Part shown: one piece after another, positions 1 to 64,000 of the stretch
Position numbering within the stretch: position 1 is the first letter of the stretch
How the letters are laid out: the number at the start of each line of letters is the position of its first letter
From: Gammaproteobacteria bacterium
Lineage (GTDB): Bacteria > Pseudomonadota > Gammaproteobacteria > Steroidobacterales > Woeseiaceae
Direction: 5' to 3'
Assembly: GCA_029861535.1 (NCBI GenBank)
Contig: JAOTZC010000003.1
Location: 1 to 64,000, forward strand
Length of the DNA stretch: 64,000 nucleotides
Notes under the pieces: generated by a model
What the model was told of the DNA's origin: nothing
Seen by the model: the letters and a program-made list of their open reading frames with translations, nothing else
The model's database searches: none
Translations under genes and position numbers: made by a program

Positions 1-1
1 T

Positions 2-142
2 GAGATGGTGATGCCGGGCGACAACGTGCAGATGGTAGTGGACCTGATTGCGCCGATCGCGATGGAAGACGGCTTGCGCTTTGCTATCCGCGAGGGTGGC
101 CGTACCGTGGGCGCCGGTGTGGTGGCAAAGATTATTGAATAA
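2..142 (+). CDS. tuf: Elongation factor Tu, C-terminal end (partial)
   Basis: Only the last 46 codons are in the window. The reading frame gives [18 protein letters not shown] and ends in [10 protein letters not shown], the typical C-terminus of EF-Tu domain 3, the GTPase that delivers aminoacyl-tRNA to the ribosome. The 5' part lies outside the window. It is followed by rpsJ, as in genomes where the str and S10 operons are contiguous, so rpsJ may be co-transcribed with tuf. The track did not list it because the start is missing. Confidence 0.95.
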
Positions 143-149
143 CTTAATT

Positions 150-203
150 GGGGTCGGATCCCTTTTTCGCGACACGAACTTCGCGAAAAAGGGATCCGAC
201 CCC
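150..203. repeat. Perfect 23-bp inverted repeat (REP-like palindrome) between tuf and rpsJ
   Basis: The left arm begins GGGGTCGGATCCCTTTTTCG (150-172) and is matched perfectly by its reverse complement at 181-203, around an 8-nt loop. It starts 7 nt after the tuf stop and ends 25 nt before the rpsJ start. Arms of the form GGGG(T/A)C...CTTTTTCG resemble REP-like repeats linked to Y1 (RAYT) transposases in gammaproteobacteria; no such transposase is in the window. As RNA it would form a very stable hairpin between the two genes. It lacks a T-tract after the stem, so it is not a normal intrinsic terminator. Confidence 0.85.
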
Positions 204-228
204 AGCAGCAGAGACAAGGAATACTGAC

Positions 229-543
229 TTGGCAACGAACCAAAATATACGAATTCGCCTGAAGGCCTTCGACCATCGCCTGATCGACAATTCAGCACGT
301 GAGATCGTGGACACGGCCAGGCGCACCGGCGCCGCGGTCAAGGGGCCAATACCGCTGCCGATGAGAAAGGAGCGATATACAATCCTGATCTCACCGCACG
401 TCAACAAGGACGCGCGTGACCAGTACGAGATTCGTACCCACAAGCGCCTGATGGACATCGTCGACCCGACTGACAAGACCGTTGACGCACTAATGAAGTT
501 GGAATTGCCTGCGGGTGTCGACGTTCAAATAAAGCTCAACTAG
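229..543 (+). CDS. rpsJ: 30S ribosomal protein S10
   Basis: S10 is a small-subunit head protein (and NusE in antitermination). From the TTG at 229 the protein is 104 aa, close to the usual 103, and begins [19 protein letters not shown], with [22 protein letters not shown] further on. The listed ORF starts at 148 inside a palindromic repeat and would add a non-family leader, so I moved the start to the TTG, which follows an AAGGA 8 nt upstream. A TTG start on such a highly expressed gene, just after a hairpin, is slightly unusual. Unlike most relatives, it is separated from rplC by 600 nt. Confidence 0.96.
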
Positions 544-731
544 CGCGAAAACTGGCGAAACCGGCCAGCACCTCGCGCTGGCCGTTAGTCAGGTAAATGC
601 GGAGCGACGGCGCATTTCAACTAAAGTGAATGATTTCAATCACTTAGCATAATCGATACGAACGCATGAACGGCCCTGATTCGCGCGGCTCGCCGTAGCG
701 AGTTTGAGGTGGAAAAGGAGCCCGAAAAGCC

Positions 732-759
732 TTGTTTTCGGGCGATTTGTTTATATAAT
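732..759 (+). promoter_or_regulatory. Sigma70-type promoter for rplC and the rest of the S10 cluster
   Basis: A TTGTTT -35 (732-737) and a perfect TATAAT -10 (754-759) are separated by 16 bp. Transcription would start near 766, about 380 nt before rplC, so the S10-spc-alpha genes downstream of rpsJ may have their own promoter. Confidence 0.65.
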
Positions 760-995
760 TGCGGGCTCGCTGGATCAGGCCGGGCCGGGAGTCGGCCGGA
801 TTCAGAAAAGGCGTCACAAAGCACACGCTCTGTGGCGCTTAAGTTTAGGGTCGCCAGGAAACTGAGGGCGACACGGCAAATCCCGGAACGGCCGGGCCGG
901 ACAGATGATCGGGCCGGAGTATTGGGTCAGCCCAGGAGCTTAAAGAGAACAAGATGTTCTCGGCGATGGCTGGCCCTTTCGTGTGTCTGGAATAA

Positions 996-1058
996 GGGGA
1001 CATTCTGCTTTTTCGTGCTAGCCGTCTAAACGAGCGGCCGAAAAAGCAGAATGTCCCC
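996..1058. repeat. Perfect 20-bp inverted repeat (REP-like palindrome) in the rplC leader
   Basis: GGGGACATTCTGCTTTTTCG (996-1015) is mirrored exactly at 1039-1058, with a 23-nt loop. It has the same build as the 150-203 repeat (GGGG, then CTTTTTCG near the loop), but the middle of the arm differs. It lies within the predicted rplC leader transcript, 86 nt before the start codon. It is probably a REP/RAYT-type non-autonomous repeat. Confidence 0.85.
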
Positions 1059-1144
1059 AAAACGCTTCAATCAATCGTAGTTGGAGCCGTTAGTGAGATA
1101 TTTACTTAGGCGTTGACCAATCGAAGTCAGCGTGGAGTTTGAAA

Positions 1145-1789
1145 ATGACGATGGGTCTTGTTGGCCGCAAATGCGGCATGACGCGTGTCTTTACGGATGA
1201 GGGTGAGTCGATCCCGGTAACCGTGATCGAGGCACAGCCGAACCGAATTACACAGGTGAAGACCGTCGACACGGACGGCTATCGCGCCCTGCAGGTATCT
1301 GCGGGCAGTCGCAAGGCCTCTCGCGTGTCTAAGCCTGAAGCCGGCCACTTCGCAAGCGCGAAGGTCGAAGCTGGCGACCTGGTGTCTGAATTCCGCCTGG
1401 ACGATGACGAAGAGGCGGAGTTTGAGCTTGGTTCAGAGGTCAATGTCGAGTTGTTTTCGGAAGGCCAAATAGTTGATGTCGTAGGAACAACAATCGGTAA
1501 GGGATTCGCGGGTACGGTAAAACGCCATAACTTCCACATGCAGGACGCAACGCACGGCAACTCTCTCGCGCATCGCGCGCCGGGTTCCATCGGACAAAAC
1601 CAAACGCCAGGTCGCGTTTTTAAAGGCAAGAAAATGTCCGGCCAAATGGGTAACGCACGTCGCACTGCGCAAAACCTCAAGGTGGTCCGCGTCGACACAG
1701 ATCGGAACTTGCTTCTGATTAGGGGCGCCGTCCCGGGCTCGAAAGGTGGTCGCGTCATCGTGCGTCCGGCTGTCAAAGCGAAAACTTAA
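1145..1789 (+). CDS. rplC: 50S ribosomal protein L3
   Basis: L3 is an early large-subunit assembly protein close to the peptidyl transferase centre. The protein reads [20 protein letters not shown] and contains [27 protein letters not shown], the conserved region holding the glutamine that PrmB methylates in other bacteria. I prefer the ATG at 1145 (214 aa), which follows a GGAG 7 nt upstream, over the TTG at 1139 used in the track. It is the first gene after the 600-nt gap and the predicted promoter. Confidence 0.96.
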
Positions 1790-1800
1790 GGGTTGCCGCG

Positions 1801-2403
1801 ATGAAACTCAAAATGCAAGGCAAGGGTTCCGTTGATGTCGCCGAAACCGCGTTCGGCGCCAAATTCAATGAAGCGCTCGTTCATCAGGTCGTCACTGCGT
1901 ATCTCGCAGGCAGCCGTGCCGGAACGAAAAAACAAAAGAACCGTGCCTCCGCTCGTGGTGGTGGTACAAAGCCATGGCGCCAGAAAGGTACCGGCCGTGC
2001 TCGCGCGGGCACGATTCGCAGTCCGATCTGGGTCGGTGGCGGGCGTACTTTTGCCGCCAAGCCACGCGACTATAGCCAGAAGGTCAACAAAAAAATGTAT
2101 CGTGCAGCGCTGCGTTCAGTGCTGTCCGAGCTGATCCGCCAGGACCGTCTCGTCGTCGTCGAGTCACTACAGATCGATGCGCCGAAAACAAAACTGCTGG
2201 CAACCAAACTCAAGGAGTTGGAGCTGGACAGCGTATTGATTTTGAACGAGGCGTTCGACGAAAAGCTTTACCTTGCAGCGCGCAATCTGCCGGATGTTGG
2301 CATTTGCGATGTAGCCGCAATGGATCCGGTCGTGTTAATCCGCTTCGACAAGGTGCTGATCACGCTGCCGGCGTTGAAGCTGATTGAGGAGCGTCTGTCA
2401 TGA
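1801..2403 (+). CDS. rplD: 50S ribosomal protein L4
   Basis: L4 binds 23S rRNA domain I and lines the exit tunnel with its extended loop. The 200-aa length matches the family (201 in E. coli). The loop region [25 protein letters not shown] is clear. In E. coli L4 also represses the S10 operon through the mRNA leader; whether it acts on the long leader here is unknown. It lies 11 nt after rplC and overlaps rplW by 4 nt (ATGA), suggesting translational coupling. Confidence 0.97.
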
Positions 2404-2708
2404 GTCGAGCTTCTCACAATGAGCGCCTGATGACGGTCATTCGCGGTCCGCACCTTTCTGAAAAGGCGCATTTGGCAGCGGAGAACAATCAGGTCGTCTT
2501 GAAAGTTCGTACCGACGCCAATAAGACCGAGATTCGTCAGGCGGTTGAGCTGCTATTTGAGGTCAAGGTTGACGATGTCAAGGTCGTCAATGTCAAAGGC
2601 AAGAACAAGCGCTTCGGACAGACACAAGGTCGTCGTTCGGATTGGAAAAAAGCGTACGTAAAGCTCGCTGAAGGCAGTTCCCTCGATGCCTTCCTGGGCG
2701 CGGAATAA
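2400..2708 (+). CDS. rplW: 50S ribosomal protein L23
   Basis: L23 sits at the tunnel exit and docks trigger factor and SRP. The 102-aa protein has the family hallmarks [13 protein letters not shown] near the N-terminus and [27 protein letters not shown] in the C-terminal half. Its ATG overlaps the rplD stop by 4 nt. A second in-frame methionine (M11) would shorten it only slightly; the overlapping start fits family length best. Confidence 0.96.
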
Positions 2709-2731
2709 GCCGCGAATAAGGATTAGCGATC

Positions 2732-3562
2732 ATGTCACTGCATAAAGCAAAACCGACATCGGCAGGACGACGTTTCGTCGTCAGCGTCAAGACGTCCGGT
2801 CTGCACAAAGGCAAGCCGCATGCGGCACTGCTCGACAAAAAGACGTCGAAGGGCGGACGCAATAACAATGGCCGCATTACGGTTCGTCATCAGGGCGGTG
2901 GTCACAAGCAGCGTTATCGGATCATCGATTTCAAGCGTGATAAGGATGGTATTCCTGGCGTTGTCGAGCGCCTCGAATACGATCCGAACCGCAGCGCTCA
3001 TATCGCGCTGATCAAGTACGCGGACGGTGAACGTCGCTACATCCTGGCGCCGAAAGGCATCAGGCAAGGTGCGCCGATTATGAGTGGCGAGGAAGCACCG
3101 ATTAAATCCGGTAACGCGCTGCCACTAAAGGCAATCCCGGTCGGTACCGTAATCCACAACATTGAAATGAAGCCCGGCAAAGGCGGACAGCTCGTTCGTT
3201 CGGCCGGCGCTGCCGCTCAACTCGCTGCTCGCGAGGGTGTCTACGCGACGCTGCGCCTGCGCTCGGGCGAAACGCGCAAGATCCATGCGGACTGCCGCGC
3301 GACGATCGGCGAAGTTGGCCACGGTGAGCACAATTTGCGCAAGCTCGGCAAAGCCGGCGCCAATCGATGGCGCGGTGTGCGCCCGACGGTTCGTGGCGTT
3401 GCGATGAATCCTGTCGATCATCCGCATGGCGGTGGTGAAGGTCGTACGTCAGGCGGTCGTCACCCGGTCAGCCCATGGGGTACGCCAACCAAGGGCGCCA
3501 AGACGCGAAAGAACAAGCGTACGGACAATATGATTGTCCGTCGCCGTAAACGAAAAAAGTAA
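2732..3562 (+). CDS. rplB: 50S ribosomal protein L2
   Basis: L2 is a core large-subunit protein needed for subunit association and peptidyl transfer. The 276-aa protein (273 in E. coli) carries [20 protein letters not shown] in the first quarter and the near-invariant [15 protein letters not shown] near residue 225, which includes the functionally critical histidine. It ends in a basic tail ([20 protein letters not shown]). It lies 23 nt after rplW in the standard order. Confidence 0.97.
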
Positions 3563-3634
3563 GTTAGACACAAACGGCAATGCACTGACCACTTCGTGCC
3601 AGTGACTGCCAAGAGAAGGGAAGGATCAGTTTAG

Positions 3635-3907
3635 ATGCCACGCAGTGTAAGAAAAGGGCCGTTCGTCGACACACATTTGGCGAAAAAAGTTGCCGAGGCA
3701 GCCGCAAAGAATGATCGCCGACCGATCAAGACTTGGTCGCGCCGCTCGATGGTACTGCCCGACATGGTTGGGCTGACTATTGCCGTGCACAACGGTCGTC
3801 AGCATGTGCCGGTATTGATTTCCGAAAACATGGTCGGTCACAAACTTGGCGAGTTTGCGCAGACCCGTACCTTCCGCGGTCACTCCGGTGATCGCAAGAC
3901 TAAGTAA
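3635..3907 (+). CDS. rpsS: 30S ribosomal protein S19
   Basis: S19 binds 16S rRNA in the head with S13. The 90-aa protein begins [18 protein letters not shown] and ends [19 protein letters not shown], both typical. It is 72 nt after rplB, a slightly long gap without an obvious terminator. A GGAAGG stands upstream with relaxed spacing. Confidence 0.97.
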
Positions 3908-3926
3908 GTCGAAGGAGTCGATGAAT

Positions 3927-4259
3927 ATGCAAGTTGCAGCAACACTTCGATATGCGCGTGTGTCACCGCAGAAGTGCCGACTCGTGGCCGATGTCATTCG
4001 CGGTAAGACTGTTGATGATGCGCTGCGTGCATTGACTTTTTCGCCAAAGAAAAGTGCCCGTATCGTGAAAAAAGTCCTAGAGTCAGCGATTGCTAACGCC
4101 GAACACAACCTCGGTGCGGATATCGACGAACTTAAAGTATCGACGATCGAAGTTAACGAAGCGCCGACGTTTCGACGCTATCGGGCTCGCGCAAAAGGTC
4201 GCGGTGCACGGATCATCAAGAGAAACAGTCACATCACCATTCGCGTCGGCGACGAGTAA
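3927..4259 (+). CDS. rplV: 50S ribosomal protein L22
   Basis: L22 lines the exit tunnel with its beta-hairpin. The family region [20 protein letters not shown] is near the N-terminus and [22 protein letters not shown], including the hairpin, near the C-terminus. The track start at 3846 overlaps rpsS and is too long. Of the two ATGs at 3921 and 3927 I chose 3927: it gives 110 aa, the E. coli length, and leaves 9 nt after the AAGGAG at 3912-3917, whereas 3921 leaves only 3. Confidence 0.94.
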
Positions 4260-4264
4260 ATAGT

Positions 4265-4957
4265 ATGGGTCAGAAAGTACATCCAACCGGTATTCGCCTG
4301 GGCATCGTCAAAGACTGGGCTTCCAAATGGTACGCCGACACGAAGACGTTTCCCGAGTACGTCAAGACGGATCACGAAGTGCGCGTATTCATCAAGAAAA
4401 AGCTCAAGGATGCGTCGGTTAGCCGAATCACGATCGAACGGCCAGCTAAGAAAGCCAACATTACGATCTTTACGGCACGTCCGGGCATCGTTATCGGTAA
4501 GAAAGGCGAGGACATCGAGAAGCTTCGCGCTGAGTTGTCCCACATGATTGGCATGCACATTAATGATGTGCGTATCAACATCAATGAAGTTCGCAAGCCC
4601 GAACTTGATGCACAGCTAGTGGCTGAAGGCATCGCCCAACAGCTTGAACGTCGCGTAATGTTTCGACGTGCAATGAAACGCGCTGTCACTAATACGATGC
4701 GTGTTGGTGCCGAAGGAATCAAGGTCAAGGTCGGTGGCCGCCTGAACGGGGCGGAAATTGCTCGTTCGGAATGGTATCGCGAGGGCCGGGTCCCGCTGCA
4801 TACGTTGCGCGCTGACATCGACTACGGCGTCGCAGAAGCGCAGACGACATACGGCGTCATAGGCGTGAAGGTTTGGATTTTTAAGGGTGAGATTTTTGAC
4901 AAGCCCGAACCGGCACCGGCAGAGGTCGCCGAGGCGGCGGGCGGCGGGCGTTCTTAA
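4265..4957 (+). CDS. rpsC: 30S ribosomal protein S3
   Basis: S3 lies at the mRNA entry channel and helps unwind mRNA. The 230-aa protein begins [18 protein letters not shown]. It contains the KH-domain loop [15 protein letters not shown] (about residues 76-90) and the C-terminal [31 protein letters not shown] segment. It starts 5 nt after rplV. The tail is rich in Ala, Glu and Gly, as is common. Confidence 0.97.
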
Positions 4958-4982
4958 CAGAGCCGCGCTATAGGACAGAGAG

Positions 4983-5396
4983 ATGTTACAGCCTAAACGT
5001 ACAAAGTTTCGCAAGCAGCACAAGGGCCGCAATCGTGGTCTGGCCATTCGTGGTAGTTCGGTTTCCTTCGGCGAGTTCGGTCTAAAGGCAACCGGCCGCG
5101 GACGCATGACCGCGCGGCAGATCGAGGCTGGTCGTCGAGCGATGACGAGGCACATCAAGCGCGGTGGCAAGATCTGGATTCGGGTTTTCCCCGACAAACC
5201 AATTACCAAGAAACCGCTCGAGGTTCGTCAAGGTAAGGGCAAGGGCAATGTCGAGTACTGGGTATGCCAGATTCAGCCCGGTCGTATGCTTTACGAAATG
5301 GAAGGCGTGACGGAAGACGTGGCGCGCGAAGCGTTTCGCCTTGCCGCCGCGAAATTGCCGTTCGCGACGCAGTTTGTCTCCAGGCAGGTGATGTAA
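4983..5396 (+). CDS. rplP: 50S ribosomal protein L16
   Basis: L16 organises the A-site region of the 50S subunit. The 137-aa protein (136 in E. coli) starts [19 protein letters not shown] and contains [44 protein letters not shown], both diagnostic. The arginine-containing [11 protein letters not shown] loop, site of hydroxylation by RoxA/YcfD homologues in some species, is present. Its stop overlaps the rpmC start by one base (TAATG). Confidence 0.97.
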
Positions 5397-5614
5397 TGGA
5401 AGCTCAGGATCTTCGCAAAAAATCGGTTGACGAGCTTAACGAAGAGCTGGTGGCGCTTAGGCGTGAGCAGTTCAATCTGCGTATGCAGCAAGCGACAGGC
5501 GAGCTGCCACGTCACACTGAGCATGGTCGCGTGAGAAAAGACATTGCGCGGGTCAAGACAGTTCTATCAGAGCTGACACGTCCGGCGAACAAAAAAACAG
5601 GTAAGAAGAAATGA
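5396..5614 (+). CDS. rpmC: 50S ribosomal protein L29
   Basis: L29 sits next to L23 at the tunnel exit. From the ATG at 5396 the product is 72 aa and reads [20 protein letters not shown], then [20 protein letters not shown], a clear L29 pattern. The track start at 5264 lies inside rplP and is an artefact. The lysine-rich tail (ANKKTGKKK) makes it somewhat longer than the 63-aa E. coli protein. It overlaps rplP by 1 nt and rpsQ by 4 nt. Confidence 0.96.
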
Positions 5615-5877
5615 GTGAAGACAAGAAGTCTCAGCGCACAGAAATTGGCCGCGTTGTCAGTGACAAAATGGACAAGACTGTATCGGTTGCCATCGAGCGC
5701 ATGATTAAGCACCCGGCATATGGCAAATACATTCGCCGGACGTCAAAGGTGCTTGCACATGATGCAGCAAACGAATGCAAGCCGGGCGATCGCGTCACGA
5801 TATCCGAGGTCAAGCCGATTTCGAAGAACAAGGCGTGGACTGTCGTCAACGTTATTGAGCGTGCGGCGGACCGCTAA
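5611..5877 (+). CDS. rpsQ: 30S ribosomal protein S17
   Basis: S17 is a primary 16S rRNA-binding protein with an OB fold. The 88-aa protein has [28 protein letters not shown] and a conserved H-D-x-x-N-E-C-x-x-G-D segment ([16 protein letters not shown]). It starts in an ATGA overlap with rpmC and fits family length (84 aa in E. coli). Confidence 0.97.
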
Positions 5878-5895
5878 AAATTCAGGAATGCAGTC

Positions 5896-6264
5896 ATGAT
5901 TCAGATGCAGACAGTTCTCGATGCGGCAGACAACTCCGGTGCGCGGCGTGTGCAGTGCATAAAGGTGCTCGGCGGCTCGAAGCGTCGATATGCCAACGTC
6001 GGCGACGTCATCAAGGTTAGCGTCAAGGACGCGATCCCGCGCGGGAAGGTCAAAAAGGGTGAGATATATAACGCCGTTGTCGTCCGCACGCGAAAGGGTG
6101 TACGCCGCAAGGACGGTTCGCTGATTCGCTTCGATGGTAACGCCGCAGTACTTTTGAACGCGCGCCTGGAACCCATCGGCACTCGAATTTTCGGTCCGGT
6201 GACGCGTGAACTGCGCACCAACCGCTTTATGAAGATTATTTCGCTGGCACCTGAGGTCCTTTAG
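5896..6264 (+). CDS. rplN: 50S ribosomal protein L14
   Basis: L14 forms part of the intersubunit bridge region. The 122-aa protein is near the universal length and starts [27 protein letters not shown]. The central [27 protein letters not shown] and the C-terminal FGPVTRELR are conserved. It stands at the usual start of the spc section, 18 nt after rpsQ, with no evident promoter of its own. Confidence 0.97.
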
Positions 6265-6289
6265 GGTCCTCGGCAAGACGGTTAAGTTT

Positions 6290-6604
6290 ATGAACAAGAT
6301 CAAAAAAGGCGACGAGGTTATCGTTAGAACTGGCAAGGACAAGGGCCGTCGCGGCACTGTCCTGCAGGTATTCAAGGATGGACGTGTGCTCGTTGAGGGA
6401 GTCAATCTTGCTAAAAAGCACGTCAAGCCAAACCCAAATATCGGTGAGCCGGGCGGGATTCAGGATAAGGCAATGCCGCTGGACATATCGAACGTGTTGG
6501 TTTTCAACCAGAAGTCGAAGCGGGGTGAGCGTGTCGGCTTTCGAGTTGAAAAAGACGGCAGCAAGGTTCGCGTGTTCAGGAACGGCGACGTGGTAGATAT
6601 TTAA
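6290..6604 (+). CDS. rplX: 50S ribosomal protein L24
   Basis: L24 initiates large-subunit assembly. The 104-aa protein has the KOW motif near its N-terminus ([23 protein letters not shown]) and the family segment [14 protein letters not shown]. coli L24 has the same length. It is followed by a 62-nt gap before rplE; in E. coli this stretch is near the S8 translational control site, but I could not confirm an S8-binding fold here. Confidence 0.97.
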
Positions 6605-6666
6605 GAGCTTCTATCGGCAATACACATGGTGCAAGCGCAAGTGATTGGCATAAAGAGATACTAGAA

Positions 6667-7206
6667 ATGGCACGTTTACAGGAAAAATTTGATACGGAAC
6701 TGGCGGGTGAGATCCAGAAGAAACTGGGACTCAACAATCCGATGCAGGTGCCGAAAATCACGAAGATCACGCTGAATATGGGCGTGGGTGAGGCTGTGGC
6801 CGACAAAAAGGTCCTCGAGAATGCACGTGCAGACATGGAGAAGATCGCCGGCCAGAAGCCGATTATTCGAATAGCCCGCAAGTCAGTCGCTACCTTCAAG
6901 ATCCGCGAGGATTTTCCGATCGGTTGCAAAGTCACGCTGCGACGTGAGCGCATGTATGAGTTCCTTGACCGGCTCGTGAATATTGCTATCCCGCGTATCC
7001 GCGACTTTCGTGGATTGAATCCGAAATCGTTTGACCGGCAGGGTAACTACAGCATCGGTGTCCAGGAACAGATCATTTTCCCGGAAATCAATTACGACGA
7101 GGTTGATGCGCTGCGTGGCTTGGATATTACGATCACGACAAGCGCACGAAATCCCGAGCAAGGTCGTGCGCTTTTGGACGCGTTCAACTTCCCGTTCAAG
7201 AAATAG
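6667..7206 (+). CDS. rplE: 50S ribosomal protein L5
   Basis: L5 binds 5S rRNA in the central protuberance. The 179-aa protein (E. coli 179) contains [17 protein letters not shown] and the [30 protein letters not shown] segment typical of the family. It lies 62 nt after rplX and 88 nt before rpsN. Confidence 0.97.
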
Positions 7207-7294
7207 CAAGAGATGATTTTGAGGAGTCGACTGATCTTTTTTCGGCACCACTTCGACACGAATTATGCAATACGAGATATGAGTACTAATTGAA

Positions 7295-7600
7295 ATGGCC
7301 AAGACGTCGATGATTCAACGCGAATTGAAGCGCGAGAAGCTCGTTGCAAAGTACGCTAAGAAGCGCACTGAGCTTAAGGCGATCATACGCAATATTAACA
7401 GCAGCGAAGACGAGCGAGCGGTAGCACAGGCAAAGCTGAACGCGATGCCTCGAGACTCTAGCCCAACGCGGCAGCGCAGTCGCTGTGCAATCACCGGGCG
7501 TCCGCATGGCGTCTATAAAAAGTTTGGCCTGGGCCGTAACAAGCTTCGTGAAGCAGCCATGAAGGGTGAGATTCCTGGGCTGACCAAGGCGAGCTGGTAG
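7295..7600 (+). CDS. rpsN: 30S ribosomal protein S14 (zinc-free form)
   Basis: S14 is a head protein of the small subunit. At 101 aa, and lacking the CxxC zinc ribbon of the short form, it is the long C-minus type usual in proteobacteria. The motif [42 protein letters not shown] is characteristic. It follows an 88-nt gap with a weak ribosome-binding site (only GAAATG just before the start). Confidence 0.97.
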
Positions 7601-7614
7601 GCGGAGAAAGAATT

Positions 7615-8010
7615 ATGAGTATGACGGACCCAATTGCAGACATGTTGACACGAATTCGTAACGGCCAGAACGCGCGCAAAGTAAGCGTGTCCATGCCAGC
7701 TTCGAACGCGAAGACAGCGGTCGCAAAGGTATTGAAAGACGAAGGCTACATCACCGATTACTCGACGGACGGGGACGCCGCAGCCAAGTCCCTGAAGGTC
7801 GAACTCAAATATTTCGAGGGTGTGCCCGTTATTGAGAATATTCAGCGTGCCAGCAAGCCGGGTTTGAGAATCTACCGCGGCAAAGATGATTTGCCCAAGG
7901 TGCTCGGTGGTCTTGGTGTGGCAATCGTGTCGACATCTGCCGGCGTCATGAGCGATCGCCAAGCGCGCGAGAAAGGTATCGGTGGTGAGCTCATTTGCAT
8001 CGTGTCCTGA
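7615..8010 (+). CDS. rpsH: 30S ribosomal protein S8
   Basis: S8 binds the central domain of 16S rRNA and in E. coli represses the spc operon. The 131-aa protein starts [20 protein letters not shown] and ends with the conserved [30 protein letters not shown]. The second methionine (M3) is an equally possible start. It lies 14 nt after rpsN with AGGCGGAG upstream. Confidence 0.97.
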
Positions 8011-8040
8011 TGCGAAGACTTACCGAGAAGAGACAAGGCT

Positions 8041-8574
8041 ATGTCAAGAGTTGCTAAGACACCGCTTGAGCTGCCTAAGGGCGTTGAGTTCAAGCAGGAA
8101 GGTAATGTTGTTACGTTGAAGGGCGGCAAAGGCGCGCTATCACTTGAATTGAATAACGAAGTGACGCTCACGCACGAAGACGGCGTATTGCAGGTTGCGC
8201 CGCGTTCGGGTTCGCGTTTCTCCATAGCGATCGCCGGAACGATGCGATCGTTGCTTGCCAACATGGCACAAGGTGTTACTGAGGGATTTGAGTGCAAGTT
8301 AGAGCTGATCGGCGTTGGTTATCGCGCGCAGGCACAGGGTAACAAACTGAATCTTACCTTGGGTTTTTCGCATCCGGTCGTGCACGACGTACCTGAGGGC
8401 GTCACGGTCGAGACCCCAAGTCAGACTGAGATCGTTGTCAGAGGCGCCGACAAGCAGAAAGTCGGTCAGGTCGCCGCCGAGATTCGCGGGTACCGTCCGC
8501 CCGAGCCCTACAAAGGTAAAGGTGTCCGCTACGCCGATGAACGCGTCGTACTGAAGGAAGCGAAAAAGAAATAG
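8041..8574 (+). CDS. rplF: 50S ribosomal protein L6
   Basis: L6 lies near the sarcin-ricin loop. The 177-aa protein (E. coli 177) has two related alpha/beta domains. It begins [17 protein letters not shown] and has the C-terminal signature [27 protein letters not shown]. It is 30 nt after rpsH, in the standard order. Confidence 0.97.
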
Positions 8575-8639
8575 GCGTCAAAGGAAATTGAGCAATAGAA
8601 AAGTAAGCAACAGAGAAGTAAGTCGGAAAGGCTAGGAAC

Positions 8640-8999
8640 ATGAAGCTGGACAAAAAACAAAATCGTCTGCGCCGCGCTCGTAAGAGTCGCGCCAAGATTC
8701 GCGAGCTCGCAGTGAACCGCCTGAGCGTTCACCGTACGCCGCAGCATATCTACGCGCAGATCATAGGTGCCCAAGGCGGAGCCGTACTCGCATCAGCGTC
8801 GACGCTCGAGACGGAAGTACGTAAGGGTGTGAAAAACGGCGGCAACGTCGAAGCAGCGGCTATCATTGGCGCGCGCATTGCTGAGAAGGCAAAAGCGGCT
8901 GGAATCGATACCGTGGCGTTCGATCGTTCCGGATTTCGTTATCACGGGCGTGTCAAGGCCTTGGCTGACGCCGCACGTGAAGCGGGCCTCAAGTTTTAA
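8640..8999 (+). CDS. rplR: 50S ribosomal protein L18
   Basis: L18 binds 5S rRNA with L5. The 119-aa protein (117 in E. coli) has a basic N-terminus ([20 protein letters not shown]), the [14 protein letters not shown] segment and the C-terminal [26 protein letters not shown] hallmark. It starts 65 nt after rplF with GGAAAGGCTAGGA upstream. Confidence 0.97.
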
Positions 9000-9013
9000 G
9001 GCGAGCAAAAACA

Positions 9014-9520
9014 ATGGCAAGAAATGAACATGCACAGCAAAGCGATGACCTGATTGAAAAGTTGGTCACCGTCAATCGCGTCGCGAAAGTTGTTAAAGGC
9101 GGTCGTCAGTTTGGCTTCACGGCACTTACGGTTGTCGGCGATGGCCAGGGTCAGGTCGGATTTGGTTACGGCAAGGCACGAGAAGTACCGATCGCGATTC
9201 AGAAGGCTATGCAAAATGCGCGCAAGAACATGATTACAGTTAACCTGAACAACGACACGTTGCAGTATGCGAAAAAGGGCCGGCACGGTGCCACGCTCGT
9301 CTACATGCAACCTGCATCTGATGGTACCGGCGTTATCGCCGGCGGTGCGATGCGCGCCGTGTTCGAATGCGCCGGTGTTCGTAACGTACTTGCCAAGAGC
9401 TATGGCTCTCGGAACCCGATCAACGTTGTTCGCGCAACGATCAGGGCGCTGTCGGAAATTCATTCGCCGCAGGCGATCGCCGCCAAGCGCGGCAAGAAAG
9501 TTAAGGAAATCGTGGCCTGA
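9014..9520 (+). CDS. rpsE: 30S ribosomal protein S5
   Basis: S5 contributes to decoding accuracy and the mRNA helicase site. The 168-aa protein contains [44 protein letters not shown], the double-stranded-RNA-binding domain, then the C-terminal [32 protein letters not shown] region. Length and order match E. coli (167 aa). Confidence 0.97.
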
Positions 9521-9570
9521 TGCTGCGATCTTAGAAGAGAAACAGTAGAGATAACAGAGACTTAAGTACC

Positions 9571-9759
9571 ATGGCGAGTCCAAAAGAATTGAAGGTGACG
9601 CTGGTCAAGAGCAAACATGGGCGGCTGAAAAGTCACAAAGCCTGTGTTGCTGGACTCGGTCTTCGCAAAATCCACCAGACCGTGACGGTCAAGGATACGC
9701 CGGAGAATCGCGGCATGATCAATCGTATTTCGTACCTGGTCTCGGTAGAGGAAGGCTGA
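9571..9759 (+). CDS. rpmD: 50S ribosomal protein L30
   Basis: L30 is a small protein on the 50S subunit. The 62-aa product carries [31 protein letters not shown] and then [17 protein letters not shown], a full match to the short bacterial form (59 aa in E. coli). Its stop is followed after one base by the rplO start. Confidence 0.96.
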
Positions 9760-9760
9760 C

Positions 9761-10195
9761 ATGAGACTCAACGAACTGTCGCCCGGCTCGGGCGCAAAAA
9801 AGACCGGCAAACGTTTCGGACGCGGTCATTCGGCGGGCCAGGGCAAGACCAGCGGCCGTGGCCAAAAGGGCCAGCATTCCCGTTCAGGTGGTTATCACAA
9901 AGTGGGATTCGAGGGCGGCCAAATGCCGCTACAGCGTCGTTTGCCAAAAGTCGGCTTCCGCTCGCGAATGGCTAAAAAGACGGCTGAACTGCGTCTGCAT
10001 GAACTCGCAATTCCTGACGCAAAGGTCATCGATCTCGACGTGCTGAAAAGCCTGCGCCTGATTCCGTCCTTTACGAAAAAGGTCAAAGTTATTTTGTCGG
10101 GCGAGCTCGACAAGGCGGTGAAGCTCAAAGGCATCGCTGTCACTAAAGGTGCGCGTGCAGCCATCGAAAAAGCTGGCGGCAGTATCGAAGCGTAA
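9761..10195 (+). CDS. rplO: 50S ribosomal protein L15
   Basis: L15 is a late assembly protein. The 144-aa product (144 in E. coli) has the Gly/Lys-rich N-terminal extension ([26 protein letters not shown]), [18 protein letters not shown], and the C-terminal [15 protein letters not shown]. It begins one base after rpmD and is followed by secY after 41 nt. Confidence 0.97.
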
Positions 10196-10236
10196 ATGTT
10201 TATCGTAATTGATAGTTAGGTTAACTGGGAACAAAC

Positions 10237-11598
10237 GTGGCTAAGAAGCCTCAACTAAATCCGTCTGACATGGCGAAAACGGCAAGCAGGCTGGCCGAGC
10301 TAAAGGCTCGTATCTTGTTTTTGGCCGGCGCTCTAGTCGTGTTCCGAATCGGTACGTTCATTCCCGTGCCGGGTGTCGATCCGGCGGCGCTGGCGAATTT
10401 CTTCGGCCAGCAAAGTGGTAATCTTCTTGGATTATTTAACCTGTTCTCAGGTGGCGCGCTGGCACGTTTCGGACTGTTTGCGCTCGGCATCATGCCGTAC
10501 ATCTCTTCGTCAATTATTATGCAAATGGCGAGCCACATTGTGCCGAGCCTGCAGCAGCTGCGTAAAGAAGGTGAGCAGGGTCGTCGCCAGATCGTCAAGT
10601 ACACACGCTGGGGCACCGTTGCGCTCGCAAGCTTCCAATCAGTTGCCGCCGCTTCCTGGTTGCAGAATCAGGCTGGTCTCGTCGTCAATCCAGGCCCGAG
10701 CTTCTTGATTACAGCGTGCATTACGCTTGTAACGGGCACGATGTTCCTGATGTGGCTCGGCGAGCAAATCACCGAGCGCGGTATCGGTAATGGAATCTCG
10801 ATGATTATTTTGGCCGGCATCGTCGCAGGTATTCCTGCAGCCGTCGCCGGGACGGCTGAGCTTGTGCGTAATGGAGAAATGTCGCCAGCAACCGCGATTC
10901 TGATGATAGTCGGCGCAATAGCAGCGATTATATTCGTCGTCTATATGGAGCGCGCACAACGCCGCATTACCGTGAACTACGCGCGACGCCAACAGGGCCG
11001 CAAGATGTTTGCTGCACAAAGCACGCACTTGCCATTCAAGATCAATATGTCCGGTGTCATACCGCCGATTTTCGCCTCGAGTATTCTAATGTTCCCGGCG
11101 ACGATAGCGCAGTTTTTCGGCCAAGCGGCGGACCCGAGTCCGTTTCAGCGCTTCTTGCAGACAATGGGCGCTAACCTCGGTCCCGGACAGCCAATTTACG
11201 TCTTGCTGTATGCCGGCCTGATCATATTCTTTTGCTTCTTCTACACCGCGCTGATGTACAACTCGAAGGACACGGCGGATAACCTGAAGAAAGCGGGCGC
11301 GTTTTTGCCGGGCATCCGGCCGGGCGCACACACGGCCGAATACATTGACAAGGTACTAACGCGACTGACGTTCTGGGGCGCGATATACATCGCCGGCGTT
11401 TGTCTACTGCCCGAATTCGTGCGCATGTTTTACCCGAGTGTGCCGTTCACGTTTGGCGGTACCTCACTTTTAATTCTCGTTGTCGTAACGATGGACTTCA
11501 TGTCGCAGATGCAGGCGCATGCGATGAGTCAGCAGTACGAGGGCATGATGCAGAAAGCCAACCTACGTAATTACGGCAGGGGTGGCCAAGTACGCTGA
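10237..11598 (+). CDS. secY: Protein translocase channel subunit SecY
   Basis: SecY forms the protein-conducting channel in the inner membrane with SecE and SecG. The 453-aa protein starts at a GTG with GGGA upstream; an internal ATG at 10270 is less likely because it removes a conserved N-terminal segment. Ten hydrophobic segments can be traced. Family hallmarks include [13 protein letters not shown] in TM1, [15 protein letters not shown] in TM2 and the cytoplasmic loop [14 protein letters not shown]-like segment ([24 protein letters not shown]). It sits at its normal place between rplO and rpmJ. Confidence 0.97.
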
Positions 11599-11627
11599 AT
11601 TAGTTCAGCGGAGAATGGAGAACGCTC

Positions 11628-11741
11628 ATGAAAGTAAGAGCATCAGTTAAGAAAATTTGCAGAAACTGCAAGATTATCCGACGCAATGGTGTTGTGCGGG
11701 TAATTTGCACCGACGCGCGGCATAAGCAGCGTCAGGGTTAA
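11628..11741 (+). CDS. rpmJ: 50S ribosomal protein L36 (zinc form)
   Basis: This 37-codon gene is too short for the ORF track. It reads [20 protein letters not shown] and ends [14 protein letters not shown]. The zinc ribbon C11-x2-C14-x12-C27-x4-H32 is intact, so it is the C-plus form. A GGAGAATGGAG precedes the ATG. It lies between secY and rpsM as in E. coli. Confidence 0.96.
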
Positions 11742-11759
11742 TTAAGAGGGATTACGCTA

Positions 11760-12116
11760 GTGGCACGTATTGCAGGCATAAATATTCCGTTGACGAAGCA
11801 CATCGTGATTTCGCTGACGTCGATCTACGGTATCGGCAACTCGCGCGCGAGACAGATCTGTGATGCTGCCGGTGTCGATCGGCACACGCAAGTCAAGGAT
11901 CTAGCTGAGCCGGAGGTGGCGAAGCTGCGCACCGCGGTCGCGAACTTTGCGGTTGAGGGTGACCTACGCCGCGAAGTGTCGATGAACATTAAGCGCTTGA
12001 TGGATCTTGGTAGTTATCGTGGTATTCGTCACCGGCGCGGCTTGCCGCTACGTGGTCAGCGTACCCGCACGAATGCCCGCACACGTAAAGGGCCTCGACG
12101 TCCGATTAAGAGATAA
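11760..12116 (+). CDS. rpsM: 30S ribosomal protein S13
   Basis: S13 bridges to the 50S subunit and contacts P-site tRNA. The 118-aa protein starts at GTG ([19 protein letters not shown]) and contains [43 protein letters not shown]. coli S13 also has 118 aa. Only 18 nt separate it from rpmJ, so any S4-type alpha-operon leader would have to overlap rpmJ. Confidence 0.97.
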
Positions 12117-12122
12117 ATTGAA

Positions 12123-12503
12123 ATGGTAGAAGCTAAGAAAAAGAAGGTTAAAAAGCATGTGGTCGATGCGGTCGCGCATATCCACGCTTCCTTCAACAAT
12201 ACGATCATTACGATCACAGATCGTCAAGGCAACGCATTGTCTTGGGCGACGGCAGGTGGCTGCGGATTCCGCGGCTCACGTAAATCGACGCCTTTCGCAG
12301 CACAGGTTGCCTCCGATAAAGCGGGCAAGGCCGCACTGGAATTCGGCGTCAAAAACCTAGACGTGCAAGTTCGTGGACCGGGCCCGGGCCGCGAGTCCGC
12401 AGTACGTGCGCTGAATGCGCTGGGCTTTCGTATCCAAAACATCGAAGACGTGACGCCAATTCCTCACAACGGCTGCCGTCCACCGAAAAAACGCCGAGTA
12501 TAG
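12123..12503 (+). CDS. rpsK: 30S ribosomal protein S11
   Basis: S11 lines the platform of the small subunit. The 126-aa protein contains [20 protein letters not shown], the conserved [14 protein letters not shown] segment and the C-terminal [18 protein letters not shown]. It follows rpsM after 6 nt. Confidence 0.97.
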
Positions 12504-12516
12504 AGGTTCATAACTC

Positions 12517-13137
12517 ATGGCAAGATATTTAGGACCAAAATGCAAACTGTCCCGCCGCGAAGGCACGGATCTGTTTCTTAAGAGTGGAGTTCGTCCGCTC
12601 GAGTCAAAGTGCAAGCTTGACATACCGCCGGGCGGTGCTGCGCAGCGTCGTCCACGTGTGTCGGATTACGGTATGCAGCTGCGTGAAAAACAAAAACTGC
12701 GTCGAATGTATGGTGTGCTAGAACGCCAGTTCCGCAATTATTACAAACGTGCTGCTCAGCTTAAGGGCTCGACCGGTGAAAACCTGTTGCGCTTACTTGA
12801 GGGCCGTTTGGACAATGTCGTCTATCGCATGGGCTTTGCCGCAACGCGCGCCGAAGCCCGTCAACTCGTGAGCCATAAGAGCATCGAAGTTAACGGCAAA
12901 GTCGTTAACATCCCGTCGGCGCAATTGAGAGCCGGCGATGCCGTGGGTATTCGCGAGAAAGCCAGAAAACAGCTTCGTATTCAAAGTGCAATCGAAATTG
13001 CGGGCCAGGTCGGATTACCCGAGTGGGTCGACGTGGATGCGAAGAAAATGGCGGGTGTTTTGAAAGCGCTGCCCGACCGGGAGGAAATCCTGCCGGACAT
13101 CAATGAAAACCTCGTCGTCGAGCTTTACTCCAAGTAG
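12517..13137 (+). CDS. rpsD: 30S ribosomal protein S4
   Basis: S4 initiates 30S assembly and in E. coli represses the alpha operon. The 206-aa protein (E. coli 206) starts [21 protein letters not shown]. The S4 RNA-binding domain is seen at [38 protein letters not shown] (about residues 97-135). Confidence 0.97.
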
Positions 13138-13155
13138 TTAGGAAGGTATTTACCC

Positions 13156-14157
13156 ATGCAGGAATCTGTACACGAATTTCTGAAACCGCGTGTTGTCAAA
13201 GTCGCGCCGGTCAACGATCTGCAAGCGAAGGTCACCATCGAGCCGTTCGAACGCGGCTTTGGTCATACGCTCGGCAATGCGCTGCGCCGTATTCTGTTGT
13301 CGTCGATGCCTGGTGCATCGGTTACCGAGGCAGAAATCGAGGGCGTGCTACACGAATATACGAGCATTGAAGGAGTCCAGGAGGATGTCGTCGACATTCT
13401 TCTGAATCTGAAACAGGTCGCGGTGCGCATGAATACGCGCGACACTGCCGAGCTGCGGATATCGAAAAAGGGCCCAGGCCCGGTCACGGCCGGGGATATC
13501 CAACTTGACCATGATGTTGAAGTCATGAACCCGGAACTTGTCATCGCAAATCTGACAAGTGTCGGCGAATTGAACGTCATCCTCAGAGTTGAGCGCGGTC
13601 GCGGCTATCGGCCGGCGACACAGCGCCCGGCGTTTGAAGAGCAGGCGGGCCCAATTGGTCGCCTGCAGCTCGACGCGTCATTCAGCCCGGTGCATCGCGT
13701 GACCTACAATGTCGAAGCTGCCCGCGTAGAACAGCGCACCGATCTCGATAAACTGATCATTGACATTGAAACCAATGGCACGATCGATCCCGAAGAGGCG
13801 ATTCGTCGCGCCGGGAGCATTCTGAAGGATCAACTGTCAGTGTTTGTTGACTTGCAAGGTCAGGAAGAAGGCATTGGTGCTCAGGCTGAGAATCAAGTCG
13901 ATCCGATTTTACTGCGTCCGGTTGATGAGCTCGAACTGACTGTTCGATCAGCTAACTGTTTGAAAGCAGAGAACATTATGTACATCGGCGATTTGGTACA
14001 GCGGACCGAGGTTGAGCTTCTACGTACGCCGAATCTGGGCAAGAAATCGCTGACCGAAATCAAGGAAGTTCTTGAAGGACACGGCCTCGGCCTTGGCATG
14101 CGTCTCGATAACTGGCCGCCGGCAAGCTTGCGTCCGGAGCACGAGCTCACACTTTAA
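13156..14157 (+). CDS. rpoA: RNA polymerase alpha subunit
   Basis: The alpha dimer scaffolds RNA polymerase assembly and its C-terminal domain contacts activators and UP elements. The 333-aa protein shows the N-terminal domain ([25 protein letters not shown], about 28-53) and the C-terminal domain ([41 protein letters not shown], about 265-310). E. coli RpoA has 329 aa. It lies between rpsD and rplQ. Confidence 0.98.
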
Positions 14158-14182
14158 AATCACGTTTTCCTAGGACAGACAA

Positions 14183-14566
14183 ATGCGTCATAGAAAATCC
14201 GGCCGTCGACTGGGCCGCAATAGCTCTCATCGCAAGGCGCTATTTCGCAACATGGCGACGTCAATGCTGAAGCACGAGACGATCCGCACGACTTTGCCAA
14301 AGGCGAAGGAGCTTCGCCGCGTCGTCGAGCCGCTGATTACGCTCGCCAAAGAAGACAGCGTTGCGAACCGCCGTCTCGCATTCGATCGTCTGCGTGACAA
14401 GGAAGTGGTCGGTAAGTTGTTTTCGGAACTTGGTCCGCGTTTTAAGGATCGTCCAGGCGGATATCTTCGCATCTTGAAAACCGGCCCGCGTCCGGGTGAC
14501 GCTGCGCCAATGGCCATCGTCATGCTGACAGAAAAAGCAGCAATAGAAGAACCCGCCGAAACCTAG
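14183..14566 (+). CDS. rplQ: 50S ribosomal protein L17
   Basis: L17 closes the alpha operon. The 127-aa protein starts [24 protein letters not shown] and contains the conserved [21 protein letters not shown] and [31 protein letters not shown] strong terminator follows 24 nt after the stop. Confidence 0.97.
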
Positions 14567-14590
14567 TAGCGCTACAAATCAAGGAAACGA

Positions 14591-14617
14591 AAAGCCGGGT
14601 AGATACCCGGCTTTTTT
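14591..14617 (+). terminator. Rho-independent terminator of the ribosomal supercluster
   Basis: AAAGCCGGGT and ACCCGGCTTT form a 10-bp stem with a 4-nt loop, running into a T-tract (TTTTTT). It is the expected end of the tuf/S10-spc-alpha transcript after rplQ. The A-rich 5' flank could also let it work on the opposite strand, for the RND operon. Confidence 0.9.
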
Positions 14618-14636
14618 ATCTCCGACATTCTCAATA

Positions 14637-14718
14637 GGCCGAAGATGACGTACTTCTCATCCTCATGGCTCGCTGGCGCTGCGCTTTACTTCGGATGAAA
14701 AGCACGCCGTCTTCGGCC
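14637..14718. repeat. Long imperfect palindrome with conserved core, copy A
   Basis: The left arm starts GGCCGAAGATGACGTACTTC and pairs with the right arm ending ACGCCGTCTTCGGCC; 22 of 26 positions are complementary and the others are mostly G-T type. The inner 52 nt (14653-14704) are about 88% identical, after one gap, to the reverse complement of the element at 40928-41011, including TCATGGCTC, TGCGCTTTACTT and GATGAAAAGCA. A stem pair next to the loop is C-G here and G-C in the other copy. It sits between the rplQ terminator and the convergent RND gene. It is probably a non-autonomous REP/MITE-type repeat. Confidence 0.75.
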
Positions 14719-14775
14719 TTTCCCAGAGTCACGAACGCGCGGGCGCAACGCATTACCGCTGATGAAAAGCACGCC
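14719..14775. repeat. Degenerate second copy of the palindromic element
   Basis: GATGAAAAGCACGCC recurs exactly at 14761-14775 (first at 14694-14708). The 35 nt before it, TCACGAACGC... to ATTACCGCT, align with the loop and right arm of copy A at about two-thirds identity. The left arm is not recognisable, so this looks like a decayed partial tandem copy. Confidence 0.5.
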
Positions 14776-14795
14776 ATGCCCAGCCTGAATGGCCG

Positions 14796-17700
14796 TCACG
14801 ATCGGGCGGGCGCTTCGTCGGCTGCCTTGGATAGCTTGTGAATAAGGTGGGCGACGTACTCGGGCGATCGGGTGTTCTTCGCCAGCAGGCTGTAGACGGT
14901 TGGTACGACGACCAGTGTCAGTAACACGGAAAATGTAACGCCGAAAAATACGACCGCGCCTATGGACCGCCGCGACAGGGCACCGGCGCCCGACGCCAGA
15001 ATGAGTGGAATGGAGCCAAAGGCCGTACACATACTTGTCATCAGCACCGGTCGCAGGCGTGTCTTTGATGACGCTATTACGGCCTCTTTGAATTCTAGGC
15101 CACGATCACGCAGCTGATTCGCGAATTCGACGATCAGGATGCCATTTTTTGCCGCGAGGCCAATGAGCATGACGGCACCAATTTGACTAAAAACGTTGAT
15201 CGTTGCGCCAAATACCCACAATCCGACCAATGCGCCGGTAATTGCCAGCGGTACCGTCGTCATAATAATAAGTGGATGTTTGAAGCTCTCGAATTGTGCG
15301 GCTAGTACGAGATAGGCAATCGTTAACGCCAGAACGAAAGTCAGGAGAATTGCGTTTCCCGTATTTTTGAAGTCGCGTGATTCGCCGTCGAAATTAAGTT
15401 TCGCAGACCGCGGCAATTTTTCCTCAATAATCTTTTCGAGGTCGGAAATTGCCGCGCCAAGCGAGTAACCGGGATTGAGGCTGCCACTAATTGTGACCGA
15501 TCTCAATCGGTCAAATCGACGCAGATCGACAGGCCCGGCGACTTCCTTAAGTGTCACAAGATTCGACAGCGGAATCAGTTGTCCGGAATTGAACGATCGA
15601 ACATAAATATTATCGAGATCGCTGGGCGTCTGGCGGCGCTCGTCGGCACCCTGCAAAATCACGCGATATTCTTCGCCGCCGTCCATGAATGTCGTGACGA
15701 CGCGCGAGCCCAGGATCGTCTCTAACGTCCGGCCGACATTTGCCAAAGAAACGCCAAGATCTGCCGCGCGATCCCGATTGATAGATACGTCGATTTTTGG
15801 TTTTCGTTCCCGGTAGTCGGATTGTAGATTCGAGAGCCCAGGGATTTCTTCCGCTTCCCGCATGACGATGTCGCGCCATGACGCGAGTTCCTCGTAACTC
15901 GTTCCGCCAAGCACAATGCGCAGTGGCCGGCTGCTTTGCCCAAGGCTCCATGCGCCAGGCGCCATAGCAAATGCCTCGACCCCGGGTAGATCGACCAGCT
16001 GTCGGTTCCAACTTTGTACGAGTTCCTGCGCGGACCGGTCACGTTCTGACCAGACTTCCAGCGGTGCGAAAATCCTCGCTGTGTTGACATCGGCGCCACC
16101 GCCTCGGTTGCCTGAACGTCCTAACACCCGACGCACATCTCCGGCCTCTTTGTCTGCCAATACGATACGTTCGGCCGCCTTCACGTAGCCAAGTGTGTAG
16201 TCCAAGCTCGCGCCGTCAGGCGCGGTTATAGAAATCATCGCGACAGCGCGATCTTCGCGAGGCATGTACTCAAACGGCAACTTGCTGAGCAGCGTCAGGC
16301 TGGAGACGAATATCAGCAGAGCGGTAGCAATGACGATTGCCGGACGACGAATTGAGCTGCGCAACAGCCCTTCATACCGATTCGCGAGCCTGCGAAAGAG
16401 ACCATCAACTGCATGTGTCATACGGCTGCGGTGTAGGCGATTATCAGCGAATAGTTTCGACGTCATCATCGGAACCAGCGTTAATGCGATCAGACTTGAG
16501 AAACACACTGCCGCTGCAAGCGAGATACCGAATTCGCCGAATACGAGACCAACGTTGCCGGGCATGAACGACACCGGAAGAATGACGGCGACCAGAACCA
16601 GTGTTGTTGCGATGACGGCGAATGCAATTTCGCGACTGCCGTTCGTTGCTGCGAGCAATGTCGGCTCGTTGCCTTCAATTCGTCGAGCAATGTTTTCTAG
16701 AACGACGATGGCGTCGTCGACGACAAGACCGATCGCGAGTACAAAGCCGAGTAGGGTCAGCGTATTAAGCGAGAAACCGAGAGCGGCCATCACGATGAAT
16801 GCGGCAATGATGGAAATCGGAATCGTTACCGCAGGAATCATCGTGGCGCGGACTGTGCCAATAAAGCCGTATATGACGATCAATACCAGCAGCAGCGCCA
16901 GACCCAGTGCTTTCGCGACCTCCTTGATCGATGCCCGGATAAACATCGCATTGTCCCAGTTGATACTGAGGATAATGTCATCGGGTAGAGTTGGCTGTAA
17001 TTCCTCGACTCGTTTCACGACGTTGGAGTTAACCTGAAGAATATTGGCTTGTGCCTGAGGCACGATGGCAAGGCTCATTCCGGTCGCGCCATCGGTGCGT
17101 GAAAAGCTGCGCACGTTTTCCGGGGCTATCTCGATACTGGCGACTTCCCCAAGGCGGACCAGATAATTGTCTGTGCCTCGCTTTAGCACGAGCTGTTCAA
17201 AATCGGTCACGGAGCGAAATCCGGTATCCGTTCTGAGCGTGAACTCGCGCGCACTCGACTCGAGCCGACCCGACGGTATCTGCACATTCTCACGACGCAA
17301 CGCGTCCTCGATATCGGTGACGGTCAGGCTACGCGCCGCGAGCTTCTTCGGGTCAACCCAGACACGCATCGCGGGTCTTCGACTGCCACTGCCACGAACC
17401 AACGCGACTCCGTCAACAACCGACAGAGCATCTATAAGGTAGCGTTGGGCATAGTCCGAGACTTCCATGATTGATCGCGATTCGCTCGACACGTTGATCC
17501 ACATTGTCGTTTCAGCAAATCTGTCCTGTTTGGATACCTCGGGCGGATCGGCTTCATCGGGTAGATTGTTGAGTGCGCGTGAGACTCGATCTCGAACGTC
17601 GTTGGCAGCATCATCCACGTCCCGGTCGCGTGAGAATTCCAGCGTAATATTCGATTGCTCGTCGAAGCTTCGCGACGATATTTTTGTGATTCCCGATATG

Positions 17701-17918
17701 CCGGCGATCTGGTCCTCGAGAATCTGTGTGACGCGACGCTCGACGATGTCAGATGCAGCGCCGCGATAGCTGGTGCTAATTCCGACTACAGGCCGTTGTA
17801 TGTCTGGATATTCGCGTATCGACATACTTTGTACGGACATGAGCCCGATGATGACCAGTATCAACGAGATGACAGCTGCAAATACTGGGCGACGAACCGA
17901 AATGTCGGAAATTAGCAT
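14796..17918 (-). CDS. RND-family efflux transporter permease (HAE-1-like)
   Basis: This is a proton-driven inner-membrane pump of the AcrB/MexF type. The 1040-aa protein starts MLISDISVRRPVFAAVISL and has the family N-terminus SIREYPDIQRPVVGISTSYRGA. The TM4 proton-relay pair D-D is present in GFVLAIGLVVDDAIVVLENIARRIE (about residue 400). The last helices contain IGLAAKNGILIVEFANQLRDRG and TRLRPVLMTSMCTAFGSIPL. The adaptor gene lies 5 nt upstream in the same operon, but no outer-membrane channel gene is adjacent, so it must borrow a TolC-type protein. Substrates cannot be told from sequence; drugs, dyes or fatty acids are possible. Confidence 0.92.
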   Translation of the reverse strand: MLISDISVRRPVFAAVISLILVIIGLMSVQSMSIREYPDIQRPVVGISTSYRGAASDIVERRVTQILEDQIAGISGITKISSRSFDEQSNITLEFSRDRDVDDAANDVRDRVSRALNNLPDEADPPEVSKQDRFAETTMWINVSSESRSIMEVSDYAQRYLIDALSVVDGVALVRGSGSRRPAMRVWVDPKKLAARSLTVTDIEDALRRENVQIPSGRLESSAREFTLRTDTGFRSVTDFEQLVLKRGTDNYLVRLGEVASIEIAPENVRSFSRTDGATGMSLAIVPQAQANILQVNSNVVKRVEELQPTLPDDIILSINWDNAMFIRASIKEVAKALGLALLLVLIVIYGFIGTVRATMIPAVTIPISIIAAFIVMAALGFSLNTLTLLGFVLAIGLVVDDAIVVLENIARRIEGNEPTLLAATNGSREIAFAVIATTLVLVAVILPVSFMPGNVGLVFGEFGISLAAAVCFSSLIALTLVPMMTSKLFADNRLHRSRMTHAVDGLFRRLANRYEGLLRSSIRRPAIVIATALLIFVSSLTLLSKLPFEYMPREDRAVAMISITAPDGASLDYTLGYVKAAERIVLADKEAGDVRRVLGRSGNRGGGADVNTARIFAPLEVWSERDRSAQELVQSWNRQLVDLPGVEAFAMAPGAWSLGQSSRPLRIVLGGTSYEELASWRDIVMREAEEIPGLSNLQSDYRERKPKIDVSINRDRAADLGVSLANVGRTLETILGSRVVTTFMDGGEEYRVILQGADERRQTPSDLDNIYVRSFNSGQLIPLSNLVTLKEVAGPVDLRRFDRLRSVTISGSLNPGYSLGAAISDLEKIIEEKLPRSAKLNFDGESRDFKNTGNAILLTFVLALTIAYLVLAAQFESFKHPLIIMTTVPLAITGALVGLWVFGATINVFSQIGAVMLIGLAAKNGILIVEFANQLRDRGLEFKEAVIASSKTRLRPVLMTSMCTAFGSIPLILASGAGALSRRSIGAVVFFGVTFSVLLTLVVVPTVYSLLAKNTRSPEYVAHLIHKLSKAADEAPARS

Positions 17919-17923
17919 TCAGG

Positions 17924-19000
17924 CTAGCCTTCGTTCGTGGCCCGTTGCATGGTCGCGGATGCCTGATCAAGACTTTCGACCTGTGATCCGTCGCGGACTT
18001 TGCCGGTTCCCTCGGTAATGATCGATTCGCCCTTGGCGAGGCCCTCGCGGATGACAACGAAGCCTGGAATTCTACGTCCCAGCGTAACCGCTCGTTTGCT
18101 GACAACGCCGTCCGCGACAACGAATACAAATTGCGATGTACCTTCAGGTACGACGGCCTGCTCGGGCGCCATCAACACGGCGCCTTGATCCTGTTGCAGG
18201 TCGACCGTCATAAACATGCCGGGTTTCAACGCACCATCGTCATTGTGTATCAACGCGCGGACCTGTACGGCGCGAGACACCGGGTCGACCCGTGTATCGA
18301 CACTGAGAATCGTGCCGGCAAATATGCGCTCAGGGAACACGATACTATGGGCGATGATGTCCATGCCGTCTTTGACCGCTCTTAGAAAGGTCTCCGGCAC
18401 CGAAAAGTCCAGCTTGATTTTGCTGATGTCATCAAGTGTCGTAATGACCGTCGATGCATCGACGTAACTGCCCGGGCTGACCCGCCGCAAACCGATTCGT
18501 CCGGAAAATGGCGCGTGAATTCTTGTGTTCGCAAGTCGTGCACGCGCAGCCTGCACCCGAGCCTCGTCCACTTTGACTTGGGCGAGAAGCTGTTCGAGGT
18601 TTGAGGCCGAAATCGCCTGCGACGATGATAGCGACTTGTTACGATCATAGAGACTACGGCTTTCCGACAGGCTGGCTTCGGCTAGCGCGAGACCGGCGAC
18701 GATCTCGCTGTTTTCCAATTCAACGAGAAGATCGCCGGCACTGACTAGCTGACCCTCTTCAAATGCGATGATCTCGATGAGGCTGGATATACGTGGCCGA
18801 ATTTCGATCGACTCGTACGCATTTGCCGTGCCCAGCGCCTCAATCTGATCGACGAGTGGCTGCAATTCGACCTGTACAGTGACCACCTTGGTAGCACCGC
18901 CACGCATCGTGCCTTGCGTGCCGTCGTTCGAGCCATCATCGCAGCCAATGAGCAAGGTCATGGCAACGAGTAGCGCGGGAATAAAGTCAGTGCGGGTCAT
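17924..19000 (-). CDS. RND efflux periplasmic adaptor lipoprotein (MFP family)
   Basis: This is the membrane-fusion subunit that links the RND pump to an outer-membrane channel. From the ATG at 19000 the protein begins MTRTDFIPALLVAMTLLIGC, a lipoprotein signal with a lipobox cysteine. The track GTG at 19030 puts ten polar residues before the signal and is less likely; neither start has a good SD. The lipoyl/barrel-sandwich halves are seen as RISSLIEIIAFEEGQLVSAGDLLVELENSE and NTRIHAPFSGRIGLRRVSPGSYV, with a helical hairpin between them. It is 358 aa and is followed after 5 nt by the RND gene. Confidence 0.9.
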   Translation of the reverse strand: MTRTDFIPALLVAMTLLIGCDDGSNDGTQGTMRGGATKVVTVQVELQPLVDQIEALGTANAYESIEIRPRISSLIEIIAFEEGQLVSAGDLLVELENSEIVAGLALAEASLSESRSLYDRNKSLSSSQAISASNLEQLLAQVKVDEARVQAARARLANTRIHAPFSGRIGLRRVSPGSYVDASTVITTLDDISKIKLDFSVPETFLRAVKDGMDIIAHSIVFPERIFAGTILSVDTRVDPVSRAVQVRALIHNDDGALKPGMFMTVDLQQDQGAVLMAPEQAVVPEGTSQFVFVVADGVVSKRAVTLGRRIPGFVVIREGLAKGESIITEGTGKVRDGSQVESLDQASATMQRATNEG

Positions 19001-19223
19001 TTGTTCGGATTTTAGATCGTGTTGGACCACGCTATCAGTGGCCGTTTAGTGTACCCCGATGGCCGGAAATAATGTCAGTAGAAATAAAGCGTTAGCAATC
19101 GGGAATTGCCCTGTTTAGAGCTTGGAGGAGGCGTGCAGCCGTCAACTAACATAATCCACAGGGCGCTATTTATGTAAGCTAACAGGCTGATGAATAAAGG
19201 GAAATTGTAAATTTTTCGCGGAC

Positions 19224-19253
19224 CTGTGAGTCGCCTCACAGTGTAATGAGGCG
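19224..19253 (+). promoter_or_regulatory. Two mutually exclusive hairpins over the ribosome-binding site of the next gene
   Basis: CTGTGAG (19224-19230) can pair with CTCACAG (19235-19241). CGCCTCA (19232-19238) can instead pair with TGAGGCG (19247-19253), which covers the GAGG ribosome-binding site. The two stems share bases and cannot form together, the layout of a simple translational switch. No known riboswitch class is recognisable, so function is inference. Confidence 0.35.
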
Positions 19254-19256
19254 GAA

Positions 19257-19607
19257 GTGATTAAAGTAATGGGTCACGTAGGTGAGGACAGACTAATTAG
19301 CGAAGATTCGGCATTTGACGATTGCGTCATCCTTTCCAAGGAGGCGTTCGATCCGGACGCGGTTTTTCTCGACGACATTGTCGACGATGACGTATTGCCG
19401 TACCTGAGTCTTGCGGTTGACGGACTGACAACGCCTACCGAAGGCAAGCAAGGCGAGCTTGAGATGCGCCCCGAGGATGTCGCCGCCAACGAGGCCCTCC
19501 AGCCGGACACTGAATTGCCGGCTGCTGCGTTCGACCCCGAGCAGCTTGAGGTTTATGGCTGGGAGTCGTCGTTGTGGAGAAAAATAAAAAGTTACCTAGG
19601 TTTTTGA
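19257..19607 (+). CDS. Small acidic protein of unknown function
   Basis: The 116-aa product (GTG start; an ATG at 19269 would remove four residues) is strongly acidic in its first two-thirds, for example FDPDAVFLDDIVDDDVLPYL. It ends in a short basic-aromatic segment WESSLWRKIKSYLGF that could be an amphipathic helix. There is no signal peptide or clear transmembrane segment. It stands alone, divergent from the RND operon and convergent with the SDR gene. A GAGG precedes the GTG. I do not recognise a family; codon use looks like that of a real gene. Confidence 0.65.
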   Translation: MIKVMGHVGEDRLISEDSAFDDCVILSKEAFDPDAVFLDDIVDDDVLPYLSLAVDGLTTPTEGKQGELEMRPEDVAANEALQPDTELPAAAFDPEQLEVYGWESSLWRKIKSYLGF

Positions 19608-19662
19608 ACTCGTAGCGCCCGTAAGCTTGCCGGCGTTCCGGCAACGTCATTACGAATTTTCC

Positions 19663-20484
19663 CTATTTTTTCTTAGCTTCAGCTTTTAGCTTCGCCTTAG
19701 TGCGCTTGCCCTTGCGCTCTAGCAAGGGCCGCATCTTGCGGCCAAGCCGCGGAAACAAGTAGCTCAGTGTCGTTAAGACTCCGCTGATTGCCGGCAAGGC
19801 TTGTTCGCGTTGATTATTGCCACAAAGATCAAGAATGGCCTGCGCCACGTCCTCCGCGGTGCTAATTGGCTGAGACATTGTGAGGTCAGAAACATTATCC
19901 AAATCTGACATGATAAAGCCCGTATCGATGGGTCCCGGCGAAACAATAGCGAACTTTATCTTGTACTTGGCCGCTTCTTCCGCGATCGAATAGGTAAACG
20001 CACGTAATCCGGCTTTGCTTGCCGCGTAGGTCGCGCTGCCGGGTACCGGTGTGCGACCGGCCAGCGAGCCGACGTTGATGATCGCGCCGCCGCCAGCTTC
20101 GCGCAGATATGGCAGCGCGACTCTTGTCAGCATGATTGGTGCGCGAAGATTTACGTCGATCATTCTGCTGAGATCGTCGGCAGATACAGTGTCTACATTG
20201 CCACGCGCATGAAAGCCCGCATTGTTGACAAGAATATCGATTTGGCCAAACTCGAAGTCCGCCTTCTTGAATACATTGACGCAGGCTTCCGGATCAGCGA
20301 CGTCCATCGCGAAGATTTCTACACGTGTCTTGTCGCGCAACTCCTCGGCGATCGCCTCGAGTTTCTTTTTGCCGCGAGCGACGAGCATCAGATTAGCACC
20401 GGCGTCGGCGAAGAGTCTTGCAGTCGCCGCACCGACGCCCTCGGAAGCGCCAGTCACGATGACCGTCTTGTCGCTAAAAATCAT
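19663..20484 (-). CDS. Short-chain dehydrogenase/reductase
   Basis: This is a classical SDR oxidoreductase using NAD(P). It shows the cofactor motif TGASEGVGAA (about residues 11-20), NNAG, the catalytic serine in NVGSLAG and the YAASK catalytic pair, then PGPIDTGF. The 273-aa length includes a C-terminal part with a hydrophobic stretch (ALPAISGVLTTLSYLFP) and a very lysine-rich tail (KGKRTKAKLKAEAKKK), which resembles 3-ketodihydrosphingosine-reductase-like SDRs. The substrate is not known. It lies 11 nt downstream of the prolidase gene and probably shares its operon. Confidence 0.88.
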   Translation of the reverse strand: MIFSDKTVIVTGASEGVGAATARLFADAGANLMLVARGKKKLEAIAEELRDKTRVEIFAMDVADPEACVNVFKKADFEFGQIDILVNNAGFHARGNVDTVSADDLSRMIDVNLRAPIMLTRVALPYLREAGGGAIINVGSLAGRTPVPGSATYAASKAGLRAFTYSIAEEAAKYKIKFAIVSPGPIDTGFIMSDLDNVSDLTMSQPISTAEDVAQAILDLCGNNQREQALPAISGVLTTLSYLFPRLGRKMRPLLERKGKRTKAKLKAEAKKK

Positions 20485-20495
20485 GCAAATCTCCG

Positions 20496-21842
20496 TTATG
20501 CAGCCGCAAATGCGTCGCGCGTCATATTTTCCTGTCCATTAGGCAGTACGCGAACATTGTCTTCGATGCGGATACCACCAAAGGGTCTCAGCCACTTAAC
20601 GGTGTTCCAGTTGACATGCGCTTCGGCCGGACTTCCGCGCAGTTCTTCGAGTAGCATGTCGATGACGTACAGGCCGGGCTCGATGGTCAGCACCATGTCT
20701 TCTTCGAGGACACGCGTCAATCGCAGGAATGGGTGCCCGCTGGGCGGATCGATGACGTTGCCCGACTCGTTTTCCATATGACCGCCGGCATCGTGCACTT
20801 GTACGCCGAGCAAATGACCCAGTCCATGCGGCAAAAAAGCCGACGTGACGCCGCTTGCCAGCAGTGTGTCAGGATCTCCGCTCGCAATGTCGGCATCGAC
20901 AAGCACGCCCCCAAGCAATCGGTGCGTTTCAATATGCAGCTCGCGAAAATCGATGCCGACTCGCACCCGGCTGACGATGTCCCGCTGCAATGCATCCATG
21001 CGTTCGATCAGATTCATAAACTGCGCGTCTGCGAGGGCGTAAGTGCGCGTGATATCAGACGCATAGCCATGTACCTGGGCGCCCGCATCGATCAGGAACG
21101 AGCGCTGTTCGGACGGTGCATCTCGATCAAGATCAGTGTAATGCAGAATGGCACCGTGCTCGTTTAGCGCAATGATGTTTCCGTAGGGCAGCTCATTGTC
21201 CGCGAGGCTCACGGCTTTGCAATACGCCTGATGTATCTCGAATTCGGACTGGCCGTTGCGAAAAGCAGTCTCTGCCGCGCGATGTCCTGCAACGCCTCGA
21301 CGTGACGCGAGACGCATGCAAGCAAGTTCGTAGGCGGTTTTTCGCCCGCGCGCAAAGTGCAGAATATTCATTGTCGACGATGGATTAATGCGTTCGATAT
21401 CGAATGCGTGTGCCGGGTCGTCGAGCTCACCAATAAAGATGCATTTGTCGCGTTCCGCCGGCAAATGTTCGATGACGTCGTCTGCCGCGTGCACAACGCG
21501 GACATCAAATCCTGATGTCCAATAGCCTTCTGGCACACCAGGCACCGAATGCCAGTAGTCCTGTGGCTGATAATAGATTAGCCGCGGCTTTTCACCGGGC
21601 GTGTAAACAATGTAGGACAGCGGTAAGTCTGTCAGCGGCAGCCAGCTGACAAAATGCGGGTTTGGCCGGAACGGATAAGTATTGTCGTCCAGAAACGAAT
21701 AACGCGGGCAACCGGAGAAAATGACCGCGTGGGCGGCACCGGACTTTTCGAGCGCGTCGTCGTGCCGAGCCATTACGGCGCTCAAGTGGTCCGGATACAG
21801 TGCTCCAAGATCGGCATTGCGATTTGAGTAGTCGGCGTTCAT
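20496..21842 (-). CDS. pepQ: Xaa-Pro dipeptidase (prolidase), M24B family
   Basis: PepQ hydrolyses dipeptides ending in proline in the cytoplasm, using two metal ions. The 448-aa protein has the PepQ-type N-terminus (LYPDHLSAVMARHDDAL) and the M24 metal ligands in order: FLIDAGAQVHGYASDITRTY (two Asp), LPHGLGHLLGVQVHD (His), LTIEPGLYVID (Glu) and GGIRIEDNV (Glu). All are intact. It is divergent from ggt, with a 114-nt shared upstream region. Confidence 0.93.
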   Translation of the reverse strand: MNADYSNRNADLGALYPDHLSAVMARHDDALEKSGAAHAVIFSGCPRYSFLDDNTYPFRPNPHFVSWLPLTDLPLSYIVYTPGEKPRLIYYQPQDYWHSVPGVPEGYWTSGFDVRVVHAADDVIEHLPAERDKCIFIGELDDPAHAFDIERINPSSTMNILHFARGRKTAYELACMRLASRRGVAGHRAAETAFRNGQSEFEIHQAYCKAVSLADNELPYGNIIALNEHGAILHYTDLDRDAPSEQRSFLIDAGAQVHGYASDITRTYALADAQFMNLIERMDALQRDIVSRVRVGIDFRELHIETHRLLGGVLVDADIASGDPDTLLASGVTSAFLPHGLGHLLGVQVHDAGGHMENESGNVIDPPSGHPFLRLTRVLEEDMVLTIEPGLYVIDMLLEELRGSPAEAHVNWNTVKWLRPFGGIRIEDNVRVLPNGQENMTRDAFAAA

Positions 21843-21956
21843 GGTCTCCGATGATACCGATGCATCGGCGTCCCGGCGAGCACCCGTTTAAGCGTGTGAC
21901 GAGTTTCAAAGTGCCGATAATCTAGGCATCATTGACGCCCTTGCAAGGGGAATCCA

Positions 21957-23675
21957 ATGTTCAGAACAGTTGCAGGCATTGCCGGCATGGCGATGATGGT
22001 ATTGGGGAGTGTAAGCGTGGCCGAGACTATTCCGGGGTACGATCGTGTGTCTGGCAGCCCGCATGCCTCACGCTCCGAGGTCATTGCGCCGCACGGCATG
22101 GCGGCGACGAGCCAGCCGTTGGCAACACAGATCGCGCTCGACATCCTCAAGGCCGGCGGCAGCGCTATCGATGCGGCGATCGCCGCAAATGCCGCACTTG
22201 GACTGATGGAGCCAACAGGCTGCGGCATAGGCGGCGACCTGTTTGCCATTGTGTGGGACGCGGAGAACAAGGAACTTGTCGGTCTGAACGCATCCGGACG
22301 TGCGCCGGCACTGATGACGCTGGAATACTTCCGCGACAACAACCTTGACTCGATACCACGATTCGGCCCGTTGCCGGTCAGCGTTCCCGGCGCGGTCGAC
22401 GGTTGGTTCGAGCTTCACGGCCGCTACGGCCGATTGCCGATCAAGGATCTGTTGGCGCCGGCGATTCACTACGCCAGGAACGGCTTCCCGGTCTCGGAAG
22501 TCATCGCGCAATACTTCGAACTGAACAAGAAACGCATTGGCGAGTATCCCGGTTTTGTCGAGACTTTCATGCCGCGTGGACATACTCCGAAGACGGGAGA
22601 GCTATTCAAGAATACACAGCTGGCCAAAACCTACGAGATGATCGCCGACGGAGGTCGCGACACCTTTTATAAAGGCGATATAGCCCGTCGCATTGATTCG
22701 TTCATGACGGAGTACGGCGGCCTGCTGCGCTATGATGATTTGGCGGCCCATAAATCCGAATGGGTGGCGCCGGTAGCAACGAACTATCGCGGATGGGACG
22801 TGTTTGAGCTACCACCGAACGGGCAGGGCATAGCGGCGCTGCAGATACTTAACATCCTTGAAGGCTATGATATTGCCGCGATGGGTTTCGGCAGTGTCGA
22901 GTATATTCATACCTTCGTCGAGGCGAAAAAACTCGCATTCGAGGATCGCGCCAAGTATTACGTCGACATGGACTTCGCGGGCGTGCCGGTTGATCGTCTG
23001 ATTTCAAAAGAGTACGCAAGTGAACGTCGTGCGTTGTTGACACAGGCTACGGCGGCAAAATCCTATCCGGCGGGCGATGCGAAGCTCAACGACGGCGACA
23101 CGATTTATCTGACGGTTGCCGACAGCAACGGCAATATGGTGTCGTTAATTCAAAGCAATTACGTCGGCATGGGATCCGGAATGATCCCCGGCGAACTCGG
23201 TTTCGTATTGCAGAATCGTGCCAATCTATTTGCGCTCGACGAGGCACATGCCAATGTACTTGAACCCGGCAAGCGCCCGTTTCATACCATCATTCCAGCA
23301 TTCGTCATGAAGGATGGCGCGCCGCTCATCAGTTTTGGGCTGATGGGTGGTGCGATGCAGCCGCAAGGGCACGCGCAGATTATTGTGAACATGGTGGACT
23401 TCGGCATGAACCTGCAAGAGGCTGGCGACGCGGCGCGGATCAATCACACCGGCTCGTCGCAACCGACCGGAACGACAATGTCCGATGGTGGTGTCGTGCA
23501 CCTTGAATCGACGTTCAGCGAAGAGATTCGTATTGCTTTGAAGGCTCTCGGCCACACGTTGGGCGACAGCGACGGTAGCTTCGGCGGTTACCAAGCAATT
23601 CTGTGGGACGAGCAAGAGGGTGTTTACTACGGAGCGTCGGAAGTTAGGAAGGACGGACAGGCAGCGGGCTACTAA
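21957..23675 (+). CDS. ggt: Gamma-glutamyltransferase-family protein (Ntn hydrolase)
   Basis: This family cleaves gamma-glutamyl bonds such as that of glutathione after self-processing at a threonine. The 572-aa precursor has a signal peptide (MFRTVAGIAGMAMMVLGSVSVAE), the large-subunit motif LKAGGSAIDAAIAANAALGLMEPTGCGIGGD, and a candidate nucleophile Thr in GDTIYLTVADSNGNMVSLIQSNYVGMGSGM. The classical TTH at the cleavage site is replaced by TIY, as in many GGT-like members, so the exact substrate is uncertain. AAGGGG lies upstream of the ATG. Its stop overlaps the trpS start by 1 nt. Confidence 0.9.
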   Translation: MFRTVAGIAGMAMMVLGSVSVAETIPGYDRVSGSPHASRSEVIAPHGMAATSQPLATQIALDILKAGGSAIDAAIAANAALGLMEPTGCGIGGDLFAIVWDAENKELVGLNASGRAPALMTLEYFRDNNLDSIPRFGPLPVSVPGAVDGWFELHGRYGRLPIKDLLAPAIHYARNGFPVSEVIAQYFELNKKRIGEYPGFVETFMPRGHTPKTGELFKNTQLAKTYEMIADGGRDTFYKGDIARRIDSFMTEYGGLLRYDDLAAHKSEWVAPVATNYRGWDVFELPPNGQGIAALQILNILEGYDIAAMGFGSVEYIHTFVEAKKLAFEDRAKYYVDMDFAGVPVDRLISKEYASERRALLTQATAAKSYPAGDAKLNDGDTIYLTVADSNGNMVSLIQSNYVGMGSGMIPGELGFVLQNRANLFALDEAHANVLEPGKRPFHTIIPAFVMKDGAPLISFGLMGGAMQPQGHAQIIVNMVDFGMNLQEAGDAARINHTGSSQPTGTTMSDGGVVHLESTFSEEIRIALKALGHTLGDSDGSFGGYQAILWDEQEGVYYGASEVRKDGQAAGY

Positions 23676-24685
23676 TGAGTCAGGATATCTATCTAACCGG
23701 AATAACGACAACCGGTACGCCGCATATCGGCAATTATGTCGGTGCCATTCGTCCCGGAATCGAGGCCAGCAAGGACCGCGGCAAGAAAAATTTTTATTTC
23801 CTTGCCGATTTGCATGCGCTTGCGAAAAACGAAGACCCAGAAAATATCAGCCGCTCGACGCTAGAGATTGCGGCCGCATGGATGGCATTAGGCCTGGATT
23901 CGGAACACGCAATTTTTTACCGTCAGTCGGACATCCCGGAAATACCGCAGCTTACGTGGATCCTGTCAAGCATGACCGCAAAGGGCCTGATGAATCGTGC
24001 GCACTCTTATAAGGCCGCGGTCCAGGTCAACGTAGATAGCGGCAGCAAGGATCCTGACAAGGGCATCACCATGGCTCTGTACAGCTATCCGATCCTGATG
24101 GCGGCCGACATCCTGATGTTTAAGGCAACCAAGGTGCCGGTTGGGCGTGATCAAAAGCAACACGTCGAGATGGCCAGGGATGTAGCGCAGCGCTTTAATC
24201 ATCACTACGGCGACGTTTTGGTATTGCCGGAACCCGTAATTGACGACAACACGGCGGTCCTTTCTGGCCTCGATGGCCGCAAGATGTCAAAGAGTTACAA
24301 CAATGCCATTCCGGTATTCGCGCCCGAGAAGCAATTGCGCAAGCTCATCATGAAAATCAAGACCAACAGTCTCGAGCCAGGTGAGCCGAAAAATACCGCG
24401 GATAGTACCTTGTTCGACATTTTCAAAGCCTTCGCGAACGACGCGGAAACCAACGCGATCGCCAAGCGATATGCCGAAGGCATTGCCTGGGGAGAGATGA
24501 AACAAATTTTGTTCGAATACATCAATGACCATATAACGCCGGCCAGGGACAAATATGAGCGCCTGACTGGCGACCCGGCCATTGTCGAGGCAGAGCTCCG
24601 AAAGGGTGCAGCGCGTGCACGTGAAATTGCCGTACCGTATCTCGAGGAGATTCGCGACGCGATAGGGATTCGGCGGCTGGGATGA
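23675..24685 (+). CDS. trpS: Tryptophanyl-tRNA synthetase
   Basis: This class I synthetase charges tRNA-Trp. The 336-aa protein has GTPHIGNYVGAIRP (HIGH-type motif, about residues 15-27) and LDGRKMSKSYNN (KMSKS, about residues 203-214), plus MAADILMFKATKVPVGRDQKQHVE of the Trp-binding core. The start overlaps the ggt stop (TAATG) and the stop overlaps the cupin start (ATGA), so it lies within a translationally coupled string. Length is typical of the family. Confidence 0.96.
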   Translation: MSQDIYLTGITTTGTPHIGNYVGAIRPGIEASKDRGKKNFYFLADLHALAKNEDPENISRSTLEIAAAWMALGLDSEHAIFYRQSDIPEIPQLTWILSSMTAKGLMNRAHSYKAAVQVNVDSGSKDPDKGITMALYSYPILMAADILMFKATKVPVGRDQKQHVEMARDVAQRFNHHYGDVLVLPEPVIDDNTAVLSGLDGRKMSKSYNNAIPVFAPEKQLRKLIMKIKTNSLEPGEPKNTADSTLFDIFKAFANDAETNAIAKRYAEGIAWGEMKQILFEYINDHITPARDKYERLTGDPAIVEAELRKGAARAREIAVPYLEEIRDAIGIRRLG

Positions 24686-25050
24686 AGGCGCCGACACGAT
24701 TCGATGCACGCGACGATACCGTTGGCATCGGCAGGGATCTTCTGGCGCGACTGGTCGCCGCGCAGGCGGATCCGCCGTTGCCTGTTGACGGGTTTACGAT
24801 CGGTATCGCTGAAATGTCCGAAAACTCGCCGCACGGCGGCGAAATGCACCCGGATGGCGACGAAGTGCTGTACCTGATCAGCGGACACGTTAACGTCGTC
24901 TTTGAGGACGAGAATCTGGCGGACGTCGACATGCAGCCCGGTGACGGACTCGTCGTACCAAAAGGTGTCTGGCATCGCGTCGACATATTGGCACCGTCCA
25001 AGATTCTGTATGCCACTCCGGGTCCGGGGGGTGAGTACCGCCCGTTATGA
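24682..25050 (+). CDS. Cupin-domain protein
   Basis: A single small beta-barrel of 122 aa. The cupin motifs are HGGEMHPDGDEVLYLISG (His, Glu) and PGDGLVVPKGVWHRV (His). A paralogue with the same EMHP.GDE and VPKG.WH pattern and the same TPGxG ending lies at 28833-29240. Possible roles include metal-dependent enzyme or small-ligand sensor; none can be chosen. It overlaps trpS and the carbonic anhydrase gene by 4 nt each. Confidence 0.85.
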   Translation: MKAPTRFDARDDTVGIGRDLLARLVAAQADPPLPVDGFTIGIAEMSENSPHGGEMHPDGDEVLYLISGHVNVVFEDENLADVDMQPGDGLVVPKGVWHRVDILAPSKILYATPGPGGEYRPL

Positions 25051-25664
25051 GCGTTAATGCGGCAGAAGCTCTCCTGCGGCTTCGCGCCGGTAATCAGCGC
25101 TATGTTGCCGATGAGATGACGTTGGATATTAGCCATGATGTGCGCCGCAGGCTGGCCGCCGCGCAGGAGCCGTTTGCGATCATTCTCGGCTGTTCGGATT
25201 CCCGAGTGCCGATTGAGGTTGTTTTCGATCAGGGCATCGGAGATCTGTTTGTCATCCGCATTGCCGGCAACATTGTCCAGCCGTCACAAATCGGCAGTGT
25301 TGAATTCGCCGTGCAGAAATTTGGCACGCAACTGGTCGTTGTCCTCGGCCACACTCAATGCGGCGCAATCGAAGCGACAATTGAGGAGCTGCGCCGGCCG
25401 GCAACAAATCAATCTGGGAACATGGCGGCTATTGTCAGTCGCGTTCGACCGTCGGTCGAAGGATTGCTCGATGAAATCGATGACTACGATGACTTGGTGT
25501 ATCAAGCGGTTCGCGAGAATGTGCGGTATGCCGCGAATGCGCTCAGACACGGTTCGAGGATAATCGAATCCTTCATCAACGATCATGCGTTAACGATCGT
25601 TGGGGCCGAATATTCGCTCGAAACCGGTGTCGTGGACTTTTTCGACGGGGTTTCGCCAGCCTAG
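25047..25664 (+). CDS. Beta-class carbonic anhydrase
   Basis: The enzyme interconverts CO2 and bicarbonate in the cytoplasm. The 205-aa protein has the zinc ligands in CSDSRVP (C49, with the D51-R53 dyad) and GHTQCGA (H102, C105). The segment GDLFVIRIAGN is also typical. It starts in an ATGA overlap with the cupin gene, and its stop (TAG) overlaps the GTG of the next gene. Confidence 0.94.
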   Translation: MSVNAAEALLRLRAGNQRYVADEMTLDISHDVRRRLAAAQEPFAIILGCSDSRVPIEVVFDQGIGDLFVIRIAGNIVQPSQIGSVEFAVQKFGTQLVVVLGHTQCGAIEATIEELRRPATNQSGNMAAIVSRVRPSVEGLLDEIDDYDDLVYQAVRENVRYAANALRHGSRIIESFINDHALTIVGAEYSLETGVVDFFDGVSPA

Positions 25665-26812
25665 TGCTGCCGTCTGTCGTGGACGGTTCGGGAAGAATTC
25701 TGATTTTGGGCGGTACCGGACACTTTGGTGCCCGAATTTGCCGGCGACTCGCAAACGATTCCCGAATCGAACTTGTTATTTCGAGTCGCAGCCTGAATCG
25801 CGCTCAAGAGCTCGTTGTTGACATCGCAAGATCAGGCAACACGTCTCAGATCTTTGCCACAGAACTTGATCAAAACACCGCTTCATTGACCGAGCGTCTA
25901 GGTGAATTTGCTCCGAATGTCGTCATTCACACTGCAGGCCCCTATCAGGGGCAGCAATACACCGTCGCAAGAGCGTGCATTGCCGCGGGCTGCCACTACA
26001 TCGACTTAGCCGATGGGCGCGAATTTGTCGCCGGTATCGATTCGCTAGATGCTGCTGCTCGTGGCGCCGGCGTGGCATTGATATCGGGAGCTAGTACATT
26101 GCCGGCAGTTCCAGCGGCTATTATCGATGAATGCCGAAACACCATGCATCGGATTAGGTCAATAAGATCCTGCATTGCACCGGCACAGAGAACCCCACGT
26201 GGTCTTGGCACCGTTAAAGCGGTGCTGAGCTACTGTGGCAAAGCGTTCGACAGTATCGAAAATGGACAGAGCAAGACCTTGTACGGGTGGCAGGACCTGC
26301 AAGTGCGGCGTATTCCGCAGATCGGATGGCGACTTTCAGCCGTCTGTGACGTACCAGATACGATATTGTTGCCACGCTATGCGCCAGACTTGCAGACCGT
26401 GAGTTTTCACGCCGCATTGGCGGCGCCGTGGGAACATTTGACGCTGTGGTCGATGGCCTGGATCGCGCGCGTCGGTGTCGTCAAAGACTGGTCGCGGTAT
26501 GGGAGTTCGTTTACGGCCGTTGGCAAATTATTCCAAAAATTTGGCTCAGATCGTGGCGCTATGACGGTGCGCGTTACCGGTGAAACTGAATTGGGTGCGC
26601 CCGTTGACCGCAAGTGGTTGTTGATTGCAGAAGACAACCACGGGCCGGAAATTCCGTGCACGCCGAGTATTGTCATTGCAAAAAAACTTTTGCACGGTAA
26701 TTTGATACGGAACGGTGCTCACGCGTGTATGGGACTATTCACGCTCGACGAATTTAAGACCGAGCTGCAGGAGTTTAGTGTGTCTGCTCGCTTTCTTGAG
26801 GCGAGAAACTGA
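25664..26812 (+). CDS. Saccharopine dehydrogenase-like NAD(P)-binding protein
   Basis: The 382-aa protein begins at GTG and has a Rossmann dinucleotide motif ILILGGTGHFGARICRRLA (about residues 11-29), followed by VVIHTAGPYQGQQYTVARACIAAGCHYIDLADGREFV. That second segment is the saccharopine-dehydrogenase/trans-enoyl-reductase-like signature. No lysine-biosynthesis genes lie nearby, so a role in lipid or other small-molecule reduction is as likely. It overlaps the carbonic anhydrase gene by one base. Confidence 0.8.
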   Translation: MLPSVVDGSGRILILGGTGHFGARICRRLANDSRIELVISSRSLNRAQELVVDIARSGNTSQIFATELDQNTASLTERLGEFAPNVVIHTAGPYQGQQYTVARACIAAGCHYIDLADGREFVAGIDSLDAAARGAGVALISGASTLPAVPAAIIDECRNTMHRIRSIRSCIAPAQRTPRGLGTVKAVLSYCGKAFDSIENGQSKTLYGWQDLQVRRIPQIGWRLSAVCDVPDTILLPRYAPDLQTVSFHAALAAPWEHLTLWSMAWIARVGVVKDWSRYGSSFTAVGKLFQKFGSDRGAMTVRVTGETELGAPVDRKWLLIAEDNHGPEIPCTPSIVIAKKLLHGNLIRNGAHACMGLFTLDEFKTELQEFSVSARFLEARN

Positions 26813-26813
26813 T

Positions 26814-27287
26814 ATGGATGGATATTTGGCTGTCAAACTTCTTCATATCTTAAGTTCTACCGTGCTGTTTGGTACGGGCCTAGGAACTGCCTTTTTCATG
26901 TTGCGAGCGTGGCAGAGCAAAAGCGACGAGGCGATGCGAGTGACAACCGCGCACGTTGTGCAGGCAGACTGGTTGTTTACGACACCAGCCGTAGTCGTTC
27001 AACTGGCCACTGGATTGTGGCTGACAAGTCAGATCGGCATTTCCTATTTGTCACTGTGGTTTGCCGTCGTTATCACCTTATTCGCATTGGTCGGTGCTTG
27101 TTGGCTGCCGGTAGTCTGGATCCAGATCCACATACGAAATTTGATAGGCAAAGGCGTTGAGCCAAGCCAATATCGCCGACTCATGCGCTGGTGGATGGCG
27201 CTCGGAATTCCCGCGTTCTTGGCCGTGCTCGCCTTGTTTGTGCTCATGGTTTATAAACCATGGGTGGGAATCATGCTGTTCAACTAG
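26814..27287 (+). CDS. DUF2269 family membrane protein
   Basis: From the ATG at 26814 the product is 157 aa with four predicted helices: LLHILSSTVLFGTGLGTAFFML, WLFTTPAVVVQLATGLWL, SLWFAVVITLFALVGACWLPVVWI and WMALGIPAFLAVLALFVLMVY. The start MDGYLAVKLLHILSSTVLFGTG and the WLFTTPAVVVQ.ATG region fit the DUF2269 pattern. The track start at 26715 lies inside the previous gene. Function is unknown. It begins one base after the previous stop. Confidence 0.8.
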   Translation: MDGYLAVKLLHILSSTVLFGTGLGTAFFMLRAWQSKSDEAMRVTTAHVVQADWLFTTPAVVVQLATGLWLTSQIGISYLSLWFAVVITLFALVGACWLPVVWIQIHIRNLIGKGVEPSQYRRLMRWWMALGIPAFLAVLALFVLMVYKPWVGIMLFN

Positions 27288-27290
27288 GAT

Positions 27291-27374
27291 ATGAAAATAC
27301 CGATGGACATCAACTTCTGCGCGGTGCTCGTCGTTGCCGTCTCGCACTTTTTTCTCGGCGGGCTTTGGCGTTGA
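27291..27374 (+). pseudogene. Truncated DUF1761-like remnant (27 codons)
   Basis: ATG at 27291 (or 27303) opens a short frame reading MDINFCAVLVVAVSHFFLGG followed by LWR and a stop. This resembles the N-terminus of DUF1761 membrane proteins, which go on with YSPLLFGK after LGxLW and are normally about 130-150 aa. The rest of the gene is missing. The stop overlaps the TTG start of the GNAT gene. It may be a relic left by a deletion that joined the GNAT gene to the operon, or a small membrane peptide. Confidence 0.55.
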
Positions 27375-27892
27375 CGCAGCATCGCCCATCGTTGCGAACG
27401 AAGCGACTGCAGCTACGGTGGCTGAGCATCGACGATGCAGAGCTGCTGTTATCGATCTGGAACGATCCGGCGTTTGTTCGCCATGTCGGCGATCGCGGAA
27501 TTCGAACTAAAGATGACGCGGTGCAGGCATTCTCCGATGGGCCGCTGAAATTGTACAGTGAGTACGGATATGGACCATACCGCGTGTCACTGCTCGAGAA
27601 CGACGAAGCCATTGGCATTTGCGGGCTCTTCAGGCGCGACAATCTTGACGACCCGGACGTCGGTTTTGCGTTGTTACCAGAGTATTGCGGCAAGGGCTAT
27701 GCGAGTGAAGCTGCCATGGCTGTCGTTGAGCATGCGAAACACGGCTTGGGGTTGCCACGGTTGACTGCAATCGTGTCGCCCGGTAACGCCGCGTCAATTG
27801 GGCTTATCGAGAAACTTGGATTGAAGTTTGAGAGAATGATCAGAATGCCGGGGGACAGCGAAGACATTAGCCTCTATGGTATTGATTGGTGA
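27371..27892 (+). CDS. GNAT family N-acetyltransferase
   Basis: From TTG 27371 the protein is 173 aa and reads MTQHRPSLRTKRLQLRWLSI, the usual opening of RimJ/RimL-like GNATs. The acetyl-CoA loop is LPEYCGKGYASEAAMAVVEHA (about residues 96-116). It ends with PGNAASIGLIEKLGLKFE, also typical. The longer track start at 27260 would add residues without family similarity from other genes. A good ribosome-binding site is not evident. The substrate is unknown. Confidence 0.82.
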   Translation: MTQHRPSLRTKRLQLRWLSIDDAELLLSIWNDPAFVRHVGDRGIRTKDDAVQAFSDGPLKLYSEYGYGPYRVSLLENDEAIGICGLFRRDNLDDPDVGFALLPEYCGKGYASEAAMAVVEHAKHGLGLPRLTAIVSPGNAASIGLIEKLGLKFERMIRMPGDSEDISLYGIDW

Positions 27893-27902
27893 TGGTGAGG
27901 CC

Positions 27903-28391
27903 ATGGACTTTCTACGCAGTGACGGCGCCCGCACAGGGCTTTTCTTCGGCGCCACGTCCGGCGTCATAACGACTATTGGTCTGCTTACCGGGCTGAATGC
28001 CGGCACACATTCGCTCGCTGCCGTACTCGGCGGAATACTTGTCATTGCCGTTGCAGACTCGATGTCGGATGCGCTTGGAATACATCTGGCCGAAGAGGCA
28101 GATCCAAATACGACGCACAATCATGTCTGGTCTGCGACGATCTCGACGTTTATTACTAAGTTTGTGTTCGCCGGAAGTTTCGCCATTCCGCTGCTACTAC
28201 TGCCACTGCAGCAGGCCGTCTGGGTCTCAATTGCCTGGGGCATGGTCGTTATTATCGTGCTGAGCTATTTTCTCGCCAAAGCGCAGCATGAGCGCGCGCT
28301 GCCGATAATTGCGGAACACGTCGGGATCGCGAGCCTAGTTGTAGTATTGTCGCATTTGATTGGCGCTTGGGTCGGTTCGACCTTCGGATGA
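27903..28391 (+). CDS. VIT/CCC1-like membrane protein
   Basis: The product is 162 aa from ATG 27903; an ATG at 27876 that overlaps the GNAT gene is possible but adds non-family residues. It has about five hydrophobic segments. The opening GLFFGATSGVITTIGLLTGLNAG and the ADSMSDALGIHLAEEAD segment resemble the VIT1/CCC1 iron/manganese transporter family, though shorter and without an obvious ferritin-like domain. GGTGAGG lies only 2 nt upstream of the start. Metal transport is an inference. Confidence 0.6.
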   Translation: MDFLRSDGARTGLFFGATSGVITTIGLLTGLNAGTHSLAAVLGGILVIAVADSMSDALGIHLAEEADPNTTHNHVWSATISTFITKFVFAGSFAIPLLLLPLQQAVWVSIAWGMVVIIVLSYFLAKAQHERALPIIAEHVGIASLVVVLSHLIGAWVGSTFG

Positions 28392-28395
28392 GCAG

Positions 28396-28812
28396 GTGAC
28401 AGCAAAACGGTTTCGCTCAAAAATAGACTGGTGGATTGCTCTGCTGCTGGCCGCGACAGTGGTGATACTGCTTATAGCGCTCGTTTCCTTTGCGTATCAG
28501 AACACAAGTGCCTTGGAGGCGTTGGTAATGATCGGCGGAACCCTTATTGTGGTCGCATTGCTTATATGGATGTCGATTGGCACATACTACAGTGTTGACA
28601 AGAATACACTCAAGATCGTCGCGGGGCCGATTCGTTGGAAGGTGCCAATTGATGAGATAACATCGGTCGAACGAACTCGCAGCCCCATTTCATCACCTGC
28701 GCTGTCCCTCGACAGGCTACGGATCCGCTATTCAGGCAAAAAAAGCGTCATGATTTCGCCGGCGGACAAAAAACGCTTCATGAAAGCCCTCGGGCTCGAG
28801 TTGACGAACTAA
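28396..28812 (+). CDS. Bacterial PH-domain membrane protein
   Basis: From GTG 28396 the protein is 138 aa. It has two helices (WWIALLLAATVVILLIALVSFAY and ALVMIGGTLIVVALLIWMSIG), then a soluble bPH-like domain TYYSVDKNTLKIVAGPIRWKVPIDEITSVE... ending ISPADKKRFMKALG. Such proteins are common and of unknown function. It begins 4 nt after the VIT-like gene. Confidence 0.78.
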   Translation: MTAKRFRSKIDWWIALLLAATVVILLIALVSFAYQNTSALEALVMIGGTLIVVALLIWMSIGTYYSVDKNTLKIVAGPIRWKVPIDEITSVERTRSPISSPALSLDRLRIRYSGKKSVMISPADKKRFMKALGLELTN

Positions 28813-28832
28813 CGGCAACGGAGGAACCTCTG

Positions 28833-29240
28833 ATGGCAACACCGAAACAGCTTGATTCGACTTTCGTTGTTACCGATTCGAACTTCGTTGCCGAGACGAT
28901 AGGCGTTACCGACACAATTTGGGCGGACATCGACGCGACGTACGGAGACTTCAAAGGGCGCACACTAATTTCGAGTTTTGCGTTTGCCGATGCCTGGCCA
29001 ACGTGGGAAATGCATCCGGCCGGCGATGAATTCGTCTGTCTACTCGACGGTGACGTCGAAATGACTTTGGCGCTGCCCGACGGCGATAAGACCGTCCGCC
29101 TTAGTGAGTCCGGTGCATTCGTCCTAGTGCCGAAAGGAATCTGGCATACCGCCAATCCGCACCGACCGACGCGCATGCTATTCGTGACGCCGGGCCAAGG
29201 TACCGAGAATCGTGAACAGCCAGTCCGCGAATCACGCTAA
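28833..29240 (+). CDS. Cupin-domain protein (paralogue of the 24682 gene)
   Basis: The 135-aa protein has the cupin pattern MHPAGDEFVCLLDGDVEM and VLVPKGIWHTA, closely matching the earlier cupin (EMHP.GDE, VPKG.WH, TPGxG). A strong GGAGG precedes the ATG. The two copies, 4 kb apart in one gene run, suggest an old duplication with the intervening genes added or retained. Function is not determined. Confidence 0.85.
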   Translation: MATPKQLDSTFVVTDSNFVAETIGVTDTIWADIDATYGDFKGRTLISSFAFADAWPTWEMHPAGDEFVCLLDGDVEMTLALPDGDKTVRLSESGAFVLVPKGIWHTANPHRPTRMLFVTPGQGTENREQPVRESR

Positions 29241-29243
29241 TCA

Positions 29244-29642
29244 ATGAGTGTGACGAATGAAGGGGTCGACTGGCGCCAACTGCGTGAATTCACCGGTGTT
29301 GAACTGACGAAGTCCCATGTTTTGTCGTGGCATGTCGAGGGCGACACATTGATGATTGATGTCGATGTATTGCTTACGCCGGAACACGCTTTCTATGAAA
29401 AGCCACGACCTGCGGAGAGAAATTGCGTTCGACCCGCCATGATCGAGTTCCCGCATTGCGAGGCCGTTAGCGTGAACGGTGTCGCAATGGACGAGCCGCT
29501 GAGCGACACGAGCGCGAGGCTGGAGCTGGGTGCTATCAAGGGACTGACGCGTATGGACGATGGGCCGTTTGAGATAACTGGCGAGTTTGGCACTGTGTTG
29601 GTCGATGCGGAAAGGCCGATTCTCCGCCTACAGCGCAAGTAA
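29244..29642 (+). CDS. Conserved-looking protein of unknown function
   Basis: The 132-aa soluble protein shows no signal peptide or membrane segment. It has a short charged start (MSVTNEGVDWRQLREFTGVEL), a beta-rich central part (VDVLLTPEHAFYEKPRPAERN) and C-terminal GPFEITGEFGTVLVDAERPI. I do not recognise the family. It begins 3 nt after the cupin stop, so it is probably co-translated with it. Confidence 0.72.
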   Translation: MSVTNEGVDWRQLREFTGVELTKSHVLSWHVEGDTLMIDVDVLLTPEHAFYEKPRPAERNCVRPAMIEFPHCEAVSVNGVAMDEPLSDTSARLELGAIKGLTRMDDGPFEITGEFGTVLVDAERPILRLQRK

Positions 29643-29662
29643 CACAATTTGGAGGCATCACG

Positions 29663-30025
29663 ATGAACCTCGAAAAGCGAATTGACTATGTCGAAATCCC
29701 GGTGACTGATCCGGCATGTGCCCGCGACTTTTTCGTCGCGTTGTTCGGCTGGAGCAGTCAGGAATGGGGCGCTGATTACATTAGTTTTAGTGATGGTCGG
29801 TTGGCGGGCGGCTTTCGTCGATCGGATGAGCCAGCGCCATCGACCGGTGTGCTGATTGTGTTCTATAGCGAAAATCTCGAACGCGACCGTGAGCGCGTCG
29901 TCGAACTTGGGGCGACTATCAGTCAGGACATATTTTCATTTCCGGGAGGGCAACGATTTCATTTTACCGACCCTGTTGGTACTGAATATGCATTCTGGTC
30001 GGCGGCAGAAGCGGAGAAAGAATAA
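29663..30025 (+). CDS. VOC-family (glyoxalase/bleomycin-resistance-like) protein
   Basis: The 120-aa single-module protein has the beta-alpha-beta-beta-beta pattern: RIDYVEIPVTDPACARDFFVALFGW at the start and HFTDPVGTEYAFWS at the end. The paired modules usually bind a metal in a dimer. No substrate can be inferred. GGAGG stands before the ATG, and the next gene is upp. Confidence 0.85.
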   Translation: MNLEKRIDYVEIPVTDPACARDFFVALFGWSSQEWGADYISFSDGRLAGGFRRSDEPAPSTGVLIVFYSENLERDRERVVELGATISQDIFSFPGGQRFHFTDPVGTEYAFWSAAEAEKE

Positions 30026-30039
30026 CAAGGGGAAAATTG

Positions 30040-30663
30040 ATGGCCGAACTAGTTGATCATCCATGCGTGCAACATAAACTTGCGATCATTCGTGACGTTG
30101 ATACGGGACACAAGCGCTTTCGCGAGCTTTCGACCGAAATTACAAAATTTATTTGTTACGAAGCGCTAAAAAATGTCCGAACCAAGAATGTCACGGTGCA
30201 AACGCCGGTCGCTGAAGCGAAATGTCGAAAAATCGATACCGACTTGGTCGTTGTACCGATTCTCCGTGCGGGTGTTGGCATGCTGGATGGAATTCTCGAG
30301 CTCGTGCCAACTGCGCGCGTCGGCTTTGTTGGCTTGTATCGAGATGAAATCAGCAAAAATCCGGTTACTTATTACGAGCGATTTCCGCCTCAGATTCGGG
30401 GTGGCACCTGCATTATTATCGATCCGATGCTGGCGACCGGCGGCTCGACGGTCGCTGCTATCGATCTGCTAAAGGAAAACGGGGCCAATAATATTGTTGT
30501 CGTGTGTATCGTTACCTGCCCCGAGGGCATCGAGCTCGTTGAGGCCACGCACCCAGACGTCGCGGTTTATGCGGCGGCGATCGACGATCATCTCAATGAA
30601 AACAAATACATAGTGCCCGGTCTGGGCGATGCCGGAGACCGATTGTATGGTACGTCGCACTAA
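30040..30663 (+). CDS. upp: Uracil phosphoribosyltransferase
   Basis: Upp salvages uracil by making UMP from uracil and PRPP. I chose the ATG at 30040 (207 aa), with AAGGGG 7 nt upstream, over the TTG one codon earlier. Motifs: VPILRAGVGMLDGILEL, the PRPP loop IIIDPMLATGGS (about residues 128-139) and the C-terminal PGLGDAGDRLYGT uracil-binding segment. Length matches the family (208 aa). Confidence 0.96.
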   Translation: MAELVDHPCVQHKLAIIRDVDTGHKRFRELSTEITKFICYEALKNVRTKNVTVQTPVAEAKCRKIDTDLVVVPILRAGVGMLDGILELVPTARVGFVGLYRDEISKNPVTYYERFPPQIRGGTCIIIDPMLATGGSTVAAIDLLKENGANNIVVVCIVTCPEGIELVEATHPDVAVYAAAIDDHLNENKYIVPGLGDAGDRLYGTSH

Positions 30664-30733
30664 CGGCGGTAGTGCCGCTAGAGGTATGATGCAGCGGTGT
30701 ACCCGGCAGCACTAAGAACGATGAAGGGGCAAG

Positions 30734-31156
30734 ATGGCCGAGCTCAAAACCAAACCAACCAAGGCCAGCGTCTCGGCTTTTATCGATGCTATCGAAGACG
30801 GCCAGAAGAAAAAGGACGCCAAGAAAATAGCGGCAATGATGCGCAAGGCGACCGGCAGGCGTGCCAAAATGTGGGGCACGCAAATTGTGGGTTTCGGTTC
30901 CTACTATTACACTAATACCGCCGGCAAAGATTTTGAATGGCCATTGATCGGGTTTTCGCCTCGAAAGCAAGCGTTGAGCGTGTACATCATGCCCGGCGTC
31001 AGTCGATTCGATGGACTATTGAAGAAACTCGGAAAATACAAAAACGGAAAATCTTGCCTTTATATCAAGCGTTTGTCAGATGTGGACGAAAGGGTGATGG
31101 AACGACTGATAAACGAATCCGTCAAACGAATGCGTAAGGCATACAAGACAAAATAG
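30734..31156 (+). CDS. DUF1801-domain protein (YdhG/YobT-like)
   Basis: The 140-aa protein carries the DUF1801 fold: SVSAFIDAIEDGQKKKDAKKIAAMMRKATG at the start, then IVGFGSYYYTN, WPLIGFSPRKQALSVYIMPG and CLYIKRLSDVDERVMERLI. These are small soluble proteins of unknown function. It is 70 nt after upp. Confidence 0.88.
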   Translation: MAELKTKPTKASVSAFIDAIEDGQKKKDAKKIAAMMRKATGRRAKMWGTQIVGFGSYYYTNTAGKDFEWPLIGFSPRKQALSVYIMPGVSRFDGLLKKLGKYKNGKSCLYIKRLSDVDERVMERLINESVKRMRKAYKTK

Positions 31157-31167
31157 GCGTCAAAGCT

Positions 31168-31638
31168 ATGGGCGACACGATTATCACATCAACGTTGGAC
31201 GGAAACGTACTTATCGTCGAAACTACCGACGGCCCGGTAGCTTATGATTCAAAATTTCTGGTCGCGGCTTTATTGATCTATGTTGCGAAAGGAAGCGGTC
31301 AGATCGAACCAGAAGAATCGGCAAAAATGATCGAACTGATTCAGCAGCACTTCGAGTTACAAAGCGCGGAATCCCTCGAACTATTGACAAGGGCGATGAG
31401 TGAAATGGCCGAGCAGCCGAATCTTGGCCAGGCGCTGGCAGACCTGGCGCGCACGCTGTCGGACAAAGAGAAAGAAGATATTGCGTTAATGGCGCTTAAG
31501 GTGGTTGCTGCGGATGGTGCAGTAAGCGTTTCCGAAATGGATCAGTTCAACACCGCTGTTGAGGCGGCGAACATATCTGCGGAGATTGTACATCGCGCCT
31601 TCGACCGATATTTTGCGGAGACGATGCCCAGCGGCTGA
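31168..31638 (+). CDS. TerB-like (tellurite-resistance-type) protein
   Basis: The 156-aa protein has the all-helical TerB pattern, with LVAALLIYVAKGSGQIEPEESAKMIELI and ALMALKVVAADGAVSVSEMDQF. The acidic AADG.VS.SE segment is the hallmark. No other ter genes are present, so tellurite resistance should not be assumed. It starts 11 nt after the DUF1801 gene. Confidence 0.82.
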   Translation: MGDTIITSTLDGNVLIVETTDGPVAYDSKFLVAALLIYVAKGSGQIEPEESAKMIELIQQHFELQSAESLELLTRAMSEMAEQPNLGQALADLARTLSDKEKEDIALMALKVVAADGAVSVSEMDQFNTAVEAANISAEIVHRAFDRYFAETMPSG

Positions 31639-31672
31639 CGGTCTGACCGGCCGGGACGGCAGCGATACCTTC

Positions 31673-32179
31673 ATGCAAGCGCAATCCCATAACGACGCGT
31701 GGACACTACAGCGATCCGACGAAGTCGACATCGACGTCTTAATGGGTTGGTTCGACACCGAGGCCGAAGTAATAACTTGGGGCGGCCCTAAGTTCCGTTT
31801 CCCCTATACGCGCGAGTCCTTTCGAAAAGATTGCCACTGGCCCGAAATGGCGTCGTTCAGTCTACGCGACCCGTCCGAACAATTGTGTGCGTTTGGCCAA
31901 ATGTACGATCGAAATGGTCGCATCAATCTGGCTCGGTTAGTTGTGCGGCCGGATCGGCGCGGCAATGGAATCGGCCGACAACTTGTGACGATGTTGATGT
32001 CAGTCGGCCCAACTTTGCTGCCACTCGGTGAGTTTTCGTTGTTCGTTTTTCGCGACAATCTGCCGGCGCTAAAGTGTTACCGATCGTTGGGGTTTGAAAT
32101 TCAGGAATACCCGGCCGATCAGATTCTCAGCGATCAGTGCTATTACCTGACACGACCTGTCAAAGTTCAGCCGAAATAG
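31673..32179 (+). CDS. GNAT family N-acetyltransferase
   Basis: From the ATG at 31673 the protein is 168 aa. The acetyl-CoA-binding segment is RLVVRPDRRGNGIGRQLVTML (about residues 87-107), followed by FRDNLPALKCYRSLGFEIQEY. The track start at 31559 lies inside the TerB gene. It is the last gene of the plus-strand run and converges on uup. The substrate is unknown. Confidence 0.82.
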   Translation: MQAQSHNDAWTLQRSDEVDIDVLMGWFDTEAEVITWGGPKFRFPYTRESFRKDCHWPEMASFSLRDPSEQLCAFGQMYDRNGRINLARLVVRPDRRGNGIGRQLVTMLMSVGPTLLPLGEFSLFVFRDNLPALKCYRSLGFEIQEYPADQILSDQCYYLTRPVKVQPK

Positions 32180-32274
32180 CGGCTGCACGAAAGCAATATT
32201 AATCAATGTATATGTTCGCCATTTCTTGGGTTCGAACACTGTCGTTCGTCGGTGGATTCGGATGTCAGGTTGCG

Positions 32275-34179
32275 CTAATCCTGCACTTGATATGACTGTT
32301 GTAGGGCTTCGAGTACACCCCATCGATCAACGCGGGCGTGAAGCAGATCTTCTGTTTCGGCGAGCTCGGTGAGTGTTGCCTGAACAATTTTCTGCTCTTG
32401 CGCATAAAAATCGGGCGCGGACAAGACTTGCTGTAATTCTGCGAGCCGAGCTTCGAGCGTTTCGATCTCATCTGGCAGTTGCTCGAGTTCACGCTGGTCT
32501 TTGTAGCTGAGTTTCGTCGGCTTTTGCCGCTTTTTCCGTGCCGACGCCTGACGCCTGCGCTCTTCCGCAACGGTCGGGTCGTCGGTTTCGGTTAGCTGAT
32601 GACCCTGACGCAACCAATCGCGATAGCCGCCCACGTATTCCTGAATGCGACCATTCTCTTCGAACACAACGGTGCTTGTGACGACGTTGTCTAAAAATTC
32701 TCGGTCGTGGCTAACGACGATGAGGGTTCCCTGATATTCGCAGAGCTTTTCTTCAAGCACTTCCAGTGTCTCGATATCGAGGTCGTTGGTGGGTTCGTCG
32801 AGCACTAGCAAATTCGCCGCTTCAGTGAATAGCTTTGCCAGAATGACACGATTGCGCTCACCCCCGGAAAGTGATTTGACCGGCGTCATCGATCGCTTCG
32901 GGCTAAATAGAAAGCCTTTCAAATAGCCAACGATATGCCGATCCTTGCCGTTAAGCTTGATATACGTGCGGCCTTCGCCGACGTTATAGGCGACGGATTT
33001 TTCCAGATCCAGGGACTGCCGAAGCTGGTCGAAGTAACCGATTTCGAGGTTCGTGCCATGTTTGATCGTGCCAAGCTGTGGCTCGAGCTGCCCGAGTAGC
33101 AGCCGCAGCAGCGTAGTCTTGCCGACACCATTATTGCCGATAAGTCCTATACGATCGCCACGCGTAATCTTGATCGAAAAGTTTTCGATCAGCGGCTTGT
33201 CATAGCGAAAGCAGACATTGCGCGCGCGAATAACCTTGCGACCGGATTGTTCTGCCTCCTCAATGTGAATGCGAGCTTTCGAATCGCGTGACAGTCTTTG
33301 GGCACGTTCCTCGCGCATTTTTTTTAACGCACGGACGCGACCCTCATTGCGCGTCCGTCGCGCCTTGATCCCCTGCCGAACCCAGGCTTCTTCCTGCTCA
33401 AGCGTCTTGTCGAAGCGCGCATGCGCGGTGGCCTCGTCCGCAAGCGCTTTGTCTTTGCGGCGCAAGTATTCATCATAGTCGCCGGGCCAGCTCGTCAATT
33501 TGCCGAGATCGATTTCGACAATACGAGTTGCAAGGCGTTGCAGGAACGCACGATCGTGGGTGATAAAAAGGACGGCGCCGGGATACGCATACGCGCGGTC
33601 TTCGAGCCACTTTATCGTTGCAATGTCGAGATGGTTGGTGGGTTCGTCGAGCAACAACAAATCGGGCTTTTGTACCAGGGCTTTCGCCAGCGCCACTCGG
33701 CGCCGCCAACCGCCGGAAAGATCACGCATCGATCTATCGGCTGGCAAATTTAGATCGGTCATTGTCGATTCGACGCGCTGCTCAATATGCCAGCCGTCAC
33801 GGGCGTCGATGCGCGCATGCAGTTTTTCGAGCTCCTGCATCCCGGATGTGTCGAGGTCGAGCGACGAGCGGCGCTCGTACTCGACGAGCAGCGCCTCGAT
33901 TTCTTGAAGGCCGGAACGGACAACATCTCTTACCGGTTGGTTCATTGCTTCGGGTAGAGTTTGTGCGAGCTGGCTGATGACCAGGTCGGACTTGCGTATG
34001 ATCTCGCCGCGGTCGAAATCGATTTCGCCACTGATCAGCTTTAGTGTCGTCGATTTGCCGGCGCCATTGCGGCCGATCAGGCAGACACGCTCTCCCGGCT
34101 CGATCGCGAAATCTGCGTCAATCAGGATTTTCTGGTCGCCAAACTCCAGCGAGACTTCGTCAAAACGTAGCAGGGACAT
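32275..34179 (-). CDS. uup: ABC-F family ATPase Uup
   Basis: ABC-F proteins act on ribosomes or DNA rather than as transporters. The 634-aa protein has two ATPase domains: GRNGAGKST with LSGGWRRRVALAKAL and LLLLDEPTNHLD, then GNNGVGKTT with LSGGERNRVILAKLF and LVLDEPTNDLD. A charged C-terminal coiled coil follows (KRQKPTKLSYKDQRELEQL...), the Uup hallmark, which binds DNA in E. coli Uup. It is divergent from slyX across 64 nt. Confidence 0.94.
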   Translation of the reverse strand: MSLLRFDEVSLEFGDQKILIDADFAIEPGERVCLIGRNGAGKSTTLKLISGEIDFDRGEIIRKSDLVISQLAQTLPEAMNQPVRDVVRSGLQEIEALLVEYERRSSLDLDTSGMQELEKLHARIDARDGWHIEQRVESTMTDLNLPADRSMRDLSGGWRRRVALAKALVQKPDLLLLDEPTNHLDIATIKWLEDRAYAYPGAVLFITHDRAFLQRLATRIVEIDLGKLTSWPGDYDEYLRRKDKALADEATAHARFDKTLEQEEAWVRQGIKARRTRNEGRVRALKKMREERAQRLSRDSKARIHIEEAEQSGRKVIRARNVCFRYDKPLIENFSIKITRGDRIGLIGNNGVGKTTLLRLLLGQLEPQLGTIKHGTNLEIGYFDQLRQSLDLEKSVAYNVGEGRTYIKLNGKDRHIVGYLKGFLFSPKRSMTPVKSLSGGERNRVILAKLFTEAANLLVLDEPTNDLDIETLEVLEEKLCEYQGTLIVVSHDREFLDNVVTSTVVFEENGRIQEYVGGYRDWLRQGHQLTETDDPTVAEERRRQASARKKRQKPTKLSYKDQRELEQLPDEIETLEARLAELQQVLSAPDFYAQEQKIVQATLTELAETEDLLHARVDRWGVLEALQQSYQVQD

Positions 34180-34243
34180 GCGGGCAGCGGTGTTGTAAAA
34201 CGCCTAGGATACACTGGTCAGTCGCCAGCAACTGGAGAACACC

Positions 34244-34450
34244 ATGTCCGAACAACGCTTCATCGACATAGAGACGAAGCTCGCACATCAGGACCAGACA
34301 CTGATTGAACTTAATGCTGCCCTAACAAAACAACAGGAAACCATCATGACGCTTGAGCGCCTGTGCGCTTCAATGGCCGAACGGATCGCCTCACTCGATG
34401 AGGCTTTGCCGGGCGCTGAACACAGCAACGAGCGCCCACCTCATTATTGA
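34244..34450 (+). CDS. slyX: SlyX family protein
   Basis: SlyX is a short coiled-coil protein of unknown role. The 68-aa product has the heptad region IDIETKLAHQDQTLIELNAALTKQQETIMTLE and ends in a histidine/proline tail (NERPPHY), as family members do. GGAGAACACC precedes the ATG. Confidence 0.88.
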   Translation: MSEQRFIDIETKLAHQDQTLIELNAALTKQQETIMTLERLCASMAERIASLDEALPGAEHSNERPPHY

Positions 34451-34534
34451 ACAGTCAGGGTTGAGGAATAACCCTAACATCAAAATGCTTGCGTTGACGT
34501 ATAGTGTCGACCACGCCATGACGGAGGGACAGCG

Positions 34535-37500
34535 ATGTCATCGACTTTCAGGCTAGTGCTTTTTTCACTGTTGCTTTCAACCACAACAGCGTATTCCGCT
34601 GACGTATATATCCCCAGTGAGCTGCAGGGCTGGGAAGCCTGGGTACTTGAAGGCAAGGAGTATCGTGACTGCCCGTTCTACTTCAATCGTGGCAGCAGCG
34701 ACCGAGGCGACTACGTTTGTGCGTGGCCAAGTACCTTGGACCTCAGTGTCGATGAAAACGGTGGCCGTTTTACGCAACAGTGGACCGTTACGGCGGAAGA
34801 CGCGTGGCTGCCGCTACCGGGAAATACGGCCTATTGGCCTGATCAGGTCACGGCCAACGGCTCGCCGGTGGCCGTCGTTGAACATGATGGTATGCCCAGC
34901 GTTCGAGTTCAGCCGGGCAGATATCGATTGAACGGCCGTTTCGAGTGGGACGATCGCCCCGGCGTATTGCGCGTACCGCCGCAAAGCGGCCTGGTGGCGC
35001 TAACCGTCAATGGCCAGCGCATCGCCAAACCTGAAATTGATCGAAATGGCGTTTTTCTAGGCGAGCGTAAACGTGAAACGCAGGCGCGCGATGCGGTAAG
35101 CGTACAGGTTTACCGGCTAGTTTTGGACGATGTGCCGACGCGGCTCGTTACGCAAGTGCAGATCGATATCTCTGGAAGCGTCCGTGAGGAATTGTTCGGT
35201 CCGATATTGCCGGACGGCTTTGTGCCGTTATCCATTCAGAGCGCACTGCCTGCCCGGCTTGAGGCAGACGGCCAGCTGCGTGTGCAAGTCCGACCCGGTC
35301 GCTGGGAGGTGTCGCTGACAGCGCGCGCTCCTGAAGTGTTGAACTCGATAACACTGCCTGAAGCAGAGACTAATCTACCGGATACGGAAATTTGGAGTTA
35401 TCGTGCCAACGATCGACTGCGAGTGACTGCCGCCGAAGGACTGCCACCGGTCGATCCGTTGCGAGTTCAAGTCCCGGGTGGCTGGTCCGAGCTGCCGGCG
35501 TTTCGCATTGCCCGAGGAGAATCTCTCGAGATTACAGAGCGCAGTCGCGGCATGGCCGCGGCAGACAACGACCTCGGTCTAGGGCGCAAAATGTGGCTCG
35601 ACTTTGGTGGCGGCGGCTTCGTCGTGCAAGACAAAATTAGTGGCACGATGCGAGCCGACTGGCGACTCGACATGCAGCTGCCGTTTGCGCTGAAGAGCGC
35701 AACCGAGGGCGACGAAAATCTTCTAATCACTACCGGCGATGAGGAAGGTCAGACCGGCATCGAGATTCGTGAGGCGGATCTCGATGTGCTCGCACTCGGT
35801 CGCAGCGAGACGCGCGCGTCAATGCCTGTTACCGGCTGGGATGCACGCTTTGTCGACGTAGATACCGTTCTATATCTTCCACCGGGGCACAAATTGCTGG
35901 CCGCGCCGGGCGTGGACGCTGCGGACGGCAGCTGGGTTGGTCAGTGGGAATTGCTCGATTTTTTTCTGGTTCTAATCATTACGATCGCTGCATGGAAACT
36001 GTTTGGCCGCACATCCGGCATTATCGCGCTATTGGCTCTGACGCTGAGCTATCACGAAATCAATGCGCCGGCATGGCTGTGGCTGAACCTGTTGGTCGCC
36101 ATTGCGCTGCTGCGCGTGGCGCCGGCCGGCAAACTGCTCAATGCCGTGCGTGGGTATCTCGGGCTTAGCACATTGCTGCTCGTTTTTGCGCTAGTACCGT
36201 TTGTCGCCGGCCAGCTGCGCGTTGCAATCTATCCGCAGCTCGAACCGCAATGGAATCTGTGGCAATACGGTCGTACTTATAATGGTGGACTTGCGCCGAC
36301 GACGCTAAGTGTCGAAGAGGATGTGCCGGCGCGGGCACGACTCGCGGAGAAGGAAGCCATGTTTGCGACGGATCGCGTGGAATCCCTTGAAGAGATCATG
36401 GTGACAGGAGCTCAAATCGCGTCAACGAACTTCGCGCGTTATGCGCCGAATGCAATCGTTCAGGCGGGCCCGGGGATTCCGTCTTGGCAATGGAATGCCT
36501 ATCGATTGACGTGGAGCGGTCCCGTCGACGCCGAGCAGACTATGCGGCTGGTGGTTCTATCGCGCTGGGCCGTAACCCTGTTGCGATTTGTCGAGGTGCT
36601 GTTGTTGTTGTTGTTTACGGCGGTGCTCGCTGCCGAAGTCATTAAGAAGCGTTGGACGCTGCCGGGCGGGCTAAACATCGGTCGCAGTGCGACGACATGT
36701 CTGTTAACCGGCCTCATCGCGGTGTCGATGTTGGGAATTCCGGAGGCCAGGGCCGAACTACCGGATCGCGACCTTCTGAACGAACTCCAAAACCGCTTGC
36801 TGCAGCCACCGGACTGCGTGCCGCGCTGCGCGGAGATCGTCGCCGCCGATGTCGACATCGGAGAGTCTACGGTCAGCATGCGGCTGACGATCAATGCGCT
36901 CGAAGAAGTCGCGATCCCGCTGCCAGGCTCGCTTCGCGGCTGGCGGCCGGACGCGGTTGTTGTCGAAGGCTCGTCGTCGGCGCAAGTGTTGCGGGGTGCA
37001 AATCAGAATCTTTGGCTACGAGTACCCATTGGCCGCCATGTCGTTTCGATCAGCGGCAGCGCGGCGGTCGCTGACAGCCTGGAAATCGCTTTTCCGACAC
37101 CGCCGCGTGTCATTGAAGCGAGCGGTGATGGCTGGTTTATCGCTGGTATAAAAGATCGACGATTGTTATCTGGCTCGCTTCAGCTGACACGGCTGCAGAC
37201 GGATGAGGGCGGCGACGGTGCACCGCGATGGGAAAGCAGTCGTTTTCCGCCGTTTGTACACGTCAGCCGTACTGTCGAACTCGGTCTCGACTGGCGCGTG
37301 ACGACGACGGTGCAACGAATCGCGCCGATGCAAGGCGCGCTAACGCTGCAGCTGCCATTGATCGAAGGCGAGACCGTGCTGACAGACGATATGACGGTCG
37401 ACGACGGCAAGATTCTTGTATCGATGAATCCCACGCAGCGCACGGCGAGCTGGCAATCAAATCTGCCGCGAACATCGCCACTCGTTCTTTCCAGCGCCGC

Positions 37501-38617
37501 AGGCGCGCCGTGGAAAGATACCTGGTACGTCGGTGTCGGTTCAGTATGGCACGCGGAATTCAGCGGTGTTCCCGAGAGCGAGTCAGGCAATCAGGGCGCC
37601 AGCGTGCGCATGGCTGAGTTCCATCCGCGCGGCGGCGAATCGTTGCAGATCATTGCGAGCCGGCCCGAAGCTGCCGAAGGCTCAACGTTGGCGTTCGACT
37701 CCGTCGATGTCAGCATCGAACAGGGTGCGCGGTCTCGGAACACGACGCTGTCGCTAAGTTATCGAAGTACCCGGGGTGCCCAGCATATTATCCGGCTCCC
37801 GGAAGGTGCTGAAGTCACGGATGTATCGATCGATGGCAACCACGAACCATTGCGCGCGGAAAACGGTGAACTAACGCTGCCGATTCTGCCGGGCAAACAC
37901 GCTATCGAAATCAAATGGCGTGAAGACGGAAATGTCTCCTGGGTGTCTAGGACAGCAACGATTGATGTCGGCGCGGCGTCGAGCAATATATCGTCGAATC
38001 TTAGCCTGCCGGAGAATCGTTGGCTGTTAGCGACAAGCGGTCCAAGGCTTGGTCCGGCGGTCTTGTATTGGTCCGAGCTTGCCGTATTGATCATGCTCGC
38101 GCTGATTCTGGGGCGTGTTGACTGGACGCCACTGAAAACACATCACTGGCTCCTGCTCGGTGTCGGTTTCAGCACATTTAGCTGGCCCGTGCTCGGCTTT
38201 GTTGCGGTCTGGATTCTCGCCGTTGGCGCACGCGACAAGTGGCGCTTCGACGGCCCATGGTGGCGCTATAATTTGGCGCAGGTGGGAATCGTCTTGCTGA
38301 CCGTCGTTGCGTTGGTATCCATCGTTTCCAGCCTACCGATGGGACTATTGGGGACGCCGGACATGCATGTAACCGGCAACGATTCTTTCGGCAATTACCT
38401 GTCGTGGTTCGCCGACCGTAGCGAATCGACAATTCCAGTTGCTAAGGCGATGTCCGTGCCGATGTGGATCTACAAAGGTCTGATACTGGGCTGGGCATTG
38501 TGGCTGAGCTTCGCTTTGTTAAAGTGGTTACCTTGGACATGGCAGTGTTTCGCGCGCGACGGATTTTTTCGCTCGCGAAAAAGCGACCAAACGGACACAT
38601 CGACTAGCGAGGCGTGA
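34535..38617 (+). CDS. 1360-aa polytopic membrane protein of unknown function
   Basis: I do not recognise a family. The protein starts with a signal peptide (FRLVLFSLLLSTTTAYSA), then a beta-rich extracytoplasmic region to about residue 470. Four hydrophobic helices follow (about 474-567, e.g. LLDFFLVLIITIAAW and GLSTLLLVFALVPFVAGQL). A loop at 568-670 holds LEEIMVTGAQIAS (about residues 618-630), like the EEI(V)VTG TonB-box region of TonB-dependent receptors. Two helices, the second ending IPEARA like a signal cleavage site, lead to another beta-rich region (about 740-1165) and four C-terminal helices. GGAGGG precedes the ATG. The stop directly adjoins the next GTG. Such architecture suggests an envelope scaffold or transporter-like role, but that is speculation. 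Confidence 0.8.
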   Translation: MSSTFRLVLFSLLLSTTTAYSADVYIPSELQGWEAWVLEGKEYRDCPFYFNRGSSDRGDYVCAWPSTLDLSVDENGGRFTQQWTVTAEDAWLPLPGNTAYWPDQVTANGSPVAVVEHDGMPSVRVQPGRYRLNGRFEWDDRPGVLRVPPQSGLVALTVNGQRIAKPEIDRNGVFLGERKRETQARDAVSVQVYRLVLDDVPTRLVTQVQIDISGSVREELFGPILPDGFVPLSIQSALPARLEADGQLRVQVRPGRWEVSLTARAPEVLNSITLPEAETNLPDTEIWSYRANDRLRVTAAEGLPPVDPLRVQVPGGWSELPAFRIARGESLEITERSRGMAAADNDLGLGRKMWLDFGGGGFVVQDKISGTMRADWRLDMQLPFALKSATEGDENLLITTGDEEGQTGIEIREADLDVLALGRSETRASMPVTGWDARFVDVDTVLYLPPGHKLLAAPGVDAADGSWVGQWELLDFFLVLIITIAAWKLFGRTSGIIALLALTLSYHEINAPAWLWLNLLVAIALLRVAPAGKLLNAVRGYLGLSTLLLVFALVPFVAGQLRVAIYPQLEPQWNLWQYGRTYNGGLAPTTLSVEEDVPARARLAEKEAMFATDRVESLEEIMVTGAQIASTNFARYAPNAIVQAGPGIPSWQWNAYRLTWSGPVDAEQTMRLVVLSRWAVTLLRFVEVLLLLLFTAVLAAEVIKKRWTLPGGLNIGRSATTCLLTGLIAVSMLGIPEARAELPDRDLLNELQNRLLQPPDCVPRCAEIVAADVDIGESTVSMRLTINALEEVAIPLPGSLRGWRPDAVVVEGSSSAQVLRGANQNLWLRVPIGRHVVSISGSAAVADSLEIAFPTPPRVIEASGDGWFIAGIKDRRLLSGSLQLTRLQTDEGGDGAPRWESSRFPPFVHVSRTVELGLDWRVTTTVQRIAPMQGALTLQLPLIEGETVLTDDMTVDDGKILVSMNPTQRTASWQSNLPRTSPLVLSSAAGAPWKDTWYVGVGSVWHAEFSGVPESESGNQGASVRMAEFHPRGGESLQIIASRPEAAEGSTLAFDSVDVSIEQGARSRNTTLSLSYRSTRGAQHIIRLPEGAEVTDVSIDGNHEPLRAENGELTLPILPGKHAIEIKWREDGNVSWVSRTATIDVGAASSNISSNLSLPENRWLLATSGPRLGPAVLYWSELAVLIMLALILGRVDWTPLKTHHWLLLGVGFSTFSWPVLGFVAVWILAVGARDKWRFDGPWWRYNLAQVGIVLLTVVALVSIVSSLPMGLLGTPDMHVTGNDSFGNYLSWFADRSESTIPVAKAMSVPMWIYKGLILGWALWLSFALLKWLPWTWQCFARDGFFRSRKSDQTDTSTSEA

Positions 38618-39226
38618 GTGAGTTATTGGCGAGTTAGCTGGGTAATTATTTTCATCGCGGTGTTGGTCTGGTCGGGCATCAATCCGAAGGACACGACGAC
38701 CTGGGTTCTCGAGGTGCTACCCGCGCTCATTGCCATCGTCATCCTGTTTTGGACTCGCGAGCGCTTCCCGCTAACGACGCTGACTTACACATTAATTCTG
38801 ATCCACTGCATTATCCTAATGGTTGGCGGCCACTATACCTATGCCGAAGTGCCGATCGGCGACTATGTCGGCGAGTTGCTTGGACATAGTCGAAATAACT
38901 ACGACAAGCTTGGCCATGTTGCGCAGGGCTTCATTCCAGCAATTGTCACCCGCGAAATCGTCATTCGGCTCGGCGTCTTTCGATCGCAGGCTTGGATGAG
39001 CTTTTTCGTTGTCGCGATGTGTCTTGGTATCAGTGCCTTTTATGAACTGATCGAGTGGTGGGTTGCATTGCTTTCGGAAGAAGCTGCGGACGCGTTTCTC
39101 GGCACGCAAGGCTATGTGTGGGATACCCAATCGGATATGGGTTGGGCGCTGTTCGGTGCAGTTATGGCGCTTATCACGCTGAGTGCAGTTCATGACAAGC
39201 AACTGCGCAGTAAATTGCGACAATGA
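38618..39226 (+). CDS. DUF2238 (YjdF-type) membrane protein
   Basis: The 202-aa protein has about six helices. The conserved segment YDKLGHVAQGFIPAIVTREI with FYELIEWW and the late QGYVWDTQSDMGWALFGA are the YjdF/DUF2238 hallmarks. It starts with GTG immediately after the stop of the 1360-aa protein, with no gap, so the two are probably co-translated. Function is not known. Confidence 0.85.
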   Translation: MSYWRVSWVIIFIAVLVWSGINPKDTTTWVLEVLPALIAIVILFWTRERFPLTTLTYTLILIHCIILMVGGHYTYAEVPIGDYVGELLGHSRNNYDKLGHVAQGFIPAIVTREIVIRLGVFRSQAWMSFFVVAMCLGISAFYELIEWWVALLSEEAADAFLGTQGYVWDTQSDMGWALFGAVMALITLSAVHDKQLRSKLRQ

Positions 39227-39227
39227 T

Positions 39228-39971
39228 ATGCGAAGCTCAACGTCGATACTGAGTTTGCTCACCATGTTCTTTGTATCCGGCGCATTGCAGGCATCCGAGT
39301 GCGTCGTGCTGTTGCATGGCCTGGTTCGCAGCGCATCGTCGATGGAGCGCATGCAGGAGGCGTTGGCCGACGAGGGATTTGAGACGATCAACATTGAGTA
39401 TCCGTCGCGCGACTATCCGATCGATGAGCTCGCGACGTTAGCGGTTGATGCCGGCCTTGCGGGATGCCGTGCCAATGACGATGTCACTCGTGTGCATTTC
39501 GTAACACACTCTCTTGGTGGGATACTCGTTCGGCAATATTTGTCGCAAAAAGAAATTGCAGATCTTGGCCGTGTAGTAATGTTGGCGCCGCCTAATCAAG
39601 GTAGCGCCGCCGTGGACAGGTTGCGCGATGTACCCGGATTCGACTGGTTAAATGGCCCAGCCGGGCGACAACTTGGTAAAGGCGAAGACAGCGTTCCATT
39701 AAAGCTCGGCCCGGCAAATTTCGAAGTGGGTGTTATCGCGGGCAATCGCTCGATCGATCCGCTGACGTCGGCAGTTTTGCCGAATCCGGATGACGGCCGA
39801 GTTTCAGTCGAGGACACCAAGCTCGAAGGAATGGCCGACTTCGTCATCGTGGAGCACTCGCATGCTTTTATGATGCGAATGCGCGAGACGATCAGTCTGA
39901 CCGTCCACTTTCTGCGCGACGGACGATTCGGTAGCGACCCGCCGGACGCCGGTCAGCCCGCCGCTAATTGA
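39228..39971 (+). CDS. Secreted lipase-like alpha/beta hydrolase
   Basis: From ATG 39228 the protein is 247 aa with a signal peptide (TSILSLLTMFFVSGALQA). The oxyanion strand VVLLHGLVRSASSM and the nucleophile elbow HFVTHSLGGILVRQYL (Ser) are intact, followed by VVMLAPPNQGS, as in triacylglycerol-lipase/PGAP1-like proteins. The terminal HSHAF may supply the catalytic histidine. The track start at 39183 runs back into the YjdF-type gene. It is the periplasmic partner of two membrane genes in the same direction. Confidence 0.85.
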   Translation: MRSSTSILSLLTMFFVSGALQASECVVLLHGLVRSASSMERMQEALADEGFETINIEYPSRDYPIDELATLAVDAGLAGCRANDDVTRVHFVTHSLGGILVRQYLSQKEIADLGRVVMLAPPNQGSAAVDRLRDVPGFDWLNGPAGRQLGKGEDSVPLKLGPANFEVGVIAGNRSIDPLTSAVLPNPDDGRVSVEDTKLEGMADFVIVEHSHAFMMRMRETISLTVHFLRDGRFGSDPPDAGQPAAN

Positions 39972-40028
39972 CGCGTAAATATCTGATTTTATTTGTTATC
40001 CTCGACAAAAATCGACTTTGGAAACTGA

Positions 40029-40916
40029 ATGCGTCAGCGGCAATGTGCATTCCTTACGATGCAAAATCCTGGTGACTTCGTTACCGATTACGACTTGAGT
40101 ATTGCGCCGATGGCTGAACTCGGCTGGCGGGTCGTGCTCGTCAACTGGCGCGATCGGTCAATTGCCTGGGAGGATTTTGACGCGGTCTACATCTGTACGC
40201 CTTGGGACTACCTGGAAGATCCTGCGTTGTTTCTTGATGTCCTCGACACTATCGACAAATCGACTGCGGTGCTGGTCAATGATCTTGCGTTGGTTCACTG
40301 GACACTCGAAAAGACCTACTTGAAGGACCTCGAGGAACGCGGCGCCGACGTCGTACCAAGCACCTGGTATCCAGAATTCGATGCAGAAAATGCCGACGTG
40401 TTTTTTTCAGAGCACAATACTGACAAGCTTGTTCTCAAACCTTTGATCGGTGCAAACGCCGTGGACACCTTCGTACTGACGAAACCGATCGGCGATACAC
40501 TTTGCCGCGAGCTCACGGAGACATTTCGCGATCGACCGTTTTTCGTGCAGCCATTTATCGCCAACATACAATCTGAAGGCGAGTTTTCGCTGTTCTTTCT
40601 GGGTGACGCCTACAGCCACGCGATTCTGAAAACACCGAAAGCGGGTGACTTCCGTGTACAGGAAGAACATGGCGCTGAAATCAAGGCCATTACTCCGCCG
40701 GACAGACTGATTGATATCGCAACTCGCACAATGGGCTTGGTAAAGCCGGAGCCGGTCTACGCGCGCATTGATTTTGTACGCGACGACGATGACCGCTACC
40801 TGCTGATGGAACTGGAATTGATCGAACCGTCCCTATATCTACGAACAGACTCTGGGGCGGCAATGCGCTTCGCGGCGGCATTCGACGCTCACGTTCGAAA
40901 TCGATCGCAAGACTAA
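40029..40916 (+). CDS. ATP-grasp superfamily enzyme
   Basis: ATP-grasp enzymes join a carboxylate to an amine or thiol through an acylphosphate. The 295-aa protein has VLKPLIGANAVDTF (ATP-binding lysine region), FFVQPFIANIQSEGEFSLFFLG and YLLMELELIEPSLYL, where the acidic residues would bind magnesium. The opening FLTMQNPGDFVTDYDLSIAPMAELGWRVVLVNWRD and CTPWDYLEDP recall the subgroup of small stand-alone members. The product is unknown. A palindromic repeat follows the stop. Confidence 0.8.
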   Translation: MRQRQCAFLTMQNPGDFVTDYDLSIAPMAELGWRVVLVNWRDRSIAWEDFDAVYICTPWDYLEDPALFLDVLDTIDKSTAVLVNDLALVHWTLEKTYLKDLEERGADVVPSTWYPEFDAENADVFFSEHNTDKLVLKPLIGANAVDTFVLTKPIGDTLCRELTETFRDRPFFVQPFIANIQSEGEFSLFFLGDAYSHAILKTPKAGDFRVQEEHGAEIKAITPPDRLIDIATRTMGLVKPEPVYARIDFVRDDDDRYLLMELELIEPSLYLRTDSGAAMRFAAAFDAHVRNRSQD

Positions 40917-40927
40917 TGTCGAATCGA

Positions 40928-41011
40928 GGGTTGGGGGGACAATGCTTTTCATCGGAAGTAAAGCGCAACGCAGTGAGCCATGACGATGAGAAGCGTTGTC
41001 CCCCCAGCCCC
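40928..41011. repeat. Long imperfect palindrome with conserved core, copy B
   Basis: GGTTGGGGGGACAATGCTTT (from 40929) pairs with the far arm AAGCGTTGTCCCCCCAGCCC. The reverse complement shares its inner 51 nt with copy A at 14653-14704, with one gap. The outer arms are unrelated in sequence to those of copy A but also pair with each other. It lies between the convergent ATP-grasp and uvrA genes, where it could act as a bidirectional transcription barrier. The GGGGACA end recalls the REP-like repeat at 996-1058. Confidence 0.8.
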
Positions 41012-41023
41012 ATGTCACCCACG

Positions 41024-43900
<2,877 letters not shown>

Positions 43901-44001
43901 GCAGAGTCAGGCAAGAATCAAGCGCTCGTCGGCCAACCTGCTAATATACGCCGCCCTCCGATGCAGGCGCAAAGCCAAACCTGTAACAAATCTATTAGCC
44001 G

Positions 44002-45183
44002 ATGCCCGACGAATCTCCAATCGCCGCAATGCTAGGTGCCGAAAAGCGTGCCATCGGCGTCATTGCCGCCATCACAATGCTCCGCATGCTGGGCTTGTTT
44101 GCGCTGTTGCCGGTGTTGTCGCTGTACGTTGCAGGCTTCGAGGATGCGACGCCGATCCTCATCGGCCTCGCCGTTGGTGCGTACGGTCTAACGCAGGCCG
44201 GCCTGCAGATTCCGCTGGGCGCCTTGTCCGATCGAATCGGGCGAGTGCCGGTCATTCTCGGCGGCTTGGCAATTTTCGCCATCGGCAGCGCTGTCGCGGG
44301 ACTAAGCGACACGATATACGGCGTGATAGCGGGGCGTCTGCTGCAAGGTGCTGGCGCGATTTCAGCGACACTTACGGCGTTGATTTCAGACGCAACACGC
44401 GCCCAGGTGCGAACCCGATCGATGGCCGTATTCGGTATCAGCATTGGCGCGGCCTTTTTTGTCGCAATGGTCTTCGGTCCGTGGTTCGCGGCGCAATTCG
44501 GCGTGCGGGCATTGTTTTTATTCGCGTTCGTCGTTGCATTTCTGGCTGGCGCGCTTTTGTTGGCGTTGCCCGACACGATCGAGCGTCCGGCGGTGCCGCG
44601 CCAGTGGCGGTTCGCGGACACACTCAGGCCTGAGATGCTGCGACTGGACTTCTACGTATTTCTATTGCACGCAATTATGACGGCGAGTTTCGTTGCGCTG
44701 CCGTTCTTGCTCAGCATTTCGCTCGAACTAGCATTGACGTCTCACTGGAAAGTTTACATCGCAGCGATATTGGTATCGCTGATTGGCACCGTGCCGCTGA
44801 TCCTCAAAGACGAGCGGCAGGGCAAAGGCAGCACGGTCGCCATTGCCGTGCTACTGATCCTCGTCGGCGAGCTAGCCCTGAGCTTTGTGGCTTATTCGAC
44901 TGTGACGGTGTTTGCCGCGCTGGCATTGTTTTTTGCCGGGTTTAACTTTCTGGAGGCCGGATTGCCGGCACGGCTTTCGCTGCTCGCAGACGACGATTCC
45001 CGGGGCGCGTCGCTGGGTGTGTTTTCGAGTTCGCAATTCCTTGGAGCGTTCGCTGGCGGCTTGATCGGCGGCCGCTTTCTTGTCGATGGACGACCGGAAA
45101 ACGTGTTCTTTGTGTGCGCCTTGCTGGCTGCAATCTGGCTGGCCTCTCATGGATTCGGCCGTTCACGGCAAACGGCCGAATAA
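44002..45183 (+). CDS. Major facilitator superfamily transporter (YajR-like)
   Basis: A 393-aa inner-membrane transporter with about 12 helices. The loop 2-3 signature is [16 protein letters not shown], with [34 protein letters not shown] resembling the drug-proton antiporter motif C region of YajR-type proteins. It lacks the C-terminal YAM domain of E. coli YajR. Substrates are unknown. It is divergent from uvrA and followed by ssb, which has its own promoter. Confidence 0.88.
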
Positions 45184-45208
45184 AGCGCAGATTTGTCGAG
45201 AAATCAGG

Positions 45209-45237
45209 CTGGCAATTGCCCCGCCAGGCTCTACAAT
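45209..45237 (+). promoter_or_regulatory. Sigma70-type promoter upstream of ssb
   Basis: CTGGCA (45209-45214) and TACAAT (45232-45237) are separated by exactly 17 bp. The expected start is near 45244, about 84 nt before the ssb ATG. No LexA-box was seen. Confidence 0.5.
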
Positions 45238-45327
45238 AAGCGACCCTCGAAGGTGGCAAGGCCCATTTTCTGAGCCATAAAAACACGATCTTGAAAGATC
45301 AGACACAGCAGAAACAGAGGACCGGAC

Positions 45328-45792
45328 ATGGCGCGCGGAATCAATAAAGTCATCCTAGTAGGCAATCTCGGGCAGGACCCCGAAACGCGCTATATGCCAT
45401 CAGGTAGCGCAGTCACCAACATCACGGTCGCGACCAACGAGTCGTGGAAGGATAAGCAGACTGGCGAGCAGAAGGATCGAACTGAATGGCACAAGGTCGC
45501 TATGTTTAATCGTCTCGCCGAAATCGCGGCCGAATACCTACGAAAAGGCTCGCAGGTGTATATCGAGGGCAAACTTCGCACTCGCAAGTGGCAGGATCGA
45601 GACGGTAACGATCGATACACGACCGAAGTCATCGCCGACGAGATGCAAATGCTGGGGGGCCGCGGTGGTGGTGGCTCTCGCGGCGGCGGCAGTAGTGGTG
45701 GCGACGAGGGTGACAGCAGCGGTGGCGGCAAACGCGGCGGCCAGCAGAGCGCACCGCCGGCCGACGATTTCGATGATGACATTCCGTTCTAA
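45328..45792 (+). CDS. ssb: Single-stranded DNA-binding protein
   Basis: SSB coats single-stranded DNA and recruits repair and replication proteins. The 154-aa protein has the OB fold ([42 protein letters not shown]), a Gly/Ser-rich linker ([16 protein letters not shown]) and the conserved acidic C-terminal tail DDFDDDIPF. It overlaps the convergent permease gene by 4 nt at the 3' ends. Confidence 0.97.
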
Positions 45793-47102
45793 AACGTCGA
45801 GTAGATCAAAGAAAACGCGAGGCTTGCGGCGACAAGACCCACGAGCATTACGGGTAGCCCGGTTCTAAGCCACTGCATTGGGGTGATGCGGGCGCCCGGT
45901 ACGCCGCTTTTTTCCGCCTGTGCGACGACGACGATATTCGCTGTTGCGCCGATGTGTGTGCCATTGCCACCGAGCGCCACGCCGATCGCGAGTGCCCACC
46001 AGAACGGGTAGACGTCAATACCCTCCGCCGACAAGGCGCCAATGATCGGAAGCATCGTAACCGTAAATGGAATATTGTCGATCAATGCGCTGACAATAGC
46101 AGCAACCCACATTAGTGCCAGCGCGGTCACCAGCATCTTGTTCGGATAACGCGCGGCCTCCGCCAGTCGCTCACCGATAAGGTCGAGCAGGCCTGTCGCC
46201 TCGACGCCGCCGACGATGACAAATAGTGAGGCGAAGAAAAGCAGTATCGACCAGTCCACCTGTGTGACAAGTTGGTCGGCATGCGGGCGTACCAGTATTA
46301 GCGCTAATGCGAGGCCGATCAGGCTAACGAAGGACGGGTAATAGCCCAGCTGGCTGTGCGTAAAGAACAGAATAACGACCAGCCCCATGACCGCTAGCAT
46401 TCGGCCCAGCAGCACGGGCTCTCGAATGGCCTTCTTTTCATCAAGATCGAATTGCACCGGTTCGCTGTTGCGAGGGCGCAGATCCTTGCGGAAGAAAACC
46501 AACAGTATCAGCAAGGTCGCGACCCATGGTGCCGCGACAATCGGCGCCATGTTAACGAGGAATGTCACGAAGTCGATACCGGCGGCGCTGCCAATCATGA
46601 TGTTGGGCGGGTCACCAACAAGCGTCGTTGCGCCGCCGATGTTCGAGAGCATGGCTAGCGTGATCAAGAACGGCGCCGGGTTCAGATTGAGCAGGCGCGT
46701 GACCAGAATAGTTAGCGGGGCGAAAATGATCACGGTGGTGACGTTGTCGAGAATCATGCTCAACACGCTGATCACAACGCCCAGGTAAATCAAAAGTCGT
46801 TTCGGGTTGCCGCCGGCTGCCTTCGCCAGGCGGATTGCCAGGTATTCGAACATTCCGGTCGGTCGCAGCAGCGCCACCAACAACATCATGCCCATCAGCA
46901 GCAGGATGGTGTTTGAATCGATGGATAACAGCGCGGCTTCCTGGCTGTAAAAACCCAACCAGCCGCCGACTCCGACCATGACGACGGCACCAGCCAGAGC
47001 AGCGTAGGTTCGATGCAGCCATTCGCTGAAGATCATCACGTATGCGCCAAACAGAATGGCTGCGGCCACCCACATGGAACCAATATCGCTGTGCGATTCC
47101 AT
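45789..47102 (-). CDS. ArsB/NhaD-superfamily permease (SLC13-like)
   Basis: The 437-aa protein has about 11-12 helices. Characteristic segments are [64 protein letters not shown] and [23 protein letters not shown], the repeated Asp-Asn and Gly-rich hairpin regions of this family. Substrates in the family include arsenite, Na+/H+ and dicarboxylate or sulfate; none can be chosen here. It is in an operon with a CBS-domain gene 5 nt upstream. Confidence 0.88.
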
Positions 47103-47107
47103 CGCAG

Positions 47108-47560
47108 TTAGGAATTCCGATCCAGTAAGTGGCGTGCCAAGGACACAATACTCAGCGTACCGCGGTAATTATGTTCGTCGTCGATCACGAACAGATACGT
47201 GGTGTCATGGCTTTCCATGACGGCCAGCGCCTTCGCCAGCGGCGACGCGGGCGTGATTGTGGCCGCGTCGCTTAGGATGAAGTCATCGATAGTCAGATCG
47301 AGCAGCCATTGCTCTTTGATTTCCGGAAATTGCAGACCTTCGATGCTATCGCCCAGCAGCCGAGCGTGTTCGATCATGGCTTGCGGAATACAGACCTCTC
47401 CAAGCACATGACGGATGGACGCCTTACCGACGATCTCACCGCTAGCTCCCCGATACGGCAGCCCGGCTACATCAGCTTTCACGCATTCTGTGAAAAGTTC
47501 GCGGACCGTCATTCCGGGTACGGCTACCGCCGTTGGCACTGCAAACTGTGTGAGGCTCAT
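47108..47560 (-). CDS. CBS-domain protein
   Basis: The 150-aa protein holds a CBS pair: GMTVRELFTECVKADVAGLPYRGASGEIVGKASIRHVL (first half) and PASPLAKALAVMESHDTTYLFVIDDEHNYRGTLSIVSLARHLL (second half). CBS pairs bind adenosine nucleotides and regulate partner proteins. Being directly upstream of the permease gene, it is likely a regulator of that transporter. Confidence 0.85.
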   Translation of the reverse strand: MSLTQFAVPTAVAVPGMTVRELFTECVKADVAGLPYRGASGEIVGKASIRHVLGEVCIPQAMIEHARLLGDSIEGLQFPEIKEQWLLDLTIDDFILSDAATITPASPLAKALAVMESHDTTYLFVIDDEHNYRGTLSIVSLARHLLDRNS

Positions 47561-47601
47561 TCCTGCGCTCTCAGTAGCGGATGATTAAGCAGTAACGACA
47601 A

Positions 47602-47826
47602 TTATATGCCGCTCGATCGGCAAGCGGCGTAAGGACCAATCCCTATCAGGTCGGTCCGTGCAGTAGTGTCGTGATGTTCCGCTTTGTAATCTGGCCACAA
47701 CGCGGCGATGCGATGACCCCGGCAGGCAGTGACTGCTTCGCGCTTGTGGTGTACGATCGCGCGCCACAACGCGGGGAAATGGAGAATACTCACTTCTTGC
47801 GCCGTGAATAACTGCCATATTGTCAT
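47602..47826 (-). CDS. Possible small protein, uncertain
   Basis: A 74-aa frame from the ATG at 47826 (79 aa from GTG 47841) reads MTIWQLFTAQEVSILHFPAL and on to HHDTTARTDLIGIGPYAACRS. A different overlapping frame (47585-47818) also stays open. I know no family match, and the ribosome-binding site is weak. The interval between the CBS gene and the sulfurylase otherwise holds no gene; it may be a real small gene or intergenic DNA. Confidence 0.3.
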   Translation of the reverse strand: MTIWQLFTAQEVSILHFPALWRAIVHHKREAVTACRGHRIAALWPDYKAEHHDTTARTDLIGIGPYAACRSSGI

Positions 47827-47841
47827 GTTTCTGTGTCTCAC

Positions 47842-48074
47842 ACTCAGAGTAACTTATTGATAAATAAGGTAATGTATAAGTAGTTCCATGCCCACAGATA
47901 CATACAGGGTTTCTAAACTAGGGGCCGACTGTATGAATACCTGGCACGACGAAGTGACGTTGCTGGCGCGTGCCGCATTTCACACAATCGACTGAGACAC
48001 GGAGCGTCGCACGCGACGCTTCGAATCGTTACGATTGCGAACTTTTTGACGAAAAACCAAAGGATTGAATAAGT
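47842..48074 (+). other. Upstream region of the sulfate-activation gene with two palindromes
   Basis: No gene is seen in these 233 nt. CTTATT-GATA-AATAAG (47853-47868) is an AT-rich dyad that could be an operator. AGCGTCGC-AC-GCGACGCT (48003-48020) is a perfect GC-rich inverted repeat, followed by a second partial stem (cgaatcg.../cgattgcg) and ACTTTTTG, a possible leader structure or attenuator-like element before the ATG at 48075. AAGGA lies 10 nt before that ATG. No clear -35/-10 pair was found. Confidence 0.45.
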
Positions 48075-49787
48075 ATGGGCGCGTTCAAGGAGCCACACGG
48101 TGGCGAGCTAAAGAACCTCTATTTATCGGCCGATGTGGCCGAGGCCGAGAAGCAGGCCGCACGGGAGTACCTGTCTTGGGACCTGTCCGAGCGTCAGCTC
48201 TGCGATATTGAGCTAGTTCTGAACGGGGCGTTTTCGCCGCTCGACGGATTTCTTAATAAGAATGACTACGACTCCGTCGTAAAGAACATGCGCCTTGAGT
48301 CCGGCGTGCTGTGGCCGTTGCCGATCACGCTCGATGTTAGCGAGGAATTTGCCGCCTCTATCAACACCGGCGACAAGGTGGCGCTACGCGATCTAGAAGG
48401 CGTCATTATCGCAACGCTCGTCGTTGGCGACGTCTGGACGCCGGACAAAAAGGTCGAGGCCAAAGGCGTCTACGGCACGACGGATGAGGCGCATCCCGCC
48501 GTTCATTATCTTAACAACATCGCGAACCCGGCGTATGTCGGTGGCAAGCTGGCCGGCATTGAGCGACCGACACACTACGATTTCAAACATTTGCGCGATG
48601 GTCCGCACGAGATGCGTGCCCGGTTCAAGAAGCTTGGCTGGCGCAAGGTCGTCGCGTTTCAGACTCGCAACCCAATGCATCGGGCGCACCAGGAGCTGAC
48701 GTTGCGTGCCGCTCGTGAGGTTGAAGCAAATCTGCTGATTCACCCGGTCGTTGGCATGACGAAGCCCGGCGACGTTGATCATTTCACGCGCGTGCGTTGC
48801 TATGAGCAACTGCTGTCGCGATACCCCGATCAGACGACAATGTTGAGTTTGCTACCACTGGCAATGCGCATGGGCGGCCCGCGCGAAGCGCTGTGGCACG
48901 CAATTATTCGCAAGAACTATGGTTGCACGCATCTAATCGTCGGCCGCGACCACGCCGGTCCAGGAAAGGATTCGAAGGGTGAGGATTTCTATGGGCCCTA
49001 CGACGCGCAAGAATTGCTTAAGGAACACGCCGACGAACTCGATATCACGATGGTGCCGTTCAAGTTAATGGTATACGCGGAAAACCGTGCCCAATACATT
49101 CCGATCGACGAAAAGTCCGACGATGACAAGGTGCTCAATATCTCCGGTACGGAGTTACGTCGCCGGCTGACCGAAGGTCTCGATATTCCGGAGTGGTTTT
49201 CGTTTCCGGATGTCGTTGCCGAGCTGCGCCGAACGCATCCGCCGCGGCACCGACAGGGATTCACTGTATTTTTCACCGGTCTGTCCGGTTCCGGCAAGTC
49301 GACTATCGCCCATGCATTGATGACTAAACTCATGGAGATCGGTGGTCGCCCGGTAAGTCTACTCGATGGCGATATCGTCCGGAAAAACCTGTCGAGCGAG
49401 CTTGGCTTCTCGAAAGAGCACCGCGACCTGAACATTACGCGCATCGGCTATGTTGCCAGCGAAATCACAAAAAATGGTGGCATCGCGATATGCGCGCCGA
49501 TTGCGCCATACACCAGTACTCGACGAATCGTGCGCGACACGATCAGCCCGGTCGGTGGTTTTGTCGAGATTCATGTCTCGACGCCGCTGGAAGTGTGCGA
49601 GGAGCGCGACCGCAAAGGTCTGTATGCTAAGGCGCGGGCGGGGATCATCAAGGAATTCACCGGCATTTCAGACCCATATCAGGTTCCCGAGAATGCCGAG
49701 ATGGTGATCGATACCGTCGGCATTTCGCCGGACCTCGCCGCACACCGAATTCTTGTCAAGCTCGAGGCGATGGGATATATCCGATAG
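48075..49787 (+). CDS. Bifunctional sulfate adenylyltransferase/adenylylsulfate kinase
   Basis: One chain catalyses both steps of sulfate activation: ATP plus sulfate to APS, then APS to PAPS. Residues 1 to about 390 are the single-chain ATP sulfurylase with QTRNPMHRAH (about 197-206) and GRDHAGPGKDSKGEDFYGPYDAQ. From about 395 the APS kinase domain follows, with P-loop [27 protein letters not shown] and the ISDPYQVPENAEM lid region. Both active sites look intact. It is the fused Sat-CysC type, not the CysDN heterodimer common in gammaproteobacteria. No reductase genes are adjacent. Confidence 0.95.
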   Translation: MGAFKEPHGGELKNLYLSADVAEAEKQAAREYLSWDLSERQLCDIELVLNGAFSPLDGFLNKNDYDSVVKNMRLESGVLWPLPITLDVSEEFAASINTGDKVALRDLEGVIIATLVVGDVWTPDKKVEAKGVYGTTDEAHPAVHYLNNIANPAYVGGKLAGIERPTHYDFKHLRDGPHEMRARFKKLGWRKVVAFQTRNPMHRAHQELTLRAAREVEANLLIHPVVGMTKPGDVDHFTRVRCYEQLLSRYPDQTTMLSLLPLAMRMGGPREALWHAIIRKNYGCTHLIVGRDHAGPGKDSKGEDFYGPYDAQELLKEHADELDITMVPFKLMVYAENRAQYIPIDEKSDDDKVLNISGTELRRRLTEGLDIPEWFSFPDVVAELRRTHPPRHRQGFTVFFTGLSGSGKSTIAHALMTKLMEIGGRPVSLLDGDIVRKNLSSELGFSKEHRDLNITRIGYVASEITKNGGIAICAPIAPYTSTRRIVRDTISPVGGFVEIHVSTPLEVCEERDRKGLYAKARAGIIKEFTGISDPYQVPENAEMVIDTVGISPDLAAHRILVKLEAMGYIR

Positions 49788-49815
49788 GTCGATATTCCTG
49801 CGCTAGAATAACGCT

Positions 49816-51156
49816 ATGGCTAAGAAGCTCTACATCAAAACGATGGGCTGCCAAATGAACGAGTATGACTCGGAGAAGATGGCGGATGTCTTGCGCGAAT
49901 CGCACGGCTATGAACGCACGGATCAAGTCGACGAAGCTGATCTATTACTCGTCAATACCTGCTCGATTCGCGAGAAAGCACAAGAGAAAGTGTTTTCCGA
50001 GCTCGGCCGCTGGCGGCAGCTCAAGCAAAACAAGGACGGCGTCATGATCGGTGTCGGCGGCTGTGTCGCGAGCCAGGAAGGCGAAGGCATCACAAAACGC
50101 GCACCGTTTGTCGATGTTGTATTCGGGCCGCAGACATTGCATCGTCTACCGCAACTCATCGACAGCGCCTCTCGACGAGAGTCATCGGTCGTCGATATTT
50201 CGTTCCCCGAGATCGAGAAATTCGATTGTTTGCCGGAGCCGCGCGCTGAAGGACCGTCCGCTTTCGTGTCTTGTATGGAAGGTTGCAGCAAGTACTGCAG
50301 TTTCTGTGTGGTGCCGTATACGCGCGGCGAAGAGATCAGCCGACCGTTGGACGATGTCGTCGCCGAGGTTGCGCAGCTCAGCGAGCAAGGTGTCCGTGAA
50401 ATCAATCTGCTGGGTCAAAACGTCAACGCATTCCGAGGACCAATGCACGATGGCGCGACAGCAGATTTAGCGACGCTGATTTATTACGTTGCGGCAGTTC
50501 CAGGTATCGACCGGATTCGATTCACTACATCTCATCCGATGGAATTCACCGACAGTCTGATTCAGGCATATGCCGAAGTACCACAGCTTGCGAATTATCT
50601 GCACCTGCCGGTACAGCATGGTTCCGACAAAATATTGGCGGCGATGAAACGCGGCCATACGGTGCTCGAATACAAGAGCAAGATTCGCAAGTTGCGCAAC
50701 GTTCGCCCCGACATTTCGTTGTCGTCGGATTTCATCGTCGGCTTTCCCGGCGAGACAGACGCCGACTTCGAGGCGCTGATGAATCTCATTGCTGACGTCG
50801 GTTTCGATCAGTCATTCTCGTTTATATACAGCCCCCGGCCCGGCACACCGGCGGCAATCCTTGTCGACGACACGCCAATGGGCGTCAAAAAAGAGCGTTT
50901 GCAAATTCTGCAGGCGCGCGTCAATCAGCAGGCGATGCAGATTAGCCGCAGCATGGTCGGGACGACGCAACGTATATTGGTCGAAAGGCTTTCTAAGAAA
51001 AGCGATAGACAGGTATCCGGGCGCACCGAAAACATGCGCTGGGTGAACTTCGACGGTAACGCGTCACTGATTGGCCAGTTTGTCGAGGTCACGATAACTG
51101 AGGCTCTGCCGAACTCGCTCCGCGGCCGCCTTGCGGGCAAGCAGGTCGCGGCGTAA
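49816..51156 (+). CDS. miaB: tRNA-2-methylthio-N6-dimethylallyladenosine synthase
   Basis: MiaB adds the methylthio group to i6A37 in tRNAs. The 446-aa protein has an N-terminal UPF0004 domain with three cysteines ([33 protein letters not shown]), the radical-SAM cluster [17 protein letters not shown] (about 154-170) and a C-terminal TRAM domain. It begins the conserved run miaB-phoH-ybeY-corC-lnt. Confidence 0.96.
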
Positions 51157-51168
51157 TCTAAAACGATC

Positions 51169-52155
51169 TTGAATGCTGCACTGCATATCTCCCGGGACGT
51201 CGTCCTTGAACCTGCCGACAATGATCGCCTTGCAAATCTCTGCGGTCAGTTTGACGAACACTTGCGACAAATCGAACAGCGTCTCGATGTTGAGATTGCG
51301 AGTCGCGGCAATCGCTTTCGTATTACCGGCAAGCCGACTGCTGCGGAAGTCGGCGGCGATGTGCTCGAGTCTTTGTTCGAGCTTGCAGGCCGCGAACATC
51401 TCGATCCCGAGCGCGTTCACATACACTTGCAGGAGTCCGTCATGAATCAGGAATCGTCGGGGTCTGACGCTGCTTCCGATAAAGACCTTGACGAATTTGC
51501 GATTCAGACGCGACGCAAGCTCGTACGACCGCGTGGCGCCAATCAAACCCAGTATGTGCAGCACATTCAGCAACACGACCTCGCGTTTGGCATTGGCCCG
51601 GCCGGCACCGGCAAGACTTATTTGGCTGTCGCGGCCGCTGTCGAAGCGCTCGATAATGAACAAGTTCGAAGGATCGTTCTGGTGCGTCCCGCCGTTGAAG
51701 CGGGGGAGCGCCTAGGCTTTCTACCTGGCGACATGTCTCAGAAAGTCGATCCCTATCTGCGGCCGATGTATGACGCGTTGTACGACATGATCGGTGTTGA
51801 TATGGTTTCGCGACTAATCGAGCGAAACGTCATAGAAGTCGCACCGCTGGCTTTCATGCGCGGTCGTTCGCTCAACGAGTCGTTCTGTATTCTCGATGAA
51901 GCACAAAATACCAGCACCGAACAAATGAAGATGTTTCTGACACGTATCGGCTTTGGCTCGAGCGCGGTTGTTACCGGCGACATTACGCAAATCGATTTGC
52001 CCGCGGGGCAGCGTTCCGGGCTAAAAAACGCCATCGATATTCTGGACGGTGTTGATGGCGTCGCGTTTACTTTTTTCTCGCCGCGCGATGTTGTACGCCA
52101 TCCACTGGTTCAGCGTATCGTCGAGGCTTATGAAGCCGACGATAACCAAGCTTGA
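51169..52155 (+). CDS. PhoH-like ATPase (YbeZ)
   Basis: This is a PhoH-family ATPase that functions with YbeY in RNA metabolism. The 328-aa protein starts at TTG (MNAALHISRDVVLEPADNDRLANLCGQFDEHLR), with P-loop GIGPAGTGKTYLAVA (about residues 143-157), the EAGERLGFLPGDMSQKVDPYLRP segment and FCILDEAQNTSTEQMKMFLTRIG (Walker B). No ATG is available near the conserved N-terminus. It precedes ybeY. Confidence 0.94.
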   Translation: MNAALHISRDVVLEPADNDRLANLCGQFDEHLRQIEQRLDVEIASRGNRFRITGKPTAAEVGGDVLESLFELAGREHLDPERVHIHLQESVMNQESSGSDAASDKDLDEFAIQTRRKLVRPRGANQTQYVQHIQQHDLAFGIGPAGTGKTYLAVAAAVEALDNEQVRRIVLVRPAVEAGERLGFLPGDMSQKVDPYLRPMYDALYDMIGVDMVSRLIERNVIEVAPLAFMRGRSLNESFCILDEAQNTSTEQMKMFLTRIGFGSSAVVTGDITQIDLPAGQRSGLKNAIDILDGVDGVAFTFFSPRDVVRHPLVQRIVEAYEADDNQA

Positions 52156-52164
52156 TTGCCACAC

Positions 52165-52647
52165 ATGGGTGAGGCCGGCGGTATTCATGTCGATGTGCAG
52201 TTTGCCTGCCAAGAAGCCGGAATACCTGATGAGGACGATATTCGTCGCTGGATAAACATAGCGCTCGTTGGCGCCGGGGCAAGGGGCGAATGCGAGGTGT
52301 CGGTACGGGTCGTCGACGCAGCAGAGATGCAGGCGCTGAACCGCGACTATCGCGATACCGACAAAGTCACTAATGTACTGTCGTTTCCGGCGGGCCCTGT
52401 GGCCGGGCTGCCAACAGAAATAGCTGGCGTGCTCGGCGATATTGCCGTCTGCGCCCCCGTCGTGCGGGCCGAAGCGGAGCGTGCTGGCAAGGCCTACGCT
52501 GAGCACTGGGCCCACATGCTGGTACACGGTACCCTGCATTTGCTCGGCTTTGACCATGAAACCGACGAAGAAGCGCGTGAAATGGAAGTTCTGGAGGCGC
52601 GTATTCTCGCTGGTGGGGGTGTTGCCGACCCATATAGAGTGCAATGA
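52165..52647 (+). CDS. ybeY: Endoribonuclease YbeY
   Basis: YbeY is a metal-dependent single-strand RNase for rRNA maturation and quality control. The zinc motif is MLVHGTLHLLGFDHETDEEAREME (H-x3-H-x5-H), and the DTDKVTNVLSFP segment precedes it. I give the ATG at 52165 (160 aa); the TTG at 52156, directly after the phoH stop, is equally possible. Confidence 0.94.
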   Translation: MGEAGGIHVDVQFACQEAGIPDEDDIRRWINIALVGAGARGECEVSVRVVDAAEMQALNRDYRDTDKVTNVLSFPAGPVAGLPTEIAGVLGDIAVCAPVVRAEAERAGKAYAEHWAHMLVHGTLHLLGFDHETDEEAREMEVLEARILAGGGVADPYRVQ

Positions 52648-52717
52648 TTACAAGGTGTTACTATGAGCAACTAGCCAGGCCCGTCGGGCATGGCACGTTG
52701 CAGTCAACCCAGGTTCG

Positions 52718-53572
52718 ATGAACGACAAACCGCCAAGTACCAGCGGCAAGGGACACACCAGCTTGTTTGCACGTATTAAGCGTGCAATAAATGGTGAGCC
52801 CTGGAGCCGCGAAGAAATCCAAGATCTGATTCAACAATCCGGAATCGAACTGGATGCCGAAGAGAAGAGCATGCTCTCCGGTGTTCTCGAGGTGTCCGAA
52901 ACCCAGGTTCGCGACGTGATGATTCCACGCTCGCAGATGGTCGTGATTGATATCGATCAAGATTATGACGACATCCTTGCAGTCATCGTTGAGTCCGGAC
53001 ATTCCCGTTTTCCTGTAATCGGTGAGGATCGTGATGTAGTCCTCGGCGTATTGCTCGCAAAAGACTTGCTGAGATATTTCGGCAAAGACGAAGCAAAGGA
53101 TCTGCCGCTAGGCAAACTGTTACGTCCGGTGTCGGTTATTCCGGAGTCGAAACGACTGAATGCCTTGCTCAAGGAATTTCGCGATAGCCATAATCACATG
53201 GCGATAGTCGTCGATGAATACGGCGGCGTTGCCGGTTTGTTGACGATCGAGGATGTACTCGAGGAAATCGTCGGCGAAATCGACGACGAACACGATCATG
53301 AAGAAGCCGAATTCATACGTCCTGATGGTGATCGCCAAGGCAGGCCGAGTTTTGCGGTACGAGCTTTGACGCGCATCGAGGACTTTAATGAATATTTCGA
53401 ATGCGACCTCAGCGACGAGGAATACGACACGATAGGTGGTCTTGTTATGCATGAGCTCGGTCGCTTGCCACGCCCCGGCGAACGGGTAGATTTTGGCGGT
53501 TTCGAATTTGCTATAACCAAGGCAGACAAGCGGCGTATCGATTCGCTGCAAGTACAGCGTGCCGATAGCTGA
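52718..53572 (+). CDS. corC: CorC/HlyC family protein (CBS and transporter-associated domains)
   Basis: CorC-type proteins carry two CBS domains and a C-terminal CorC_HlyC domain, without the membrane DUF21 part of CorB. The 284-aa protein has VRDVMIPRSQMVVIDIDQ (about 65-82), a second CBS ending in HMAIVVDEYGGVAGLLTIEDVLEEIVGEI, then the C-terminal domain EYFECDLSDEEYDTIGGLVMHELGRLPRPGE. It lies 70 nt after ybeY and 5 nt before lnt. Confidence 0.94.
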   Translation: MNDKPPSTSGKGHTSLFARIKRAINGEPWSREEIQDLIQQSGIELDAEEKSMLSGVLEVSETQVRDVMIPRSQMVVIDIDQDYDDILAVIVESGHSRFPVIGEDRDVVLGVLLAKDLLRYFGKDEAKDLPLGKLLRPVSVIPESKRLNALLKEFRDSHNHMAIVVDEYGGVAGLLTIEDVLEEIVGEIDDEHDHEEAEFIRPDGDRQGRPSFAVRALTRIEDFNEYFECDLSDEEYDTIGGLVMHELGRLPRPGERVDFGGFEFAITKADKRRIDSLQVQRADS

Positions 53573-53577
53573 GGCGT

Positions 53578-55098
53578 ATGGCATACGCTCCAACAATCCT
53601 TACATTTCCGGCGGACAGGCCGAAGCTCAGCCGTCTCATCTGTTTTGGCCTGGGCTGCCTGACAACGCTCGCATTCGAACCATTCGGCTTGTCACTGCTG
53701 GCGCCGTTATTGTTGTTGCCATTGTTTTTTGTGTGCGTGACGTTTTCGCCACGAGATGCAGGTGGGCACGCTTTTTGGTACGGCTTCGGGCTGTTTCTGA
53801 CCGGCACTCACTGGATATACATTTCCGTCGTCGTATTTGGAGAAGCACCGCTTTGGATCGCGTTGTTTCTGATGCTCGGGCTGACAGTGATCATGTCGTT
53901 GTGGTTGTATCTGGCAGGCTGGGCTATCAGTCGTCTCGGTGAGGGAGAGCCGCTGCAGCTGGTCGCCGTCGCGCCCGCGGTCTGGGTGCTGATTGAGTGG
54001 TTGCGTGGCTGGGTGTTGTCGGGTTTCCCGTGGCTCGCGTTGGGCTATTCACAAATCGATTCCGCATATGCTGGCTGGGCACCCGTGGCCGGCGTTTATG
54101 GGGTGTCATTTGCCGTCGTATTGAGCTCAGCTGCGGTTCTGGCGACGCTGATCAATCGTGGCATGGCGCGGTGGATTTCGCTGGGATTCGTTGTCGCGCC
54201 GTGGTTGTTTGGCGGCATTCTGACATTCGTCGACTGGACAGAAGACGACGGAAAGGCGTTGCGGGCAACTGTATTGCAGTACGGAATATCCCAGGATCAG
54301 AAGTGGCGACGCGAAAATCGGCAAGGCACTCTGGACTACTATCGCGACGGCACACGCATCGCGCGGAGCAGCGAAATCGTTGTCTGGCCCGAAGTGGCAG
54401 TACCGTCATTAATGAGCAGAGAATCGGCGTACATTTCGCAGCTGCAATCTGACGCCCGTGAGAGTGGACAGACGATTCTATTCGGTATTCTCGAAGATGC
54501 GCTCGACCAGGGAGAACCGACTGTATTCAATAGCGTCCTGTTAGTGGACGGCGTGCGAAGTCAGGTATATCGCAAGCGGCATCTCGTGCCGTTCGGCGAG
54601 TACTTCCCGGTTCCGGACGATGTCCGCGAGTGGATGAAAATGATGAGTCTGCCGCATAGCGATCTGACTCCGGGTGAAGATGTGCAAGAGCTGTTGAAAA
54701 CAAGCGGAGGCACTCGCCTTGCGGTCATGGTTTGCTATGAAGATGCCTATGGTGCCGAGCAACTTTATGCGTTCCCCGATGCCGGAATCCTTATCAATGT
54801 CAGCAACGACGCCTGGTTCGGCGATTCGATCGCACCTCACCAGCATCTGCAGATCGCACGAATGCGATCGCTTGAAGTCGGGCGTCCGACGATTCGCGCG
54901 ACCAACACGGGCATCAGCGCGTTTATCGATCACAACGGCGACATCGTCCGCGAAGGCGACCAGTTTCGCGAGGTCGCGATCACCGAGAGCGTGCAAGCAC
55001 GTCGCGGCAGCACTCCTTATGTCGGTCATGGTAACGGACCTGTCATCGGCATTTGCCTGGTGATTCTCGGTCTGTTCTGGTCACGTACCAGACGCTGA
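53578..55098 (+). CDS. lnt: Apolipoprotein N-acyltransferase
   Basis: Lnt adds the third acyl chain to lipoproteins in the inner membrane. The 506-aa protein has six or so N-terminal helices (LICFGLGCLTTLAFEPFGLSLL onward), then a nitrilase domain with the catalytic triad: Glu in VVWPEVAVPSL, Lys in the RKRHLVPFGEYFP region and Cys in MVCYEDAYG. A final helix (PVIGICLVILGLFW) closes it. It follows corC, as in most gammaproteobacteria. Confidence 0.95.
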   Translation: MAYAPTILTFPADRPKLSRLICFGLGCLTTLAFEPFGLSLLAPLLLLPLFFVCVTFSPRDAGGHAFWYGFGLFLTGTHWIYISVVVFGEAPLWIALFLMLGLTVIMSLWLYLAGWAISRLGEGEPLQLVAVAPAVWVLIEWLRGWVLSGFPWLALGYSQIDSAYAGWAPVAGVYGVSFAVVLSSAAVLATLINRGMARWISLGFVVAPWLFGGILTFVDWTEDDGKALRATVLQYGISQDQKWRRENRQGTLDYYRDGTRIARSSEIVVWPEVAVPSLMSRESAYISQLQSDARESGQTILFGILEDALDQGEPTVFNSVLLVDGVRSQVYRKRHLVPFGEYFPVPDDVREWMKMMSLPHSDLTPGEDVQELLKTSGGTRLAVMVCYEDAYGAEQLYAFPDAGILINVSNDAWFGDSIAPHQHLQIARMRSLEVGRPTIRATNTGISAFIDHNGDIVREGDQFREVAITESVQARRGSTPYVGHGNGPVIGICLVILGLFWSRTRR

Positions 55099-55139
55099 TG
55101 CGCCAACTCGCTGCTGCCATTTCGGCGTTGTTCATGTAG

Positions 55140-58098
<2,959 letters not shown>

Positions 58099-58120
58099 AT
58101 TGCTTCCTGTGAGTCGCCCG

Positions 58121-58618
58121 ATGGATGCCAATCCGGTTCTGACATTACGAGATATACACGTCGAGTCAGTGCGCGATTTATTGGCGCGCTATCATCTGTC
58201 GCTCGAACTAATGCCGGATGGCGAAGATATCACCGCAAGCTTTTGGGGGGAGCAAGAGGCCGGCATCGTCGGTTCCCATGTATACGCTCGCAATGACACG
58301 CCCGTACATTCGGTTTTGCACGAGGCTTGTCACATCATTTGCATGGACGAAGACCGTCGCGCGTGTCTTGATAGGGATGCAGGCGGTGACGATCTTGAAG
58401 AAGCCGCTGTTTGCTACTTGCAGATCGTACTTGCGGACCAGCTAAAGGAAGTCGGTGCGAAGCGACTGATGTCTGACATGGATGTATGGGGTTATACATT
58501 CAGGGTCGGCAGCACGCGCCGCTGGTACGATGACGATGCCGACGATGCGCGCGACTGGCTTGTCGATAATGGCCTGCTGGGCACATCGGGTGCGCCAGAA
58601 TATCGAAGCCGAAAATAG
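58121..58618 (+). CDS. HExxH metallopeptidase-like protein
   Basis: The protein (165 aa from ATG 58121; TTG 58100 and GTG 58109 are alternative starts) contains HSVLHEACHIICMDEDRRACLD, an HExxH-type zinc motif (H-E-A-C-H), followed by DLEEAAVCYLQIVLAD, whose glutamates could provide the third ligand. The rest has no recognised domain; it is neither secreted nor membrane-bound by sequence. It starts just after lptE. A protease or a zinc-binding regulator is plausible; the substrate is not known. Confidence 0.72.
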   Translation: MDANPVLTLRDIHVESVRDLLARYHLSLELMPDGEDITASFWGEQEAGIVGSHVYARNDTPVHSVLHEACHIICMDEDRRACLDRDAGGDDLEEAAVCYLQIVLADQLKEVGAKRLMSDMDVWGYTFRVGSTRRWYDDDADDARDWLVDNGLLGTSGAPEYRSRK

Positions 58619-58680
58619 TCCATAAACACAATATTATCAATAAGATAGCGACCAAGATGAACGCCGGTGTATAGTCAGGC

Positions 58681-59370
58681 ATGGCTTGGTTTCGCTACCT
58701 GTTGTACTTCCTGCTGATCGCGCTAATCACTTGGATGTTGACGCAGCTTGAGGTTGTCTATCCCGGCAGCCTGCGATTGCAGGTATTTACTGGGGAAGGT
58801 GATGTATTGGGTACCAGCGAGTTTTCACCGGTGGAGATGATTCAGCCGTTGATTCTTGCCGTCTGCGGATTGCTGATGTGCTGGGTCGCACTCAATTTCC
58901 CATCGCAACGGCCACTCGCATTTCCGTTCGGCGGACTAGCGCTAGCGTTTCTGATTCGAGAACTTGACTATTTTCTTGATCGATACATTGCGGACAATCT
59001 TTGGCAGGTACTGATCGGGATCGCAGGTGCTCTTGTTATCGTCTATACCTACCGTCATCGTCGAAGATTGATGATCGCATTGGCGCGTATCTGGCCGTCG
59101 CCAGGACTTGCGCTGCTGTTTGCGGGCGCGGCGATCCTGTTCGCGTTTGTCAGACTCGTCGGCCACGAGCCATTGTGGCAATCGATTCTGGGCGACGACT
59201 ATAGGCGCCTTGTTAAGCTGGCCGTCGAGGAATTCATCGAGCTGATTGGTTACCTCCTGTGGCTGGTCGGCACCATTGAATACACGTACCAGGTGCGCTC
59301 TATGGCAGAGCGAGAACCGCAAGCGGCGGCCGTGCGGCGTCGACAAACCAAACTCGGACGGCGAACCTAA
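58681..59370 (+). CDS. Predicted membrane protein of unknown function
   Basis: The 229-aa protein has about six helices, for example YLLYFLLIALITWMLTQL, MIQPLILAVCGLLMCWVALNF, WQVLIGIAGALVIVYTY and LALLFAGAAILFAFVRLVG. It ends in a basic tail (AAAVRRRQTKLGRRT). Conserved-looking polar stretches are FLIRELDYFLDRY and LAVEEFIELIGYLLWLVGTIEY, which place charged residues within or beside helices. I know no function. Confidence 0.75.
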   Translation: MAWFRYLLYFLLIALITWMLTQLEVVYPGSLRLQVFTGEGDVLGTSEFSPVEMIQPLILAVCGLLMCWVALNFPSQRPLAFPFGGLALAFLIRELDYFLDRYIADNLWQVLIGIAGALVIVYTYRHRRRLMIALARIWPSPGLALLFAGAAILFAFVRLVGHEPLWQSILGDDYRRLVKLAVEEFIELIGYLLWLVGTIEYTYQVRSMAEREPQAAAVRRRQTKLGRRT

Positions 59371-59441
59371 AAGCGAAACGCTTCGGATGGCTATGTGATA
59401 CAGCGAAGCAGACGACTAGCCTCTGCGTTGCCCCGCAATAT

Positions 59442-59450
59442 TGCTATTAT
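59442..59450 (+). promoter_or_regulatory. Possible extended -10 promoter before cysS
   Basis: TGCTATTAT is an extended -10 (TGn-TATTAT) 30 nt before the cysS ATG. No good -35 is seen 17 bp upstream, which is tolerated for extended -10 promoters. Confidence 0.35.
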
Positions 59451-59480
59451 GGCCCCCGTTTTTGGTCCGCCGGGAATTGC

Positions 59481-60857
59481 ATGACAATCAAGTTGCACGA
59501 CACCAAACAGGGCACGAAAGTCACTTTTAAACCGCTCACAGAAGGCAAGGTGACGATGTATCTGTGTGGCCCAACCGTTTACAACTACGCGCACATCGGC
59601 AATGCCCGACCGGCTGTCGTATTCGATCTACTGGCGCGCTTGCTGCGCCGCCGCTACACATTGACGTTTGCTCGAAATTTCACCGATGTCGATGACAAAA
59701 TAAATGCGGCATCCGCCGAGACCGGCAAGCCGATCAATGAGATCACCGAGAAATACAAGCGCGCTTATAACGCGGACATGGGGGCGCTCGGCGTATTAGC
59801 GCCGGACATCGAGCCTTGTGCAACCGACCATATCAGCGAAATGATTGACATGATTAAGACGTTGATTGACAAAGGGCATGCATACGAGGCCGATGGCCAC
59901 GTCTTGTTTGACGTCGCTTCGGATCCCGAATACGGCTCTCTGTCGAAACGCAATCTGCGCGAGATGATCGCCGGTGCACGCGTTGAAGTGGCACCGTACA
60001 AGAAGGCTCCCCACGATTTCGTGCTTTGGAAGCCATCGACACCGGAGTTACCCGGCTGGGATTCACCGTGGGGCCGAGGTCGGCCCGGATGGCACATCGA
60101 GTGTTCAGCGATGGCGGCGAAGCACCTTGGAGCAACGATCGATATTCACGCCGGTGGCACGGATCTCATATTTCCACATCATGAAAACGAAATGAGCCAG
60201 TCGACTTGTGTTCACGACGGACAGGTCTTTGCCCGCCATTGGTTGCACAATGGATTCTTGAGTTTCCATCACGAGAAAATGTCAAAATCACTCGGCAATG
60301 TCTTGCTGGTGCACGACTTGATTAAGACTATCCCTGGTGAGGTTTTGAGGCTCGCATTGCTCTCTGCACATTATCGGCAACCGCTAGATTGGTCCGACGA
60401 GACCATTGATCAAGCTGCAAAGATGCTTGACAGGCTATACGGCGCAGTGCGCGGCATCGAAGTTAGTGATGCGGCCCGCCGCAACGCCGAGCCGCCGAAA
60501 GCGTTGATTGCTGCGTTGGAGAATGACCTGAACACGCCCAAAGCACTGGCAGAATTTTTCGCTATTGCGCGCGCGTTGAACAAGGCGACCGACGACGATG
60601 AGCGCGAAGGAATTGCCGCGACAATGTATGCAACGGGCGATCTCCTGGGTCTGTTGCAGGATGATCCCGAAACTTGGTTTGCCGGTCACGTCGAAGGCGA
60701 GTTGTCGTCTGATGAAATCGAAAAGATTCTTGAAAAACGACACGCCGCGAAACTGGAAAAGGACTATGCGGCGGCGGATACGTTTCGAGATCAACTGGCG
60801 GAGGCTGGCGTCCAGATCGAAGATGGGCCGGATGGCTCCACCTGGCGACGCACATGA
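59481..60857 (+). CDS. cysS: Cysteinyl-tRNA synthetase
   Basis: This class I synthetase charges tRNA-Cys. The 458-aa protein has CGPTVYNYAHIGNARPAVVFD (zinc cysteine and HIGH-type motif, about residues 29-49) and FHHEKMSKSLGN (about 264-275), with ECSAMAAKHLGATIDIHAGGTDLIFPHHENE between. It overlaps sufE by 4 nt at its 3' end. Confidence 0.96.
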   Translation: MTIKLHDTKQGTKVTFKPLTEGKVTMYLCGPTVYNYAHIGNARPAVVFDLLARLLRRRYTLTFARNFTDVDDKINAASAETGKPINEITEKYKRAYNADMGALGVLAPDIEPCATDHISEMIDMIKTLIDKGHAYEADGHVLFDVASDPEYGSLSKRNLREMIAGARVEVAPYKKAPHDFVLWKPSTPELPGWDSPWGRGRPGWHIECSAMAAKHLGATIDIHAGGTDLIFPHHENEMSQSTCVHDGQVFARHWLHNGFLSFHHEKMSKSLGNVLLVHDLIKTIPGEVLRLALLSAHYRQPLDWSDETIDQAAKMLDRLYGAVRGIEVSDAARRNAEPPKALIAALENDLNTPKALAEFFAIARALNKATDDDEREGIAATMYATGDLLGLLQDDPETWFAGHVEGELSSDEIEKILEKRHAAKLEKDYAAADTFRDQLAEAGVQIEDGPDGSTWRRT

Positions 60858-61279
60858 CAAACGAAGTCGACGTCGCGCAGCAGCAGCTGATCGAAGAATT
60901 TCAGTTTTTCGATGACTGGGTAGATCGCTACCAGTACTTGATCGATCTTGGCCGGCGACTGCCGAAGTTCCCGGAAGAATATCGAATAGACAGCAACAAA
61001 ATTCGCGGTTGCCAGTCGCAGGTCTGGTTTGTCGCCGACAAAAAAGGCGGTCGGCTGGAATTTCAGGCGATTAGTGACGCTGCAATTGTCTCAGGACTGA
61101 TCGCTGTATTGCTGCGAATTTATAGCGACAAACGACCGCAGGATATTCTCAACACAACGGCGGATTTTGTCACCAGGCTCAAGCTCGAGAATCATCTGAG
61201 CCCGACGCGCAGCAACGGTCTGCATGCCATGCTCAGCGCAATTCGGAATTTTGCCGCCGAGGCAGCAGAGGCCGCCTGA
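60854..61279 (+). CDS. sufE: SufE-family sulfur acceptor protein
   Basis: SufE takes persulfide from the cysteine desulfurase SufS. The 141-aa protein has the active-site region [20 protein letters not shown] with the conserved cysteine (about residue 54) and the C-terminal [16 protein letters not shown]. No sufS or other suf genes are in the window, so it may be a stand-alone or CsdE-like version. Its start overlaps cysS and its stop overlaps yidD by one base. Confidence 0.9.
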
Positions 61280-61542
61280 TGTTTACCGCGCTGGGCCGAT
61301 TGCTGGCGTGGCCACTGTTGTTGCTAGTGCATTGCTACCGGCTTGTGATCTCTCCGTGGTTAGGTGTCAACTGCCGTTTCCAGCCGACCTGCTCCGTGTA
61401 TACGATCGAGGCATTGCGAACTCACGGTGCCTTTCGAGGAACTCGACTGGCGGTAAAACGAATCGCGCGCTGTCATCCTTGGGGCGGTTCCGGTTATGAC
61501 CCCGTGCCAGGACCGGACAAGGAAGGCGATGAGACTCGCTGA
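61279..61542 (+). CDS. yidD: Membrane protein insertion efficiency factor YidD
   Basis: YidD assists membrane-protein insertion together with YidC. The 87-aa protein has the family core [32 protein letters not shown] and [17 protein letters not shown], with three conserved cysteines. It is normally found in rpmH-rnpA-yidD-yidC; here it sits after sufE instead. It overlaps the next gene by 14 nt. Confidence 0.95.
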
Positions 61543-62587
61543 ATTCATCCGTGAACTGTCGGTACCGTTGCGCTCGGTTCCGGTCGTTCTATCGGCATTT
61601 ATGCTTTTGGTGATTATCGGTTTACTCGCGGCAGCGTCAATCGTGAATCCCTGGGTGGCGGCCGCTCTGACGCTGGTATTCGCTTTGGCGTTGCTGCCGG
61701 GGTTGACTCGCTACTTAGTGCAAATCGCCGAGTGGCGCGCGAGAGGGCAGCAAATAGAGCCGCCGAGTGCGGAAATGTTTGCGCTGCTGGGCAGCTTCTG
61801 GTCGCTGTCGGTTTTGCTAATCCTCGTCGCCTACTTAGCATGCTGGTACTGGCTCGATCGCGAGCTTGGCAGTGTCTGGTCCGGCGTTTCCGTCGCAGTA
61901 TTCTTGATTCTTTATCCCGCGATGGTGGCGGTTCTCGTCATTACTCACTCATTCGTTCAGGCCTGCAACCCGCAGGCACTGCTGCGGCTGGTCGTCAATA
62001 CAGGCGGCGCCTATTGGTATGCGCCGCTCATGGCGTTCGCTGTCTTCGGATTGCCTGTCTATATCGCGGCTTATTCGGCTCCGCTGGCAGTGATCGCGGT
62101 CGTCTACTTACTGTTCGCCTTTTTCGCCGTTACTGGCGCCGTGCTTCGTAAGCCGCGTCTGGTCGACGAAGTTGATATTCCGGACCCAATCGAGCCCGAT
62201 GCCGAGCATCAAATAGCAAATCTCGAACGTCAGCGCACAGCGGTATTGAATCACGCGTACGGTTTTTTGAGCCGCGGCAATCGTGACGGCGGCTTAAAGC
62301 ATGTCTATGACTGGCTCAATCGTGACCCGAATCCCAGTGAAGGCTGGCAATGGTTTTTCGAGCAAATGCTGCGCTGGGAAGTGTCGGAACACGCGCTCTA
62401 TTTTGCGCAGCGCTACATCGGCGATCTGCTTGCGAGTGGCCAGCAGATTGCGGCGGTCAAGATTATCTTAAGATCGCGCATGGTCAACGAGCAGTTTCGG
62501 CCGCTGACTGACGATCTGCCGGCCGCGATCGATGCTGCTGAGTCGTGTGGAAATGAGGCGCTCGCGCAGGCGCTAAGGGGCTCATGA
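61529..62587 (+). CDS. Membrane protein with C-terminal helical domain, unknown function
   Basis: From ATG 61529 (AAGGA 5 nt upstream) the product is 352 aa. The first half has about six helices ([24 protein letters not shown] onward). The second half is soluble and helical, for example [30 protein letters not shown] and [30 protein letters not shown], which looks like a TPR-type repeat array. The track start at 61496 lies inside yidD. I do not recognise a characterised family. Confidence 0.8.
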
Positions 62588-62617
62588 GGCTTGTAATAGG
62601 CAAGGCGTCGTGGTGTT

Positions 62618-62887
62618 ATGACCACGGAAAACATGGAAAAACGCCTGCTGAACATATTGCGTTGCCCGGTCACGCACAAAGGTCTGTCGCTTGCGAAACG
62701 CGAGACGCTTGGGCGCGTCAATGCCGCCATTGAGGCGGGTGATATCAGCAATCGCGCCGGTTCGGTAATATCTGAACCGTTGGCAGAGGCGCTAGTCACT
62801 GATGACAATAAAATGTTGTATCCGGTGACCAACGGCATCCCCGTATTGCTGGAGAGCGAGTCCATAAGCCTGGCCGAGCTCGACTGA
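62618..62887 (+). CDS. Trm112/UPF0434-like small protein
   Basis: The 89-aa product has the Trm112-like pattern LLNILRCPVTHKGLSL at the start and LYPVTNGIPVLLESESI at the end. It is longer than the 60-aa UPF0434 proteins, with an insert in the middle (GRVNAAIEAGDISNRAGS). It keeps only one of the cysteines that bind zinc in many relatives, so zinc binding is doubtful. Trm112 activates methyltransferases in other systems; a partner here is not identified. Confidence 0.78.
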   Translation: MTTENMEKRLLNILRCPVTHKGLSLAKRETLGRVNAAIEAGDISNRAGSVISEPLAEALVTDDNKMLYPVTNGIPVLLESESISLAELD

Positions 62888-62893
62888 GACAAA

Positions 62894-63913
62894 TTGAAAC
62901 TCCAGGCCAATCAGCTCTCCTCGCATCTCAACAACAACCTGGCGTTCTGCTACCTGGTCACTGGCGACGAACAGTTGATCGTCGACGAGGCATTGGACCA
63001 GATTCGAAACGCCGCGCGAGCGAAGGGTTTTGGCGAGCGTGAGTTATTTGTAGCGACTGCCGGATTCGACTGGGCACAGCTCAGTGCCGCGGGCGCTAAC
63101 CTGTCGCTGTTTGCGGAACAAAAAATCGTCGAAGTGCGACTGCCAACCGGCAAGCCAGGCCGCGCCGGCGGTCAGGCGCTGGTCGCAATGGTCGACCGGC
63201 TCGGCCCGGAACTGATGTTGATCGTCAGTAGCCCGAAACTCGATCGCAGTGCTTCGGCATCGAAATGGGCCAAGACGCTCGAGTCAAGTGGCGTCAGCGT
63301 ACCCGTCTGGCCAATCGGCGTGCGGGAACTGCCGGGCTGGATCGCGGACCGGATGCGATCCGCCGGGCTGAAGCCCGAGCGTAGCGCCGTAACGATGATT
63401 GCCGATCGGGTCGAGGGGAATCTGCTGGCGGCGAATCAGGAAATCGAAAAACTCCGCTTATTGCTCGGGCCCGGCGATGTAAGTGCGGAGGATGTTGGCA
63501 ATGCGGTCGCAAACAGCAGCCGCTACGACGTTTATAAGCTTGCCGATGCGGCGCTTGCCGGCGATGCCAGGCGCGGGCTGAAAATTCTTGACGGCTTACG
63601 CGCAGAGGGTATCGAGCCAGTCATAGTGGTGTGGTCGTTAACGCGTGAACTGCGAACGCTTGTGCGCCTTGTCGAACTGGTGGCGCAAAACATGGATCTC
63701 GGGCTTGCGATGCAAAAGACCGGTGTTTGGCGAAATCGCCAAAGTCTCGTGCGCAGTTGCATCGGGCGGCATCAGCCAAACGATCTGTATCGTCTGCTCA
63801 AAGCATGTGGGCGGGCGGACGCCGCGTCGAAAGGTCAGGCGACCGGCGACCCGTGGCAACTGGCCGCCGACATCGTGCTGCGCGTGTCGCTCGCTGGCAG
63901 AAAGGCCGCATGA
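62894..63913 (+). CDS. holA: DNA polymerase III delta subunit
   Basis: HolA is the clamp-opening subunit of the clamp loader. The 339-aa protein starts at TTG ([38 protein letters not shown]), with the GDEQLLVDEAL-type start of family domain I. Further segments ([53 protein letters not shown]) fit HolA. It overlaps nadD by 4 nt. Confidence 0.93.
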
Positions 63914-64000
63914 AGCCTATCGGTGTGTTTGGCGGAACCTTCGATCCGATTCATTACGGCCACTTGCGAACCGCGTTCGAGATGTTGCAGGCGCTGCGTT
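63910..64000 (+). CDS. nadD: Nicotinate-nucleotide adenylyltransferase, 5' part (partial)
   Basis: Only the first 30 codons are in the window, running off the end. They read [20 protein letters not shown], with the GGTFDPxHxGH nucleotide-transferase motif. NadD makes deamido-NAD from nicotinate mononucleotide. It overlaps the holA stop (ATGA). leuS-lptE-holA-nadD is a common gammaproteobacterial order. Confidence 0.95.

Follow-up and report, generated by a model that had tools for sequence, protein, structure and literature searches.

Two hairpins in one Woeseiaceae genome have a common core and unlike stems, which raises the question of what reads, keeps or spreads such a structure. The window, that is, the whole stretch of 64,000 nucleotides analysed here, contains a palindrome at 14636-14719 and another at 40928-41010, where a first-pass annotation made from the letters alone had placed them. 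As that annotation had claimed, the two copies share a core (TCATGGCTC...TGCGCTTTACTTC and GATGAAAAGC), the pair that closes the loop is C-G in the first copy and G-C in the second, the outer arms are unlike between the copies yet paired inside each of them, and both copies lie between convergent genes (rplQ and an AcrB-type RND transporter gene; an ATP-grasp-like gene and uvrA). The features are as follows.

14636-14719: copy 1, whole palindrome; 27-nt arms, 85% complementary, 30 nt between the arms
14636..14662, + strand (pattern strand; best-folding strand -): copy 1, 5' arm of the 27-bp stem
14663..14692, + strand: copy 1, conserved core with 2-bp mini-hairpin; 30 nt, TCATGGCTC-GCTGGCGC-TGCGCTTTACTTC
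14693..14719, + strand: copy 1, 3' arm
14738..14786, + strand: decayed half-copy of copy 1 (3' half of the core and 3' arm)
14183..14566, + strand: rplQ (ribosomal protein L17), convergent neighbour of copy 1; Pfam PF01196
14796..17918, - strand: AcrB-type RND transporter gene, convergent neighbour of copy 1; Pfam PF00873
40928-41010, pattern strand -: copy 2, whole palindrome
40984..41010, - strand (pattern strand; best-folding strand +): copy 2, 5' arm
40955..40983, - strand: copy 2, conserved core; 29 nt, TCATGGCTC-ACTGCGT-TGCGCTTTACTTC, A-T replacing G-C in the mini-hairpin
40928..40954, - strand: copy 2, 3' arm
40029..40916, + strand: ATP-grasp-like gene, convergent neighbour of copy 2; weak Pfam PF02955 match
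41024..43900, - strand: uvrA, convergent neighbour of copy 2; Pfam PF17755/PF17760

Both copies have a folding energy far below that of shuffled sequences (z -5 to -8.7 as RNA, -3.4 to -6.6 as DNA). Copy 2 is closely flanked, with the stop of the ATP-grasp-like gene at 11 nt and that of uvrA at 13 nt. The half-copy at 14738-14786 lies 67 bp downstream of copy 1 and has 76% identity to 14671-14719; it has no partner arm, and its unpaired arm is decayed. A separate canonical intrinsic terminator follows rplQ just ahead of copy 1 (14590-14620, terminator 14590-14615), with a 12-bp stem, a 2-nt loop and a T-run.

Size, spread and anatomy of the family

The core is not limited to the two places in the window, which was one of the doubts that the first-pass annotation had raised about its own reading. 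This genome (G000, a 2.57-Mb draft, 76% complete) contains the exact core, TCATGGCTC-N-TGCGCTTTACTTC, at 49 places, compared with 0 for a reversed-pattern control, which excludes a chance origin. A covariance model (R1), built from 44 of the 49 exact-core copies, brings the total to about 59 copies, six of which are about 131 nt long with an enlarged tip. Copies are carried by 54 of 73 Woeseiaceae congeners, at 0-57 per genome, and the copy number is 0 in near-complete congeners. MAGs labelled Coxiellaceae, Deltaproteobacteria or Myxococcota contain exact cores too; some of the Coxiellaceae and 'Deltaproteobacteria', and some other MAGs, have tens of copies. Only 3 of 369 genomes in a class-wide sample score for the family. 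A phage origin was rejected, as 2.9 million viral contigs contain 0 exact cores. A known RNA family was likewise rejected, since nothing in the window matches Rfam 15 above gathering score and copy 2 meets only sub-threshold miRNA hairpin models (E<=5). Literature searches by the core letters returned nothing relevant, and text searches gave REP papers as the only close relatives; the hairpins are found neither in Rfam 15 nor in the literature searched and form a previously undescribed family.

Across the 49 exact-core copies, complementarity drops sharply to background beyond 27 bp, and on either side of the core the sequence information vanishes at a distance of 26-27 nt, so that the unit can be defined as an arm of 26-27 nt, a core of 29-30 nt and a second arm of 26-27 nt, about 83 nt in all. 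On the folding strand the core reads 5'-GAAGTAAAGCGCA, a 2-bp mini-hairpin and GAGCCATGA-3', and is near-invariant, a constancy for which the exact-core searches select. The covariance-model search added few copies with core mismatches, 56 of 59 having none at the scored positions, where the scoring pattern itself still fixes part of the core. The pairs of the mini-hairpin also vary on both sides (G-C, A-T), and other lineages have a longer mini-hairpin (GGATC-GAA-GATCC, GCCC-TTC-GGGC) between unchanged flanking TCATGGCTC and TGCGCTTTACTTC. The core could be read as a small ORF (ATG GCT CGC TGC GCT GCG CTT TAC TTC), but inserts of 8, 11 and 14 nt do not preserve its frame, and this reading was rejected. 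Guide-like stems with targets elsewhere were also rejected, since 40 arms searched in their own genome matched only their own loci, plus one local half-copy.

The six long variants of this genome (C22:139388, C37:6503, C27:17172, C57:97109, C60:30090 and C37:24763; L198, L199, L200, L201, L202 and L028) have a second conserved internal loop (GTATTCAAC ... GCTATCGGACC), which encloses about 30 variable nt at the tip. At L066 2285-2340 (C70:17318) a palindrome, GGGGACATTCTACATTTAGTGTACTAATACATTAAATGTAGAATGTCCCC, takes the place of one arm of a copy; it may represent a further repeat family.

Covariation and the folding strand

Covariation was assessed in 44 ungapped copies from this genome, with shuffled and slid pairings as controls. 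Paired cells amount to 88.2%, compared with 59.6% for shuffled and 34-50% for slid pairings, and double-sided changes to 359 cells, compared with 98 shuffled and 64-77 slid; such changes are present at all 29 pairs. The 44 copies exceed all shuffled and all slid controls, which answers the other doubt of the first-pass annotation, that there might be no excess covariation, and together with the 49 cores and the congeners gives strong support to its proposal of a palindromic family in which the core is conserved and the outer arms covary. The stems are not random, being copy-by-copy departures from a weak consensus, and the median arm identity within the genome is 0.45. As the loop is near-constant and the stem differs yet remains paired, anything that uses the hairpins must recognise loop and shape and not the sequence of the stem.

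The mismatches left in the stems are polarised. With conserved mismatch positions left out, the counts of A×C versus G.T on the pattern strand are 66/29 in this genome, 163/42 in the others and 129/11 in Coxiellaceae plus P_S1_bin.12. On the reverse complement of the strand on which the core was first read, the A×C mismatches become G.U pairs, and the conserved CT/TC mismatch pair of a 'CTCCC' subtype becomes tandem G.A; only this strand converts the mismatches to G.U and G.A. It is also the better folder in 45 of 49 copies of this genome, 102 of 107 of the others and 42 of 42 from Coxiellaceae plus P_S1_bin.12. In the Coxiellaceae the wobble positions are conserved, even swapping C×A for A×C. 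Between pairs of ortholog sites with similar arms, single changes via wobble number 40 on the folding strand and 3 on the other, beside 68 clean double changes.

These patterns favour one single strand as the form whose fold is under selection, and argue against mere homogenisation of a palindrome. Covariation with G.U intermediates on one strand is the pattern demanded of a structured RNA, and a single DNA strand would give the same signature. Of the two explanations offered by the first-pass annotation, selection on structure is thus supported and can be assigned to one strand by mismatch polarity, folding and wobble intermediates.

Placement, gain and loss at gene ends

With genes taken as longest-ORF calls, for which small errors are expected, 26 of 43 placed copies in 768 kb of G027 lie between convergent genes, compared with 124 of 661 gene pairs (OR 6.6, p 8e-9), and 14 of 23 in this genome, compared with 35 of 214 (OR 8.0, p 9.5e-6). 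The median distance from a copy to the stop codon on the nearer side is 6-17 nt. In tandem contexts the orientation relative to the genes is free in G027 (8 vs 7) and 6 vs 2 in this genome; orientation has no link with GC skew, and no lagging-strand bias of the copies was seen, at low power. The polarity therefore tracks the core and neither genes nor replication, a pattern more in keeping with an autonomous element than with a segment of host mRNA. Close pairs are always inverted and in one order (7/7 in this genome, about 20 more elsewhere), often with one 'CATCG' and one 'CTCCC' member.

The flanks contain no conserved promoter signal. The termini of the hairpins are not conserved and no direct repeat at the boundaries stands clearly above shuffles, on which grounds a DDE-type MITE was rejected. 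A T-run (T4 within 15 nt) is found in 0 of 49 copies of this genome on the pattern strand and 1 of 49 on the reverse complement, and in 0 of 34 Coxiellaceae copies on both strands. An intrinsic terminator was rejected for this reason; copy 1 even stands behind rplQ's own terminator.

Several loci contain further structures. Related-type partner hairpins, with cores such as GGAATGGCTCGCTTCGCTGCGCTTTAGTTCC and inverted to the main type, are found at L094, L122, L148, L149, L151, L152 and L161. In G013 (L148 3700-4100, L151 4670-4970) a hairpin pair is enclosed by an apparent small element that has inverted ends of its own (CACGGCCGTCTAGC...), and a pair of near-identical left halves is found at different sites. 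In L148 and L166 (G013, G094), the intergenic spaces occupied by the hairpins also contain GTAGGAGCGG...CCGCGAC palindromes, which we take to resemble Pseudomonas-type REPs.

Comparison of congeners shows that copies come and go. The copy 2 site is empty in about a dozen of them, where the same two genes have abutting stops, and orthologous sites are either empty or occupied by hairpins with unrelated stems. Ortholog-site pairs between genomes are in the same orientation in 61 cases and opposite in 50 (33 vs 18 for single copies); their arm identity of 0.40 is that of unrelated copies, and their cores are 97% identical. As arm identity at shared Woeseiaceae sites is not above background overall (p ~0.1), most of these sites seem to have been occupied independently. 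Vertical descent is plain for a few pairs, such as L113/L404 with arms at 95% and flanks at 77%. At one site shared by G094 and G064, with flanks 90% identical, both hairpins of a pair are present and their cores align, and the stems and spacer are unalignable; this could mean selection to keep hairpins there. Coxiellaceae genomes have the same arms and core at different flanks, and their orthologous copies show compensatory changes. Near-identical recent copies are rare in Woeseiaceae, which, like the low arm identity within this genome, is odd for an active copying element. At L062 8970-9205 (C65:30970-31206) there is an inverted half-copy (C65:30977) with its full neighbour's exact arm and a long-type core, a possible step in pair formation.

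Candidate explanations and known systems

It seems to us an even chance, judging from the sequences, that the family is a REP-like mobile or mobilisable hairpin which would be recognised in trans by its single-stranded core and stem geometry and would fall outside the described REP families. A trans-acting enzyme would recognise the single-stranded core and a stem of set length and shape while the folding strand is single, as ssDNA or an RNA intermediate, and would move or copy the element, so that only hairpin-forming lineages would spread. The stems would drift via G.U intermediates with the core remaining fixed, and insertions would survive where they are least harmful, between convergent stop codons, those elsewhere being purged. 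We favour this reading because the polarity tracks the core, the boundaries are sharp, copies are gained and lost, and the family is patchily distributed. For it are the copy numbers in this genome and its congeners and the occurrence in distant phyla set beside 3 of 369 across the class; the empty copy 2 sites and the Coxiellaceae arms and core at different flanks; and the covariation, strand polarity, sharp ends free of flank signal and one-order inverted pairs. Against it, Y1_Tnp is neither linked nor correlated, there is no target duplication, near-identical recent copies are rare in Woeseiaceae, and the G094/G064 site may reflect selection that keeps hairpins in place.

The principal rival, to which we give a clearly smaller chance, is that the hairpins are cis-acting RNA elements of 3' ends, selected site by site, which would serve as a bidirectional roadblock, a processing site or an mRNA stabiliser between convergent genes; a host protein would bind the loop, and the stem would only have to pair. 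The short distances to stop codons and the convergent enrichment in both genomes agree with this, as do the folding strand's tolerance of G.U, the compensatory changes in orthologous Coxiellaceae copies, the G094/G064 site that keeps both hairpins though their stems differ, and the few Woeseiaceae copies (L113/L404) with arms better conserved than flanks. However, the free orientation in tandem contexts (8 vs 7) means that the folding strand and the mRNA strand often do not coincide, T-runs (0-1 of 49) and a conserved flank promoter are lacking, some congeners have no element at the same gene pair, and near-complete congeners have none at all.

Less probable still is that stems are made or homogenised by copying: snap-back or template-switch synthesis, during insertion or replication, would render one flank an inverted copy of the other, and the element would need to bring only its loop. 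In one form of this reading each insertion would acquire a fresh stem, the target flank being copied into an inverted repeat by snap-back synthesis from the hairpin; if true, this would be a mode of transposition whose terminal hairpin is supplied by the target instead of the element. Arm copying had been the second explanation of the first-pass annotation. In G100 there are 15 copies with a nearly constant core and unrelated, mostly perfect arms of 23-34 bp, some of which extend into the final codons of tgt- and queC-like genes; for the queC arm, a comparison of native and copied sequence found that the C-termini of relatives differ after CESC. Two local half-copies that keep a neighbour's arm (C65:30977 and 14738-14786 in the window) are also suggestive, as are the G094/G064 stems, fully replaced at 90% flank identity between cores that align. 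The copying of arms gives no reason to favour A×C over G.T on one strand and leaves unexplained the conserved wobble positions of Coxiellaceae, where C×A is swapped for A×C; moreover, Coxiellaceae arms travel with the element and the arms of this genome share a weak consensus.

The linked Y1 transposase that the first-pass annotation had suggested was not found: no copy lies within ~1.5 kb of 30 Y1 loci or of 4 further ones, and the presence of Y1_Tnp does not correlate with copy number. Y1 is undetected in the copy-rich G025, G035, G072, G075, G001, G097, G098 and G102, an absence that is soft because these draft genomes are incomplete.

Among known systems, the attC sites of integrons also act as a folded single strand read largely by structure, with variable stems and conserved unpaired bases; they have conserved R and L boxes at their outer ends and stand in arrays of cassettes in direct orientation. 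The hairpins share with them the structure-read fold, the variable stem sequence and the conserved unpaired bases, and differ in having neither cassette arrays nor R/L boxes, with no information at or beyond the outer ends, and in being inverted. Rickettsia palindromic elements (RPE) are units inside ORFs that share a consensus (PMC3733652). They too are dispersed palindromes reaching into coding sequence, whereas the hairpins lie between stop codons and differ in stem sequence. Annotation also calls for caution, as in these MAGs hairpins of this kind overlap both small ORFs and the ends of genes.

The closest comparison is with REPs and their BIME and REPIN arrangements. REPs have a GTAG or CGTC tetranucleotide foot, a stem of 5-13 bp and a short loop (PMC3733652); they are many dispersed small palindromes, occur as inverted pairs of two unlike members, lie within ~20 bp of 3' ends and often between convergent genes, and include stem variants with compensating changes and G-T pairs as well as CGTC families without a known transposase (PMC3733652; PMC3116915). 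The hairpins resemble them as dispersed small palindromes with compensating stem changes, forming inverted dimers at 3' ends between convergent ORFs. They differ in that the 29-nt loop is conserved and not the stem, whose 26-27 bp are nearly unconstrained, that no tetranucleotide foot is seen, the flanks of 49 copies having information of about 0 farther than 26-27 nt from the core, and that no Y1 gene flanked by the repeats, as for REPIN and RAYT, was found in these mostly draft genomes. An ordinary REP/REPIN family mobilised by a RAYT (Y1) transposase is therefore very improbable and was rejected, despite the palindrome's small size, inverted pairs and gene-end sites and a patchy genus-wide distribution that would suit it (PMC3733652), since Y1 is neither linked nor correlated with the copies. 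In A. variabilis GTAG-15 and H. neapolitanus CGTC-1, REP dimers lie inside long palindromes with one consensus per genome (PMC3733652); a longer palindrome encloses a repeat core there as here, and the outer palindrome here differs copy by copy. Hundreds of paralogous hairpins with a frozen loop, a near-free paired stem and strand-specific wobble provide an unusually clean natural experiment and imply a system of recognition by the loop and by the geometry of the stem. Identifying the enzyme, or showing that stems are copied from targets, would bear on how REP-like repeats spread without RAYT.

Follow-up and report, generated by a model that had tools for sequence, protein, structure and literature searches.

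A receptor-type TonB box in a periplasmic loop of an uncharacterised inner-membrane protein: a candidate TonB-docking site

TonB acts on outer-membrane receptors and on the colicins that use them, and we know of no reader of the receptor box peptide other than the TonB C-terminal domain. The boxes are read by beta-addition, and TonB-dependent colicins carry a TonB box in a disordered segment that makes the same contact; for the receptor FoxA, TonB has been reported to read part of the stretch upstream of the box (PMC11658791). The literature searched, which did not extend to most subscription journals, held no account of a resident inner-membrane protein with a TonB box.

Here we analyze a protein of 1360 residues encoded in a window of 64,000 nucleotides (the whole stretch of DNA that was analyzed) from a Woeseiaceae bacterium. 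A sequence-only reading of this DNA had pointed to an EEIMVTG-type motif in a periplasmic loop of an unknown membrane protein and had proposed a contact with TonB or ExbD. We compared the loop with the receptors of the same genome, followed the motif over the family of the protein, and considered what might read it.

An internally duplicated inner-membrane protein

The open reading frame is intact, with 1360 uninterrupted codons (Table 1) and a purine-rich stretch (GGAGGGACAG) immediately 5' of its ATG. In line with the earlier statement that the protein belongs to no named family, neither single-sequence nor profile searches of Pfam, NCBIfam, PADLOC, and PDB sequences gave a match; in particular, there was no match to the anti-phage defence profiles of PADLOC, and Pfam, including the Plug domain PF07715, gave none for the protein or for 25 homologues. 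The Pfam search also showed that the TonB_C (PF03544), ExbB, and ExbD domains are absent from the protein. With neither a Plug domain nor a 22-strand barrel, the protein lacks these marks of a TonB-dependent receptor, and with no TonB_C it lacks that of the energy transducer TonB. Pfam and PDB-sequence searches, with the single sequence and with profiles, gave no match that would place it in the sequence family of OST1/ribophorin I.

Homologues occur in 32 of the 60 near-related genomes, in 41 of 276 genomes of a class-wide sample, and in 16 of 299 genomes of a phylum-wide sample that included other classes, and a scan of GTDB genomes placed relatives in Woeseiaceae, Colwellia, Shewanella, Aliiglaciecola, Chiayiivirga, Haliea, Solidesulfovibrio, and others. 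We gathered 104 distinct full-length homologues, the most distant having about 32% identity to the window protein; the family is uncharacterised and belongs mainly to Gammaproteobacteria, with some members beyond. In homologue L028 (at about 3821–3834) and on contig 212 of genome G263 (at about 2490–2508), the two halves are split over two overlapping frames; these breaks lie at nearly equal positions, equivalent to residues 766–779, and may be due to an assembly error, a frameshift, or a gene break.

AlphaFold models were run separately on residues 1–715 and 700–1360 (mean pLDDT 87 each). In these models, each half has a periplasmic beta region (about 400 residues), after which come four helices, a segment in the periplasm, and one further helix. 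An hhalign comparison shows the two halves to be paralogous (probability 98.2%, E = 3.5e-14), and the protein is thus an internal duplication. The cysteine pair opening each half (46/62 and 761/765) is almost invariant and probably forms a disulphide. Overall, the models contain beta sandwiches and about 11 membrane helices, and no 22-strand outer-membrane barrel. The order of segments proposed by the sequence-only reading is borne out by the half models and the charge pattern. The count here is five helices per half, the last of which follows the loop.

Over the 104 homologues, the content of lysine plus arginine per 10 residues is mostly 1.8–2.3 in the segments assigned to the cytoplasm (1.0 in one segment of five residues) and 0–0.9 in those assigned to the periplasm. 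Combined with the helix count and the presence of a signal peptide, this charge pattern puts the loop 566–676 in the periplasm. Thus, by the positive-inside rule, the motif-bearing loop is predicted to face the periplasm, as first proposed, and a cytoplasmic topology was not found. The loop varies in length and sequence and has the lowest conservation in the protein (0.46 versus a mean of 0.64). In the second half, the loop at the equivalent position (residues 1273–1309, about 38351–38461) is short, periplasmic, and strongly conserved, with the consensus GLLGTPDMHV.G..SYGN.L.WFADRS, and may be a functional site of the core protein.

Table 1. Features of the gene and of the encoded protein, in window coordinates
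Feature	Position	Strand	Basis
Whole gene, duplicated inner-membrane/periplasmic protein of 1360 aa	34535..38617	+	ORF, 104 homologues, no named family
N-terminal signal peptide, residues 1–21	34535..34597	+	Hydrophobic helix 3–15 in model; evident in sequence
First periplasmic beta region, residues ~23–465, invariant Cys46/Cys62	34601..35929	+	N-half model, Foldseek, Cys conservation
Helices 1–4, residues 473–565	35951..36229	+	Model, positive-inside pattern
Periplasmic loop, residues 566–676	36230..36562	+	Between helices 4 and 5; 581–632 predicted disordered
TonB-box-like motif LEEIMVTG, residues 618–625	36386..36409	+	Pattern scan, PSSMs, homologues, topology
Helix 5, residues 677–703	36563..36643	+	Model
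Helix 6, residues 718–732, returns second half to periplasm	36686..36730	+	C-half model
Second periplasmic beta region, residues ~761–1170, starts with Cys761/Cys765	36815..38044	+	hhalign, model, Foldseek, Cys conservation
Helices 7–11, residues 1178–1340	38066..38554	+	Model, positive-inside pattern

The loop motif and the receptors of the same genome

The EEIMVTG-type motif is real and has the form LEEIMVTG. The degenerate pattern EE-[IVM]-x-VT-[GA] has 10 DNA matches in the window's genome, against 0 in the reversed control. Nine ORFs contain it in frame, namely the 1360-residue protein and eight receptors, whose N-termini have it immediately after the signal peptide. A PSSM built solely from the receptor N-termini of this genome gives the loop motif 20.0 bits, the next best being 10.1, among 59,113 12-mers in the open frames of the window; against shuffles of its own loop, LEEIMVTG has p = 0.002, the floor of the test. 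Judged by the receptor PSSM and by a pLDDT below 50 over residues 581–632, the protein carries a TonB box in a flexible periplasmic segment.

When each loop was scored against its own shuffles with a PSSM pooled from receptors of several genomes (p <= 0.01), a significant motif was found in 51 of the 104 homologue loops, mostly at the floor of the test, and in 46 of these 51 the motif ends 10–15 residues before the conserved end of the loop. In the 40 motif-bearing loops of the EE type, the entropy of the motif columns is mostly 0.2–1.3 bits, with 2.0 at the variable x and about 3 in the flanks, a contrast that is exaggerated because the rows were picked by motif score; the codon argument, with all four valine codons used in the motif, is independent of that choice. 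Short A-x-A-like stretches (PVMADD, PAMAED, and AMFATD) lie just before the motif in several loops, those of L093, L029, and the window; they resemble a signal-peptidase site followed by a receptor mature N-terminus, possibly by coincidence.

Receptor N-termini taken from several genomes were compared with the loops. In Woeseiaceae, both receptors and loops have LEEIVVTA/G; in Colwellia and Shewanella, the receptors have VERIEVTGSRIK or VERIQVTGSRIK and the loops VEQIEVTGSKIKKAD (Cognaticolwellia mytili) or VERVQVSGSRIKQVD (Shewanella); in Chiayiivirga, the receptors have LDRIEVTGSRIKRVD and the loop LDRVEVTGSRIQRVD. The sequence of the loop motif varies with the host and agrees in dialect with the receptors of that host. 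When matrices were scored across genomes, the own genome was best or near best for most loops, the Alteromonadales matrices being partly interchangeable, and when the seven testable loops were compared by BLAST with 62 receptors pooled from nine genomes, five had their best match in the own genome. The closest case is the L029 loop (genome G057, of the same order), where EDVAEQGLIEVTGSRI is identical in all 16 of 16 residues to the receptor L301 of that genome, and 11 of the 16 codons differ; thus it is not a recent DNA copy, and the peptide is under selection. The sister loop in L028 reads VAEQGLIEVTGSMI.

The L029 loop also holds EVESRSLAAVITREDIDKSGVLSEADV, similar to the plug start of receptor L301 (56% over 27 residues). 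This piece precedes the box and does not follow it, so that the loop resembles two swapped pieces of a receptor N-terminus; the likeness to the plug start is a short BLAST alignment only, the Pfam Plug model giving no match in this loop. Neutral capture of receptor DNA in a tolerant loop, with no function, would account for a second receptor-like piece in swapped order and for a loop that tolerates any sequence and length. However, the codons of the L029 and L301 peptides have diverged (11 of 16) with the peptide retained, the entropy drops in the motif only, the motif is retained over deep branches of its clade, and the codon data already point toward a dN/dS well below 1 over the motif, which makes functionless capture very improbable.

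The similarity between loops and receptors (16–30 residues) is longer than a TonB box requires, and in Colwellia and Chiayiivirga the likeness to the receptor N-terminus spans 20–30 residues. Likeness of this length leaves room for a second, receptor-handling reader. The loop could mimic the receptor N-terminus for a periplasmic factor acting on receptors just after their export, whether a chaperone, a protease, or an assembly factor, and the platform could then aid receptor biogenesis, with the loop as a pseudo-substrate. Both the identity over EDVAEQGLIEVTGSRI in L029 and the long matches of Colwellia and Chiayiivirga extend beyond the box, and the plug-start-like EVESRSLAAVITREDIDKSGVLSEADV fits it as well. 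However, TonB is the sole known reader of the peptide, and the gene showed no linkage to genes for BAM, chaperones, or receptors. TonB may itself read part of the upstream stretch, as for FoxA (PMC11658791), and on balance we consider a reader other than TonB rather unlikely.

Pfam matches in the window's genome number 20 for Plug and 5 for TonB_C; the reader and the receptors are thus both present in it. A TonB_C match in this genome (L296, C32:15059–15286) lies within an open frame of 1011 codons, which is unusual for a TonB protein. Since the TonB C-terminal domain is the only known reader and both partners are encoded, we read the loop as a candidate TonB-docking (TonB-box) site on an inner-membrane platform, and consider this assignment probable. 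The agreement of the motif with its own genome's receptors makes the contact with TonB, as proposed by the sequence-only reading, the best, although predicted, explanation, and takes the idea well past a chance resemblance; the contact with ExbD found no support.

Distribution of the motif and gene neighborhood

The family tree was built without the loop columns and by a quick method, and its fine branching is therefore uncertain. All motif carriers fall in one clade (51 of its 71 rows, support 100), and none are among the 33 homologues outside it. Within the clade, the motif is present in 10 of 10 Alteromonadales, 40 of 55 Woeseiaceae, and one of six Lysobacterales/Haliea rows; parsimony on its presence gives 13 changes, which indicates repeated losses or gains. 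The motif was thus added within a single clade and is not a feature of the whole family. Conservation in homologues, named by the sequence-only reading as support for a role, was found for most members of this clade, the motif being absent or degraded in 20 of the 71, and not family-wide.

Twelve genomes of clade members that lack a loop motif were examined; each has one or more matches to the receptor-type pattern, most of them several to dozens (frame unchecked), and a strict coupling of loop motif and receptor box is rejected on these grounds. Among ten genomes with a motif-less loop, eight have zero or one EE-type box and two have dozens (frame unchecked). With 20 of the 71 clade members lacking a significant motif in the presence of receptor-type boxes, the motif is dispensable or replaceable, and its absence from the rest of the family means that the core job of the protein is not Ton-dependent.

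This distribution bears on the possibility that the motif strand docks in cis on the protein's own beta region as an internal switch, its receptor likeness being convergence on a generic beta-strand. Two points favor it: beta-addition is a generic mode of binding, and exposed beta regions are numerous in the protein. However, the 33 homologues outside the clade have the same beta regions but lack the motif, the loop is predicted to be disordered, and it would be left unexplained why the loop, also in residues flanking the box, matches receptors of its own genome; docking in cis is thus improbable. The easy gain and loss observed in the clade would agree with a TonB sink, where the box merely competes with receptors for limited TonB and throttles uptake, a function for which a tethered box suffices. 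This is a specific form of TonB docking and not a separate mechanism, and in this particular form we give it little credence.

Gene neighbors are kept only within Woeseiaceae, with genes for ABC-F, DUF2238, alpha/beta hydrolase, and UvrA nearby; outside this family, the genes around the homologues are unrelated. Around the gene and its homologues, the neighborhood gave no link to the Ton system, to BAM, to chaperones, or to receptors, and it pointed to no function. The gene of the DUF2238 membrane protein (window positions 38618–39226) has its GTG start right after the stop codon of the 1360-codon gene, and the two are probably co-transcribed in Woeseiaceae; the arrangement is not kept elsewhere. 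In Haliea (L098 and L099), a large gene for an MscK-type mechanosensitive channel stops about 1 base short of where the homologue's called frame begins, which suggests an operon in Haliea only.

Proposed role and relation to known systems

In the proposed mechanism, the platform would be an inner-membrane protein with two paralogous periplasmic beta regions, and the long disordered periplasmic loop between its helices would display the N-terminal docking peptide of the host's receptors. The TonB C-terminal domain would add the loop box as a strand to its sheet. Least certain is what follows: TonB would most likely be held near the platform or pull on it, and the proton-motive force would thereby be coupled to whatever the beta regions bind; at the platform, TonB might be parked, shared out, or pulling. 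More tentatively, the protein may stand for a second class of Ton clients, in which a machine of the inner membrane recruits TonB-ExbBD via a receptor-type box in a periplasmic loop, so that the proton-motive force would work on or switch the platform and not only outer-membrane receptors; we regard this as possible rather than likely.

That the loop peptide is kept matched to the receptors of the same bacterium suggests that the Ton system may have an undescribed inner-membrane partner. If this is true, a protein of the inner membrane in which the docking peptide of the genome's own receptors is retained would be a new Ton client or regulator, with a bearing on the way in which dozens of receptors share a small number of TonB copies. 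It would give the uncharacterised family its first testable function, and the matched dialects of loops and receptors would be a natural data set on the residues that TonB reads around the box.

Compared with the described systems, the loop shares with TonB-dependent receptors the peptide (up to 16 of 16 residues identical), the host dialect, and the compartment; however, the receptor box is at the mature N-terminus of an outer-membrane protein, whereas here it is in an internal loop of an inner-membrane protein with neither plug nor barrel. TonB-dependent colicins and pyocins (e.g., colicin M) are likewise non-receptor proteins with the box in a disordered segment (PMC11658791), but they are exported toxins that use the TonB of the target, whereas the 1360-residue protein is a resident, chromosomally encoded membrane protein. 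TonB, ExbB, and ExbD are possible partners in the same membrane, and their domains are missing from the protein. Finally, the beta regions of both halves have a fold like that of OST1/ribophorin I and of the N-domains of M1 aminopeptidase/LTA4 hydrolase (Foldseek probability 1.00, E down to 1e-10); with whole-chain TM-scores of 0.1–0.3 and identity of 7–13%, this is a likeness of fold only, and the protein has no protease domain and a different membrane part.
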